DNA from: a virus
IMG/VR virus record: IMGVR_UViG_3300021170_000033
Coordinates: 1 to 44,981 of that record
Strand: one strand, 5' to 3'
Length of the DNA stretch: 44,981 bases
The position numbers and the translations under genes were made by a program. Shown here one piece after another: positions 1 through 44,981 of this stretch; the first letter of the stretch is position 1, and the number at the start of each line of letters is the position of its first letter. Under the pieces are notes generated by a model. The model had not been told where the DNA came from, made no database searches, and worked only from the letters and a program-made list of their open reading frames with translations.

Positions 1-8
1 TCCGATCT
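1..8. other. Sequencing-adapter remnant
   Basis: The bases TCCGATCT are identical to the last eight bases of the standard Illumina TruSeq adapters. The right-hand copy of the following sequence is preceded by different bases (GGTATAC), so these eight bases do not belong to the genome and should be trimmed. Confidence 0.85.
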
Positions 9-134
9 ATGGCATCGAACACTGGAGGAGCGGGCCTTACAGTTGATTATAACGCCTATGGAACGGCTAGCAATGCATTCGTGTGCGGTGGAGTATTCTA
101 CAGCGATTCGCAATTTTCCAGTTGGAAAACCTGC
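9..134. repeat. Left copy of 126-bp terminal overlap
   Basis: This segment is identical base for base to 44856-44981. It lies inside a spike gene and the reading frame continues across it, so it is best read as the assembly overlap of a circular or circularly permuted genome and not as a biological terminal repeat. Removing one copy and the adapter leaves about 44,847 bp. Confidence 0.92.
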
Positions 135-752
135 GTCCAAGGCGATTCTCATAGTTTTGTAAGTTCAAGTTTGCTGTTGAACTCGGATGGTTCCCCACAA
201 GTCAGCTCCCCGGTTATCAAGTGGGGAATAAATTTAGGTAGCGTCTCGACGGGGAACGTAGCCTCACTCGCGAATGATACAACCAAAGGGAGTACGCGCA
301 CGACCTTGGCTCGGCCCGCAGCAGGGTCATGCTCAACGCAAGGCGTATTACCCTGTTGGGACATCGGCGCTTATCAATTTTCTGCTGCTGTTGCTCCTGT
401 AAACGGTGCTCCCTGCGCGAAGTGCTTTGCTATGCTGAATATGGCGATGCCAGCGTTACGAGCGGAGCCGAAAGTACAACGTCCGCAATTGGTCAACCAT
501 CACCGACTCCAACGCATACACAACCCATATCGGGATGGCAAACGACCAAAAGCCCAACCAAACCACAACGCCGATTTTTTCGTTCCGACTACATTGGCGC
601 CAGCCTTTGTAGAAAAAAACATGAAAGTACCAATGTTGAGTCTGGATTATTCCAAGGCAGATGATGGCTATGGTCCCCAGAATCCAATACAACAGGCCGG
701 GAGTTTCGTGGTTCATATGTCCTCCGGTATGGGCACGGATTTTATCATATAG
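9..752 (+). CDS. Tail spike/beta-helix protein, C-terminal part (5' end lies at 43656)
   Basis: The frame continues the gene starting at 43656: the ATG at 9 equals codon 401 of that gene, so the joined protein would be about 647 residues. The first ~124 residues finish a secreted parallel beta-helix domain ending in the typical closing motif DIGAYQF. The remaining ~120 residues (from about base 381) are Pro/His/Arg-rich, have no recognisable domain, and overlap a minus-strand gene with a better ribosome site (456-716). The true stop may therefore have been lost or the reading shifted after 381. The likely role is host-surface recognition or polysaccharide degradation. The ATG at 9 is internal and not the start. 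Confidence 0.75.
   Translation: MASNTGGAGLTVDYNAYGTASNAFVCGGVFYSDSQFSSWKTCVQGDSHSFVSSSLLLNSDGSPQVSSPVIKWGINLGSVSTGNVASLANDTTKGSTRTTLARPAAGSCSTQGVLPCWDIGAYQFSAAVAPVNGAPCAKCFAMLNMAMPALRAEPKVQRPQLVNHHRLQRIHNPYRDGKRPKAQPNHNADFFVPTTLAPAFVEKNMKVPMLSLDYSKADDGYGPQNPIQQAGSFVVHMSSGMGTDFII
456..716 (-). CDS. Small two-helix membrane protein, antisense to the spike gene end
   Basis: An 86-residue product with two strong hydrophobic segments, about residues 8-25 and 47-68, rich in Trp, Tyr and Phe. The start at 716 is chosen because GGAGG lies four bases upstream on the minus strand (complement of 721-725); the open frame extends further up to 956 without such a site. Its composition is far more protein-like than the overlapping plus-strand tail. 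It resembles a holin or superinfection-exclusion type protein by topology only; no family is recognised. Confidence 0.6.
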   Translation of the reverse strand: MNHETPGLLYWILGTIAIICLGIIQTQHWYFHVFFYKGWRQCSRNEKIGVVVWLGFWSFAIPIWVVYALESVMVDQLRTLYFRLRS

Positions 753-831
753 GTTACGGTCAGTGGAACATACAAGATCATGAAACCCCTTCTCCTCCTC
801 GCTCTCCTGTGCGGGAGTACCGGATAAATCC

Positions 832-2955
832 ATGAAAACTAAACTGCTGTGTTTCTCGCTGCTCATGCTGGCGATGGGCGGGAGCGCCTTCGCCCAACTC
901 AGCGCCTTTTCCGCACAAGAGTTAGGCGGAAGCTTTTCAGGTGCAGGTCCAGGCAACGCCGTATTTCTGTCCTACGCTCCCGTTCGGATCTGCAACGTCC
1001 CGGCATCGGGAAGCCCCTGCACCCCGCTCGCGTCGGTCTTCGACTTAAACGGAAATGCTCTGTCAGTGAGCGGGCCAGCGAACTTCGGGCAGACCACCAC
1101 GGATGCCGTAGGCCGTTGGAGCATTCAGTGCAATCCGGGCGTGTATGAAGTCCAGATCGGCATGGCGCTGGCGACCACGCTGCAAAAACAATACCTATTT
1201 GCCTGTCCGGTCACTAGTGGCAGTTTCGCCGCCGTAGGCGCCAACAACGCCTTCACGGGCAACAACACGTTCAAGGACATCGTTGGGACAAAGTACGTTA
1301 GCGCCGGGAATCCCCAAAGTTGGTCAGGTGCCGATGCTTGCGCTTGGATAAACAGCGCGATTGCAGCACTTCCCACATCTAGTGGCTTCGCGGCCGGAGT
1401 TGTGGACATTACCGGACTGGCGAGCAATTCAACTGTCCCCTGCGGAACGACGGTTAACGCTGGGAGTCCCTATCTTTGGCTGCGTGGCCCAGGCGCGGCG
1501 GCTCTAACTTTCAACTGCACCGTCAACGGAGATTGCTTCAACACGCAAGAAGGGGCCGGAGCAGTCATTACTCCGGGCTTCCGCATGAGCGGCTTCTCGG
1601 TTCATGGAACAGGCACAGCGAATGGTGTTGCTTTCCATCTCGGCGATATGGTTGGCGGGCGCTTCGATGACCTCGCAGCCGATGGATTCACTGGAACCAA
1701 TGGCGCGTGTATGTGGTTCGAGAACAAGAACTTTTTCTTCGAGGCCAACATCGTCAATAACGTTTTCTGTGGACAGACTCCCGGCTCGCAACTTGGAAAC
1801 ACGAAAGATTACCGATGGAGCGTGACGACGGCGAGCGTAAACAACGCCAGCTTTCAATATAACCGATACTATGGGCTGAAATACTCTACACTGGCGAACC
1901 AAACTGCATTTAGCTTCGAGGGTGGCGTACATAACGGGGGCACCTGGCAAGTAACTGGGAACACCACATCCGCTACTGGCACAACCGTTATCGCCATGTC
2001 GGGTTCAATCTTTCCGACGAGCGGTGTAAACACAACCGTTGGCGGGACGTTCTCCTTCAAATCAGAATGCACAGGCTGTAGCGGGGCGGCTTTCTATAGC
2101 ATTCCAGCAGGTTATATATTATCGATTGACTCCGGTTCCATTGCTGACAATGGGGGCTTCACCTATACCGTAGCAGGGTCAGTCACACATTTGCTCAATC
2201 CAAGCCCTCTTGAAGTTTCATCTCTCGTAAGCTATTCAGCCTCTGGAGTGCGTGGCAATCAGTACAATCTAACCATAAATAATCCAGCAGCGAACAGAAC
2301 TCTGTCGATTTTCGACCCCGGAGGGAATGCTAATTTTTGCCTCTCTCTCAGTTGTTCATTGACCGCGCCATCATTGATTGCAACTGGTCCGAATACGAAC
2401 GCTTTTACGATTCAGCATCAGGTTGGTGGGAATACATACCAGTTTCAAGTTACTAACCCTTTCACAACGCGAACATTCACGTTCAACGATGCTAATTTGA
2501 TGTTCCCGGTAGCCCCCGTACCATTGAGCGCTGGCGGGTTTGACGTGGGTTCGACAGCGCTGCCTTGGGGCAATCTCTGGCTGGGTACGGCGGGAACGAA
2601 CAATTTCAAATTTGCGCCAGCGGCGACAGCGGCGGCTAGAACAATTACTATCGCCGACCCCGGCATTGCCAGCGTTGGAATGACGCTGACCATCGCCAAC
2701 GGCACAGCCGCGATGACAACGGCGGCGATTGCATCTCTGGCATGCGGCAGCACAGTCACAGTGGCGGCAACTGGAGTCCTAAGTACGGATGTAATCATCC
2801 TAAATTCAAACGGGATTGGACCACCGTTGCCCAATGCGTTTTTGACGCTGCAATACTGGCCGATTGCGGGGAATGTAAACTTCTCATTTTGCAATTCTAC
2901 TGCTGCCAGCCAAACACCAGTAGCGGAAACTCTCAGTTGGAAAGTGGTGCGCTAA
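832..2955 (+). CDS. Secreted-type tail fibre/beta-helix protein with signal peptide
   Basis: A 707-residue protein. Residues 1-21 form a clear Sec signal peptide (MKTK, hydrophobic core, AFA-Q cleavage site). Then comes a domain of about 90 residues also found at the N-terminus of secreted Acidobacteriota-like proteins, a Gly/Ser/Asn/Thr-rich region (about 130-480) with the look of a pectate-lyase-like beta-helix, and a C-terminal beta-rich region with repeated 'TFTFNDAN/TITIADPG' type strands. No close catalytic motif can be named. It follows the spike gene and is probably a receptor-binding or depolymerase component. A signal peptide is unexpected for a virion protein assembled in the cytoplasm. 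Confidence 0.8.
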   Translation: MKTKLLCFSLLMLAMGGSAFAQLSAFSAQELGGSFSGAGPGNAVFLSYAPVRICNVPASGSPCTPLASVFDLNGNALSVSGPANFGQTTTDAVGRWSIQCNPGVYEVQIGMALATTLQKQYLFACPVTSGSFAAVGANNAFTGNNTFKDIVGTKYVSAGNPQSWSGADACAWINSAIAALPTSSGFAAGVVDITGLASNSTVPCGTTVNAGSPYLWLRGPGAAALTFNCTVNGDCFNTQEGAGAVITPGFRMSGFSVHGTGTANGVAFHLGDMVGGRFDDLAADGFTGTNGACMWFENKNFFFEANIVNNVFCGQTPGSQLGNTKDYRWSVTTASVNNASFQYNRYYGLKYSTLANQTAFSFEGGVHNGGTWQVTGNTTSATGTTVIAMSGSIFPTSGVNTTVGGTFSFKSECTGCSGAAFYSIPAGYILSIDSGSIADNGGFTYTVAGSVTHLLNPSPLEVSSLVSYSASGVRGNQYNLTINNPAANRTLSIFDPGGNANFCLSLSCSLTAPSLIATGPNTNAFTIQHQVGGNTYQFQVTNPFTTRTFTFNDANLMFPVAPVPLSAGGFDVGSTALPWGNLWLGTAGTNNFKFAPAATAAARTITIADPGIASVGMTLTIANGTAAMTTAAIASLACGSTVTVAATGVLSTDVIILNSNGIGPPLPNAFLTLQYWPIAGNVNFSFCNSTAASQTPVAETLSWKVVR

Positions 2956-2956
2956 A

Positions 2957-3646
2957 TCAATGACGCTCCAAGATGGTCAGGCCGAAACAGTAGGGAAGAT
3001 GGGTGATTCTCCAATTCTCCACGTAAATAAGGGCTTGGCGCGTCTCGTTAATGGAGATTTCAAAGTGCTCCTCGATTGCGCGAATGACGCCGCGTTCATT
3101 GTCCCAACCCGTAAGCCGCTGGCCATTTTTCGTGCGGAGGATTTCGCGGAGATTGGTGTCGTGGAAAACAACTCGGCATCGTGGCGACAGGCGCGGAAAC
3201 CAAGCGCCTATCTCCTGAACGGTGTGGAAATAATGATGGCTGGTGTCGATGAAAAGAAAGTCAACACTTGGGTTAATGCCGCGCTCCGAGCACCAAGACG
3301 GAAATTCGCTAGCAAACGCAACGTCATCGGCCTGAACAAATTGCCACTTCGGATAGTCCGAAACAGAAGCGCAGTTATCAATATCAACGCTAACCACATG
3401 AGCGTCAGATAGTGCAGCGGCAGAGGTAAGGGCTTTAGTGGCCACTCCCTCTCGCGTACCCAGCTCGACAATCAGCTTAGGGTTCGCGGCAACGCATTCC
3501 CAGAATAATGCAGGCAGATGGTCCTCAATGTCTGGCGGTCTGGGTCCGTCATGGAAGAACAAGAGATTTGTAAATTGGCACCACATCACGTTTCGCACTT
3601 GTTTCCATCTAGGCGGAAACTTTATGTCATATGGTGAGTTAGGCAT
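2957..3646 (-). CDS. Class I SAM-dependent methyltransferase (Methyltransf_24-like)
   Basis: A 229-residue protein on the minus strand, convergent with the fibre gene and separated from it by one base. Motif I is LIVELGTREG (SAM-binding Gly loop), motif II ends in the acidic VVSVDID, and a later motif reads VDFLFIDTSHHY followed by a beta strand VVFHDTN, as in the Methyltransf_24/cephalosporin hydroxylase-like group. Such enzymes usually methylate small molecules or sugars, for example in O-antigen or capsule synthesis. A role in changing the host surface is inference. The ribosome site upstream of the ATG is weak. Its opposite orientation suggests an accessory (moron-like) gene. Confidence 0.85.
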   Translation of the reverse strand: MPNSPYDIKFPPRWKQVRNVMWCQFTNLLFFHDGPRPPDIEDHLPALFWECVAANPKLIVELGTREGVATKALTSAAALSDAHVVSVDIDNCASVSDYPKWQFVQADDVAFASEFPSWCSERGINPSVDFLFIDTSHHYFHTVQEIGAWFPRLSPRCRVVFHDTNLREILRTKNGQRLTGWDNERGVIRAIEEHFEISINETRQALIYVENWRITHLPYCFGLTILERH

Positions 3647-3713
3647 GGCGCGAGAGTCTATACCCCTGATAAGCAGAGAGTCAAAGGCTTTTATGGAGAA
3701 CCGAGCCGTGGAT

Positions 3714-3902
3714 TCAGCGGGATGGCGACCGCGTGGTCAGGCTGGGCGGGGCTGGGCGTTGATAACTCCACGTCCAAATGTGACGCGACTTGTGGCGGTC
3801 GATTCCGTGCGCAAGGCGCTGATGCTTAGTGAATTTCAGGAAATCGCTGCGGGAAAATGGCTGACCGCAAACATTGCAAGTCTTTATTGCCTTCGCGCTC
3901 AT
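3714..3902 (-). CDS. Possible small C2H2 zinc-finger protein
   Basis: A 62-residue frame with CNVCGQPF followed by a His pair (HQRLAH), spaced as C-x2-C-x14-H-x4-H, like a C2H2 finger; the C-terminus is basic and Pro-rich. There is no good Shine-Dalgarno site before the ATG, and it lies in a stretch of about 350 bases (3647-3996) otherwise free of genes. It could be a transcription regulator or a chance frame. Confidence 0.4.
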   Translation of the reverse strand: MSAKAIKTCNVCGQPFSRSDFLKFTKHQRLAHGIDRHKSRHIWTWSYQRPAPPSLTTRSPSR

Positions 3903-3911
3903 AAAAATGAA

Positions 3912-3950
3912 GCTAGGCGGGTGCCTGCATTTCGGCCTTCACCGCCTAGC
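3912..3950. repeat. Perfect 9-bp inverted repeat in the gap before the lysis genes
   Basis: GCTAGGCGG at 3912-3920 pairs exactly with CCGCCTAGC at 3942-3950, with a 21-base loop. On the minus strand the stem is followed by TTCATTTTTAT. It sits just upstream of the minus-strand zinc-finger frame and before the lysis operon, so it could be an operator, an attenuator hairpin or a weak terminator. No T-run follows on the plus strand. Confidence 0.5.
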
Positions 3951-3996
3951 ACGCTAATTCTAACACGACTCCAACGAAATGAGGGCGCTAGCTGAG

Positions 3997-4176
3997 ATGA
4001 AAACCACACTGAGGTTTGTGCAAATCCTGCTCGTACTTTTCCTCTGCGGCTGTGCAGCGCGACAGGTCCACGATGACAAAGTAGGCGCTCCGCCAGTCTC
4101 CGAGGGCGGCGAGTGGAAGTGCATCAACAACCACTACCAGTACAACCATCTGACGGGGCGATGCGAGCGAAGGTGA
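3997..4176 (+). CDS. Small lipoprotein of the lysis cassette
   Basis: 59 residues beginning MKTTLRFVQ, a hydrophobic core and a lipobox-like LFLCGC, so probably a lipid-anchored protein with about 40 exported residues containing two further Cys. An in-frame ATG at 3979 lacks the compact signal-peptide start. It lies first in the lysis block, so it may serve as an outer-membrane spanin partner (Rz1-like), although it is not proline-rich like typical Rz1. That role is inference. Confidence 0.6.
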   Translation: MKTTLRFVQILLVLFLCGCAARQVHDDKVGAPPVSEGGEWKCINNHYQYNHLTGRCERR

Positions 4177-4319
4177 AGCCCGATGACGTGCCCAACACCC
4201 ATCGCTTGACCAATCTCGAAGTGAAGCTGCTCCATGCTGTCCAGAAGCTCATCAACGAACTGCCGATAAAGATTAATAGACGGCCCAAATCCAAGCGGAG
4301 GCTCCCAGCCCGTGCCTGA
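4161..4319 (+). CDS. Small basic hypothetical protein
   Basis: 52 residues from ATG 4161; a GTG at 4173 overlapping the upstream stop (GTGA) is an alternative start. It has an amphipathic helix (LTNLEVKLLHAVQKLINELP) and a very basic tail. It overlaps the lipoprotein gene by 16 bases and the next gene by 8, which supports coupled translation in the lysis operon. No family recognised. Confidence 0.5.
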   Translation: MRAKVKPDDVPNTHRLTNLEVKLLHAVQKLINELPIKINRRPKSKRRLPARA

Positions 4320-4539
4320 TTCCGATCACGACTTACTGATACGCATCGACGAACGAATAGAGAAGATGCACAAGGAATTGCTCGGCAATGGCAGGCCGGG
4401 CCGCGTGGATGTGGTAGAGGGCCGCGTGGACGCGCTCGAAGCCGCCAAGAATCGCACCATCGGTTGGATAGCAGGCGCTGGCGCTACGGTCGGCGTGGCG
4501 TGGGGTGCTTTGGAGTATCTGTTTCACCGCAAACCGTGA
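4312..4539 (+). CDS. XhlA-like coiled-coil membrane protein
   Basis: 75 residues from a GTG start, with GCGGAGG about ten bases upstream. A charged helical region with heptad character (residues 5-45) is followed by one membrane segment (WIAGAGATVGVAWGALEYLF). This is the layout of haemolysin XhlA-type and similar phage lysis accessory proteins. It sits directly before the lysin gene and overlaps it by four bases. Confidence 0.55.
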   Translation: MPDSDHDLLIRIDERIEKMHKELLGNGRPGRVDVVEGRVDALEAAKNRTIGWIAGAGATVGVAWGALEYLFHRKP

Positions 4540-5009
4540 ATCCTCAACCGTACGACAACCTATCCGACTTGACCCTGCTAGAGCTGTGCGTCTGGCGCGA
4601 AGCCCAGAACCAGGGAAGCGAAGGAATGCGCGCCGTCGCATGGAGCATCAAGAACCGCGTGGATAAGCCCTGCTGGTGGGGGAAGGACTGGGCCAGCGTC
4701 ATCCTCAAGCCGTGGCAGTACTCCAGCTTCAATCTCTCCGACCCCAACTATCGCAAATGGCCCAGCGACACAGACGCAGCCTTCGCCACGGCCTGCGATG
4801 TCTGCACGAAGGTTTACGTCGGCTCAGACACGCAAGACCCGACAGACGGCGCTACGCACTACTACGACACCAGCATCGGCTTCCCGAAGGCATGGGGCAG
4901 CGAGAGCGAATGGATTAACACGCTCAACATTCATCGGTTGAGATTTTGGAAGATGCGGCCGGCGAACAACAACGAAGCCGTGCAAGACGCAGTGACAGGA
5001 GAGGCTTGA
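4536..5009 (+). CDS. Cell-wall hydrolase, SleB/Hydrolase_2 family (endolysin)
   Basis: 157 residues from GTG 4536, which overlaps the preceding TGA (GTGA). The family signature is visible: LELCVWREAQNQGSEGM with the catalytic Glu, VAWSIKNRV, a variable loop with QYSSF, and GATHYY near the C-terminus. Members cleave peptidoglycan glycan strands. It has no signal peptide, so export would depend on a holin, which fits the two small membrane proteins that follow. A longer frame starting at 4464 adds only a basic shadow sequence. Confidence 0.85.
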   Translation: MNPQPYDNLSDLTLLELCVWREAQNQGSEGMRAVAWSIKNRVDKPCWWGKDWASVILKPWQYSSFNLSDPNYRKWPSDTDAAFATACDVCTKVYVGSDTQDPTDGATHYYDTSIGFPKAWGSESEWINTLNIHRLRFWKMRPANNNEAVQDAVTGEA

Positions 5010-5236
5010 TGACCTTTTGGCGCGGCGTTTTCAGTGACGGCGATACGCCCAGCTTCTCGCGGGTAGCTACGGGATTTGTTGTGGCCTTCTCGCTTGGCTG
5101 GGTGAGCCACATTGTTTGGCGGACGCACGCGCTACCGGACTTTACAGGGCTGGCCCTGTTCGTCGGCACGCTGTACGGACTGAATCGCGTTACCGCGGCA
5201 TTTGGAAAATCCAATGACACTACGCCTAAAAATTGA
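5009..5236 (+). CDS. Putative holin, two membrane helices
   Basis: 75 residues starting at ATG 5009, which overlaps the lysin stop (TGATG), with AGGAGAGG just upstream. Two hydrophobic segments (about 20-36 and 44-60) are separated by a short turn, with charged ends, as in class II holins. Position immediately after the lysin supports the call; sequence family is not recognised. Confidence 0.6.
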   Translation: MTFWRGVFSDGDTPSFSRVATGFVVAFSLGWVSHIVWRTHALPDFTGLALFVGTLYGLNRVTAAFGKSNDTTPKN

Positions 5237-5855
5237 ACTGACAATTGCTCTTGTCCTGCTGGGCGCTCTAGGAGTTGGCGCGAAAGTCTGGCTCGACGAG
5301 CACGACAACCGAATCAAAGCCGAGGCGAGCGTAGCGGCGCAAGCGCAGCTTCAGCAGCAGTACCAGCAGCAGGTCAGTGATTTGGCGAAGAGAATTGACG
5401 CAAGAGAAGCCGCGTATAACGCACAATCTGAGCAACTGAAAACCCAATTCCAACAAGCGTCAACGCCCCAACAAACGGCACAACTTGTTGCTTCGTTGAT
5501 GGGACTAAAAACCCCAATAACGATAACAACTCCATCGCCAACAGCAGCAACCCCAAACCCACAGCCAGTTGCACAAGTATCCGCAATCGACTTTCCACAA
5601 GCCAAAGCCTACATCCAAGAGTGCGAGCAGTGCAAGCTGGAAAGACTCAACTTTCAGGCCGATGCCGCAGATCGCCAAGCGCAAGCGGCCCTCGCACAGA
5701 AGCAAATCGACTCCCTGAAGAAAGAGAATGCCTCGCTGCAAACCGCGGTCAAGGGTGGCTCGTTCTTCCAGCGGCTAGGTAAGGCGACAAAGTACCTGAT
5801 TCTTGGCGGCGCCGCGGCATTAGTGGCAACGTGTGGCACCGGACACTGTAAATAG
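5214..5855 (+). CDS. Spanin-like coiled-coil protein with N- and C-terminal membrane segments
   Basis: 213 residues from ATG 5214 (GGAAAA upstream). Residues 5-22 form a signal anchor, followed by a Gln/Ala-rich coiled coil (about 25-85), a Thr/Pro-rich hinge (about 98-120), a second coiled coil (about 130-180) and a C-terminal hydrophobic stretch (YLILGGAAALVATC). i-spanins have the first anchor and coiled coils; the second membrane segment is unusual and could let one protein bridge both membranes. The gene overlaps the holin candidate by 23 bases. Confidence 0.5.
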   Translation: MTLRLKIELTIALVLLGALGVGAKVWLDEHDNRIKAEASVAAQAQLQQQYQQQVSDLAKRIDAREAAYNAQSEQLKTQFQQASTPQQTAQLVASLMGLKTPITITTPSPTAATPNPQPVAQVSAIDFPQAKAYIQECEQCKLERLNFQADAADRQAQAALAQKQIDSLKKENASLQTAVKGGSFFQRLGKATKYLILGGAAALVATCGTGHCK

Positions 5856-5863
5856 GAGGAAAC

Positions 5864-6079
5864 ATGGCAACATCCACAGTCATTCCAAAGCAGTCATTTC
5901 TCGAAAAGCTGACGCAGACGGTGTACTTGGATTACGTGCTCAAGCTCTTGGGCATCATCATGTTCGCGCTGGCGCTGTTCAAGGGCTGGCATTCAATGGG
6001 CATCTTCACAAAGTTCTTGCTCGTCAGCGGACCGATCGCGTGGTACGTCGGCGCGCGGTTCAACAAAGTCTACCGGTAG
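5864..6079 (+). CDS. Second holin-like two-helix membrane protein
   Basis: 71 residues with an excellent ribosome site (AGGAGGAAAC before the ATG). It has two hydrophobic segments (about 26-43 and 47-62) and a basic C-terminus. It is the last gene before the strong terminator at 6129-6165. It could be a holin, an antiholin or an unrelated membrane protein. Confidence 0.6.
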   Translation: MATSTVIPKQSFLEKLTQTVYLDYVLKLLGIIMFALALFKGWHSMGIFTKFLLVSGPIAWYVGARFNKVYR

Positions 6080-6128
6080 CCTTAGCGCCAACTCCGCGCT
6101 TCGAGAAAGCGAGGAAAGCGGTCCACTT

Positions 6129-6165
6129 GGCCGGGGATATTGTCAGCGCCCCGGCCTTTCTTTTT
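6129..6165 (+). terminator. Rho-independent terminator after the lysis operon
   Basis: Perfect 8-bp stem GGCCGGGG (6129-6136) with CCCCGGCC (6149-6156), a 12-base loop, then TTTCTTTTT. It closes the tail-lysis transcript and precedes the tRNA cluster. An extended -10 like TGCTAGAAT (6167-6175) follows and could start tRNA transcription. Confidence 0.9.
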
Positions 6166-6181
6166 GTGCTAGAATCTTCGC

Positions 6182-6255
6182 GCGGGACTGGCCTATTGGC
6201 AGGGCATCAGTCTTCCAAACTGAACAGACGGGTTCGATTCCCGTGTCTCGCTCCA
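6182..6255 (+). tRNA. tRNA-Gly (anticodon TCC)
   Basis: All four stems pair: acceptor GCGGGAC with GTCTCGC (one G-T), D stem GCC/GGC, anticodon stem TCAGT/ACTGA around loop CTTCCAA, and T stem ACGGG/CCCGT with loop TTCGATT. CCA is encoded (6253-6255). Confidence 0.95.
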
Positions 6256-6271
6256 AAAGTTTCTAGCTTGC

Positions 6272-6378
6272 AGCGTGGAGGGACACGCTCAAGTCGTGAT
6301 GGACGCTGGCTCGGCACGACTATTTCTTTCGTCTAATCGGAACCGAAGCCGAATTCGGAAGTGAAGTACAGGCCAGCG
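6272..6378. other. Structured spacer between tRNA-Gly and the first tRNA-Thr
   Basis: This 150-base gap contains a 6-bp hairpin (6272-6289), a 7-bp repeat AGTCGTG/CACGACT (6292-6298 with 6315-6321), a competing 7-bp pair CGCTGGC/GCCAGCG (6304-6310 with 6372-6378), TCGG-AA-CCGA (6337-6346) and the palindrome CCGAATTCGG (6349-6358). The two 7-bp pairings exclude each other. I cannot assign it to a known RNA family; it is not a tRNA. Confidence 0.4.
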
Positions 6379-6409
6379 AGCTACCCAAGGGGAGCCAAGC
6401 TAGAATTGA

Positions 6410-6483
6410 GCACTGTTGGTCTAGTGGCATGACGCGGCTTTCGTAAAGCTGAAGCCTGTGTTCGATTCACAGATGGTGCTCCA
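6410..6483 (+). tRNA. tRNA-Thr (anticodon CGT)
   Basis: Acceptor GCACTGT pairs with ATGGTGC with two wobbles, D stem GTC/GAC, anticodon stem CGGCT/AGCTG with loop TTCGTAA, and T stem CTGTG/CACAG with loop TTCGATT. CCA is encoded. It reads ACG. Confidence 0.93.
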
Positions 6484-6485
6484 GG

Positions 6486-6559
6486 GCCGATGTAGTTTAG
6501 TGGCAGAATTCTTCCTTGGTAAGGAAGAGACTCGGGTTCGATTCCCGGCGACGGCTCCA
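6486..6559 (+). tRNA. tRNA-Thr (anticodon GGT)
   Basis: Acceptor GCCGATG pairs with CGACGGC apart from one A-A mismatch, D stem GTT/AAT, anticodon stem CTTCC/GGAAG with loop TTGGTAA, and T stem TCGGG/CCCGG. CCA is encoded. It reads ACC and ACT. Only two bases separate it from the previous tRNA. Confidence 0.92.
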
Positions 6560-6566
6560 AAACTTT

Positions 6567-6640
6567 GCCGAGTTCGTTCAGTGGTAGGACCGGGAGCTTG
6601 TACCTCCCAGACGTGGGTTCGATTCCTACACTTGGCTCCA
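6567..6640 (+). tRNA. tRNA-Thr (anticodon TGT)
   Basis: Acceptor GCCGAGT pairs with ACTTGGC (one wobble), D stem GTT/GAC, anticodon stem GGGAG/CTCCC with loop CTTGTAC, and T stem GTGGG/CCTAC. CCA is encoded. It reads ACA. With its two neighbours the phage covers the whole threonine codon box. Confidence 0.93.
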
Positions 6641-6643
6641 AAT

Positions 6644-6718
6644 GTGGCCGAAGCCAAACGGTGCGGCGCGGGACTGTGGCTCCCGTTCTAGTGGATTCGA
6701 CTTCCACCGGCCACCCCA
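6644..6718 (+). tRNA. tRNA-His (anticodon GTG)
   Basis: A perfect acceptor GTGGCCG/CGGCCAC, D stem GCC/GGC, anticodon stem CGGGA/TCCCG with loop CTGTGGC, T stem GTGGA/TCCAC with loop TTCGACT, discriminator C73 and encoded CCA. C73 is typical of tRNA-His, but the base before the acceptor (position -1) is T and not the usual encoded G. Confidence 0.92.
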
Positions 6719-6820
6719 TTTTTGCCCCGAGCATCCCCCTCGTAAGGCTCCCTCCAGTTACCGATTAGGCACAATCCACTCCTAGTACGTTCATTTTTGC
6801 GTAGTACCCTCACTTTGGGC

Positions 6821-6864
6821 TTGACACATTTCCGCGTAATCCCGCATACTGCGCCCACAGTATG
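6821..6864 (+). promoter_or_regulatory. Promoter with palindromic operator over the repressor start
   Basis: TTGACA (6821-6826) followed 18 bases later by CATACT (6845-6850) forms a likely promoter. CATACTG (6845-6851) and CAGTATG (6858-6864) are a perfect 7-bp inverted repeat spaced by six bases, covering the -10, the expected transcription start and the ATG at 6862. This suggests autorepression and a nearly leaderless mRNA. Confidence 0.65.
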
Positions 6865-7059
6865 AAACCTCATCCAATCGGCCAAGCAATTAAGGAGTTC
6901 CGGCTGAAGCGTTGCTGGACCCAAAAGCAAGCAGCGGATGCGCTCGGTATCGGCCTTCGCACTCTTATTTCCTTTGAGCGCGGCGAAGAGCGGAGCCCTC
7001 GGCCACTCACGCTGGCGAAGATCAACTTCGCCATGCAATCCATTGAAAAGGCAGCTTGA
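6862..7059 (+). CDS. XRE/Cro-family DNA-binding regulator
   Basis: 65 residues with a helix-turn-helix typical of the Cro/CI family: TQKQAADALGIGLRTLISFERGE (helix 2, turn, recognition helix, about residues 20-42). It is a single DNA-binding domain without an oligomerisation or cleavage domain, so it is Cro-like in size. The start codon is part of a palindrome, so the protein probably represses itself. No ribosome site is visible, consistent with a leaderless message. A weak T-run (about 7067-7074) follows the gene. Confidence 0.85.
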   Translation: MKPHPIGQAIKEFRLKRCWTQKQAADALGIGLRTLISFERGEERSPRPLTLAKINFAMQSIEKAA

Positions 7060-7172
7060 TATGCTCTTTTTTTGTGGCCATAATGTGCAGAACCGAGGTA
7101 TAAGTTATAATGCGCCGGGTAACATAACGCATTTATTAATACCTTCGCAAGCGGAGGCTTGTTCCAAGGGTG

Positions 7173-7215
7173 CTCCGAAAGGCAGAGGTCGTTGGTTCGA
7201 ATCCAACCGGGTCCA
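7173..7215 (+). tRNA. tRNA-like 3' half (Arg-CCG-like), unpaired in normal order
   Basis: This segment has a possible anticodon loop CTCCGAA, a 3' anticodon strand, variable loop GAGGTC, a perfect T arm (GTTGG-TTCGAAT-CCAAC) and a 3' acceptor strand CGGGTCC plus A73 without encoded CCA. No matching 5' half lies upstream. The matching acceptor strand may be the one at 7261-7266, downstream. It is either a remnant or one half of a permuted tRNA gene. Confidence 0.5.
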
Positions 7216-7260
7216 TAACCATTCACGTGATGGTGGCCGACATCGACGGATGTTTGGCGA

Positions 7261-7290
7261 GACCTGTAGCTCAGCGGCAGAGCGTACGCC
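7261..7290 (+). tRNA. tRNA-like 5' half located after its 3' half
   Basis: GACCTG, then TA, a perfect D arm (GCTC-AGCGGCA-GAGC) and the beginning of an anticodon stem. GACCTG pairs with CGGGTC at 7208-7213 (six pairs, one wobble). No T arm follows downstream. The anticodon strands do not pair convincingly (TACGC against AGGCA), so this may instead be a degenerate tRNA. Confidence 0.45.
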
Positions 7291-7317
7291 GAATAGGAGC
7301 ATCCTTGAAACGGGCCG

Positions 7318-7590
7318 TCAACTCGCCTTCCTCATCAGCTCGAACTCGTCAAACCTCAGCATAGCCTGCTTCCCATCCACAACCGTGCGCGACAGCCGGA
7401 TGAACGTATCGCGCTCGTCCAGCATCCAGCGCAAGACCCACGCCTTTGCTTCTGCTTCGCGGGCGATCTCCATGTCTTTCTTTGCCCGTTTCCATGCCTG
7501 TGCGGCTTCATCCAGCGCGGCCAATTCCGCCGACTGCAAAGCTGCGTCAGACCAGTCAATCACTTGTTCGGGACTAGGTAGCGAGTTCAA
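7318..7590 (-). CDS. Helical hypothetical protein, minus strand, TTG start
   Basis: 90 residues from TTG 7590, chosen because AGGAGG lies five bases upstream on the minus strand (complement of 7596-7601). The product is Ala/Glu/Arg-rich and almost wholly helical (residues 15-85), with likely coiled-coil character. It is the only minus-strand gene in the early region and diverges from the long early operon starting at 7728. Function unknown. Confidence 0.7.
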   Translation of the reverse strand: MNSLPSPEQVIDWSDAALQSAELAALDEAAQAWKRAKKDMEIAREAEAKAWVLRWMLDERDTFIRLSRTVVDGKQAMLRFDEFELMRKAS

Positions 7591-7727
7591 AGAGGCCTCC
7601 TGGGATTTGAGGTACGGCGGCGGATTCTCTGTGCATATGAACGGGATGTAAATAGACCCGATTAGTTCTTTCGTACGGGGTACTTCGGTACTGGGTTGTT
7701 AGAGCGCAGGCAATAAGGAGAGCAACG

Positions 7728-8129
7728 GTGTCCCAGCCAATCCGTTGGGTTCTTTCAGTAGATGAAGAGACGGTCCAGATCGTGGACCGTTGGCAGCAGA
7801 AACTTTCGCCATTCGCAGACGGCAATCGCAGCCTGCTGGTGCGTTTGCTGATCAAGTTGTGGGACAAGGCAGCCACAGACGCGACCTTAGCGCCCATGCT
7901 CGTAGGCCTTCAAGGATTAAAAGTTATTAAAAGTGAATACGAGCTTCCTGCCCCTTCACTCTCCGTCGAGGGCAGGGCGAAGCCTCCGGTGAGAACTGGG
8001 CAAGTGGGCGGTTCTCATCGGGGGCGGGTTTCTGGCGTTAGTCGCCGGGTGGCTCTGGCCACGGAGGCATATGGCATCACCTTCTTTCCGCTGCACTTAC
8101 GTCTTGATTCTACGCGAGGTGTGGCGTGA
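7728..8129 (+). CDS. Hypothetical early protein, possible DNA-binding N-terminus
   Basis: 133 residues from a GTG start with AAGGAGAG six bases upstream. Residues 5-55 (VDEETVQIVDRWQQK ... RSLLVRLLIKLWDKAA) look like a compact strand-helix-helix unit, reminiscent of a ribbon-helix-helix regulator, but this is uncertain. The C-terminal half is basic and Gly/Arg-rich. It is the first gene of the long plus-strand early block and overlaps the next by GTGA. Confidence 0.6.
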   Translation: MSQPIRWVLSVDEETVQIVDRWQQKLSPFADGNRSLLVRLLIKLWDKAATDATLAPMLVGLQGLKVIKSEYELPAPSLSVEGRAKPPVRTGQVGGSHRGRVSGVSRRVALATEAYGITFFPLHLRLDSTRGVA

Positions 8130-8800
8130 GACAGTTCGCTACTTTCGTCTCTTTCTTGGCCGTCGCGTGGGCGACCGCTGCGGCGCTCAAGCACAGTCTG
8201 CCGTGGCCGCATTCGGCCTACCTGATTGCGCAAAGCCTCTTTGCTCTGTGCGGCTGGTGGATAGCGCAGCGGGTGAGCGTTACGAGCAGGGAATACCTGT
8301 TTTTCTTTGGCACGTTCGGACTGGTGCTGCTTTTCGCTATTTGGGTGGCCCTGTACTACCCGATACATCGTGGGATTAGCCTGCTGCTGATTCCGTCGCT
8401 GGCAGTCGCGCTGTTCTTCTGCGGCCTGCGCATCTACGAAGTTTTGGGACGCAAGGCTCCAGTGCCAAGTCACATCACGCTATCGCTGGTGAATGGCGGC
8501 GTTCTGCTGTTCTGCGGAATCATGGCCCTGCTCTCACTGGTGGAGCCCTTATCGCCCGACTTGGTAAAGGCGACTACCTCACTCGGCTTCTTCTGGTTTC
8601 TGCAAGGGCTCTTCGGATGGATGCACGCGGCAACGCGAGGGCGGCTGCAACTGCTCAATGAGTTCGCTCCGCAATTCATCGCCATCGTGTGCTTCGCAGG
8701 ATTGGCCGTGTGGTTGAGCGGCGCACAGCCAGAAAGCGCTCGCCAGCACAGCAGCGACGAACTTGTGTTGAGCGAGATGCACATTTTGGAGACGCAATGA
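8126..8800 (+). CDS. Polytopic membrane protein
   Basis: 224 residues with about six hydrophobic helices (roughly 5-22, 30-48, 57-80, 85-103, 118-140, 185-203) and a charged C-terminus. GTG start overlapping the previous stop (GTGA), with GCGAGGTG upstream. No family recognised. A superinfection-exclusion or membrane-remodelling role is possible but not shown. Confidence 0.7.
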   Translation: MRQFATFVSFLAVAWATAAALKHSLPWPHSAYLIAQSLFALCGWWIAQRVSVTSREYLFFFGTFGLVLLFAIWVALYYPIHRGISLLLIPSLAVALFFCGLRIYEVLGRKAPVPSHITLSLVNGGVLLFCGIMALLSLVEPLSPDLVKATTSLGFFWFLQGLFGWMHAATRGRLQLLNEFAPQFIAIVCFAGLAVWLSGAQPESARQHSSDELVLSEMHILETQ

Positions 8801-8866
8801 GTTTTCTCCTACCTCAGGGTGGGCAGCTTTTGTACCTAGCGGAACATTAAATCGAGGAGGGGTTAC

Positions 8867-9229
8867 ATGCGATTGACGTTGGAGCAGTTGAAGGCGATGA
8901 CACCTTTCGAAGTGAAGCAGGTTTGGAGAGGCGGGGACTTCCCGTTCGACCATGTTGCGGATTGCCACTCATGCATGACCGGGCATCACCCTGGATATGC
9001 ATGGGGCTGTGGCTCACATCCGCAACTCAGCGACGCGATTGCGACGATTGTGGCGTCATTCCATGACATTTTAGAGCCGAATACGCTCTACGCCCACCTC
9101 GAAGAGTTCTACGCCCTGCGCCTCTTCTACGACTCACTGTATCCGCAGACGGTTGAAGCCACACCACAAACCGAGCAGGCGATAGCCGAAAGCTGCATCA
9201 GCACTGAGCTGGTCGCAAAGAGCGCATGA
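8867..9229 (+). CDS. Hypothetical protein, paralogue of the gene at 11809
   Basis: 120 residues with a very strong ribosome site (GAGGAGGGG). It shares with the 11809 product an N-terminal MRxTLEQLKxM, FPFD, a C-x2-C pair with nearby His residues, and a C-terminal HLEE-x2-A-x-RLF-x-DSLYPQ-x-V motif. The C-x2-C/H cluster suggests zinc binding. Function unknown. Confidence 0.75.
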   Translation: MRLTLEQLKAMTPFEVKQVWRGGDFPFDHVADCHSCMTGHHPGYAWGCGSHPQLSDAIATIVASFHDILEPNTLYAHLEEFYALRLFYDSLYPQTVEATPQTEQAIAESCISTELVAKSA

Positions 9230-9244
9230 GGGAGATGTGAGGCC

Positions 9245-9523
9245 ATGAGCGACTGGACGCCAGCAATTATCGCCACGCATGAGCATGTGCTCAAGTTTCA
9301 CAAGAATGAGCCTCGCCAAGTCACAAAGTTTGCAGGAACAAAGATTCGCGTGCAAGAGAGCGATGAAGCGCGGAGGCAGATGGACGTGCTGCGGAAAAGT
9401 CAGCTTGGATGCCCTGGCTATTCAGTTCGCGTGCATCCCGACGATGCGGCAAGGCTGTGGCCTACGTTCGTGGAAAACGGCGAGAACCTGACACTTTGCA
9501 CCTGCGTTTTGCTGATGGATTGA
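9245..9523 (+). CDS. Hypothetical early protein
   Basis: 92 residues with GAGGGAGATG upstream of the ATG. Mixed alpha/beta composition, with a basic centre (about 20-50) and a conserved-looking HPDDAARLWP. It lies in the run of small genes that leads to the recombination module. No family recognised. Confidence 0.65.
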   Translation: MSDWTPAIIATHEHVLKFHKNEPRQVTKFAGTKIRVQESDEARRQMDVLRKSQLGCPGYSVRVHPDDAARLWPTFVENGENLTLCTCVLLMD

Positions 9524-9535
9524 GGGAGGCGAGCA

Positions 9536-9793
9536 ATGGATAACCAAAGCGAACTGATGCACTCAACCGGGGAGATAGTCGAACCGGAAATCCCTGACAA
9601 CGAGTTTGAGGCTGCGCTGATCGAAGCCGATGTGCTCACCAAAGCGCAAGGCTGGAGGATGTTGCTCCACGCTCACGACCACGTTTGGCAGGACCGGGAA
9701 TGGCCTTGGCGCGTGCGTTTCGACGTGGCAGGGCTGCTGTGGGACAAGGCTTTGAATTTGTGCAAGAAAAACATGATTGGGAGGGCTGCGTAA
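9536..9793 (+). CDS. Hypothetical acidic/helical early protein
   Basis: 85 residues with GGGAGGCGAGCA before the ATG. The N-terminus is acidic and the C-terminal half helical and Trp-rich (WRMLLHAHDHVWQDREWPW). It is directly upstream of the ERF gene (no gap), suggesting co-expression with recombination functions. No family recognised. Confidence 0.65.
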   Translation: MDNQSELMHSTGEIVEPEIPDNEFEAALIEADVLTKAQGWRMLLHAHDHVWQDREWPWRVRFDVAGLLWDKALNLCKKNMIGRAA

Positions 9794-10666
9794 ATGGGAC
9801 CGACGAGAAGCGTGCAGCAATTTATCGACAAGTCATTTGAACCCGAAGAAGCGCTGAGCAAGCCAAGCGGGGTAATTATCGCCACTCCTGAGCCTCAGCC
9901 TGCCGCTCTAGCTCCCGTTGCGGCCCCGGCAGTTCTTGCCCCGGCACACTCTCAGTCAGAGACGGAAATACTGCGCCTCGCCATTGAGAAGGGCGCACCG
10001 ATTGAGACCATCGAGCGCGTAGTAGCTTTGCTCGAAAAGGAACGCTCCCGTCAGGCCGAGATTGAGTTCAACGAGGCGCTGAATCGAGTCCAATCCAAGA
10101 TCAAGCGTGTTGCTCCCGACTTGGACAACACGCAAACCCGAAGCAAATACGCCTCCTACGCCGCCATCGACCGCGTGATTCGGCCTATCTACTCGGATGA
10201 GGGATTCAGCCTCTCGTTCACGGAAGAAGATTGCCCTAAGCCTGAGCACGTTCGCATCGTCTGTTTTGTTTCCAAGGGAGCGTACACGCGCCAGTACCGC
10301 AAAGACATGCCAGCGGACGGCAAGGGCGCAAAGGGCGGCGATGTGATGACCAAGACGCACGCCGCTGCCGCTGCCGACTCCTACGCCAAGCGGTATCTGG
10401 TGAAAGACATCTTCAACATCGCAATCGGACAGGATGACGACGACGGCAATCTCAGCCGCCCAGGGTCGGGTGAGCCCTTCATCGAAGCCGAGGAGATCGA
10501 GAAGAACTGCGGAGAAATCTCCCGCGCAAAAGACGTGGCGGAACTGAAGTTTCTGTACGGGGTCGCCTTTGGCAAGGCCCGAGAAATTGGCGACCGCAAA
10601 GCAATGGCGCACTACATACAGGCGAAGGACAAGAGGAAGGGGGAACTTGACCATGCCTCTCGTTGA
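9794..10666 (+). CDS. erf: ERF-family single-strand annealing protein
   Basis: 290 residues. After a Pro/Ala-rich N-terminus (about 30-55), residues 60-215 carry the ERF pattern: an EKERSRQAEIEFNEALNRVQ helix, KYASYAAIDRVIRPIYSDEGFSLSF, then HAAAAADSYAKRYLVKDIFNIAIGQDDDD. ERF proteins anneal complementary single strands during recombination and circularisation. The adjacent YqaJ exonuclease (overlap 14 bases) is the usual partner that makes the single-stranded ends. The C-terminal ~70 residues are charged and helical. Confidence 0.88.
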   Translation: MGPTRSVQQFIDKSFEPEEALSKPSGVIIATPEPQPAALAPVAAPAVLAPAHSQSETEILRLAIEKGAPIETIERVVALLEKERSRQAEIEFNEALNRVQSKIKRVAPDLDNTQTRSKYASYAAIDRVIRPIYSDEGFSLSFTEEDCPKPEHVRIVCFVSKGAYTRQYRKDMPADGKGAKGGDVMTKTHAAAAADSYAKRYLVKDIFNIAIGQDDDDGNLSRPGSGEPFIEAEEIEKNCGEISRAKDVAELKFLYGVAFGKAREIGDRKAMAHYIQAKDKRKGELDHASR

Positions 10667-11339
10667 GGTCGAGCAGGGCACCGCCGAATGGCTCCAGATG
10701 CGAACCGGATGCGTCACGGGCTCCCGGGTGGCCGATGTAATGGCCAAGCTTAAGCGGAAAGATGGCGAGGCGCAATCCCGCGCCGACTACAAGGCGCAAA
10801 TCGTCAGCGAGATCCTGACCGGCCGCGCCGCCGACCATTACGTAAGTCCTGCAATGGAGTGGGGCAAGGAGAATGAAATCTTCGCCCGCGGTGTCTACGA
10901 GGTCGAGGTTGGCTCCATTGAACCGGTCGGCTTCGCTCTGCATTCCAAGATCGCCCGTTTTGGCGCATCGCCAGATGGCCTAGTCGGGACGGACGGCCTC
11001 GTAGAGTTCAAGTGCCCGAACACTTCAACCCACATCGACTACATCCTCGCCGGCGTCGTTCCCGCCGAATACCAGTGGCAGATGCTCGCTGAGATGGCCT
11101 GCGCCGAGCGGCAATGGTGCGACTTCGTTAGCTATGACCCACGCCTGCCAAAGAGATTGCAACTGTTCGTGCGCCGCTTAGAGCGCGACGACTCACGGAT
11201 CGCGGAAATGGAAGCGGAAGTGGTCAAGTTTCTGGCTGAAGTAGACGAACTGATAGCCAAGCTCAATAAGAGCACGCTCGTAGATTTGGACCCAACACTT
11301 GAAAGCAAGCTGCGAGCGAGCTTGGAGACGGCGAAGTGA
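10653..11339 (+). CDS. YqaJ/lambda-exonuclease-type recombination nuclease
   Basis: 228 residues from ATG 10653 (AGGGGG upstream). PD-(D/E)XK catalytic residues can be placed: Glu74 in GKENE, Asp108 in SPDGL, and Glu118-x-Lys120 in VEFKCP. The N-terminal QGTAEWLQMRTGCVTGSR is the standard YqaJ opening. It digests one DNA strand from duplex ends to load the neighbouring ERF protein. The tail is helical. Confidence 0.9.
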   Translation: MPLVEVEQGTAEWLQMRTGCVTGSRVADVMAKLKRKDGEAQSRADYKAQIVSEILTGRAADHYVSPAMEWGKENEIFARGVYEVEVGSIEPVGFALHSKIARFGASPDGLVGTDGLVEFKCPNTSTHIDYILAGVVPAEYQWQMLAEMACAERQWCDFVSYDPRLPKRLQLFVRRLERDDSRIAEMEAEVVKFLAEVDELIAKLNKSTLVDLDPTLESKLRASLETAK

Positions 11340-11770
11340 AAACCGACTGGCAGCTACGCCAAGAGAAGGCCGCCATCACTCGGGAGTTGCGGAAGCGCAA
11401 GCGGCAGACGTTAGGACTGCCCAGCAGTAAGCCGCGCACGTACACCAAGGATGGGCATGAGTACTTGCAGACTGCCTTCGAGAAAACGAAGCGCCGCATG
11501 GAAATCTTCCGCGCCGCAGGCGGTGAAGTGGTGTGGTTTGACGAATCAGACCCGGCCACGATTGAAGAGATTCACCCAGCGACGTGCCAGGGATGCGTCG
11601 AGCCACATTTGATCAGTTGGAATGAAGGGCATTGGCACCACAACTGCGAGCTTCGCAAAAAGTGCGACAGCGCGGCGTGCGCTCTCTTCGTATGCCCTCC
11701 GTACCACAGGGCATTCCACAATCGCATCATCAAGTTTACGCAGCGACAGTCAGCGGAGAACGCAGCCTAG
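11336..11770 (+). CDS. HNH-like zinc-binding nuclease candidate
   Basis: 144 residues with a GTGA start overlap. The N-terminal half is basic and helical; the C-terminal part holds C-x2-C (CQGC, about 83-86), HWHHNC (about 97-102), and a final CPPYHRAFHN, the arrangement of an HNH fold with structural zinc. A recombination- or repair-associated nuclease is the best guess given its place after the exonuclease. The exact catalytic His is not certain. Confidence 0.65.
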   Translation: MKTDWQLRQEKAAITRELRKRKRQTLGLPSSKPRTYTKDGHEYLQTAFEKTKRRMEIFRAAGGEVVWFDESDPATIEEIHPATCQGCVEPHLISWNEGHWHHNCELRKKCDSAACALFVCPPYHRAFHNRIIKFTQRQSAENAA

Positions 11771-11808
11771 CAGGTCAACTTTTCGAGCGAGGGAGGAGAC
11801 GACACACC

Positions 11809-12132
11809 ATGCGATACACGTTAGAGCAGTTGAAGGGGATGGACGACAAAGAGTTAGGAAATCACTGGTACACCGGGAAGTTTCCATTCGATGTCATGAA
11901 GGAATGTGGCAAATGCTTAGCTTCGCATCGCGTTCTCACTTGCCAAGTACACGGAGATATTGCCACACCTCCATTCAAGGTCGTTTCTTCATGTCAGGAC
12001 GCGGTAGGAGCCTATCTCAGGCCGCACCTAGAAGAGTATTTGGCTGCGCGTCTCTTCCACGACTCACTCTACCCGCAACCTGTGGCCGAATCCCGCACCG
12101 AAGCGGCTGAGACGCTGGCGGTGGAGAAATGA
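11809..12132 (+). CDS. Hypothetical protein, paralogue of the gene at 8867
   Basis: 107 residues from ATG 11809, with GGGAGGAG about eleven bases upstream. It shares MRxTLEQLKxM, FPFD, a C-x2-C pair and HLEE-x2-A-x-RLF-x-DSLYPQ with the 8867 product, but the central loop differs, so it is a diverged duplicate and not a recent copy. It probably binds zinc. Role unknown. Confidence 0.75.
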   Translation: MRYTLEQLKGMDDKELGNHWYTGKFPFDVMKECGKCLASHRVLTCQVHGDIATPPFKVVSSCQDAVGAYLRPHLEEYLAARLFHDSLYPQPVAESRTEAAETLAVEK

Positions 12133-12401
12133 ACTGGATAAGGCTAATTGGCGAACGCCTCGGCCTGTGGCGCTGCTGTTGGCTTGAGGACTTCGACGGT
12201 GAATTTAATTTACGCATCGCTCGCAGACTGCCGCGCGGCAGATGGCATGCAAAGCGAATGAGTTTCACTAATAGCGAGGTTGTTCTTATGCCTGACGGGA
12301 GTTTGCGCGGCGTAGGATTCGTCCATCATTGGCACTGGAATGATGAGGTCAGGCGCGAGCGGAAAGAAATAGAAACGCTCGAAAATATGGTGCGGTTGTG
12401 A
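12129..12401 (+). CDS. Hypothetical Trp-rich small protein
   Basis: 90 residues, start overlapping the previous stop (ATGA). It has an alternating beta-strand pattern (DGEFNLRIARRLPRGRWHAKRM ..) and a charged helix at the C-terminus. No family recognised; probably made by coupled translation with its neighbours. Confidence 0.6.
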   Translation: MNWIRLIGERLGLWRCCWLEDFDGEFNLRIARRLPRGRWHAKRMSFTNSEVVLMPDGSLRGVGFVHHWHWNDEVRRERKEIETLENMVRL

Positions 12402-12553
12402 GCCTCCTCCGCTATTACAAGGTGGTGCCGCGCAACGAGCCTGGAATTGTAAGGCTTAGCCTGGGCTGGGCGGTGGCTGGTGGAGCTGTGGCGTTGGCGG
12501 CGGCAGGGTATGCGTTGCTGTGGCTGTGGCCAGTGGCACAGAGGCTTCCATGA
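12398..12553 (+). CDS. Single-pass membrane microprotein
   Basis: 51 residues from GTG 12398 (GTGA overlap). One hydrophobic helix (about residues 24-46, LGWAVAGGAVALAAAGYALLWLW) follows a basic N-terminus. It overlaps both neighbours by four bases, which supports it as a real gene despite its size. Function unknown. Confidence 0.55.
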   Translation: MSLLRYYKVVPRNEPGIVRLSLGWAVAGGAVALAAAGYALLWLWPVAQRLP

Positions 12554-12720
12554 GCGGACCTGAGTTCAATCCACGCGATGACGAGCAGCTTGAGCAGTGC
12601 GAGAGCACGATGACAATTAATTCGTGGAGCGTCGTGCGCTGCCAGCAACCGAAAGGTCATTCCGGCGACCATTCAGCCTCATGGGATTGGGAAGATGCGC
12701 CGCCGCTGGAGAAACCGTGA
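12550..12720 (+). CDS. Small Cys/His protein
   Basis: 56 residues from ATG 12550 (ATGA overlap; AGAGG upstream). It has two Cys and a C-x4-KGHSGDHS segment as in short phage proteins of the 'C-x5-GH-x2-H' type, which may bind zinc. The C-terminus is acidic. No named family. Confidence 0.6.
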   Translation: MSGPEFNPRDDEQLEQCESTMTINSWSVVRCQQPKGHSGDHSASWDWEDAPPLEKP

Positions 12721-12947
12721 GCGAAAAGCGCGAAGGCCAACAACTCAAGATACTCAAACTCTTGCACCAGCGCGGCGCGCAAGGCGTCACCAACATCGAG
12801 CTAAACAACCTCTGCCTGCGCTACGGGGCGAGATTGTTTGATCTGAGGAAGCATTGGGACATCGTAACCAAGCAGGAAAGTGAAGGCGTATTTCGCTTTA
12901 CGTTGAAGGGTAAGAAACAGGCCGAGCAGTTGCGGTTGATCGCGTAG
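12717..12947 (+). CDS. Winged-helix/HTH protein (HTH_39-like)
   Basis: 76 residues from GTG 12717 (GTGA overlap). It has the pattern of the small phage helix-turn-helix family: LKILKLLHQRGAQGVTNIEL, then LRYGARLFDLRKHWDIVTK, and a short wing with FRFTLKGK. It lies just before the O-like initiator, so it may regulate or assist replication. A longer in-frame start at 12624 is a shadow of the previous gene. Confidence 0.7.
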   Translation: MSEKREGQQLKILKLLHQRGAQGVTNIELNNLCLRYGARLFDLRKHWDIVTKQESEGVFRFTLKGKKQAEQLRLIA

Positions 12948-12973
12948 GTCGGGGGAGTGTTCGGGGGTCGGGA

Positions 12974-13516
12974 ATGAGCTGGCAAGCTGTTACGTGGGTA
13001 CTGGAGCATTCTGAGTCTACGCTTGGCTCACGCCTAGTGTTGCTATGCATTGCGAGTCACGCTAATCGAGAAGGTAAGAACGCTTTTCCGTCGCTAGACA
13101 CTCTTGCGCGGGAAGCCCTCCTGAGCAGGCGAGAAGTTATCTATGCGGTGCAGTCGCTTGAGGAGGCTGGGGAGCTTCGCGTCCATCGCGGAATCGGGCG
13201 CGGAAACCCAAACCGCTACGAACTTCCATGGGTTCCCAGTTGGCTGGAAAAGGTGCAAGGACTGCACCAATTAAAAGGTGCAACGCCTAAGCTAAAAGGT
13301 GCAATCCGCAACAATAAAAGGTGCAACGCCCTCGACGTAAATACCGAAGAATCAATAGTATCCACTTTACAACCGTTAGAACCATCCAAAGCATTAACCG
13401 TAAAGGAAGTCTGTAAGTCTCTTTCTATCCCAAAACCGTCCAAGTCAACCCCTGAGTTGCTTGCCGAGCGGGACAGGCAGATTAACGCGCTGCGCGAGAA
13501 GGGATACATCCAGTGA
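12974..13516 (+). CDS. Replication initiator, lambda O-like with HTH domain
   Basis: 180 residues with GGGGTCGGGA upstream. Residues 1-85 form a helix-turn-helix domain of the HTH_36/replisome-organiser type (AVTWVLEHSESTLGSRLVLLCIASHAN, PSLDTLAREALLSRREVIYAVQSLEEAGEL). The middle part (about 92-118) is encoded by four direct repeats that look like origin iterons, the same arrangement as the origin inside lambda O. The C-terminal third is charged and could contact a host or phage helicase loader. No phage helicase or polymerase is present. Confidence 0.75.
   Translation: MSWQAVTWVLEHSESTLGSRLVLLCIASHANREGKNAFPSLDTLAREALLSRREVIYAVQSLEEAGELRVHRGIGRGNPNRYELPWVPSWLEKVQGLHQLKGATPKLKGAIRNNKRCNALDVNTEESIVSTLQPLEPSKALTVKEVCKSLSIPKPSKSTPELLAERDRQINALREKGYIQ
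13248..13326. repeat. Origin-like iterons inside the initiator gene
   Basis: AAAAGGTGCAA occurs at 13248-13258, 13273-13283, 13294-13304 and 13316-13326, about two helical turns apart (25, 21 and 22 bp). An inverted half-site TGCACC (13263-13268) pairs with the first copy. An A/T-richer stretch follows (about 13335-13420). This arrangement inside an O-like gene resembles lambdoid ori. Confidence 0.75.
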
Positions 13517-13683
13517 AGCCTCAGCGAGTCTACGTCAGCGCCCTGAAGCCTCCACCTTATCCGTGCCCATTTTGCCCTCACATCACGCGCACCAGCGCAG
13601 CAGAGCACAGGAAGCACATTGAGAAGCACGAACAGGCCGAGCGAATCGGGCGAGTGTGTGACAACCAGGAGGCGAGGGAGTGA
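13513..13683 (+). CDS. C2H2 zinc-finger microprotein
   Basis: 56 residues from GTG 13513 (GTGA overlap). A single finger-like unit CPFC-x10-H-x3-H with further His residues (YPCPFCPHITRT, then HRKHIEKH) and a charged tail. It may bind DNA next to the origin. GTGA overlaps at both ends support it as a real gene. Confidence 0.65.
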   Translation: MKPQRVYVSALKPPPYPCPFCPHITRTSAAEHRKHIEKHEQAERIGRVCDNQEARE

Positions 13684-13841
13684 GGCCTGATTTCGGACTT
13701 TACGATGTCGTGAAAATCAAGACGGATGCGGGGCCGGAGGCTGGAACGGTTGTGCAAATCACCAAGAACAAAGTTCGCGTCCTGTTTCCAATTCGCTGTT
13801 TCAGGTGGCTGCTGAAATCAGAGGTAACGAAAATTAAGTGA
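13680..13841 (+). CDS. Small beta-rich (KOW/SH3-like) protein
   Basis: 53 residues from GTG 13680 (GTGA overlap). It reads as alternating strands (YDVVKIKTDAGPEAGTVVQITKNKVRVLF), like a KOW- or SH3-type barrel, followed by a basic end. Family not established. It joins the GTGA chain between the zinc microprotein and the methylase. Confidence 0.55.
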   Translation: MRPDFGLYDVVKIKTDAGPEAGTVVQITKNKVRVLFPIRCFRWLLKSEVTKIK

Positions 13842-14419
13842 AATATCGAACCATCTACGCTGACCCGCCATGGAACGAGAGAGGAGGCGGTCAGATTGCG
13901 CGCGGAGCGCAACGCCATTACCCGCTGATGGCCACAGAAGAGATTCGACATCTAGAAGTGGGCGGTAAGCCTGTTAGTTGGTTGGCGGAAGATAACGCGC
14001 ATTGCTATTTATGGGTGACAAATAATTTCTTAATCGATGGCCTTGCCGTGCTCAAGGGTTGGGGATTCGAGTACAAGACGATGATTACGTGGGCGAAGGA
14101 CCGCATCGGACTGGGCCAGTATTTTCGTGGACAGACGGAGCATTGCCTTTTTGGCGTGCGCGGGAATCTGCCCTACCGCTCGCAAGATGGAAAGCGGTCG
14201 CAAGGCACAACGCTGATTTCTGCGCCTCGCACAGAGCACTCCGTGAAACCGGAAGAGATGCGACAAATGATTGAACTGGTTTCTCAGGGACCGTACTTGG
14301 AATTATTTGCTCGCAAACACGTCCTCGGCTGGGATGTGTGGGGAGACGAAGTGCGCTCAGAGCCTCACGCTGATTATATGAGCAGGGGGATGGACGACTA
14401 TGACAAACAAGATTCCTGA
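13838..14419 (+). CDS. MT-A70 family adenine methyltransferase
   Basis: 193 residues from GTG 13838 (GTGA overlap). The catalytic motif DPPW lies at residues 9-12 (YADPPW), with the order typical of MT-A70/N6-adenine enzymes: WLAEDNAHCYLWVTNNFL, a central GWGFEYKTMITWAK, and SVKPEEMRQMIE near the SAM-binding end. Such phage enzymes methylate DNA adenines, often protecting against host restriction. No cognate restriction enzyme is evident, though a PD-(D/E)XK protein lies at 15298. Confidence 0.88.
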   Translation: MKYRTIYADPPWNERGGGQIARGAQRHYPLMATEEIRHLEVGGKPVSWLAEDNAHCYLWVTNNFLIDGLAVLKGWGFEYKTMITWAKDRIGLGQYFRGQTEHCLFGVRGNLPYRSQDGKRSQGTTLISAPRTEHSVKPEEMRQMIELVSQGPYLELFARKHVLGWDVWGDEVRSEPHADYMSRGMDDYDKQDS

Positions 14420-14672
14420 CCATATTTGTTGCGGATGTATCGACCGTGCCTACGCTGCCGGATACGACTGTGCCCTTCAGCGAATTAGCAACTTACGTGA
14501 CATCGAGAAGACGCAGCAAGAATTATCCGACATGAAGCAACGCCATGACGGTTTGATGGCCATACTGAAATTGCTTGTTCACAACCACAATGCAGACTTT
14601 ATCCCAGTTCAGGATTTGCGAGCTGCTTGGGAAGAGGCCGAGGAAATTGTCAGCACAAATGGAGCGGCATGA
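14400..14672 (+). CDS. Hypothetical Cys-containing helical protein
   Basis: 90 residues from ATG 14400, overlapping the methylase by 20 bases, with GGGGGATGG upstream. An N-terminal CCGC-x9-GYDC cluster is followed by a coiled-coil-like helix (about 28-60). Possible zinc site. No family recognised. Confidence 0.65.
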   Translation: MTNKIPDHICCGCIDRAYAAGYDCALQRISNLRDIEKTQQELSDMKQRHDGLMAILKLLVHNHNADFIPVQDLRAAWEEAEEIVSTNGAA

Positions 14673-14926
14673 CTCTCTCCCTCTACATCTGTATGCGCTG
14701 CGATCAGCCCGTAGCCGAGGAGCACGAAGGGCCGCCAGTGCGAGCGGGGCAGAAAGTGCTGTGTAAGGCGTGTTGCCGAGAGGCGGTAGACGATTTGTTT
14801 GGAGGTGAGGATGAGCGAGCGAGGCTGCATGATTCCAGACTGCGAGGGCAAGTTTTTCGCGAAAGGGCGATGCCAGAAGCACTATCAGGAGGAGCGTTAT
14901 TACCGGCCACGCCCAGCACTCAATAG
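14669..14926 (+). CDS. Zinc-ribbon microprotein with overlapping 3' end
   Basis: 85 residues from ATG 14669 (ATGA overlap). Residues 7-36 carry C-x2-C and C-x2-C pairs (CMRC ... CKAC). The last ~38 residues share DNA with the start of the next gene in another frame (14811-14926) and look less protein-like, so the C-terminus may be non-conserved. Confidence 0.6.
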   Translation: MTLSLYICMRCDQPVAEEHEGPPVRAGQKVLCKACCREAVDDLFGGEDERARLHDSRLRGQVFRERAMPEALSGGALLPATPSTQ

Positions 14927-15017
14927 CAAAGATTTACGCTGGCCGGACCTCTCGCCCAGCCAAGAGGCTAATTTGTGCTCGCTGATTCGCTCTTTGCCGG
15001 GAAGGGGTAAGCCGTGA
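14811..15017 (+). CDS. Small zinc-binding protein (C-x4-C ... C-x2-H type)
   Basis: 68 residues from ATG 14811 with TTGGAGGTGAGG upstream. The motif CMIPDCEGKFFAKGRCQKHY is a common phage zinc knuckle, also seen at the N-terminus of some HNH proteins. The remainder is basic. It starts inside the preceding gene in another frame. Confidence 0.7.
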   Translation: MSERGCMIPDCEGKFFAKGRCQKHYQEERYYRPRPALNSKDLRWPDLSPSQEANLCSLIRSLPGRGKP

Positions 15018-15298
15018 TCGCCACTGTCAGAATCGCCCCCGTCGAGAGATGGTGCGAGCCGATGAAAGCGCAAATGCGCGACTTCCCGCAATACAACTAC
15101 TCCGTCCTTGTAGGTTTGCCGATTCAGATTAGGCCAGCGTCCATGCGGATCGCGGCGGACTATTGCGGTGGCAAAGGGTGGGTAGTTGAGTGGGATTCCG
15201 TGAAGGTGATGGACTCGTTGCAGGGCTATACGGGAAGGCGTGCGCCTAAAAAGGGCAAGGAATATCGAGCCTGCGAGCATTTCTTGGAGATGGACTGA
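15014..15298 (+). CDS. Hypothetical early protein
   Basis: 94 residues from GTG 15014 (GTGA overlap). Beta-rich in the centre with several aromatic residues, and a basic RRAPKKGK loop before the C-terminus. No recognisable family. It precedes and overlaps the nuclease candidate by one base (TGATG). Confidence 0.6.
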   Translation: MIATVRIAPVERWCEPMKAQMRDFPQYNYSVLVGLPIQIRPASMRIAADYCGGKGWVVEWDSVKVMDSLQGYTGRRAPKKGKEYRACEHFLEMD

Positions 15299-15645
15299 TG
15301 CACAGCGAAGCCTACAAGAATCGCCTGAGCACGGCCCAGTTGCTGCTCGGGAAGCATTTAGAGGAACTGGGGTTTCGAGACATTGTGTACGAGCACCGAA
15401 TCACGCCAGAGCGGAAGTGGCGAGCGGACATTTGCGCGGACGGCCCGGAGATGTGGCACGGCCTTTACCTGTTCGAGTGTGACGGCGGGAAGTGGCATGG
15501 AGGCCACAGGAGAGGCGCGGCACTGGAAAAGGACTATGAACGCCAGAACTGGTGCCAAATGCACGGCTACAAGCTCCTACGCTTCACGAATGAGCAGATT
15601 CTTTCAGGGGAAGCATTGACATGGCTGAAAAAGCATTTGAGTTGA
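15298..15645 (+). CDS. PD-(D/E)XK/Vsr-fold endonuclease candidate (DUF559-like)
   Basis: 115 residues. After a helix (LLLGKHLEELGF), the strand YEHRIT and WRADI place Asp44; LYLFECDGGKWH places Glu60 in the second catalytic strand; NWCQMHGYKLLRFTNEQI matches the C-terminal part of Vsr/DUF559 nucleases. It could cut DNA junctions, mismatches or host DNA; the substrate cannot be told from sequence. Its place near the MT-A70 methylase is suggestive only. Confidence 0.65.
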   Translation: MHSEAYKNRLSTAQLLLGKHLEELGFRDIVYEHRITPERKWRADICADGPEMWHGLYLFECDGGKWHGGHRRGAALEKDYERQNWCQMHGYKLLRFTNEQILSGEALTWLKKHLS

Positions 15646-15667
15646 GGCGCGGGGAGGAACTTTCTAT

Positions 15668-15889
15668 ATGACGCAGACGGTGAGCATCGAACTAACGCCT
15701 AAAGAGCTGAATTACATCGAAATGGCGCTTCTTGAGCGCATCCGTGACTTGGAGGATGGGCCGCTTAGAGATGCTGGAAATGTTCCGCATATCCGCTGGT
15801 TCAGCAAGAGAGTGGCGAACAAAATCCGCCGCCAGCGTGGATACCCGGCCTACAAGTGGACGCGGCGCGGCGAACGTAAGAGCGAGTAA
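15668..15889 (+). CDS. Hypothetical basic protein
   Basis: 73 residues with GGGGAGGAAC upstream of the ATG. One helix (LTPKELNYIEMALLERIRDLED) is followed by a strongly basic, aromatic C-terminus that could bind nucleic acid. No family recognised. Confidence 0.6.
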   Translation: MTQTVSIELTPKELNYIEMALLERIRDLEDGPLRDAGNVPHIRWFSKRVANKIRRQRGYPAYKWTRRGERKSE

Positions 15890-15901
15890 GCGGAGGGCGG
15901 C

Positions 15902-16363
15902 ATGACGCAGACTAAGCTACAAGCGGGGCAGGAACATGAGGAGCGAATCCGCTGCATGAACTGCGGTAAGTCAGTTTCTACGCCAGTGCCTAAAGATACG
16001 CTCGTTCGCGCATGGGTAGAGTGTCCTGAGTGCATCGAGAAAAGTGCGCTCACAGGCAGCGCGGGAGCCTCTTCTGAGCCGCCGAGCGATGAACATAGGG
16101 GCATCTACGAGAAGTATCGCGTTGAGCGGCTGAATGACCCAACAGGGAAGCACAAGGGCTGCAACTTCTTCGTGCTCGACCTGGTTCACGATAAGTTTGC
16201 CATTCCAGCACTTAAAGCCTACGCGAAGGCGTGCAAGAAAGAGTTCCCGCAACTGGCGAAGGATATTCAGTGGGCGATTAGCCTTGCGTCTGGGCCCAAG
16301 GGCGAGTTCTTTCCGACTTCGATTAGCGTGGCAGTTGCGCTGAAAATGGAGCATGAGCGATGA
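15902..16363 (+). CDS. Zinc-ribbon protein with a widespread phage C-terminal domain
   Basis: 153 residues. An N-terminal CMNCG ... CPEC ribbon (about 18-45), a Gly/Ser linker, then YRVERLNDPTGKHKGCNFFVLDLVHDKFA ... ALKAYAKACKKEFPQLAKDI, a domain common in siphovirus and prophage small proteins with no assigned function. GGAGGGC upstream of the ATG. The linker DNA GGCAGCGCGGGAGC recurs in the next gene. Confidence 0.7.
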   Translation: MTQTKLQAGQEHEERIRCMNCGKSVSTPVPKDTLVRAWVECPECIEKSALTGSAGASSEPPSDEHRGIYEKYRVERLNDPTGKHKGCNFFVLDLVHDKFAIPALKAYAKACKKEFPQLAKDIQWAISLASGPKGEFFPTSISVAVALKMEHER

Positions 16364-17682
16364 ACGATTTAGAACTGATTTCCGCTAAGGTCCACGAACA
16401 GTGGATGGAGAACAAGCGCAAGGCTGGCGTGACTAGCCGAAAGCTGGAAACGGGCGAGGAATTGATGGTGCCGTATGAGCAGCTTTCCGAGGCAGCGAAA
16501 GAATTGGACCGTGGAAGCGTGCGAGCGGTTCTGCAAGCGCAAGACGCTATTGCCAGCGGAGGCAGCGCGGGAGCAGCGAGCGCAGAGCCGACAGCGAAAC
16601 TAGCAACCTACCTACTGAACACCTCTCCTCCAGATTGGCAATACGACGACGTTATTGCGATGGCCGCTGAAGCCGTCGCAGGCAGCGCAGGCTTGAGAGA
16701 GCGACTGGCCGAACTATTGCAATATGTGGCCACTTCCGCAAGCGGCGTTAAATGGTTTGAGAACGTCCCTACGGATGTGATTAAACGAGCGGAATCCGCC
16801 CTCGCCCACGAAACTGCGCCTGCGGGTCCGTGTCCGAGCAAGCGGCAGATAGTTTTCAACTGGCTGATGGATGAAGACTTGAGTAAGACCGATGGCTACT
16901 GGGGCGGGGCAGATGAAGTAGCTCGCGTCGATACATTGCTGGCTGCGCTGAACCGCACTGCGCCTGCGGGTCCGCCATTAGCGGAACTGTTCAAGAATCG
17001 GTTTAACGCTGAGTACACACCGGAAATCGAGCAAGAACTGATTGCTATTATCGAGAGTAAGCGGGCTGCGCCTGCGGGTCCGGGTGAGCGACCAAGTTAC
17101 TGTACCGCTGATAGTGATTGCGCGCATGAATGTCCGGCCAATGAGCCTCGGGCGCGCATGGACGAATTGAAGGACGCGGTTATCGCGCTATGCGACCCTC
17201 AATTTACCGTCGAGCAGCGCAAGGCATACATCACTAATCGCATGAAGCAATTGCGGGCGGCTGCGCTGGCCCCTGCACCAGCAGCGGAGGACTATCCCGG
17301 TCAGGATTACGTTCACGCTCACAACAAGAACATCCGAAACGCTGACAATGCAGCGGCAGTTAAGCGGGCGTTTCAGCTTATCGCTGACGCGAACACGGTA
17401 ACCATTTTGAGCCTGAGCGAAATGCAATCAGTCGTGCTAAATGAGTTGCGGCTGGCTGCGCGCACCCCAGAAGGCGAGGAAGGAAAGCAAATGAGCAAGC
17501 GCGAAATGCGTTTATGGCTGCGAACCTTCGGGGGTTGCCACGAGCGTTTATGTGGGCTTGGGCAGGGCTGGGGGTTTTGTACCTGCATACTAGCTCAAGC
17601 ACTGCGTAAGTTTGAACTTGAGTTGTGTGTGCGTAAGCGGCGCGCAGTGGGGGCGGGAAAGGAAAGGAAGCCAGCTTTATGA
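16360..17682 (+). CDS. RyR-domain protein with repeated linkers
   Basis: 440 residues, overlapping the previous gene by ATGA. Residues 5-60 match the RyR domain found in ryanodine receptors and many phages (VHEQWMENKRKAGV ... VPYEQLSEAAKELDRGSV). The rest is a chain of helical modules joined by near-identical linkers, T/A-APAGP, around residues 154, 202 and 238, encoded by three copies of TGCGCCTGCGGGTCCG. The C-terminal part has Cys-rich CHERLC and CTC. A scaffold or signalling-ligand role is speculative. Confidence 0.7.
   Translation: MNDLELISAKVHEQWMENKRKAGVTSRKLETGEELMVPYEQLSEAAKELDRGSVRAVLQAQDAIASGGSAGAASAEPTAKLATYLLNTSPPDWQYDDVIAMAAEAVAGSAGLRERLAELLQYVATSASGVKWFENVPTDVIKRAESALAHETAPAGPCPSKRQIVFNWLMDEDLSKTDGYWGGADEVARVDTLLAALNRTAPAGPPLAELFKNRFNAEYTPEIEQELIAIIESKRAAPAGPGERPSYCTADSDCAHECPANEPRARMDELKDAVIALCDPQFTVEQRKAYITNRMKQLRAAALAPAPAAEDYPGQDYVHAHNKNIRNADNAAAVKRAFQLIADANTVTILSLSEMQSVVLNELRLAARTPEGEEGKQMSKREMRLWLRTFGGCHERLCGLGQGWGFCTCILAQALRKFELELCVRKRRAVGAGKERKPAL
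16815..17082. repeat. Three 16-bp linker repeats in the RyR-domain gene
   Basis: TGCGCCTGCGGGTCCG occurs exactly at 16815-16830, 16959-16974 and 17067-17082, in the same frame, encoding the linker APAGP each time. Each copy starts a new module, suggesting module exchange or duplication through the linker DNA. Confidence 0.8.
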
Positions 17683-17777
17683 GCGAGCGCAAGCCGTTGG
17701 TACATGTGAATGAGCCAGGATGCGGCTGTTTGGAAGCTTGGCTTTGCGGTTTATGCCATGCGGGAGCGGGGAAATGA
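17679..17777 (+). CDS. Cys-rich microprotein
   Basis: 32 residues from ATG 17679 (ATGA overlap at both ends). It contains GCGC, then C-x2-C-H (LCGLCHAG), enough for one zinc or metal site. It begins with the ATGAGCGAGCG sequence shared by the starts at 14811 and 19695. The very small size makes the call tentative. Confidence 0.45.
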   Translation: MSERKPLVHVNEPGCGCLEAWLCGLCHAGAGK

Positions 17778-18013
17778 AAGCACCTTTTGAGAAGTTCGTA
17801 GTCTTGAGTCACAGCGTCAATGAATTCACTGTTCGCGTAGCTGCGCCAGAGTCCGTTCGGGCTGTGGTAGGCGATGCGAAAAAGCTGGAGGACGCCAATG
17901 CACAGCCGGAGCTAGGCAGGATAATGATGGAGCGGTACATATTCATTGATGACGCCATCCGCGAAAAGCTGGAGCGAGCAGCGGGGCAGCCAGAAGCGAA
18001 ATCTCAGGTTTGA
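17774..18013 (+). CDS. Hypothetical early protein
   Basis: 79 residues from ATG 17774 (ATGA overlap). The N-terminal half is beta-rich (FEKFVVLSHSVNEFTVRVAAP), the rest helical and charged. No family recognised. An upstream in-frame start at 17720 is a shadow. Confidence 0.6.
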   Translation: MKAPFEKFVVLSHSVNEFTVRVAAPESVRAVVGDAKKLEDANAQPELGRIMMERYIFIDDAIREKLERAAGQPEAKSQV

Positions 18014-18081
18014 TGGAGAACCCTTGATCATGATGTTTGGGTGCCAAGGGGAGCGAGTGAGACTTTTTACGGAGGAAACCA

Positions 18082-18444
18082 ATGGAGACTTGTTTAGTAC
18101 TCATGTTGATGTTCGCGCAGCAAGCACAGGCCCCGATATTTTCTAATGCGACGACGGTATCAACGCTTCAGGTGTGGAGCGGCGGTACGTCGGAACCTAT
18201 CGCCATATGCGACGAAGTGGACAAGGACGGACTACCGTCGAAGTGCCATCTGGCGAACGGCCATACGCTTGACGAGGTAATGCAGGTGATGTGGCAAGAG
18301 TCCGAAAGGCACAGCGAAGCCTACAAAAGCCTCGCGGATAAATATATTGCACGGCTGAAAAAGGACATCGAAATTTCGCAGAAGTTAAGCAAGCTGCAAT
18401 CTGACATCGAAAAACAAATGAAGCCTAGACCAAAAACGAAATGA
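18082..18444 (+). CDS. Exported coiled-coil protein
   Basis: 120 residues with a strong GGAGGAAAC site. Residues 1-17 look like a signal peptide (METCLVLMLMFAQQAQA-Q), followed by a small domain with two Cys and a long charged helix (about 65-115, KDIEISQKLSKLQSDIEKQMK). An exported early protein could act on the envelope, for example in superinfection exclusion, but that is inference. Confidence 0.6.
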   Translation: METCLVLMLMFAQQAQAPIFSNATTVSTLQVWSGGTSEPIAICDEVDKDGLPSKCHLANGHTLDEVMQVMWQESERHSEAYKSLADKYIARLKKDIEISQKLSKLQSDIEKQMKPRPKTK

Positions 18445-18632
18445 CGCGCCATGCCATGATTGACACGCCGAACGGTAGGCCCTGCGATCTGTGCAATCGT
18501 GAACACCAAGAAAAGGGCATGAACATCTGCTTTGTTTGCAGGGTATTGCTTTTGATGGGGTTGGACGTTCCGCTTGGAAAGAGAGGAAAGCGATGGGCGA
18601 GAAGCGATACACAGAACGCTGCCAAGGCATAG
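18441..18632 (+). CDS. Zinc-ribbon microprotein
   Basis: 63 residues from ATG 18441 (ATGA overlap). C-x2-C (CDLC) and C-x2-C (CFVC) pairs about 16 residues apart, like a rubredoxin-type knuckle, with a hydrophobic stretch after it. No family name can be given. Confidence 0.6.
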   Translation: MTRHAMIDTPNGRPCDLCNREHQEKGMNICFVCRVLLLMGLDVPLGKRGKRWARSDTQNAAKA

Positions 18633-18772
18633 TGGCTGCTGGGCGGCAGTGCAAGTGTTACGCCACGCAGAAGGTCAACGACATACCGCTGTGCGACATG
18701 CACGCCGCAAAAGAACTGAGGGCGGTAGCTAAGAATGAATCCGCACCTCTGGTCGAGAAGCGGCGAGACTAG
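18593..18772 (+). CDS. Small zinc-binding protein (C-x9-C ... C-x2-H)
   Basis: 59 residues from ATG 18593 with AGAGGAAAG upstream. The pattern C-x9-CKCY ... PLCDMH is a phage and bacterial metal-site motif, with Cys and His as ligands and a basic tail. It overlaps the previous gene by 40 bases in another frame. Confidence 0.65.
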   Translation: MGEKRYTERCQGIVAAGRQCKCYATQKVNDIPLCDMHAAKELRAVAKNESAPLVEKRRD

Positions 18773-18777
18773 ACGGG

Positions 18778-19062
18778 ATGAGCGATCGACGCAAAGGGGG
18801 AGCGATGTGGCTGATTTATAGGTGGCAAAGAGTTCGTAAGTTTATCGGCGGGCGGTGGGGCCACGTTACTGGGTTCTTTTGGGGTAAGCGTTGGGTGCGT
18901 CTCAGTGCTGATTCGCTCGACTGGCATGAAAACTGGGACATTCCGCAAAACTGCCTTCGGTGGCGCTACTTTATTTACAAGATCGACGATAGCGGAATGC
19001 TTTTACGGCGTGATTTAGGCGACCCAACAGAAACGTGGTACGCGATTGTGAGAGTGGACTGA
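18778..19062 (+). CDS. Trp-rich hypothetical protein
   Basis: 94 residues from ATG 18778; an in-frame ATG at 18805 has a better site (AGGGGGAG) and would give 85 residues. About ten Trp and many aromatic residues, with beta-strand periodicity. Weakly resembles the product at 12129 in composition. Function unknown. Confidence 0.6.
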   Translation: MSDRRKGGAMWLIYRWQRVRKFIGGRWGHVTGFFWGKRWVRLSADSLDWHENWDIPQNCLRWRYFIYKIDDSGMLLRRDLGDPTETWYAIVRVD

Positions 19063-19068
19063 GCACCC

Positions 19069-19233
19069 GTGAACTGTCCTAAGTGTGGCGCCAAGACCTG
19101 GGTAGATGAAACGCGGCCAATCCACGCGCTGATTGAGCGAACCCGCGTATGCGAATCCTGCCGAGAGCGTTTCAAAACTATCGAATACATCCCGCCTGAG
19201 CCTAATACGAAAACGTTGCGCCCGACATCTTGA
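19069..19233 (+). CDS. NrdR-type zinc ribbon, stand-alone
   Basis: 54 residues from GTG 19069. It follows the N-terminal domain of NrdR: MNCPKCGAKT, V-x-ETR, RTRVCESCRERFKTIEY, with all four Cys ligands. NrdR represses ribonucleotide reductase genes, but its ATP-cone domain is absent here. It may bind DNA as a mini-repressor or interfere with host NrdR; both ideas are inference. Ribosome site weak. Confidence 0.65.
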   Translation: MNCPKCGAKTWVDETRPIHALIERTRVCESCRERFKTIEYIPPEPNTKTLRPTS

Positions 19234-19361
19234 CTGCGGCGGCTATCCCTATACACTTCCAGCCAAGCACCTTCCATGCGTACCGACCTGGGCGCTGGCC
19301 AAAGCAATCCGGCTGGCGCCTTACAAAAGGGAAGGGGCTGAAAATCCTAGCGACAGGCTAG
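19230..19361 (+). CDS. Possible 43-residue protein, TTG start
   Basis: The TTG at 19230 overlaps the previous stop (TTGA). The product is basic and aromatic with a LTKGKGLKILATG end. It fills an otherwise empty gap of about 165 bases (19234-19398), but no other support is visible. Confidence 0.35.
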   Translation: MTAAAIPIHFQPSTFHAYRPGRWPKQSGWRLTKGKGLKILATG

Positions 19362-19398
19362 GTCCAACGGCAGAAACTTTGCCTTGGTTTTCGTGTCG

Positions 19399-19698
19399 AT
19401 GAACAAATTCACGGTCCGTTATCCCAACGGCATCAAGCGGCACATCAACAAGCGCGAGCTTGACTTGCTAGGCGCGTCCCTCAGGAAGATTGGCCCCAAG
19501 GAATACTCCGCATCATCCCTCCGCAGCGACCTCAGAGAAGCCGGTGGCCCAAACTTCCTCGATTTAGAGTTGATTTTCGAGCGAAAAGGCAAGCAGCGAG
19601 ATCATGAGCGAGAACAAACACCGCGTGGCATGATCGCCAGGCTTGAGCAAATGGGCTTTGTGGCGCCACCAGAAGGATTTGGCGAGGCAGCAGCATGA
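19399..19698 (+). CDS. Hypothetical basic protein
   Basis: 99 residues from ATG 19399. Begins MNKFTVRYPNGIKRHINKREL and ends in a helix with EQMGF. Basic, probably alpha/beta. No ribosome site stands out and no family is recognised. Overlaps the following gene by ATGA. Confidence 0.55.
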   Translation: MNKFTVRYPNGIKRHINKRELDLLGASLRKIGPKEYSASSLRSDLREAGGPNFLDLELIFERKGKQRDHEREQTPRGMIARLEQMGFVAPPEGFGEAAA

Positions 19699-19802
19699 GC
19701 GAGCGTCGATTGTGGCGAGGCTGGCGTTGGCTGAAATACTTTCTCGGCATTAGCGGCTATGTAGACCGGCGCTATCCTAGCGAGCAGCAGAAAAGCACAT
19801 GA
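19695..19802 (+). CDS. 35-residue basic microprotein
   Basis: Starts with ATGAGCGAGCG like two other genes here, overlaps both neighbours by ATGA, and encodes an Arg/Trp-rich peptide (MSERRLWRGWRWLKYFLG). It could be membrane-active or simply a short linker gene; nothing further can be read. Confidence 0.4.
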   Translation: MSERRLWRGWRWLKYFLGISGYVDRRYPSEQQKST

Positions 19803-19951
19803 AGCGCCTCAAAGCCAAACAGTCGGCCAAGCGAATCCCCACGCAAGCGGAACGCCAACAGTTGCGCATTAAACAGCGCGTTTCCATGCACATCCAGCAA
19901 GGCCCGGTGAGGGAAGCAGAGGCCTTGAGCAAGGCTCGCCAGCAAACCTGA
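19799..19951 (+). CDS. 50-residue basic microprotein
   Basis: ATGA overlap at the start, one-base overlap at the end (TGATG). The peptide is strongly basic at the N-terminus (KRLKAKQSAKR) and helical, Gln-rich, afterwards. Probably nucleic-acid associated; not recognised. Confidence 0.45.
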   Translation: MKRLKAKQSAKRIPTQAERQQLRIKQRVSMHIQQGPVREAEALSKARQQT

Positions 19952-20166
19952 TGGTTCACGAAGGACTGCCTTGGACGCCGGCCGAGTTACGAATTATCGA
20001 GCTTATCTGCCAGGGCTTGAACCCACGCGAGATCGCCCAAATGCACAGAAACTCCGTGTACACGATACGGACGCACGTCACCAATGCTCGAGAGCGCGTT
20101 GGTGCCAAGACCACGGCTCAGCTGGTGGCTGTGTATCTGCGTCGAGAGAATAGGGCGGCAGCGTAA
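19951..20166 (+). CDS. LuxR/GerE-type DNA-binding protein
   Basis: 71 residues consisting of one GerE helix-turn-helix domain: WTPAELRIIELICQGLNPREIAQMHRNSVYTIRTHVTNARERVGAKTTAQLVAVYL. There is no receiver or ligand domain, so it is a stand-alone DNA binder like sigma-4 or GerE-type phage regulators. It lies at the border between early genes and packaging genes and is a candidate activator of late transcription (inference). Confidence 0.85.
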   Translation: MVHEGLPWTPAELRIIELICQGLNPREIAQMHRNSVYTIRTHVTNARERVGAKTTAQLVAVYLRRENRAAA

Positions 20167-20170
20167 AAAT

Positions 20171-20584
20171 ATGCCTGAGAACAGACAGGGAAGCAGACAG
20201 AGGCAACCGAAGACGGAGCACTTGGCCCCGTACCATTTCCCGAAGGGAGTTAGCGGGAATCCTGGTGGCCGGCCAAAGGAATTGTTTCGCACGGTGGCGC
20301 TGCAAAAGCTAGTTAAGTTGGTGAGAAAGGGAAAGTTAGAGGCGGCTGCTATTGAGCACGTTGTAGAGGCTCAAGTGAAGGCCGCGATAAAAGGGAACAC
20401 GAAAGCGTTTGTGGCCCTTCGGGATACGGTAGACGGCCGGCCTCAGCAAACCATTGAGCACACGGGGAATATCATTCACGAGATCACTGAGCTTGAAAAG
20501 AAACACGCCTTGGGAACGCTCGCAAAGATTCAGAAGTTGGCGGTAATCGACGTAACACCGGAGGAAGCTAGTGCCAGAGATTGA
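20171..20584 (+). CDS. DUF5681-like protein, probable small terminase role
   Basis: 137 residues from ATG 20171. The signature FPKGVSGNPGGRPK near the N-terminus is that of DUF5681-type proteins that often precede phage large terminases. A helical region follows (KLVKLVRKGKLEAAAIEHVVEAQVKAAIKGNTKAF) with a Gly/Arg loop. A DNA-recognition function in packaging is inferred from position. Confidence 0.65.
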   Translation: MPENRQGSRQRQPKTEHLAPYHFPKGVSGNPGGRPKELFRTVALQKLVKLVRKGKLEAAAIEHVVEAQVKAAIKGNTKAFVALRDTVDGRPQQTIEHTGNIIHEITELEKKHALGTLAKIQKLAVIDVTPEEASARD

Positions 20585-21110
20585 CCTTGAATCAGCGTTG
20601 AAGACGAATGTTCTAAAGTTGGGCAGCATGGAGCTCGAGGCCCATTCCGATCGCATCATCGTCGTGCAGGATGATTTCATTTCAGGTTACGAGTGTTTGA
20701 CCTGCGAAGGCGAGCAGGAAATCACCTGCGACAGTTGCCGCGGTACGGGCAACAGTTTGGTGGTGAAAGACGGGAAGTGCTCCAAATGCCAAGGGCGCAA
20801 GAGGATTGTTTGTCCGACCTGTGGCGGGAAGGGGGCAACGCTGGTTATTCCCGAGACGGCAGAGCGTCGCCCAACCACTGGCCAGATTCTCAGCGTTGGC
20901 CCAAAAGTGACCGGGTTTGAGCGGGGCCAGTCCGTGATCTATCCCAGCTTCGCCGGCCATGTGTGGGATCTGACGGCTCTAGACATTCACGGCAAGGAAG
21001 TAACTGTCGTAGTGGTGTGCCTGCGCGAAGATGAAGTGCTGGCCAAGGTTTCAGGGCACTTGGAATTGCGGCGCGTGCGGAAGTCTGCGGCGATGAGCAC
21101 GGCGGCGTAA
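20571..21110 (+). CDS. GroES co-chaperonin with DnaJ-type zinc domain inserted in the mobile loop
   Basis: 179 residues from GTG 20571 with GGAGGAAG upstream. The GroES barrel is recognisable: SDRIIVV (27-33), then after an insertion LVIPETAERRPTTGQILSVG (91-110), and LREDEVLAKV (151-160). Between them, residues 42-88 hold four CxxCxGxx motifs (Cys 42, 45, 53, 56, 70, 73, 81, 84), the zinc pattern of DnaJ but with shorter spacers (3, 9 and 3 residues). The insertion falls just before the hydrophobic LVI that corresponds to the GroEL-binding loop of GroES. No GroEL is encoded, so it would act with host GroEL, as T4 gp31 does, probably in capsid protein folding. Confidence 0.82.
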   Translation: MPEIDLESALKTNVLKLGSMELEAHSDRIIVVQDDFISGYECLTCEGEQEITCDSCRGTGNSLVVKDGKCSKCQGRKRIVCPTCGGKGATLVIPETAERRPTTGQILSVGPKVTGFERGQSVIYPSFAGHVWDLTALDIHGKEVTVVVVCLREDEVLAKVSGHLELRRVRKSAAMSTAA

Positions 21111-21111
21111 C

Positions 21112-21297
21112 ATGAGAAACTTCGACAAAGTTAAAGCGTTGGAGCGCTTGTACTCCGAACTCAGTAAGGTTGAATACAACCCGCAATTCTCATCCAACGG
21201 CCAGAGTTTTGCCGTTACGACCACAGTGTTCCCGCAAGACATCACGTATATTCTCGACGTGCTTTCAGAAGCTATTCATACCGAACGGAACAAGTGA
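21112..21297 (+). CDS. Small hypothetical protein before the terminase
   Basis: 61 residues, helical at both ends with a short beta part (FAVTTTVFPQDITYILDVL). No ribosome site beyond the GGCGTAAC context. It overlaps the terminase start (GTGA). Not recognised. Confidence 0.6.
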   Translation: MRNFDKVKALERLYSELSKVEYNPQFSSNGQSFAVTTTVFPQDITYILDVLSEAIHTERNK

Positions 21298-22985
21298 CCA
21301 GTCAGCGCTGGAAAATCCTTCCCATCCCTACGGATGACGAGCAAGCGTACCTTGACGCTATCCGGCTCAACTCGCTGGGCTCGCTATTTTTCTTTGTTCA
21401 CCACACGTTAGGCCGGAACCGCCTGGCTAAGCTCCACTGGCAGATGTGCCAATCCTTGGAAACAGAAGATTTGCACATGGTCTTCGAGATTCCCATGGGG
21501 CACTTCAAGACCACGGTGGGCACGGAAGGCTTATCCATGTGGTGGGCTCTGCCGTTCACCGCGCGCGACGAGTTTCAGATGAGGGCTTTGGGCTACGGCG
21601 ACGAGTGGATTCGCTGGATGAAGATTGCTCACGACCAGAACACCAGAACGCTGATTACCCACGAAGTAGAAGCCCTGGCAATCAAGATGGGCAAGAACGT
21701 GGACGAGCACTATCAGAACAATCGGCTGTTTCGATCCGTGTTCAAAGACATCCTGCCGGATAGCGCCTCGACCTGGAACGATCACAGTAAGTTCCACAAG
21801 CGTTCAAAGGACTCAGCGCACGGCGAGGGAACGTACGAATATCGCGGCGTTGGCCAGTCGCTTCAGTCCATGCACTTCTCGGGGATCATCAACGATGACA
21901 GTTTTGGACGAGAGGCACAGCAGAACTCACTGAAGGGTGACGGTAATATCGCGGATGGGATTTACCGCTGGTGGAAGCAGACCACGACCCGCTACGACTC
22001 TGAGACATTCACGAAGACCGGCATCGGCCGGCAGTTGGTAATCGGCAACCGCTGGGGTCACGCGGACCTAAACAGCAACATTCGTAAGAACCATCCAGAG
22101 TTCAAGATTGAATCGCACTCAGCAGAGGGCGGATGCTGCAAGCTTCATCCAGCCAATATGCCAATCTTCCCCGAAGAGTACTCCATGGAACGGCTGGCGA
22201 GCATCAGGAAGACCCTGATGGACCAGCACAACGGGAATTACGACTACGCACACTTCTACCTGAATCAGTCGGTTCTGCCGGAAGAGTGCATCTTCAAGCC
22301 GGAATGGTTGCGGTACTTCCGATTCAAACAGTCACGACCCGATCTCAGCCTGGATGATCTCCGCAACATGCTCCTGCTCGAGCATGAAGTGAAAGATGGC
22401 ATCGCGGCGGACGATATTGCAGCTGGCGCTCTACACCTGCGAATGATTGTGGACCTCGCGCACGCGAAGAAGCGAAAGCGCTGTGACCACGTAATCCTGG
22501 TGGCCGGCTATGACCCCGAGACAGACCGCATTTACCTCTTGGAAGTCTGGGCAGAAGCTACCGGCTATTCCGAACTCGTTGAGCAGATTTACAAGATTGG
22601 CCGCAAGTGGGGCATGCGTGATTTTTGGCTGGAGACAGTAGGCGCGCAGAATATCCTGAAATTCTATCTCGATGAGCGGAACCGCAAGGAGTCACGGCCG
22701 CTCTACGTAAACGAATTGCCATACGACAACTCCGAGAACGCCAAGCAGAACCGAATCGAAGCTTTAGAGCCCGCGTTCAAGAACAACCAGATTTGGTGCC
22801 ACCGCAGCATGAAGAAGTTCATCGACCAATACACCTCTTACCCGGCTGGGCTGGTAGACGTGCTGGACACGCTGGGCTATTTGCCCGCGACATTGGAAGT
22901 TGTGCGCCGCAAGGAAGTGATGCAGTTCATTTCGCAGCAGCATGAAGAGTTTGCTAGCCGGCAAGTGGGAGCGGGAGGGTACTGA
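21294..22985 (+). CDS. terL: Terminase large subunit
   Basis: 563 residues from GTG 21294 (GTGA overlap). The ATPase half has a deviant Walker A EIPMGHFKTTVGT (about 65-77) and a Walker B-like hydrophobic strand ending in DD (SGIINDDSF, about 198-206). The C-terminal nuclease half has the RNase-H-like strand HVILVAGYDPETDRIYLLEVWAE with the catalytic Asp, a second acidic motif near FWLETVGAQN, and a third near DVLDTLGYLP. It packages DNA through the portal (23197). Both halves are intact. Confidence 0.88.
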   Translation: MTSQRWKILPIPTDDEQAYLDAIRLNSLGSLFFFVHHTLGRNRLAKLHWQMCQSLETEDLHMVFEIPMGHFKTTVGTEGLSMWWALPFTARDEFQMRALGYGDEWIRWMKIAHDQNTRTLITHEVEALAIKMGKNVDEHYQNNRLFRSVFKDILPDSASTWNDHSKFHKRSKDSAHGEGTYEYRGVGQSLQSMHFSGIINDDSFGREAQQNSLKGDGNIADGIYRWWKQTTTRYDSETFTKTGIGRQLVIGNRWGHADLNSNIRKNHPEFKIESHSAEGGCCKLHPANMPIFPEEYSMERLASIRKTLMDQHNGNYDYAHFYLNQSVLPEECIFKPEWLRYFRFKQSRPDLSLDDLRNMLLLEHEVKDGIAADDIAAGALHLRMIVDLAHAKKRKRCDHVILVAGYDPETDRIYLLEVWAEATGYSELVEQIYKIGRKWGMRDFWLETVGAQNILKFYLDERNRKESRPLYVNELPYDNSENAKQNRIEALEPAFKNNQIWCHRSMKKFIDQYTSYPAGLVDVLDTLGYLPATLEVVRRKEVMQFISQQHEEFASRQVGAGGY

Positions 22986-23197
22986 TGGACCCCGCCAAGC
23001 GGACTAATTTTCAAGATGTGACCGAGACTTTAGTTCGGGCCATGGAGCGCGCTGAAGAAATGGAGCATGTTGTTGTGCTCTATCAAGCAAAGGAATCCAC
23101 GGGGCGAACTGGCGGAATCTTCACGCAAAATGACGTGACACTCTCGCAGATGAACTGGCTTTTCGATTTAGGCAAAGCTTGGCTCATACAGGACTAA
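22985..23197 (+). CDS. Small hypothetical protein between terminase and portal
   Basis: 70 residues with a start overlapping the terminase stop (TGATG). The centre reads HVVVLYQAKESTGRTGGIFTQNDVTLSQMNWLFDLGKAWL, alpha/beta. Similar short genes at this site in other phages have no known role. Confidence 0.6.
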   Translation: MDPAKRTNFQDVTETLVRAMERAEEMEHVVVLYQAKESTGRTGGIFTQNDVTLSQMNWLFDLGKAWLIQD

Positions 23198-25218
23198 TGG
23201 CAACACTCCCAAGCGTTCCAACTGAGCAGACCCCCAAGATGTCCTACCGCACCCGACGCCAGTTCGAGTTGCGCGAGGCGGACTTTGGGGCGGATACCAA
23301 CGCTGCGGTCAACAAGTGGGTCCACGAGCAGATTGAGACGCGCACGAAGCAGCTGGAGAAGCTACACAAGAACCTCGTACCCGAGTGGCGCCGCATCGCG
23401 GAGGGCAAGCCGCGCGATGAAAAGAAGTCTTGGCCATTCGAGAATTGCGCGAACCTCGTCTATCAGCTCGTAGGCCAGACCACGGACGATACGGCCGCGC
23501 GCGTCGTGCAGTTGCTTTGGGCGACTTCGCCGCTGGCCATCTTCCGGTACTTCACGAAGTCATCGAACCAGGATGAATCGGCACACAACGCGGACAAGGC
23601 GCGAATCCTCGAGCAGTTCATTGATTACTCGGGATATGAGCCGAATGAGCTAAACCTTTGGGACGTTGAGAACTTGTGGTTCTCTGACAGCGGGAAGCTT
23701 GGTACGGCGTTCACTGTTGTTCGACCCGAGAAGAAGATCGAAGCGGTGTACGTCGGCTACCACGAAACTGACAAGAAAACTCAGTTCGAAGAGGCCACGC
23801 TATACGAAGGGCCGAAAGTAAACAATCTGCGATTTGAGGATGTCGGCTACGACCCCAACGCGAACAGCCTGGAAGAGTCCTCCATCGTCTATCGCATCGT
23901 CACGCTGAATAAGAGGGATCTGCAAGAGCGTGCCTTCCAGAAGCACTACAAAGAGGAAAAGGTCAAAGAAATTCTCGGCAAGCCGAACCGCTACGGGCCA
24001 GGCGAAACGAAGAAGAAAGAAAATAAGGCAAGAGGTGTTGTCTCGCAGGAAGACCGCGTACTGGCCGAGTGGGACGTTCACGAGTGCTATTTCTACTGGT
24101 ACCAGAACCACAAAAAGTATCGCTTGATTTGCTGGTATCACTACGAAACGAAGACCATGCTGAATCAGGTCTTCAGCTTCATCCCTGACAATCAGATCCC
24201 AATCGTACGGACGCGCCTATCAAGCGACAGTCACGGCATGCTGGGCCGCGGCTATGCGGACATGCTCAAGGATGCTCAAGACGAAATCTCCACCGCGAAG
24301 AACCAGCGCACCGATGCGATCACGTTTGGGATTCTGGGTATCAATCGGATCTCTCCAGGTAACCGGAACATTGACCGCAACTTCAAGTTTTTCCCCGGCG
24401 CCGGCGCTCCGTTCGGAAAAGACGAGTTTGAGCATATCAGCGTCGGTGAGCCTGCGATGGCGGGGCTGTCACTGCAAAACGAAGAGGCGATGATTAAACA
24501 AGCCGCGGAACGTGCTGGCGTAGGGCCGGCCGTGGCGGGTGCGGGATCTGGCACGGTCAACAAGAAGGGCCAGTACGGCAGCATGGGCACGCTCGCTGTC
24601 ATGCAGGATTCAAACACTCGAGCGAATCACCGAAGCTCAGACTTCCGGCACTCGCACATTCGGCTTATTGGGCTCGTCACGGATATGTACGGCGCCATGG
24701 GGCTCGGGCGCAAAGGCTCGCTGTTCGGACTGGACGACAAGCTTCTCGAAGAGGCGCTGTCCGATTACCTCGAGCGTAAAGTGAGAATCCCTATCCGCGC
24801 GGCGACGGCGAGCGCCAACAAGGAAGTCACCAAGCAGAACGAGCTTTTGTTGAGCCAGGCAGTCATGGCGCACAACAAGGAAATGTCCGCCATGTTGCAG
24901 GCGATCGACAACGCCAATACGCCACCGCACTACAAGTCTTGGCTGGTGAAAGTGGTAAAGGCCAAGAGCCGCCTGATGCGACAGATCATCCGAGACTTCC
25001 AGATTACCGACCAGCCGGAAGAGTTCATCCCCGAGCCGGAGGGCTTGGAGCAATTCGAGGCGCAGAATGAGCCGAAACAAAACCAGCCAGACCCAAGAAT
25101 CTTACAGATGGCCTCAGCTATTCGCCAACCTGGAGGTCCCCGAGCGGCTGTTCCTGGAGCAGGGGTGGGCGAAGCTGGAAGCGGACCTCAAGGCGAAGGC
25201 GGACGACTTGGCGCATAA
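23197..25218 (+). CDS. Portal protein
   Basis: 673 residues from ATG 23197 (TAATG overlap). Size, position after the terminase, and features such as an N-terminal helical region, FENCANLVYQLVGQTTDDTAARVVQLLWAT, GTAFTVVRP, and a long mid-region with WYHYETKTMLNQVFSFIPDNQIPIVRTRL fit podovirus-type portals. Residues ~440-500 hold a KQAAERAGVGPAVAGAGSG loop. The C-terminus is Pro/Gly-rich and shares its DNA with the next gene. Confidence 0.8.
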   Translation: MATLPSVPTEQTPKMSYRTRRQFELREADFGADTNAAVNKWVHEQIETRTKQLEKLHKNLVPEWRRIAEGKPRDEKKSWPFENCANLVYQLVGQTTDDTAARVVQLLWATSPLAIFRYFTKSSNQDESAHNADKARILEQFIDYSGYEPNELNLWDVENLWFSDSGKLGTAFTVVRPEKKIEAVYVGYHETDKKTQFEEATLYEGPKVNNLRFEDVGYDPNANSLEESSIVYRIVTLNKRDLQERAFQKHYKEEKVKEILGKPNRYGPGETKKKENKARGVVSQEDRVLAEWDVHECYFYWYQNHKKYRLICWYHYETKTMLNQVFSFIPDNQIPIVRTRLSSDSHGMLGRGYADMLKDAQDEISTAKNQRTDAITFGILGINRISPGNRNIDRNFKFFPGAGAPFGKDEFEHISVGEPAMAGLSLQNEEAMIKQAAERAGVGPAVAGAGSGTVNKKGQYGSMGTLAVMQDSNTRANHRSSDFRHSHIRLIGLVTDMYGAMGLGRKGSLFGLDDKLLEEALSDYLERKVRIPIRAATASANKEVTKQNELLLSQAVMAHNKEMSAMLQAIDNANTPPHYKSWLVKVVKAKSRLMRQIIRDFQITDQPEEFIPEPEGLEQFEAQNEPKQNQPDPRILQMASAIRQPGGPRAAVPGAGVGEAGSGPQGEGGRLGA

Positions 25219-25348
25219 GATTGTGCGTAACCTTCCCACCACAGTAGAAGCCCACGCAGAGCAGAACTTCCAGCGCGGGAAGCTTGCGGCCTACGAAGAC
25301 ATTTTTGGATTACGCGAGGAATTGGCGGAATTCAAGAAAAACGCATGA
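25067..25348 (+). CDS. Helical protein overlapping the portal 3' end
   Basis: 93 residues starting 152 bases before the portal stop in another frame. It is charged and helical (EQGWAKLEADLKAKADDLAHKIV, KLAAYEDIFGLREELAEFKKNA), a real protein by composition. It may be a head assembly factor. The portal's own overlapping tail is low-complexity, so the overlap is tolerable. Confidence 0.6.
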   Translation: MSRNKTSQTQESYRWPQLFANLEVPERLFLEQGWAKLEADLKAKADDLAHKIVRNLPTTVEAHAEQNFQRGKLAAYEDIFGLREELAEFKKNA

Positions 25349-25421
25349 TTTACAACACCTGTTCTATCTACAGAGAGCATTGCACCTGAGTAGGATTTTC
25401 AGGTAGAGAGGCGGTTTGGGT

Positions 25422-26093
25422 ATGGCTTGGCCATTCAAGAAGCCCGACGAAACAAACGGCGAGAAAAAGCCGGACGAGCAGAACAAGGCAGAGATCGACG
25501 CGCTGGTGGAAAGATTGGGCGCTTCGTTTGAAGAAAAGATTAAGCCTCTCCGTGATGAGTTCGGCGCGCTGAAAACGGAGTGGGACGGCATCAAAGCGGC
25601 CGCGACACCCAAGCCCGACCCCAACGTGAACGCAGACGGCACCGAGCTTACCGACGAACAGAAAGCGGCCCGCGCGCGTAACGCAACCATCGCCATTGCC
25701 GTGACTGCCAACGCCCGCCTGACCGAATCAGAAGTTATTTCCGAGCTTGCTGCGAAGTGGGGGAAGTTCATCCCGAAAATCAAAGAGTATTTCGCCAACA
25801 CTCCAATCGAGCGCAAGGCCCAGCCGGACTACCCGGAATATTGTCGGAACATCGCAAAAATGGTGATTGGTGACGCGGCAATTTCCAGCGGCCTGAGTTA
25901 CGGCCAGGACAACAAATTCTTCTTGGAAGACTCGGTGACGCGAACCGGAGATCCTGACAGCCCGCTCAACGATTCTGATTTGACGTGGACCGACCCGCGC
26001 AGCGGCAAGGTCTACACCGCTGGCCAGCAGCTCGCCAAGCTCGGTATCGACGCCAAAGAATTCAGTGAGAACCTTCGGAAAGGCCTAGTCTAA
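25422..26093 (+). CDS. Scaffold-like head protein
   Basis: 223 residues from ATG 25422 with GAGAGGCGG upstream (a TTG at 25416 is in frame). Charged N-terminus (about 3-60) with coiled-coil character, then a compact domain. The place between portal and major capsid fits a scaffold or head-assembly protein, but no protease is seen. Before it, 25349-25421 holds a 6-bp hairpin ACCTGA/TCAGGT (25384-25404) and the sequence CTGTTCTATCT shared with the gap before 39092. Confidence 0.6.
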   Translation: MAWPFKKPDETNGEKKPDEQNKAEIDALVERLGASFEEKIKPLRDEFGALKTEWDGIKAAATPKPDPNVNADGTELTDEQKAARARNATIAIAVTANARLTESEVISELAAKWGKFIPKIKEYFANTPIERKAQPDYPEYCRNIAKMVIGDAAISSGLSYGQDNKFFLEDSVTRTGDPDSPLNDSDLTWTDPRSGKVYTAGQQLAKLGIDAKEFSENLRKGLV

Positions 26094-26671
26094 TGCCTGA
26101 GATCGATCCTCAGATTCCCTCCAGCGTAATCAAGCAAATCCGCGAAGACCAGCCACGCCCCGAACTGTGGAACGAGGAACTGAAAGACCTTCTCAATCCA
26201 TCGATTCAGGCGCGGCCACTGCACATTCCTCTCTCAGGGCAAATCAAGAAGCGCCTGAACGGCGAGTACGAGTACTTCTGGGCGTTTGACCGCGTGGGGC
26301 AGAACCCCTACCACGAACGAGTTGAACAGCTTCGCGCAGTTGGTTTCGAATACGCCACCACCAAAGACGTGCAGATGTTCTCCGAAGAAAACATCAAAGG
26401 TGAGAACGAGATCCGCTCTGGCGATCGGCGCTTGATGCGCTGCCCCAAGATGCGCTGGCGAGAGATTCGCAAGGACCAGAACCTCCGCGCGCTGGCCATG
26501 AGCAATCCCAGTGGCAAGGTGGAGGGTGACGGCCGAGGCGTGATGAGTGCGGCCAACCTCGTACCTGGCATGCCCACGTATTTGTCCGAAGAGAACGTAG
26601 ATCAGATTCGCGCTCGCGCCAACACGGGCGAGGGCGGCAACGCTTCTGTGGCCAAGATTCGCAAGGAATAG
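26093..26671 (+). CDS. Head-region hypothetical protein
   Basis: 192 residues, start overlapping the preceding TAA (TAATG). Mixed composition with a basic Arg-rich middle (IRSGDRRLMRCPKMRWREIRKD). Located between the scaffold candidate and the capsid genes, so likely needed in head assembly. Not recognised. Confidence 0.6.
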   Translation: MPEIDPQIPSSVIKQIREDQPRPELWNEELKDLLNPSIQARPLHIPLSGQIKKRLNGEYEYFWAFDRVGQNPYHERVEQLRAVGFEYATTKDVQMFSEENIKGENEIRSGDRRLMRCPKMRWREIRKDQNLRALAMSNPSGKVEGDGRGVMSAANLVPGMPTYLSEENVDQIRARANTGEGGNASVAKIRKE

Positions 26672-26684
26672 AGGAGAAACATAA

Positions 26685-27302
26685 ATGGCGAATTTCGCTG
26701 ATGCTATTGAGCCGGTACAAGACCTTGGGGGAGCTGTATCGTTCCCCATCGGCTATCAAGTGGAAGAGGCCAGCCAGACGTTTGTGTACGGCGTGCCTGT
26801 CATGCTCAGTTCCGTTGACGGCGGTGTGCAGATTTGGGACGGCGCGACGGTAGCGCGCGGCATCGCCGGTTTCTCTTGTGAACCAGCAAGCAACCTGGGC
26901 TCGACTGGTGCCGGCGCTCCTTCGGGATTTTCTCCGGTCACCGGCCCCGGTTCCGTTATTGGCAACTTCGCTGCGAACCCCAACCAATCTTTGGCGGTTA
27001 TCACCCCGCCCATGGTTCCGACTTCGGATGGCTATGTACGCTATTACATCGGCGCGCCGCCGACTGTCTTTGTTGCCAAGCTCGGAACATCCGCGACAGT
27101 GACTCCCGTTGCCACCACGAACCAGCTTGTAGGCACACTGATCGGCTTGACCAAGGACACCGGCAACAGCTTTTGGTACGCCGACACCAACAAGAACACA
27201 GCCGCACAGATTGTCGGGCTTGACCCGCGCGATCCCGTTGGCACCGTTGGCGGACACGTTTTCTTTGTTTTGCTGAACTCTGTCGTACAGGTCTTCAGCT
27301 AG
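26685..27302 (+). CDS. Probable capsid decoration protein
   Basis: 205 residues with GAGGAGAAACATAA upstream. Gly/Thr/Val-rich beta protein, with typical strands (FVYGVPVMLSSVDGGVQIWDGATVARGIAG) as in head-decoration/stabilising proteins preceding the major capsid protein. Good expression expected from its strong site. Confidence 0.65.
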   Translation: MANFADAIEPVQDLGGAVSFPIGYQVEEASQTFVYGVPVMLSSVDGGVQIWDGATVARGIAGFSCEPASNLGSTGAGAPSGFSPVTGPGSVIGNFAANPNQSLAVITPPMVPTSDGYVRYYIGAPPTVFVAKLGTSATVTPVATTNQLVGTLIGLTKDTGNSFWYADTNKNTAAQIVGLDPRDPVGTVGGHVFFVLLNSVVQVFS

Positions 27303-27333
27303 TAGCTGAAGGATTTTGAGGAGATAAACAAGC

Positions 27334-28296
27334 ATGCCCGTAAACGTAATGTCTCGCAATATGTTCCCGCCGCTACTTGCGCCGGGCTTGCGCCACATCT
27401 TCGTGCAGTTCTTCGATCTCAAGCAGCGTGCGCCGCAGTACACGCACTACATGAATGAGATGACCAGCGAGGACGCCTACGAGATCGACTATGAGCTTTC
27501 CGGCACTGGGCCGATGCCCTTGATGCCGGAAGGGACGCGGCCGGTAACGGACGGCATCTTGCAGGGCGGCACCAAGAAGTACCTGCACTTGCAATACGGG
27601 CTGCTCTCCGAAGTCACCCGGCAACTGATTGCGGATGACAAGTACGGCATCGTTCGGCAGATGCCCAAAGCCCATGCGCGGTCGGCACTGTTTGGCCGGG
27701 AAGCGGTCTGCGCGTCGATCTTCAACCTGGGCGGAACGCTGCTCACCACAAATGACGGCGTGACCATCTTCAACACAGCTCACCCGCTGATGGGCGGACA
27801 GCAAGCAACTACAATCGCCCCTGGCATCTCCAACATCATCTCTTCGGCGGGAACATATCCGAACCGTCCGAACCCGGACACGGACCTGAGCTTTACCGCT
27901 TTGCAGCAAGCGATCAACATCTTCACGCGCATGCCGGACGCGCGCGGCATTCCCGTGCATGTGCAGCCGCGGCACCTTCCGCACCCTCCCGAACTTCGCT
28001 GGATCGTGCGGGAAATTCTCGGCTCTCCCGGCAAGCCGTACACCTCGGACAACGAGCTCAACGCCTTGCAGGCCGATAACCTGCAAGGACTCGAGCTGAA
28101 CTACCTGACCTCGCAATCCGGCTGGGGCCTTATCGCTGACAAGGAAGGCCACCAGATGAAGTTCTACGAGCGCGAGCCGGTCATGGCGCAGACCGACGAC
28201 GACTTCAAGACTCAGGTGCTTTTGTTCCTGAGTACGCAACGCTTCTCTGCCGGCTGCACCGTTTGGCCTGGCGTGTTCTTCTCTTACGGGCCGTAG
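27334..28296 (+). CDS. Major capsid protein
   Basis: 320 residues with GAGGAGATAAACAAGC upstream. The sequence fits HK97-fold capsid proteins related to Mu gpT: YTHYMNEMTSEDAYEIDYELSGTG (E-loop region), LSEVTRQLIADD, then GVTIFNTAHPL (a hallmark in this group), ALQQAINIFTRMPDARG, and C-terminal VLLFLSTQRFSAGCTVWPGVFF. No delta-domain/protease is encoded nearby. Confidence 0.82.
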   Translation: MPVNVMSRNMFPPLLAPGLRHIFVQFFDLKQRAPQYTHYMNEMTSEDAYEIDYELSGTGPMPLMPEGTRPVTDGILQGGTKKYLHLQYGLLSEVTRQLIADDKYGIVRQMPKAHARSALFGREAVCASIFNLGGTLLTTNDGVTIFNTAHPLMGGQQATTIAPGISNIISSAGTYPNRPNPDTDLSFTALQQAINIFTRMPDARGIPVHVQPRHLPHPPELRWIVREILGSPGKPYTSDNELNALQADNLQGLELNYLTSQSGWGLIADKEGHQMKFYEREPVMAQTDDDFKTQVLLFLSTQRFSAGCTVWPGVFFSYGP

Positions 28297-28300
28297 AAAC

Positions 28301-28528
28301 ATGGCTGAAAACGGACACAACGGGCATGGTCAGGCTCCAAGCACCACTCTTGTCCTGACCATTACCCTTGACCAACTCTCCGGGGCTCTTAACGTGAATG
28401 GCCCAATCCAGAACGCCTTGCTCTGTTACGGCATGCTTGAGGCGGCGAAGGATGCCATTCGTAATTCCGCCTCGCAAGGCGAGCGGCGCATTGTGCCAGC
28501 CAGCATGGGGCCAAGGGTGGTGTCCTGA
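28301..28528 (+). CDS. Small structural-region protein
   Basis: 75 residues. Central segment TTLVLTITLDQLSGALNVNGPIQNALLCYGMLEAAKDAI, typical of small proteins conserved in the head region of phages of this type. Possibly a regulator or assembly factor. Not recognised. Confidence 0.55.
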   Translation: MAENGHNGHGQAPSTTLVLTITLDQLSGALNVNGPIQNALLCYGMLEAAKDAIRNSASQGERRIVPASMGPRVVS

Positions 28529-28746
28529 TGCATCACAAAGCCGTGCTGTCCAAGGGCGAATCGACGGTCAAGCCATTTCACGCGCAATGCTCCTGCGGCC
28601 CTACCGGAGACTTCGTAGAGAAAGAACAGGCGCGTGGGTACCTTGCCTATCACATGGCGAGGCTGGGCATGACAGAGACGGCGGAATTCATTGACGAGAC
28701 GATTCCTGTCGTTGAGGAACCAGAACAGGAGCAGACGGCGAGCTGA
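28528..28746 (+). CDS. CxCG-motif protein 1 (tandem pair)
   Basis: 72 residues, start overlapping the previous stop (TGATG). It shares with the following gene A-x-C-x-CG-x2-G-x-F, A-x2-Y-x3-H-x-A and a C-terminal acidic/Gln tail, so the two are diverged tandem duplicates. The Cys and His could bind zinc. No known role. Confidence 0.65.
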   Translation: MHHKAVLSKGESTVKPFHAQCSCGPTGDFVEKEQARGYLAYHMARLGMTETAEFIDETIPVVEEPEQEQTAS

Positions 28747-28952
28747 TGCCCCCGCACACATGGTTTGTATTCTTCGAGAATCTGAATCCGAATCTGCCCT
28801 GGCTGGCAAACTGCGACTGCGGAACGCAGGGACGATTTCCAGACCAGGGATCGGCGCAGGCGTACATCAACTTGCACATCGCTGGGCTGCCGAATCAGCA
28901 AGCAGCTTCACAGGCGGCGGAACAGGTTGCTCCTGACCCGTACGCGATTTGA
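28746..28952 (+). CDS. CxCG-motif protein 2 (tandem pair)
   Basis: 68 residues, start overlapping the previous stop (TGATG). It repeats the A-x-C-x-CG-x2-G-x-F and A-x2-Y-x3-H-x-AG plan of the 28528 product. N-terminus is aromatic (WFVFFENLNPN). Function unknown. Confidence 0.65.
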   Translation: MPPHTWFVFFENLNPNLPWLANCDCGTQGRFPDQGSAQAYINLHIAGLPNQQAASQAAEQVAPDPYAI

Positions 28953-28960
28953 GGGAATGA

Positions 28961-29239
28961 ATGATCTGGCGTGGCGAAGGCGACTACACCTACACAACCT
29001 GCTCCCGTTGCCAGCGCAAGGTGCCGCTGAGCGAGTGCGAGTGGGACTTCGGGCTTCTGGTTTGTCGGACCTACGGGTGCAAGGACGTAGCGGCCAACGG
29101 ATCTTTGGAGCTTCGCTGGGCGCGGGAAGCGAGCAGGGACAGGCAAGAACTTGTGCCAGATCCCAAGCTGATTAACCCCGTTGACCCGGCATTGCAACTC
29201 GAAACAATTTCGGCAAGCGCAGGAACTTACGAGGGATAA
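28961..29239 (+). CDS. Zinc-ribbon head/tail-region protein
   Basis: 92 residues with GAGGG five bases upstream. C-x2-C (CSRC) and a later C-x4-C (VCRTYGC) form a likely zinc site; the C-terminus is acidic and Pro-containing (DPKLINPVDPALQ). Similar small proteins occur between capsid and adaptor genes in phages. Role unknown. Confidence 0.6.
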   Translation: MIWRGEGDYTYTTCSRCQRKVPLSECEWDFGLLVCRTYGCKDVAANGSLELRWAREASRDRQELVPDPKLINPVDPALQLETISASAGTYEG

Positions 29240-29242
29240 CGG

Positions 29243-29926
29243 ATGAGCAGAACTTCAGGAACGTTTTACTCCGACACGCCACACACTGGCGGATTCGTTT
29301 TTTATGACGCTCTTAACCTCAACCTGCCATCCGCTCAGCAGGGCAGCGGCGCCAGCCAGCTTGCATGGACCCGTAACGCGGCCGGCGATTGGTCGCTCAA
29401 CAATGCCACGGTCGGTGTCGCAACTTTCAACGTGGGGATGGGCTTCGCAGACGAGAAGCGCATCATCGAAGCTGCCTTCAAAGGCATGCCGTTTCAGGAA
29501 CAATTTGGAACCGCAGCGGGAACTCCTGGCTATCCGGCACCCGCAGCTGGCTTCCCGCCGTTCACTGGTGCCTCGGAACTGACCCCGCCATTGACCGCCC
29601 CTCCAAAGGGCGTGCAGATCACTGACGTTGTGGCGATCTACAACGTCGGCGTCGCGAACCTTACTGCGGCCTCGCTCTCGCTAAACCGCACGGCCTTCAC
29701 GAACAACGGCGTGCGCGTGGTGACGAACATTCCGGTCGCGGCCACAGCCCTTCCGCTAGTGTTTCAGGCCGGCGATTACACGGTAGTCCGAGCGGTGACC
29801 AGCACGCCCGTATTCGAGACAACCGACCTTTCGACAGTGACGCTGGAATTGTCGGTAACCACTGCTGCGACCACAACGCTGCGCGTCTACGGCCTCGGCG
29901 TTCACGTCAACTTCAACTGGGACTAA
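29243..29926 (+). CDS. Beta-rich structural protein
   Basis: 227 residues, almost entirely Thr/Val/Ala-rich beta strands (VGVATFNVGMGF, ITDVVAIYNVGVANLTAASLSLNRTAF, TTTLRVYGLGVHVNFNWD). It resembles head-fibre, decoration or tail-connector proteins with jelly-roll folds. Precise role not assignable. Confidence 0.65.
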   Translation: MSRTSGTFYSDTPHTGGFVFYDALNLNLPSAQQGSGASQLAWTRNAAGDWSLNNATVGVATFNVGMGFADEKRIIEAAFKGMPFQEQFGTAAGTPGYPAPAAGFPPFTGASELTPPLTAPPKGVQITDVVAIYNVGVANLTAASLSLNRTAFTNNGVRVVTNIPVAATALPLVFQAGDYTVVRAVTSTPVFETTDLSTVTLELSVTTAATTTLRVYGLGVHVNFNWD

Positions 29927-30445
29927 ATGGCACAGATCGCTGCAAATCCATGGCTGTTCACGAACGCCGACCAGGCGAGCACCTTTGCCCTGACCAGTAT
30001 CGCGAACAACGGTGAATCGTTACTCGTGACGAGCGCGGCCCACGGTTTCGCGGTCGGCTCAAGCGGTCAGGCCATCAGCCTTCAAGGCTCCGGTATCGGA
30101 GCGTTCGCTGGCGGGTATCGCGTCCTGACAGTTCCCAGCGCGACAACCGTTTTGCTTCAGAACCAGTTTAAGAATCGCGGGCTTGCTGGCACTGGGGCGA
30201 CGGGGAACATGCTGACGGCAGCATATCTGGGTGGCAGCGTTCGGGCTGAACAGATCCTCTGGAACAATCCGACAGCCGCGACGACCGTATTGCTCACCGA
30301 CGCATTCGGAAACACCATCTGGAATCCAACGAGCGGTGCGGCGGGAACTGTCGGTCCGTACACCTACGGCAAAGTCTATTGGATCAACAACGGATTGGTC
30401 ATCAGCGCGCTGCCGAACGGATCGATTCAAATCACCGTCAACTAA
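29927..30445 (+). CDS. Beta-rich structural protein
   Basis: 172 residues, start directly after the preceding stop. Ser/Gly/Thr/Ala-rich with strands such as LTSIANNGESLLVTSAAHGFAVGSSGQAISLQG. Probably a virion (head-tail or decoration) protein. Not recognised. Confidence 0.6.
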   Translation: MAQIAANPWLFTNADQASTFALTSIANNGESLLVTSAAHGFAVGSSGQAISLQGSGIGAFAGGYRVLTVPSATTVLLQNQFKNRGLAGTGATGNMLTAAYLGGSVRAEQILWNNPTAATTVLLTDAFGNTIWNPTSGAAGTVGPYTYGKVYWINNGLVISALPNGSIQITVN

Positions 30446-30446
30446 C

Positions 30447-32105
30447 GTGCCTCTCAAGCTGAAGTCCAACGGGTACTTTGAGATCGAGTACAGCGGGCCG
30501 TATCTCGGCCTGAATGTGCAAGAGCCGGAAAACTTGATGGATGATCGCCATTCGCCATTCACCAACAATTTTCAGTTCAGGAATGCTGAGCTTCGCTCGC
30601 GTCCGAACTTCCAGCTCGAGTTCGCGGGGATGGACAACATCAACCAACCTCTCGGAACTTACAGCTTCCTTGATGTGAACGGAATACAGCACACCGTTGG
30701 TTGGAACTCCCGCGGGCTGTGGCAATTTGCCCCATCTGGCCAGCCTTCAGGCGCCTCAACGCCTTGGGCGATCCTTGGCGGGCCGCAACTGGTCGCTGGG
30801 AATCCCGTTTCCTATCGGGCCTTCGCCAACATTCTGTACTACACCAACGGAGGACCGCAGCTTGTTTCCTGGGATGGAATAACTTTGACCCCAACGGCTT
30901 CCAATGCTGGCGTAGCCAATGCCACCTCCGTTGCCGCAATCTCGGTCGCGGACGCTCCAACTGTCGTACCTGGGTCCACTGGGCCGCTGTCGATCGGTGG
31001 TCTGTATCTAGGGGAGCTCGATAACCACATTCTGCTTGCCAATGTCACGGTACTGGATAACGGAACTGGGGTTACCTACACCTTTCCGCAGAGAATGTGG
31101 TGGAGTGCGAACGGCATACCGACACAGTGGGACCCCGCGGCCAACACGAACGCCGGCGAAAACGACTTTCTCGATGTTCCCGACCTGATTACCGGGCTCA
31201 TCACTATCGGCGTGTCGGGGTATCTGTTCCGCTCGAACGGCATCACGTTCTTCACGCCATCGGGAAACGGCCTTGCTCCTTTTCAATTCGATCATCTGTG
31301 GGCCTCCGACCATGGAATCGGCAACGTCTACCCGTGGAGCATCCACGCGTACGGGTCTATCGCTTGCTTCATCTCCACTGAGCAGATTTATCAGATGGGC
31401 GTAAGTAGTTTCGAGCCGATTGGCGGGAAGGCGCGAGATGCCATCATGGCGGACTTGGCGCTGGCCAGCGGCAATCCCGTTGCTTCCATCGTTCCAACGG
31501 ATGGACTGGGTTACGTTTACCTGACCTATCGAATTGCCATTCCGCTACCGAATTTCACGCGGCACTACATCTACTCGATCGAAGACAAGAATTGGGCGGT
31601 GTGGGACACGCCGGGGTTGCTGCAAACCGGACGCTGCGAGGAAGTCTGGACAGGAACTCTATCAAACTTCGGAGGTCCGGGCATTGTTCCGCCTGCAACG
31701 GGCAAGGCCGGTGGGGGCACCGCCCCAAGTGGTAGCGGGACATTCAGTGGCGGCGGGGGCATCACGCGAACTGGATGCCCAATGGTCGGAACCGTCGTGC
31801 AGGGGGTTGGTTCTGTGGCCGTTTGGGAGATAGCGGAAGAATCTCTCTGGACAACGATTGCCGTTGAAGCGGTCGGCGAGCTAACCGCCACGCAGAATCA
31901 TTTGGTTTATTCGCAGCGCGGCAAGGTCATGCTGAAAGACTTGGTGGTTGGCGATTTGCTTGTTACTGAGTCCGGCGAGCGGCCGGTTCTCTCCGTGAAT
32001 TCCTGGGAAGGCGTTGGAAAGAAGATGTGCGTCGAAGTCCCTGACGGACACCTGTACTGGGCCAGCGGAATCCTGAGTCACAACATAAAGCCGAATATCA
32101 ACTGA
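30447..32105 (+). CDS. Virion protein with C-terminal Hint (intein-like) domain
   Basis: 552 residues from GTG 30447. Residues 1-420 look like a podovirus stopper/tail-nozzle-like protein (LGLNVQEPENLMDDRHSPFTNNFQFRN, repeated beta blades with YFTNGG-like turns). After a Gly-rich linker (about 412-440), residues 444-546 form a Hint domain: Cys444 as block A nucleophile, T482-Q-N-H485 in block B with GKVMLKDLVVGDLLV, and YWASGILSHN ending at His545-Asn546. The next residue is Ile, so no splicing nucleophile exists and only six residues follow. Cleavage at the N-side Cys or at Asn546 is possible. Confidence 0.8.
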   Translation: MPLKLKSNGYFEIEYSGPYLGLNVQEPENLMDDRHSPFTNNFQFRNAELRSRPNFQLEFAGMDNINQPLGTYSFLDVNGIQHTVGWNSRGLWQFAPSGQPSGASTPWAILGGPQLVAGNPVSYRAFANILYYTNGGPQLVSWDGITLTPTASNAGVANATSVAAISVADAPTVVPGSTGPLSIGGLYLGELDNHILLANVTVLDNGTGVTYTFPQRMWWSANGIPTQWDPAANTNAGENDFLDVPDLITGLITIGVSGYLFRSNGITFFTPSGNGLAPFQFDHLWASDHGIGNVYPWSIHAYGSIACFISTEQIYQMGVSSFEPIGGKARDAIMADLALASGNPVASIVPTDGLGYVYLTYRIAIPLPNFTRHYIYSIEDKNWAVWDTPGLLQTGRCEEVWTGTLSNFGGPGIVPPATGKAGGGTAPSGSGTFSGGGGITRTGCPMVGTVVQGVGSVAVWEIAEESLWTTIAVEAVGELTATQNHLVYSQRGKVMLKDLVVGDLLVTESGERPVLSVNSWEGVGKKMCVEVPDGHLYWASGILSHNIKPNIN

Positions 32106-32106
32106 C

Positions 32107-32568
32107 ATGGCGCAATCAAACGGCGGCGTAGCGACAACTTCACGGCTCACCCTGTACCCGATGCTCAATGCAAACACGGGGATCGTGGGGTTTTATGCGT
32201 TCGACCCGACTACTGGATTCAATGACATTACGGCCCCATCCACGCATTCATACAAGGTGGAAGAGGTTATTGCCGGCCGGACGCCAACGGTTAGCCGAAT
32301 CATCATTGGGTACCGAGATCTAGGGCCCGTGGCCATTATCTGCACGCTGTCAGGGACAAACGATTCGCAGCAGGTGGTACAGCCCGTCACACAGCCCGTC
32401 ACGCTGGGCAATCAAGTTCCTACGGGCAAACTGATGACGAAGATTTTAGGGATGCAACTTACCGCCCAGAACTTGCAGTTCACGATTTTTCGGCCTGCTG
32501 GCGCTGGCCCTTTGTCGATCACGAAAGTAGTGCTCTGTGGGCGCGTTGAGAATTCGGAGCTGGCGTGA
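32107..32568 (+). CDS. Structural protein
   Basis: 153 residues, one base after the previous stop. Beta-rich, with VQPVTQPVTLG repeat and hydrophobic strands; probably a tail or head-completion component. Not recognised. Confidence 0.55.
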   Translation: MAQSNGGVATTSRLTLYPMLNANTGIVGFYAFDPTTGFNDITAPSTHSYKVEEVIAGRTPTVSRIIIGYRDLGPVAIICTLSGTNDSQQVVQPVTQPVTLGNQVPTGKLMTKILGMQLTAQNLQFTIFRPAGAGPLSITKVVLCGRVENSELA

Positions 32569-32912
32569 AGCCGCAACGCCGGTCCATTGGAAACATTTCG
32601 CTCGAGTCCCTGCGACTGCTGGCTGAGAACCATGCGCGCGTGATTGGCGGGCAAATCAGCTTTGGCGCCACGATGGGCAATGCCGAACAAGACAGAAACA
32701 TCCAGTGTTCAAAAGCATCCGGTGTAACCCCCGGCGTGGCCAACACGGAATTTGCGGTGCCTCACGGTCTTGGGCGAGTGCCTATCACTTTGAATGGCTG
32801 GGACACCAACAACGGCGGGGTGATCTACCGATCGACAACGGCGTGGACTAAGACGCAAGCATTCTTTAAATGCACTACGGCAAGCGCAACATACAACTTG
32901 ATTTTAGTGTGA
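32565..32912 (+). CDS. Structural-region protein
   Basis: 115 residues from GTG 32565 (GTGA overlap). Polar N-terminus, then NTEFAVPHGLGRVPITLNGWDTNNGGVIYRST, a short beta domain common near tail fibre ends (the 'VPHGLGRVP' segment). May be a tail-fibre-attached or assembly protein. Confidence 0.6.
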   Translation: MKPQRRSIGNISLESLRLLAENHARVIGGQISFGATMGNAEQDRNIQCSKASGVTPGVANTEFAVPHGLGRVPITLNGWDTNNGGVIYRSTTAWTKTQAFFKCTTASATYNLILV

Positions 32913-32919
32913 GGGAACT

Positions 32920-33315
32920 GTGGCAAATCTAAGCATCCTGCTTTCCGGCAGCATAAGCGTCACGGATACGACGCTCGCGCCATCTCCAACAATCGTCTCG
33001 CGGTCGTTCAACAATCCGACGCTCGCAGCTACAGCAACATTTTTCGACCCGTTCTTCCAAGCCGCTGCTGGCGGTACAGCGGTAACGCTCCCTGCGGCCA
33101 CCGTCTATTTTGCTTACGTTAAAAACCTCAGCTCCACCGCCAACCTCACGGTTGCCTTCACGCCCGTAGGCGCTGGCGCTGCATCGTCAGTGCTCTTATT
33201 GCCTGGCGGTGTCTTCTTCTATTTCCTGCCAGCGGAAACTGGGGGAGGTATTTCCGCGCTGACTTTGACCGGCACCGGTGGAACAGTCCCGGCAGACGTT
33301 GGAGTGGCGGCGTAA
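32920..33315 (+). CDS. Beta-sandwich protein 1 (tandem pair)
   Basis: 131 residues from a GTG start with GTGAGGGAACT upstream. All-beta: VYFAYVKNLSSTANLTVAFTPVGAGAASSVLLLPGGVFFYFLP. The order of strands and the V/L-Y-V-x-N ... G-x-FF-x-F motif match the next gene, so they are likely duplicates. Probably a head or tail decoration. Confidence 0.6.
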   Translation: MANLSILLSGSISVTDTTLAPSPTIVSRSFNNPTLAATATFFDPFFQAAAGGTAVTLPAATVYFAYVKNLSSTANLTVAFTPVGAGAASSVLLLPGGVFFYFLPAETGGGISALTLTGTGGTVPADVGVAA

Positions 33316-33316
33316 C

Positions 33317-33760
33317 ATGGCAATCATTCCATCAACCCAACTTACGTGTACGGTAACCCTGACGCTTGCCGACCTTACGCAGGGGGCGCAGAGCACCCTG
33401 GTACTGAACAGGCTCAACAATCCGATCGTGTTCAAGGCGCAACAGATAATCTACGAAGGCTATCTGAATCTGCCTATCAATTCCTCTACCGGGACGATCT
33501 CCCCAACCCCTGGTACTCCCACTTTCTCTGCGCTCTATGTGCGCAACGGAGGAGGGACGCCAGTGATTTTGTCTTATACGCTGAGCAACCTAACAGCGCA
33601 GAGTATGTACCTCGACTCTGGCGCACTTTTCTTCTGGCAGACCCCGCAACAAACGTCCACCAACATAGGCGTATCGTTCGTGAGTGGGCTTGCGAATTTC
33701 TCCATTGCCTCGGGAACTACGTTGCCAGCAACGAATATTGAGATTTTGGCGGCCGCATGA
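33317..33760 (+). CDS. Beta-sandwich protein 2 (tandem pair)
   Basis: 147 residues from ATG 33317. ALYVRNGGGTPVILSYTLSN ... SGALFFWQTPQ corresponds to the equivalent segment of the 32920 product. Virion protein by context; otherwise unrecognised. An upstream in-frame ATG (33278) lies inside the previous gene. Confidence 0.6.
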   Translation: MAIIPSTQLTCTVTLTLADLTQGAQSTLVLNRLNNPIVFKAQQIIYEGYLNLPINSSTGTISPTPGTPTFSALYVRNGGGTPVILSYTLSNLTAQSMYLDSGALFFWQTPQQTSTNIGVSFVSGLANFSIASGTTLPATNIEILAAA

Positions 33761-34548
33761 ATACACCTGGCGGACCATCGGCAACGATTGGCAGTCTCAT
33801 CCAAAAGGTGCAGGCCGCGCTACAAAACCGTTCCGATGCAACGGAGTCTCAGGCAAATCCTGAGATGCGGCCGTCTGCATGGATTCGTGATGCTCTCAGG
33901 GAGATCACGGAAAGCCAACCGTTTGAGGAGCTGAGAACATCTGGGCCGCTGGTGAATATCGGGCCAGGGCTTGGGGTGAACGGTTCGACGTACGCTTATG
34001 CGGTGAGCTACTTCCTCAACTTGGGAGATGATCTCACTATCTCGGAAGACCCCGTTATTTTTCTTTCCCCTGTCCAAGCTGCATCCGCGGGGCTGGTTGT
34101 CAACGGGTCCGGGGCATACTCAATGGACTACATGACGCCAAAGGCGATTCAGCCGTTGCTGTTTACCCCTGGCGGAGTTCCGTTCAAGTACACGCGATTC
34201 GGCAATCAGTTCTGGTTTGGGTCGCAGCCAGGGCAAAACTATCAGGTCTATCTGCCGTACCAGATTCGGCACCCATTCAACGATGACAACCTCTCAAGCT
34301 CTCCGGTGCTCGTACCGCCAAGCTGGTTGGACATCGTAGCCTTCGCCGCTGCGGAGCGTGGGGCGGTAGTGAACCGCTGGAATGACCAAGCGACGTATTT
34401 GCACAATCTTTTGTACGGCGACCCTAAATCGCAGATGAGCGATGGCACGCTCGGGCGACCTGGACTAATCGCCGCGCGTACCTTCCAGATGGAGCGCGAC
34501 AAACGATTGTCTACCGTGCAAATCATGCCCGTTGTTTCGAGGTACTGA
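33757..34548 (+). CDS. Head-tail adaptor/tail tubular-like protein
   Basis: 263 residues from ATG 33757 (ATGA overlap). N-terminal IGSLIQKVQAAL ... AWIRDALREITESQPFEEL resembles the helical start of podovirus head-completion/adaptor proteins (P22 gp4-like); a beta domain with FWFGSQPGQNYQVYLPYQIRHPF follows, then a helical tail. It would bind the portal outlet. Moderate certainty. Confidence 0.6.
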   Translation: MNTPGGPSATIGSLIQKVQAALQNRSDATESQANPEMRPSAWIRDALREITESQPFEELRTSGPLVNIGPGLGVNGSTYAYAVSYFLNLGDDLTISEDPVIFLSPVQAASAGLVVNGSGAYSMDYMTPKAIQPLLFTPGGVPFKYTRFGNQFWFGSQPGQNYQVYLPYQIRHPFNDDNLSSSPVLVPPSWLDIVAFAAAERGAVVNRWNDQATYLHNLLYGDPKSQMSDGTLGRPGLIAARTFQMERDKRLSTVQIMPVVSRY

Positions 34549-34549
34549 T

Positions 34550-35362
34550 ATGGGATCTGTAGCCAATCCAATGCTGACCAGCTTGCTGCCAGGGTCGAAT
34601 CCGTCAGGTGTCTCCATAGCGCTTGCGGATGAACTGAAAAATTCTTCTAAGGGAACTTCGCTGATTCCTACCACGCCTACCTCGGCTTCCTCAGTGTCGA
34701 ACAATCCGTATGCCGGTGGCGTAGTGCCAGGGGCGTCCACTACGCCGTCGTTCCCTGCGAATGGGCCGGGGGCAACAAGTCTATTCACGCCGGGAGCGAC
34801 CCCGAGAACTGATGCCTCTTCGGCGGCAGCTTCACCCATCGGCGGCATGAACTTGATGTCCAAGAAGGATTTGAGCCGCCTCTTTGATGGGCTGAAGAAA
34901 ACGTACGGGGATGGGCCAGCGCATGCGCTACTCGATTTCCTTACCAGTGGTGCGGGTTTCAATCAGAACGCCATCAACAATCTGTTCGCGGCATTGCAGC
35001 CTCAAATCAATCGCGGAACAGAGAACATCATGGAGCAATTCAGCGCGCTGGGTAATCGATTTGGAAGCGGCGCGCAGATCGGACTGGGCGACTACCTCTC
35101 GCAAGTCAACTTGAACGAAGGCCAGATCGAAACGCAGATGTACGAAGAGGCGGTAAACAAGTACATCGACGTTCTGATGGGAACCTCCACCAAGGGCGCA
35201 GATCGCATCGCCAGCTCGCCAAGTTCAATGGACTCCATTCTGAGCGGTATCGGGTTAGGCGGGAAAGCGGCCGGTGGGGCTTCGTCTATTATTTCAAAGC
35301 TCTGGCCCAACGCTGACACTGGAATCCTAGACACGATCGCAGGAGCAGCGGCCTTCGCGTAA
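34550..35362 (+). CDS. Internal virion/ejection-region protein
   Basis: 270 residues from ATG 34550. A long Ser/Thr/Pro/Gly-rich low-complexity N-terminus (about 20-110) precedes helices (KDLSRLFDGLKKTYG, NIMEQFSALGNRFGSGAQIGLGDYLSQVNLNEGQ). It precedes two larger helical proteins, as ejection protein genes do in podoviruses. Confidence 0.6.
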   Translation: MGSVANPMLTSLLPGSNPSGVSIALADELKNSSKGTSLIPTTPTSASSVSNNPYAGGVVPGASTTPSFPANGPGATSLFTPGATPRTDASSAAASPIGGMNLMSKKDLSRLFDGLKKTYGDGPAHALLDFLTSGAGFNQNAINNLFAALQPQINRGTENIMEQFSALGNRFGSGAQIGLGDYLSQVNLNEGQIETQMYEEAVNKYIDVLMGTSTKGADRIASSPSSMDSILSGIGLGGKAAGGASSIISKLWPNADTGILDTIAGAAAFA

Positions 35363-35365
35363 TTT

Positions 35366-37228
35366 ATGGGCGATACACCAACGACAGTCGTACCCGGCGC
35401 AACTCCCGGAACCACACCACCTTTCCAGGGTGGCGTAGACCCGTCTGAACAAGTGCGCGAAATGACCAAGCGCATTCTGACCACACTTGCGCAGTCCTCG
35501 CAGCAAAAGAAATTCTCAGGCACGCCGCACCCGTCCCCTGTTCCTGGCCAGCAAGACTCGAGCGGCGCGCGAAGTATCGGGATGAACACGGGGAATCCTC
35601 ACGCATGGGGTGGCCAACGGCTGATGGCCGGTATTCAGACCATGATTCAGAACGCCGTGTCCAAGAAAAAAGAGACGGACCTGCTGAAGGCAGAAGGGGA
35701 TTGGGAGTACCTCCAGTCTGCGCTGAACGAACAGTACGCGGCGGAGGCGAGCGGCGACCAGAGAGCTCTTGCCGCGGCGAAGATGAAGGTGGAAGCGGTT
35801 GCGGGTGACCCGAAGAAACTGAAGCTGATGGCCAAGGCACTCAATCAGGACTGGCTGAATCCAGAAAAAACAACGGTCCACGGCGAAGCGTTGAAGCGGG
35901 TGCAGGCCAAGACACAACAGACGGACGCGCAAAAGAGCCAAGCCAAGCAAGGGCTGATGGGCCTTTTCCGCAAGCTGATGACTCGTCAGCAGCAACCGGA
36001 ATTGACAGGCGACGAGCGCTCGCGCATGGCGTCGGAGATCACCGCCAAGGCTCCAACCACATCGGCCGGCGCGAGCGTGAAAGACCAGACAGACGCGGCC
36101 AAGGGGATATTAGACATTGAGAAGGCGGCAAAAGAGGCGCGGGAGAATTACTACCCGCCCGTTCCTGATGAACATGGCGTCCTGCGCTCGGTGAGCAAGA
36201 CGGACCCGCACAACGTCGTAACCATTCGCGATTCCGTAACCGGAGAAGAGGTAAAGGGGATTCCGAAAGGTGGTACGCCCAAGGTTCTACAAAATGGCGG
36301 CGTGCCGTACGGCATTGCCCGCAACGGCAAGATTGTTACGCCTGAGAGTCCTGACTGGAGCAAGGAAGATCAGACGGCTTTCGACGGCGCGATGGGTGCG
36401 GCAAAGGAAAAGCAACAACTCAGGATAGACCCCATCATCGCAGACCAGATTGGGGAGCCGCCCAACCCAGCAGAATATAAGAAGGGAAGGTCTGACCCTG
36501 AATACGCCGCGGCGCTCAAGAAGTACGGAGAAGCAGCGGAGGCCATCAAGAATCGCATGGTTGGCCAGCAAGGGGCCGCTCGAGCGAAAGCGTTCAACGA
36601 ATATCGCCCTGTTCAGGTTATGGACCCGGACGGCAACGTGTACTACACCACGGCAAAGGACGCCATTTCGCAAGGGCTTGCCGGGGCCGGCGAGGGCGTG
36701 AAGTTGCGTCCGCGCGAAGCGCAAATCAATGACATTCAGGTCGCGTCGCAAAAGACCCGCGAAGCCATCAACGCGCTGGACAAGCCATTCGATACGGAAC
36801 AGATCGCCAAGCTCCACTACGCCATGGAGACGGAAGACCCGTCCTTGGCGAACACAGAACTCGCCACGCTCGCAAGTCAAAACCTGACCGAAAAGCAACA
36901 GGACTTCGTAATCTGGGTCCGGCAGTTGAACGAACGCGCGATGTCCCTGCGCAACGTAGCGGGTATGGGCACGGGAGCACAAGACCTCCGCACGGCCATC
37001 CGCGCGATGATCCCCGGTATTCGCAGTGGCAACACGCAGATGATGAACAAGCAGCTCGACGCTTTCGATAACCAAGTAAAAATTCTCAAAGGCGGCATCG
37101 CGCATCCTGGGAAAGCTGGCGGGGCAGGGAAGACCGTTAAGATGAAAGCTCCTAACGGGCAGACCCAAACTGTTCCCGCTGACCAGGTAGACCACTACAA
37201 GAAGCTGGGCGCCACGGTAGTTCAATAA
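35366..37228 (+). CDS. Large helical protein, internal virion/ejection candidate
   Basis: 620 residues starting MGDTPTTVVPGATPGT. After a disordered Pro/Thr-rich start come long helices (about 85-170 and 420-590) rich in Gln, Lys and Ala, with no membrane segment. Too short for a long-tail tape measure and without tail genes around it, so an internal head protein ejected with DNA is the best fit. Next start overlaps its stop by one base (TAATG). Confidence 0.6.
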   Translation: MGDTPTTVVPGATPGTTPPFQGGVDPSEQVREMTKRILTTLAQSSQQKKFSGTPHPSPVPGQQDSSGARSIGMNTGNPHAWGGQRLMAGIQTMIQNAVSKKKETDLLKAEGDWEYLQSALNEQYAAEASGDQRALAAAKMKVEAVAGDPKKLKLMAKALNQDWLNPEKTTVHGEALKRVQAKTQQTDAQKSQAKQGLMGLFRKLMTRQQQPELTGDERSRMASEITAKAPTTSAGASVKDQTDAAKGILDIEKAAKEARENYYPPVPDEHGVLRSVSKTDPHNVVTIRDSVTGEEVKGIPKGGTPKVLQNGGVPYGIARNGKIVTPESPDWSKEDQTAFDGAMGAAKEKQQLRIDPIIADQIGEPPNPAEYKKGRSDPEYAAALKKYGEAAEAIKNRMVGQQGAARAKAFNEYRPVQVMDPDGNVYYTTAKDAISQGLAGAGEGVKLRPREAQINDIQVASQKTREAINALDKPFDTEQIAKLHYAMETEDPSLANTELATLASQNLTEKQQDFVIWVRQLNERAMSLRNVAGMGTGAQDLRTAIRAMIPGIRSGNTQMMNKQLDAFDNQVKILKGGIAHPGKAGGAGKTVKMKAPNGQTQTVPADQVDHYKKLGATVVQ

Positions 37229-38814
37229 TGGCTGAGAAGAACTGGTTTACAGAGCACGCGCCGAAAGCCGCAGCATCACAGGACTGGTTTGCGGCGAATG
37301 CGCCGAAGGCTGAAGCCGCGCCCGCGCAACCCGACCTAAGGGCAAGAGCGGAACTCGAAGAGACCGCCAAAAAAGAGAACGCTCCGATAGCGGGAACGTA
37401 CCGCAAGATCGGTCGGGGGGCGGCGTTGGGCGCCTTCGAGGGGCTAGGGATACCAGAATCAGCCAGCGGTATGGGCGTGGTTGCTGGGGCCCTCGGTAGT
37501 GCTGGTAGCGGTCTGTACGAAGCTGGTAAGAATATCCTCATGGACCCTATCGAAGGAACCATGAAAGTGCTCCACGGCATGGCGTCAGGTGTGGAGAAAT
37601 CTGGAGGCGAAGCCTATCACGGTCTGCGAGAACATGACCCAGAGAAGTTTGGTCACGGTGCGGGCTCTCTTATCGCTCAACTCTTTGCGCTGAAGAGTGG
37701 TAAAGAAGCGGCGACAACGAAACTAGCAGAAAGCCCCGTACTGAAAGCCGCTGAAAAAACGCCAGCAGGAAAATTAGTCAAGGACCTATCCAAGAGCAAG
37801 GTGTCGGAACTGCAAGAGGCTCACGCTGCGGAGTCCGCCAAGGTAGAGCAGGCGTACCAAAAGGATTTGAAGGCCCACAAGGAAAGCGTACAAAGCCTGA
37901 AAGCTGAGCACGAACAGGCCATGCGGGAGTTCAAGTCCGCAGAGGAGATGAAGCGGCACCAGCAGAATCTAGCGACCACAGTGCGCGACAATATTCAGTT
38001 GGCCGACAAGCGCATCGCGCAGAAGCTGGGCGATGAATTTAATGCCGTGCATGATGCGATAGAGAAGAAGAATCCCAAGGTGCAGGTGCAAGACGTTGAG
38101 CGCACCGCACGCGCGGAGCTGTTTTTCCCTGACAGCGTGCAGGCATTCAACAACATCATGGAGAATTTCAAGAGCAAGCTCGGCATGTCGGACTACGGGA
38201 TTCTCCGTAAGACCTACACTCGCATGAACGAGTTGCTTTTCGGTGGCAAGGAACTGCCGACCGACCTGTATGCCGCCGTGAAGACGGTACGTGATTCGCT
38301 TGGGAAAGATTTGCAGAAAGCCGCTACCAGTGTTGGGATGGGGGAGCGGTTCAGCCGCACGATGAAGAAATGGGGCGAGTATCAATCGGACTGGCACGAC
38401 ACATCAGCGTTGGCGAAGGGTGGCTCCCCGCTGAGTCGCATCCTGCATGCGGAAGATCCTCAGTTCGTGATCGATCAACTCTCGGGGAAATCTGCCGAGC
38501 GCTTGCTAAGCGATTTGAAAAAGTACGGAACCTACGGCGCCGACAGCGGATTGGCGCAACGGCTCCAGCAATTCACGAAGCGGCTGAAGTCTACGCCGAC
38601 TCCTAAATCTCCTGAACAACCAAGGATTCCCGCAGCCCCGGAGAAGCCAACAACCCAGCCATTTGACCGTGAAGCCGCAGCAAGAAAGCTGCTCGTGGAC
38701 AGAATTAAAAAAGGCCTTGGGATCGGCGGAGGTGTTGTCGGCGGAGAAATTCTTTACAAGTTACTTTCTGGCGGGGGAGGGAACTCCAAGCAGGCTGGCG
38801 GATTTGTTCCCTAG
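37228..38814 (+). CDS. Large helical protein, internal virion/ejection candidate
   Basis: 528 residues. N-terminus has a duplicated motif NWFTEHAPK and DWFAANAPK (residues 5-13 and 19-27). A glycine-rich hydrophobic region (about 55-105) may insert in membranes, followed by long coiled coil (about 190-260) and a helical C-terminal half ending in a Gly-rich tail (GLGIGGGVVGGEILYKLLSGGGG). Such architecture suits a protein that forms a channel during DNA ejection. Confidence 0.65.
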   Translation: MAEKNWFTEHAPKAAASQDWFAANAPKAEAAPAQPDLRARAELEETAKKENAPIAGTYRKIGRGAALGAFEGLGIPESASGMGVVAGALGSAGSGLYEAGKNILMDPIEGTMKVLHGMASGVEKSGGEAYHGLREHDPEKFGHGAGSLIAQLFALKSGKEAATTKLAESPVLKAAEKTPAGKLVKDLSKSKVSELQEAHAAESAKVEQAYQKDLKAHKESVQSLKAEHEQAMREFKSAEEMKRHQQNLATTVRDNIQLADKRIAQKLGDEFNAVHDAIEKKNPKVQVQDVERTARAELFFPDSVQAFNNIMENFKSKLGMSDYGILRKTYTRMNELLFGGKELPTDLYAAVKTVRDSLGKDLQKAATSVGMGERFSRTMKKWGEYQSDWHDTSALAKGGSPLSRILHAEDPQFVIDQLSGKSAERLLSDLKKYGTYGADSGLAQRLQQFTKRLKSTPTPKSPEQPRIPAAPEKPTTQPFDREAAARKLLVDRIKKGLGIGGGVVGGEILYKLLSGGGGNSKQAGGFVP

Positions 38815-39018
38815 TCGCTTCAATTCTCGGACGTTCATGTCGTGGCAGGTATCTCCCATAGTTGGAGTGGGCGAGTATGTAACGGCCGGAGTGGATAGAT
38901 GATTTTGGCCTTCGTCCCAAGTCCAAATAGCTTTGATTCCGCGAATTACGGCGTATGCACACAATGCCAACAGTAACCATCGACCAACGTAATAGAGGGC
39001 GAGGGCTCCCCAGAACAT
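38761..39018 (-). CDS. Small membrane protein, minus strand
   Basis: 85 residues from ATG 39018. One or two hydrophobic segments at the N-terminus (MFWGALALYYVGRWLLLALCAYAVI) followed by a polar tail. The stop overlaps the end of the plus gene by 54 bases. No strong ribosome site. Like the 456-716 gene it is a short antisense membrane gene close to the tail genes. Confidence 0.45.
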   Translation of the reverse strand: MFWGALALYYVGRWLLLALCAYAVIRGIKAIWTWDEGQNHLSTPAVTYSPTPTMGDTCHDMNVRELKRLGNKSASLLGVPSPARK

Positions 39019-39091
39019 GCCCGAACTCTATCACGAATCCCACATCTGTTCTATCTCAATTTGCGCTCTAATTTGCTAACAGTAACGTAGA

Positions 39092-39298
39092 ATGGCCAGC
39101 CACATCAAAAAGCCTAAGTCGCAGAAAACAACGCCTTTAAGCGCTACCAGTGCCAGTGAGCCCTTGAAGATGCACCAGGAAGACATCCCTTCCGACATGG
39201 GCCGCACGCGCACCGGGATTCAGCACAGCGCAGAAGTCTGGGGAGATCGGGCCTTTGGCTCCGACCGCAAGCACCCCAAGGCGAAGCCAAGTTGTTAA
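39092..39298 (+). CDS. Small polar protein with RTRTGIQ motif
   Basis: 68 residues. Lys/Ser/Thr-rich N-terminus and RTRTGIQHS motif shared with the next gene. Intrinsically disordered by composition. Likely structural accessory; function unknown. The upstream gap (39019-39091) contains CTGTTCTATCT shared with the gap before 25422 and could hold a promoter. Confidence 0.55.
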   Translation: MASHIKKPKSQKTTPLSATSASEPLKMHQEDIPSDMGRTRTGIQHSAEVWGDRAFGSDRKHPKAKPSC

Positions 39299-39308
39299 GG
39301 AGAATCTG

Positions 39309-39542
39309 ATGAGCTACCTCGGACGAAGAGAAGACGCGAAGCGCGAAGGCGAGTTCGCAACCAAAGTGATCGACGGGGAAACCACGACCTCTCCCGTTCG
39401 CGACGGTGGGACGGAAGCGGGCGGGGCGCCGATGGGCGGCACCACGGAATTCACCCAGTCGCGCACGCGCACCGGAATTCAAGATCACGTCAAGACTCCG
39501 CGCCGGCAGTATGGCCAGGACAAAAAGACCTCCTACAGTTAG
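39309..39542 (+). CDS. Small polar protein with RTRTGIQ motif
   Basis: 77 residues from ATG 39309 with AAGGAGAATCTG upstream, a good ribosome site. Charged, disordered, with Gly-rich middle and SRTRTGIQDHVK motif as in the preceding gene. Function unknown. Confidence 0.6.
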   Translation: MSYLGRREDAKREGEFATKVIDGETTTSPVRDGGTEAGGAPMGGTTEFTQSRTRTGIQDHVKTPRRQYGQDKKTSYS

Positions 39543-39545
39543 TCC

Positions 39546-40823
39546 GTGAAAATCTGCGTTCTCTCACATTGGGGAGAAGGAGCATGGTTCGCCTGGCTGA
39601 TGAAGCAGGCGGGCCATGACGTTCACTTCTCCGTCGAAGCGGAGCCGAATCGCGGAGTGCTCGCAGGCTTGATTGAGCAAACCGAGATCACCGACCCCAC
39701 CGACTATGACCTGATGGTCTTCGACACCACCGGATTCGGTTCGCTGTCCGACGAATCCCACACAAAGACTCCCACGCTTGGCGACTCCTCCTTTGCCGAC
39801 CAACTTGAGCATGACAGGCTATTCGGCATTGAGTTCATGCAGCGCGCGGGCATCAAGGTTCCGACTTACGAACACTTCAACGACGTTTCCGCGGCACTCC
39901 GCTTCATCCGCAAAACCAAAAAGGTCTACGTCTTCAAACCCTGCGGGGAAGGGGCGGACACGGCCGCAACCTACGTCAGTAAATCCGCGGAAGACCTCGA
40001 GCGATACATTGACGTTCTGTGGCGATCGGCGCCGGTGAAAGAGTTCATCTTGCAGGAAGTGGTGAAGGGAACGGAAGTCTCGACGGAAATGTGGATGAAC
40101 GAGTCGGGCTACTACTTCCTGAACCATACGCTCGAGTGCAAGAAGCTGATGAATGGAGATCTGGGGCCAGCCACCGGATGCTCTGGGAACCTCGTATTCG
40201 CTATCGAGCAGGAAAACCCCATTTTCAACCAGGGACTAAGAAAGGCTTTTGAGCCGCTACGCGAAGCCGGCTACGTGGGGATGATTGACCTCAACGCCAT
40301 TGTCACGGACGGAGAACTCTTCGGACTCGAATGGACGCCTCGATTTGGGTACGAAGGCACCTGCAATGTCGCGAGTCTTTTGCCGATGGATTTTGCTGAA
40401 TTTATGTACCGGATCGCCGCAAACCAGAAGCTTCCTGACCTTGCGCCGCGCCACTCCTTCTGTGCTTCGATACGCCTGTCGATCCCACCCTATCCGAATG
40501 ATGGACTGCCGAAAAAGTTCTACAAGCAAGGCGTGCCCATCGAAGGCATGAACCGGAAATTACTGACCAGCTTCTACGCGCTAGACATGCGGCTGAACGA
40601 AACGAACGAGGATTTATTTGAGACGGCGGGTATCAACGGCTGGCTGGGAGCGGCGCTCGGTTGCGGGGAAACCATCGGCCAAGCGTTTGAGCACGCACAG
40701 GGAGTAATTGACTCCATCCGCGTGCCTGACCTGATGTACCGCACGGACGTACGGAGCGTGGCAGCCAAGCGCTATGTGGAACTTGAGAGAAATGGCTGGC
40801 TACGGCCAACGTGGGGCGACTGA
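39546..40823 (+). CDS. ATP-grasp ligase related to PurD (GARS)
   Basis: 425 residues from GTG 39546, three bases after the previous stop; the ribosome site is poor. A PurD-like plan is visible: N-terminal Rossmann-like strand (MKICVLSHWGEGAWFAWLMKQAGHDV), RLFGIEFMQRAGIKVPTYEHF (about 91-111), VYVFKPCGEGADTAATYV with the ATP-binding Lys131, EFILQEVVKGTEVSTEMW (adenine-pocket Glu171), LGPATGCSGNLVFAIE (PurD GPKTGGMG-like), and GMIDLN..LEWTPRFGYEG as the Mg-binding end. PurD joins glycine to phosphoribosylamine; here the substrate is unknown. Its place among tail genes suggests a modification of virion or host surface, or a nucleotide role (inference). Confidence 0.8.
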   Translation: MKICVLSHWGEGAWFAWLMKQAGHDVHFSVEAEPNRGVLAGLIEQTEITDPTDYDLMVFDTTGFGSLSDESHTKTPTLGDSSFADQLEHDRLFGIEFMQRAGIKVPTYEHFNDVSAALRFIRKTKKVYVFKPCGEGADTAATYVSKSAEDLERYIDVLWRSAPVKEFILQEVVKGTEVSTEMWMNESGYYFLNHTLECKKLMNGDLGPATGCSGNLVFAIEQENPIFNQGLRKAFEPLREAGYVGMIDLNAIVTDGELFGLEWTPRFGYEGTCNVASLLPMDFAEFMYRIAANQKLPDLAPRHSFCASIRLSIPPYPNDGLPKKFYKQGVPIEGMNRKLLTSFYALDMRLNETNEDLFETAGINGWLGAALGCGETIGQAFEHAQGVIDSIRVPDLMYRTDVRSVAAKRYVELERNGWLRPTWGD

Positions 40824-40921
40824 TGATGCCTGATGCTGTGGACGATTCGGAGCACATCCTTCAGCAAGATGAAAACTCGGAATCCGACGACATCCCTGAG
40901 ATGGATGAGGAGGATGATTAG
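40823..40921 (+). CDS. 32-residue acidic microprotein
   Basis: ATG 40823 overlaps the ATP-grasp stop (TGATG). The peptide is extremely acidic (ends MDEEDD), and its last codons supply the ribosome site GAGGAGG for the fibre gene, so it may be a leader ensuring coupled translation. Could be a DNA mimic but size argues against it. Confidence 0.4.
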   Translation: MMPDAVDDSEHILQQDENSESDDIPEMDEEDD

Positions 40922-42916
40922 ATGTCGGTGAGACTGAGACTCGCATTTCTTGCGCTGCTGTTTGCCGTGCCTGTCTTGGCGCAAGCCCAATCCACCACGG
41001 TAAGCGGACAAGTAACAGACGCGGGAGGGCAAAGCTGGAACAATGGCACGCTGACTGCGCAGTTCGTGCCTAACCCTCAGTTCCCAACGATTAGCTCGTA
41101 CACCTGGACAGGCGGAACGCTCAATCAAACGATCTCGGGCGCGCTCAACGGCACGGGCGGATACTCAGCCCTCTCTATTCCATCGAATAACGCAATCACG
41201 CCGCAAGGCTCGCACTGGCAATTCACGTTCTGCCCGCAAGCGACTTTCCCCTGCTTCACCACGGTGCTGATAACCATCACCGGAGGCACGCAGACGGTGA
41301 ATGCTACGCCTCCCGTGATTGCCATTGCACTCACCAATCCGCCTGGCCCTTTCACGCAAGCTTACGCAGATTCCGAGATCATCTCTACTCCGCTTGGCGG
41401 ACAGTACTACAACGTGACGTTGAGCCAGGCGCGGACGTGCACGGCGGTAAGCGGAAACTCTTGTTCCGTATGGAGCAGTCCCTCGGGTTCCCTGCCAAGC
41501 GGTGGCTCAACAGGACAAACGGTAGTCAATACGGCACCAGGCGCAGGAACGTGGCAGAACTATTCATTTGCGAATCTGGCGAGCTTTCCCGCAGGTTGCG
41601 GCGCAAATCTCTTTATCACGGCGATCTCTGCCGCTCCAACATGCACACAACCTGCTGTATCGAATCTGTCCGGCCTCCCAGTAACCGCCCCTCAAGGCGG
41701 AACAGGCGTGGCGAGCCCGACTGCCCACTCCGACCCAGAAGCAGAAGGGGCAGCTAACTACAATTACGTGAATGCAGGCGCGGCGGTCACTGGTGCAGTA
41801 AAGACAGCGACCAACGGAGCCGACCCAGGCTATATCGTCCCTGGCCTGAATCCTTCTCCTGATGTCAGCACGACGCCTTATCCCGTCCGCTGCGACTCAG
41901 CAACGGCAACACTAGACCGCGTACAGACGGTCCGATTTGTGAGCGGCGCGTCTGTTGCGACGTTTCCCGACATAGGCACGAGCGGATGTGGAAGCGGATT
42001 TGTCACGACGCTGATCGCCCAGGTGGCCGTAACGGTTAATCGAACTACCTCATCGACCTTTGACGTTTACAACGGCTCGGTATCAACCGGACAGACTACC
42101 TTCTCCTTGCCCGCTGGCCAGCACGCGACCATCTCTCCCAGTGCTTCAGGGTCGAGTTGGATCGTCAGAATTGCAGCGGGCGGGATAACTGGCCTGACAA
42201 CGAACACGATCCCTAAGGCTACTAGCGCGAACTCTCTTGGAAACTCCAGCATCACCGATGACGGCACGACAGTTACATCGACCGACACGGGAGGCATGAA
42301 GGCACCGACATTCACCAGCACGGGCACCACGGCGGGCTTTGTGGATTACCCCCAAGGCTCATCGAGCGCGGCGGTCGCGCCTTGCAATACCGCGACAAGC
42401 ATCTGCGAAGAGGCTCCGGGGGCGGTCACATCTTACCTCGTATTGAAGCCGGGAGTCGCAGCACAAGGCGCTCTCACCAACATCGTTACTGCCGCTGTGG
42501 ATACGCAAGGATTCAGCGGAGACGCGAATCACTCCACGACGGTAACAATAGGTTCAGGCACATCTATCGGCTCGACGCAGCTTTGCTCGACGGCTAACTG
42601 CCCCGTAGGAACCTACCGCGTCAACGCATACGTTGACATCACAACGGCTTGCACAACCACAGGCACCTACATCATCAATCTGATTTACACCGACGACCAA
42701 GCCTCAAAGACTATCCCGATAAACATTCAGGGAACTGGCACAACTCCTGCAACTGGCTCTCTCGCGCTTAGTGCCGTAGGGAACTTCGGACAAGCCTCAC
42801 AAATTCTTCGCTCTACTGGAGCGGCCTCGATCAACTACAGCACGACGGCGGGTGCCTGCGGTTCCGGTGGCCCGATGGTCGGGAAGCTCTATCTCAGCGT
42901 GGAGCCGGTGCAATGA
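40922..42916 (+). CDS. Tail fibre protein with signal peptide
   Basis: 664 residues with GGATGAGGAGGATGATTAG upstream. Residues 1-22 are a Sec signal peptide (MSVRLRLAFLALLFAVPVLAQA-Q). A carboxypeptidase-regulatory-like N-terminal domain (VSGQVTDAGGQSWNNGTLTAQF) is followed by fibre-like parts with the common PQGGTGVASPTA motif, and a C-terminal beta domain with two Cys pairs. Thr, Ser and Gly dominate. The gene begins the block that runs on across the junction. Confidence 0.8.
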   Translation: MSVRLRLAFLALLFAVPVLAQAQSTTVSGQVTDAGGQSWNNGTLTAQFVPNPQFPTISSYTWTGGTLNQTISGALNGTGGYSALSIPSNNAITPQGSHWQFTFCPQATFPCFTTVLITITGGTQTVNATPPVIAIALTNPPGPFTQAYADSEIISTPLGGQYYNVTLSQARTCTAVSGNSCSVWSSPSGSLPSGGSTGQTVVNTAPGAGTWQNYSFANLASFPAGCGANLFITAISAAPTCTQPAVSNLSGLPVTAPQGGTGVASPTAHSDPEAEGAANYNYVNAGAAVTGAVKTATNGADPGYIVPGLNPSPDVSTTPYPVRCDSATATLDRVQTVRFVSGASVATFPDIGTSGCGSGFVTTLIAQVAVTVNRTTSSTFDVYNGSVSTGQTTFSLPAGQHATISPSASGSSWIVRIAAGGITGLTTNTIPKATSANSLGNSSITDDGTTVTSTDTGGMKAPTFTSTGTTAGFVDYPQGSSSAAVAPCNTATSICEEAPGAVTSYLVLKPGVAAQGALTNIVTAAVDTQGFSGDANHSTTVTIGSGTSIGSTQLCSTANCPVGTYRVNAYVDITTACTTTGTYIINLIYTDDQASKTIPINIQGTGTTPATGSLALSAVGNFGQASQILRSTGAASINYSTTAGACGSGGPMVGKLYLSVEPVQ

Positions 42917-43659
42917 GACTCCTACTCTCTTATATCTTATCACTCTGTTTGGCCCTTACTCCGATGCAGGGAGTCGGCGGCAACGCCGGAGTTGGAGGTA
43001 AGGCAGGCTTCGGCGGCGGAACGGGTGGCGGGTCTATTAAGTCCTACATTCAAAACGTCTTTGTGGCAGGGACAGGTAGTGCCGTCACATCAACTCAAAC
43101 CCCGGCATTTGGGTCCGCGAATACTGCTGGGAATACGATTCTTGTGGGAATAGAGTCTGGTGCCAGCTCCGCCACATCCATAACGGGCTGCTCTGACCTT
43201 CAAGGCAACACTTATGCAGTAGATAGTAATGCCCTAGAAACGAGCAGTGGCGCCGCTCAAGTTGCCGTGGCGCGGGCTTCCAACATCATTGGAGGCTCTG
43301 CAAATAAAGTGACCTGCACAAGCAGTGCGGCGCAGACTTTTTTCAGTGTCTACGCCGAAGAGATAAACCAAAACTTGACCTTAGACGGCTCTCCTGTTTC
43401 GGGTGTCACTGCGAGTCCGGCCACGGCGAACAGCTTAACGATTTCAACCTCAGTGACACACGACCTAATTTTTTACGCTGCAAACTGGAATCAAAGTCAT
43501 GGAACAGGTTCTGCTGGAACGAATTTCACGCAACACAATCCAAGCGCAGACGGATTTGAGGATTGGGTCAACGTTTCTTCAACCGGGAGTCAAACAGCGG
43601 CATATTCGTGGACAGGAACAACGACGAACAGTGTGGCTATAGCGGTGGCGTATAAATGA
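42913..43659 (+). CDS. Secreted-type Gly/Ser/Thr-rich protein with signal peptide
   Basis: 248 residues from ATG 42913 (ATGA overlap). Signal peptide MRLLLSYILSLCLALTP, then a Gly-rich linker (GVGGNAGVGGKAGFGGGTGGG, about 20-40) and one beta-sandwich domain with NTAGNTILVGIESG and DLQGNTYAVDSN motifs, known from secreted bacterial proteins. Probably a carbohydrate-binding or spike component. Confidence 0.75.
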   Translation: MRLLLSYILSLCLALTPMQGVGGNAGVGGKAGFGGGTGGGSIKSYIQNVFVAGTGSAVTSTQTPAFGSANTAGNTILVGIESGASSATSITGCSDLQGNTYAVDSNALETSSGAAQVAVARASNIIGGSANKVTCTSSAAQTFFSVYAEEINQNLTLDGSPVSGVTASPATANSLTISTSVTHDLIFYAANWNQSHGTGSAGTNFTQHNPSADGFEDWVNVSSTGSQTAAYSWTGTTTNSVAIAVAYK

Positions 43660-44981
43660 AGATGATCTTATTGCTGCTGTTGCTATTGCTCTTACCCTCA
43701 TCCCTGCCCGCTGCTGACATCTATTTCGACCTCGCACCCGCAGGAAGCAACACAGGCGCAAATTGCGCCAATGCCCGTGCTTATAACTCCAATTTAGCCG
43801 GTGACGACATACCCGGAAACATTCTCCACCTTTGCGGCACAGGCACGGCAGCAGCAGGTACATCGGGGATGTTCGTGCTGCAAGGCTCCGGATCATCCGG
43901 CAATGTCATCACTGTGAAGTTTGAGACGGGAGCGATTCTCCAAGCCCCCTATTTCGGGGTGAACGGCGCAATCAATACAAATGGACAGTCTTTCATCTTG
44001 ATTGATGGCGGCGTGCCCTGTGGTCCGAATGGTAGTGCGTGCAATGGGGTCATCCGAAACACCCTTAATGGAACATCCGGGGGAACATGTCCGGGCGGGG
44101 CTTGTTCCAATCAACAACTGTCTCAAGCCATCGTCGCACAGGGCGGCTCCAATATCGAGATAAAGAACCTTGGAATCTACGATTTATACGACCATACATC
44201 CTCTAGCGATACGGTGGTGGACGTAACCCGCGTAAATTGCATTACTTTCAATGGTTCAAACATCCTGGTCCACGATAGCACTTTTCACGATGTTGGTTGG
44301 TGCCTGATGCACATTTATCTTAACGGCGATGCCAACGTACAAGTTTATAATAATATTATTTTTAGCGCGGCTCACGGTTACATTCCCAATACGCAACACA
44401 GCGGAGGAAGCTCTGGCCCGTTTTTGTTTTACGGCAACCACATGTACTCGTTCTCCGCATGGGATACGGCAGCGAACGCTTACCATGAGACAGGGGTTCA
44501 TTGCTACACATCTCAAACCAGCGGGGCTGCTGCCCATATCACCGAGATAGATATTTACAACAACTGGTTCGGGCCTACGTCGGGCGGGAATATGACGGCC
44601 TATGTGTTCTTGGAGGGAGGCACCGGAACAGGTTCGACGCCTTGCATGGATTCTTCCAGCGGTGGGTCTGAGTATAACAATGTCTTCATTTCCGACCACT
44701 ACATCAACAACGGCCTGACTAACGCTTCAGGAGCGGTCCAAATTTTCAATAATGTCGTTTTAGGACCGGATAACAATGGTGGAGTATGTGTCTCGCTTGC
44801 ACCGCAAGGAAAATTCGAGAACAACGTAGTGGCGCAATGCAATCAGTTGGTATACATGGCATCGAACACTGGAGGAGCGGGCCTTACAGTTGATTATAAC
44901 GCCTATGGAACGGCTAGCAATGCATTCGTGTGCGGTGGAGTATTCTACAGCGATTCGCAATTTTCCAGTTGGAAAACCTGC
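43656..44981 (+). CDS. Tail spike/parallel beta-helix protein with signal peptide (continues at 9-752)
   Basis: 442 codons remain open to the window end; ATG 43656 overlaps the previous stop (ATGA). Signal peptide of a Leu run (MKMILLLLLLLLLLPSSLPAA-D), then right-handed beta-helix rungs with NNWFG, NNVV and VYNNIIF turns, Asn ladders and Cys pairs. The last 126 bases equal 9-134, so the frame continues there for a total of about 647 residues. Probably a receptor-binding depolymerase; catalytic residues cannot be assigned. Confidence 0.82.
   Translation, partial: MKMILLLLLLLLLPSSLPAADIYFDLAPAGSNTGANCANARAYNSNLAGDDIPGNILHLCGTGTAAAGTSGMFVLQGSGSSGNVITVKFETGAILQAPYFGVNGAINTNGQSFILIDGGVPCGPNGSACNGVIRNTLNGTSGGTCPGGACSNQQLSQAIVAQGGSNIEIKNLGIYDLYDHTSSSDTVVDVTRVNCITFNGSNILVHDSTFHDVGWCLMHIYLNGDANVQVYNNIIFSAAHGYIPNTQHSGGSSGPFLFYGNHMYSFSAWDTAANAYHETGVHCYTSQTSGAAAHITEIDIYNNWFGPTSGGNMTAYVFLEGGTGTGSTPCMDSSSGGSEYNNVFISDHYINNGLTNASGAVQIFNNVVLGPDNNGGVCVSLAPQGKFENNVVAQCNQLVYMASNTGGAGLTVDYNAYGTASNAFVCGGVFYSDSQFSSWKTC
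44856..44981. repeat. Right copy of 126-bp terminal overlap
   Basis: Identical to 9-134 and in the same frame of the spike gene. It is preceded by TATAC, the genuine sequence, whereas the left copy is preceded by adapter bases. This supports circular closure during assembly. Confidence 0.92.

Follow-up and report, generated by a model that had tools for sequence, protein, structure and literature searches.

In known GroEL-GroES complexes, the mobile loop of the co-chaperonin grips the apical rim of GroEL. Binding to GroEL is mediated by this loop, which in GroES and in the gp31 protein of phage T4 consists of 16-22 residues forming a flexible strand; gp31 has no roof, its mobile loops are longer, and its cage is larger and open (PMC6318259). 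Many phages encode GroES only, without GroEL (PMC7185714). Elaborated Cpn10 architectures also exist in the chloroplast proteins Cpn20/Cpn23, which gave the best Cpn10 sequence matches in the PDB to the phage protein reported here (hereafter Zn-GroES), but comprise tandem Cpn10 domains and carry no zinc insert. In Helicobacter pylori HspA, the metal-binding extension is C-terminal, and the mobile loop holds no structured zinc module. HspA is a metal-binding GroES, as is predicted for Zn-GroES, its metal being nickel (PMC8779794). Two-zinc hairpins with four CxxC motifs are found in the cysteine-rich domain of BSD2, ZnJ2 and DnaJ, where they are stand-alone or embedded in DnaJ and not located inside a GroES. 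BSD2, a plant protein related to the zinc domain of DnaJ, serves as an assembly chaperone for Rubisco.

In this work we analysed a window of 44,981 bases, which is the whole of a single virus record, and found in it a phage GroES whose mobile loop carries an insert with eight cysteines, arranged as four CxxCxGxx motifs (Table 1). The spacing of these motifs is tighter than in the BSD2/ZnJ2/DnaJ domain.

Table 1. Position of the Zn-GroES gene, its parts and the neighbouring head genes in the window
Feature	Position	Strand	Details
DUF5681 protein, directly upstream of Zn-GroES	20084..20584	+	Pfam PF18932, 45.3 bits
GGAGG ribosome-binding site	20560..20564	+	6 bases before the Zn-GroES GTG
Zn-GroES, phage co-chaperonin with zinc insert	20571..21110	+	GTG start to TAA, 179 aa
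GroES barrel, N-terminal part (aa 20-34)	20628..20672	+	ends where the mobile loop starts
Mobile loop and predicted zinc insert (aa 35-90)	20673..20840	+	BSD2 match, residues 38-92
Cysteine core of the insert (aa 42-84)	20694-20822	+	motif 1, C42/C45; motif 2, C53/C56; motif 3, C70/C73; motif 4, C81/C84
L91-V92-I93, counterpart of the GroEL-contacting IVL triplet of GroES	20841..20849	+	alignments
GroES barrel, C-terminal part (aa 94-161)	20850..21053	+	short roof hairpin
61-aa open reading frame between Zn-GroES and TerL	21112..21297	+	no family match
Terminase large subunit (TerL)	21294..22985	+	phrog_38, E 1.3e-37
Portal protein, SU10 type	23179..25218	+	PF23899, 46.8 bits
Major capsid protein (Phage_capsid_4 / Mu gpT-like)	27334..28296	+	PF25209, 37.7 bits

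A search of viral contigs with this single protein returned no relative, and the family was gathered via the terminase and then with a family profile, in uncultured phages. It comprises 49 distinct phage proteins, of which 46 carry the insert and three lack it, and the Zn-GroES design is common to at least 45 uncultured phages. The eight cysteines and the segments flanking the insert are kept in dozens of contigs, with identities of 26-63%, and the differences between Zn-GroES and the family member L003 are dominated by third codon positions (55/35/112 at positions 1/2/3). This conservation and this substitution pattern rule out a sequencing error or a chance open reading frame.

The barrel had been predicted to be of the GroES type on both sides of the insert, a claim open to refutation by flanks that fail to match Cpn10. 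In the intact protein, the Pfam Cpn10 profile (PF00166) matches residues 90-159 with 23.8 bits (cut-off 21.1). Once residues 35-87 are removed, it matches both flanks, covering positions 5-92 of the 93 in the profile with 26.5 bits, and the claim thus held. Three relatives, with their inserts likewise removed, match most of the profile, with 36-40 bits. Of the 11 members scanned, every one matched both Cpn10 and DnaJ_CXXCXGXG at E values up to 1; GroES models from NCBI match 30 of 30 aligned members and DnaJ_bact matches 18 of the 30, both below their full-protein cut-offs where these are shown, the window protein included in the case of GroES.

An AlphaFold model computed with the family alignment as input has a mean pLDDT of 85.6, and a structural search with it places Cpn10 chains at the top of the list (Z 8-10), among them the GroEL-gp31 complex (2cgt, Z 9.8) and gp31 itself (1g31, Z 8.6). 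The same barrel is obtained in the model of a remote four-cysteine member with a reduced insert (1p3h, Z 9.7). Zn-GroES shares about 26% identity with E. coli GroES over aligned columns, its GA-TLVIP aligning with GGIVL in GroES. This GroEL-contact motif (G, hydrophobic residues and usually P) is retained in nearly all family members, the triplet being degraded in two of them, L002 and L025. The roof hairpin counts 11 residues, compared with 19 in E. coli GroES, and the protein extends C-terminally past the barrel. This hairpin is characteristic of cellular GroES but, gp31 having no roof either, is not required of the phage members. Zn-GroES resembles T4 gp31 in its phage Cpn10 fold (Z 8.6-9.8), absence of a roof, longer mobile loop and putative role in head assembly; unlike Zn-GroES, gp31 has a flexible loop without a zinc module, is not encoded in the head cluster and shows no close sequence relation. 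A second elaborated site occurs in three members of lineage B (L074, L075 and L094), where the roof region is enlarged to 39-50 residues instead of 11.

The insert sits after the first barrel strand and ahead of the GroEL-contact triplet, that is, in the mobile loop, and its fourth motif runs straight into GA-TLVIP. The predicted location directly before the LVI was thus confirmed, LVI being residues 91-93 and aligned with the IVL of GroES. The assignment of the insert to a DnaJ-type zinc domain stands in part: it is a four-CxxC module of the DnaJ superfamily, whose structure resembles that of BSD2 more closely than that of DnaJ itself. Residues 38-92 superimpose on BSD2 (6ekb) with Z 7.0 over 55 residues at 33% identity, a score below the value of 8 under which a match may reflect a common arrangement; this match agrees with the sequence models BSD2_CRD and DnaJ central domain, and with a sequence search of the PDB. 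DnaJ structures were not among the best 50 structural matches listed, which is no argument against a kinship with DnaJ. The expected match to DnaJ_CXXCXGXG (PF00684) in the middle of the protein was likewise found at full length but under the cut-off of 32.7, with 17.0-18.9 bits for the window protein (18.9 bits with the insert alone), and BSD2_CRD gave 21.5 bits with the insert alone (cut-off 27). The best insert tested, that of L007, reached 29.3 bits with DnaJ_CXXCXGXG and, with BSD2_CRD, 27.9 bits, over the cut-off. No J-domain was matched by Pfam within the 179 residues, and a zinc module without J-domain cannot be called DnaJ. The models thus assign the insert to the superfamily of DnaJ/BSD2 cysteine-rich domains, with four CxxC in a hairpin and predicted zinc sites formed by motifs 1 and 4 and by motifs 2 and 3.

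We infer zinc binding from the occurrence of the cysteines in sets of four. In the family, the insert holds 8, 4 or 0 cysteines and never 5-7, with the exception of L067, which has 9 (L045 being truncated by the contig end). The four-cysteine members retain the first and last motifs only. In a tree of the barrel, from which the insert was left out, the four-cysteine state appears in at least seven places on well supported branches; the tree is based on 121 columns and its outgroup branch is long, which leaves its depth uncertain. The gain or loss of whole sets of four with the first and last motif kept fits the prediction of a two-site zinc hairpin. Motifs 1 and 4 would form the basal site, kept in every insert-bearing member, and motifs 2 and 3 a distal site that would have been gained or lost as a unit several times.

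The gene lies close to those of TerL, the portal and the major capsid protein, which bears out the proposed link of a phage co-chaperonin with head genes. The upstream DUF5681 gene, small-terminase-like by position, overlaps the Zn-GroES start by 14 bases. Zn-GroES is found upstream of TerL throughout lineage A, with the exception of L019, where it is downstream and on the other strand; the contigs with TerL and no Zn-GroES are broken or end upstream. In lineage B, where neighbours were scanned, the genes preceding Zn-GroES encode a DNA polymerase and a phrog_14296 primase, and in L051 an insert-free Cpn10 follows the same primase family. L051, L062 and L063 are three nearly identical phages with an insert-free Cpn10. 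In 12 of the 13 records of lineage B and insert-free phages, the capsid protein is 40-48% identical to that of the window, the GroES gene being elsewhere.

Named phages with a capsid match show the same association. A Cpn10 gene is present in the head cluster of all eight whose cluster was read: Roseobacter CRP-901, Pelagibacter HTVC027P, Alcaligenes QDWS535, Planktothrix Pag-Yong1, Caulobacter GB2A, DSL-LC04 and two Manatee Spring genomes. Their capsid proteins are 27-30% identical to that of the window, and seven of the eight GroES were already annotated, that of Caulobacter GB2A (gp089c) being identified here (Pfam, 37 bits). Unlike Zn-GroES, none of them carries a zinc insert, their loops being mostly textbook (e.g. 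KTKGGIVL), and their GroES gene, instead of preceding TerL, is situated upstream of the capsid gene at a distance of a few genes. The recurrence of phage GroES with one capsid family at differing genome places points to the capsid as an obligate chaperonin client. In L051, L062 and L063, as in the named phages, this capsid type is served by a GroES without insert; folding of the capsid as such thus does not require the insert, and the capsid does not account for the insert's role. Zn-GroES is the sole Cpn10 of the window, and no Cpn60/GroEL was found in the 23 virus records searched, which may be fragments; the GroEL of the host would thus be its partner.

We propose that Zn-GroES probably acts in head assembly as a roofless co-chaperonin of host GroEL, with a mobile loop bearing a zinc hairpin. 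Seven copies would form a roofless lid on host GroEL and help phage head proteins to fold, the major capsid protein foremost. The hairpin ends right at the GroEL-contact triplet, and could hold it on a longer and more rigid arm and add contacts at the GroEL rim; the phage lid might thereby compete with host GroES or fit a particular GroEL, and perhaps be raised. Stiffening of the loop is the most likely role of the hairpin, a role deduced solely from its position. Stiffer or more selective docking to GroEL is at least as likely as binding of unfolded substrate by the hairpin, and we put it first because the service of the same capsid type by insert-free lids weighs somewhat against a client-specific need.

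To the extent of our searches, and as the original prediction had it, no GroES with such an insert appears to have been described. None was found in the literature searched, outside which most subscription papers lie; neither the 50,697 phage records nor the 72,556 plasmids searched yielded a match spanning both the Cpn10 and zinc parts, a combination seen in no cultivated phage; and a pattern-seeded, non-exhaustive scan of 84,980 prokaryote species gave DnaJ and other zinc-repeat proteins and no fusion. Phage GroES as such is already known, and it is the zinc module in the mobile loop that appears undescribed. The family thus places a predicted folded zinc hairpin in the functional heart of GroES. 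With putative versions of two, one or no zinc sites that occur with the same capsid type, it offers a ready natural series to probe loop flexibility and to ask how phages take over GroEL.

Other readings have to be weighed against this co-chaperonin with a docking hairpin. In one, the view originally put forward, in which two chaperone steps would be merged and which we regard as rather doubtful, Zn-GroES would be a DnaJ-like holdase on the lid, its seven zinc hairpins binding unfolded or assembling head protein and moving it into the GroEL cage or out of it. The kinship of the insert with the Rubisco assembly chaperone BSD2 and with DnaJ, and the head-gene context, would suit such a function, but phages with this type of capsid do without the insert in their GroES, and the mobile loop lies at the apical rim, so that substrate would be met there and not inside the cavity. 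The stand-alone relative ZnJ2 cuts both ways: it holds clients without a J-domain, yet its cysteine mutant kept the holding activity (PMC5818400), so that the presence of zinc does not indicate client binding. The broader idea of an Hsp10 lid and an Hsp40-type zinc client-binding module united in one phage protein, with the lid bringing head protein, unfolded or in assembly, to the GroEL of the host, is in our view improbable, and so is the picture of seven zinc arms round the GroEL rim that goes with it.

We consider it very unlikely that the GroES-like barrel no longer works with GroEL and serves, for instance, as a zinc-stabilised protein of the virion or of head maturation. The divergence from cellular GroES, the C-terminal extension and the degraded triplet of two members could be read in this way, but nearly all members keep the contact triplet, and the named phages with the same capsid have an ordinary GroES in the same gene set. 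Finally, the zinc-lobed GroES-like domain of medium-chain alcohol dehydrogenases (ADH) hardly deserves consideration in place of a co-chaperonin and was rejected, since ADH folds, present in the structural search at Z 5-7, rank below Cpn10 structures, the weak ADH_N match is under its cut-off where listed while Cpn10 exceeds its own and GroES models match, the 179 residues hold no nucleotide-binding domain, and the ADH_N alignment puts the structural zinc lobe of ADH after the GDxV strand, which the insert of Zn-GroES precedes.

Additional features were noted around the family. In one sub-lineage, a cysteine-rich protein of ~120 aa (CGKCRDF...YCG.C...CCNLY) is encoded between Zn-GroES and TerL (L013:2923-3297), with equivalents in L007, L008, L010, L014-L017 and L020; the one member scanned, that of L013, had no Pfam match. 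The TerL gene is interrupted by about 0.65-0.9 kb in L006 (6939-7594), L020 (2710-3368) and L038 (2874-3811, repeated in L039), these interruptions being probably introns or homing elements. In the window, a 71-aa protein consisting only of a LuxR-type HTH (19951-20166; PF00196, 25.7 bits) is encoded just before the head genes, and at 19069-19233 lies a 54-aa NrdR-type zinc ribbon that is free-standing and lacks the ATP-cone (PF22811, 38.3 bits). Genes for an ERF single-strand annealing protein and, after it, a YqaJ exonuclease make up a recombination pair (9794-11339), and five tRNA genes (Gly, three Thr, His) are clustered at 6182-6718.
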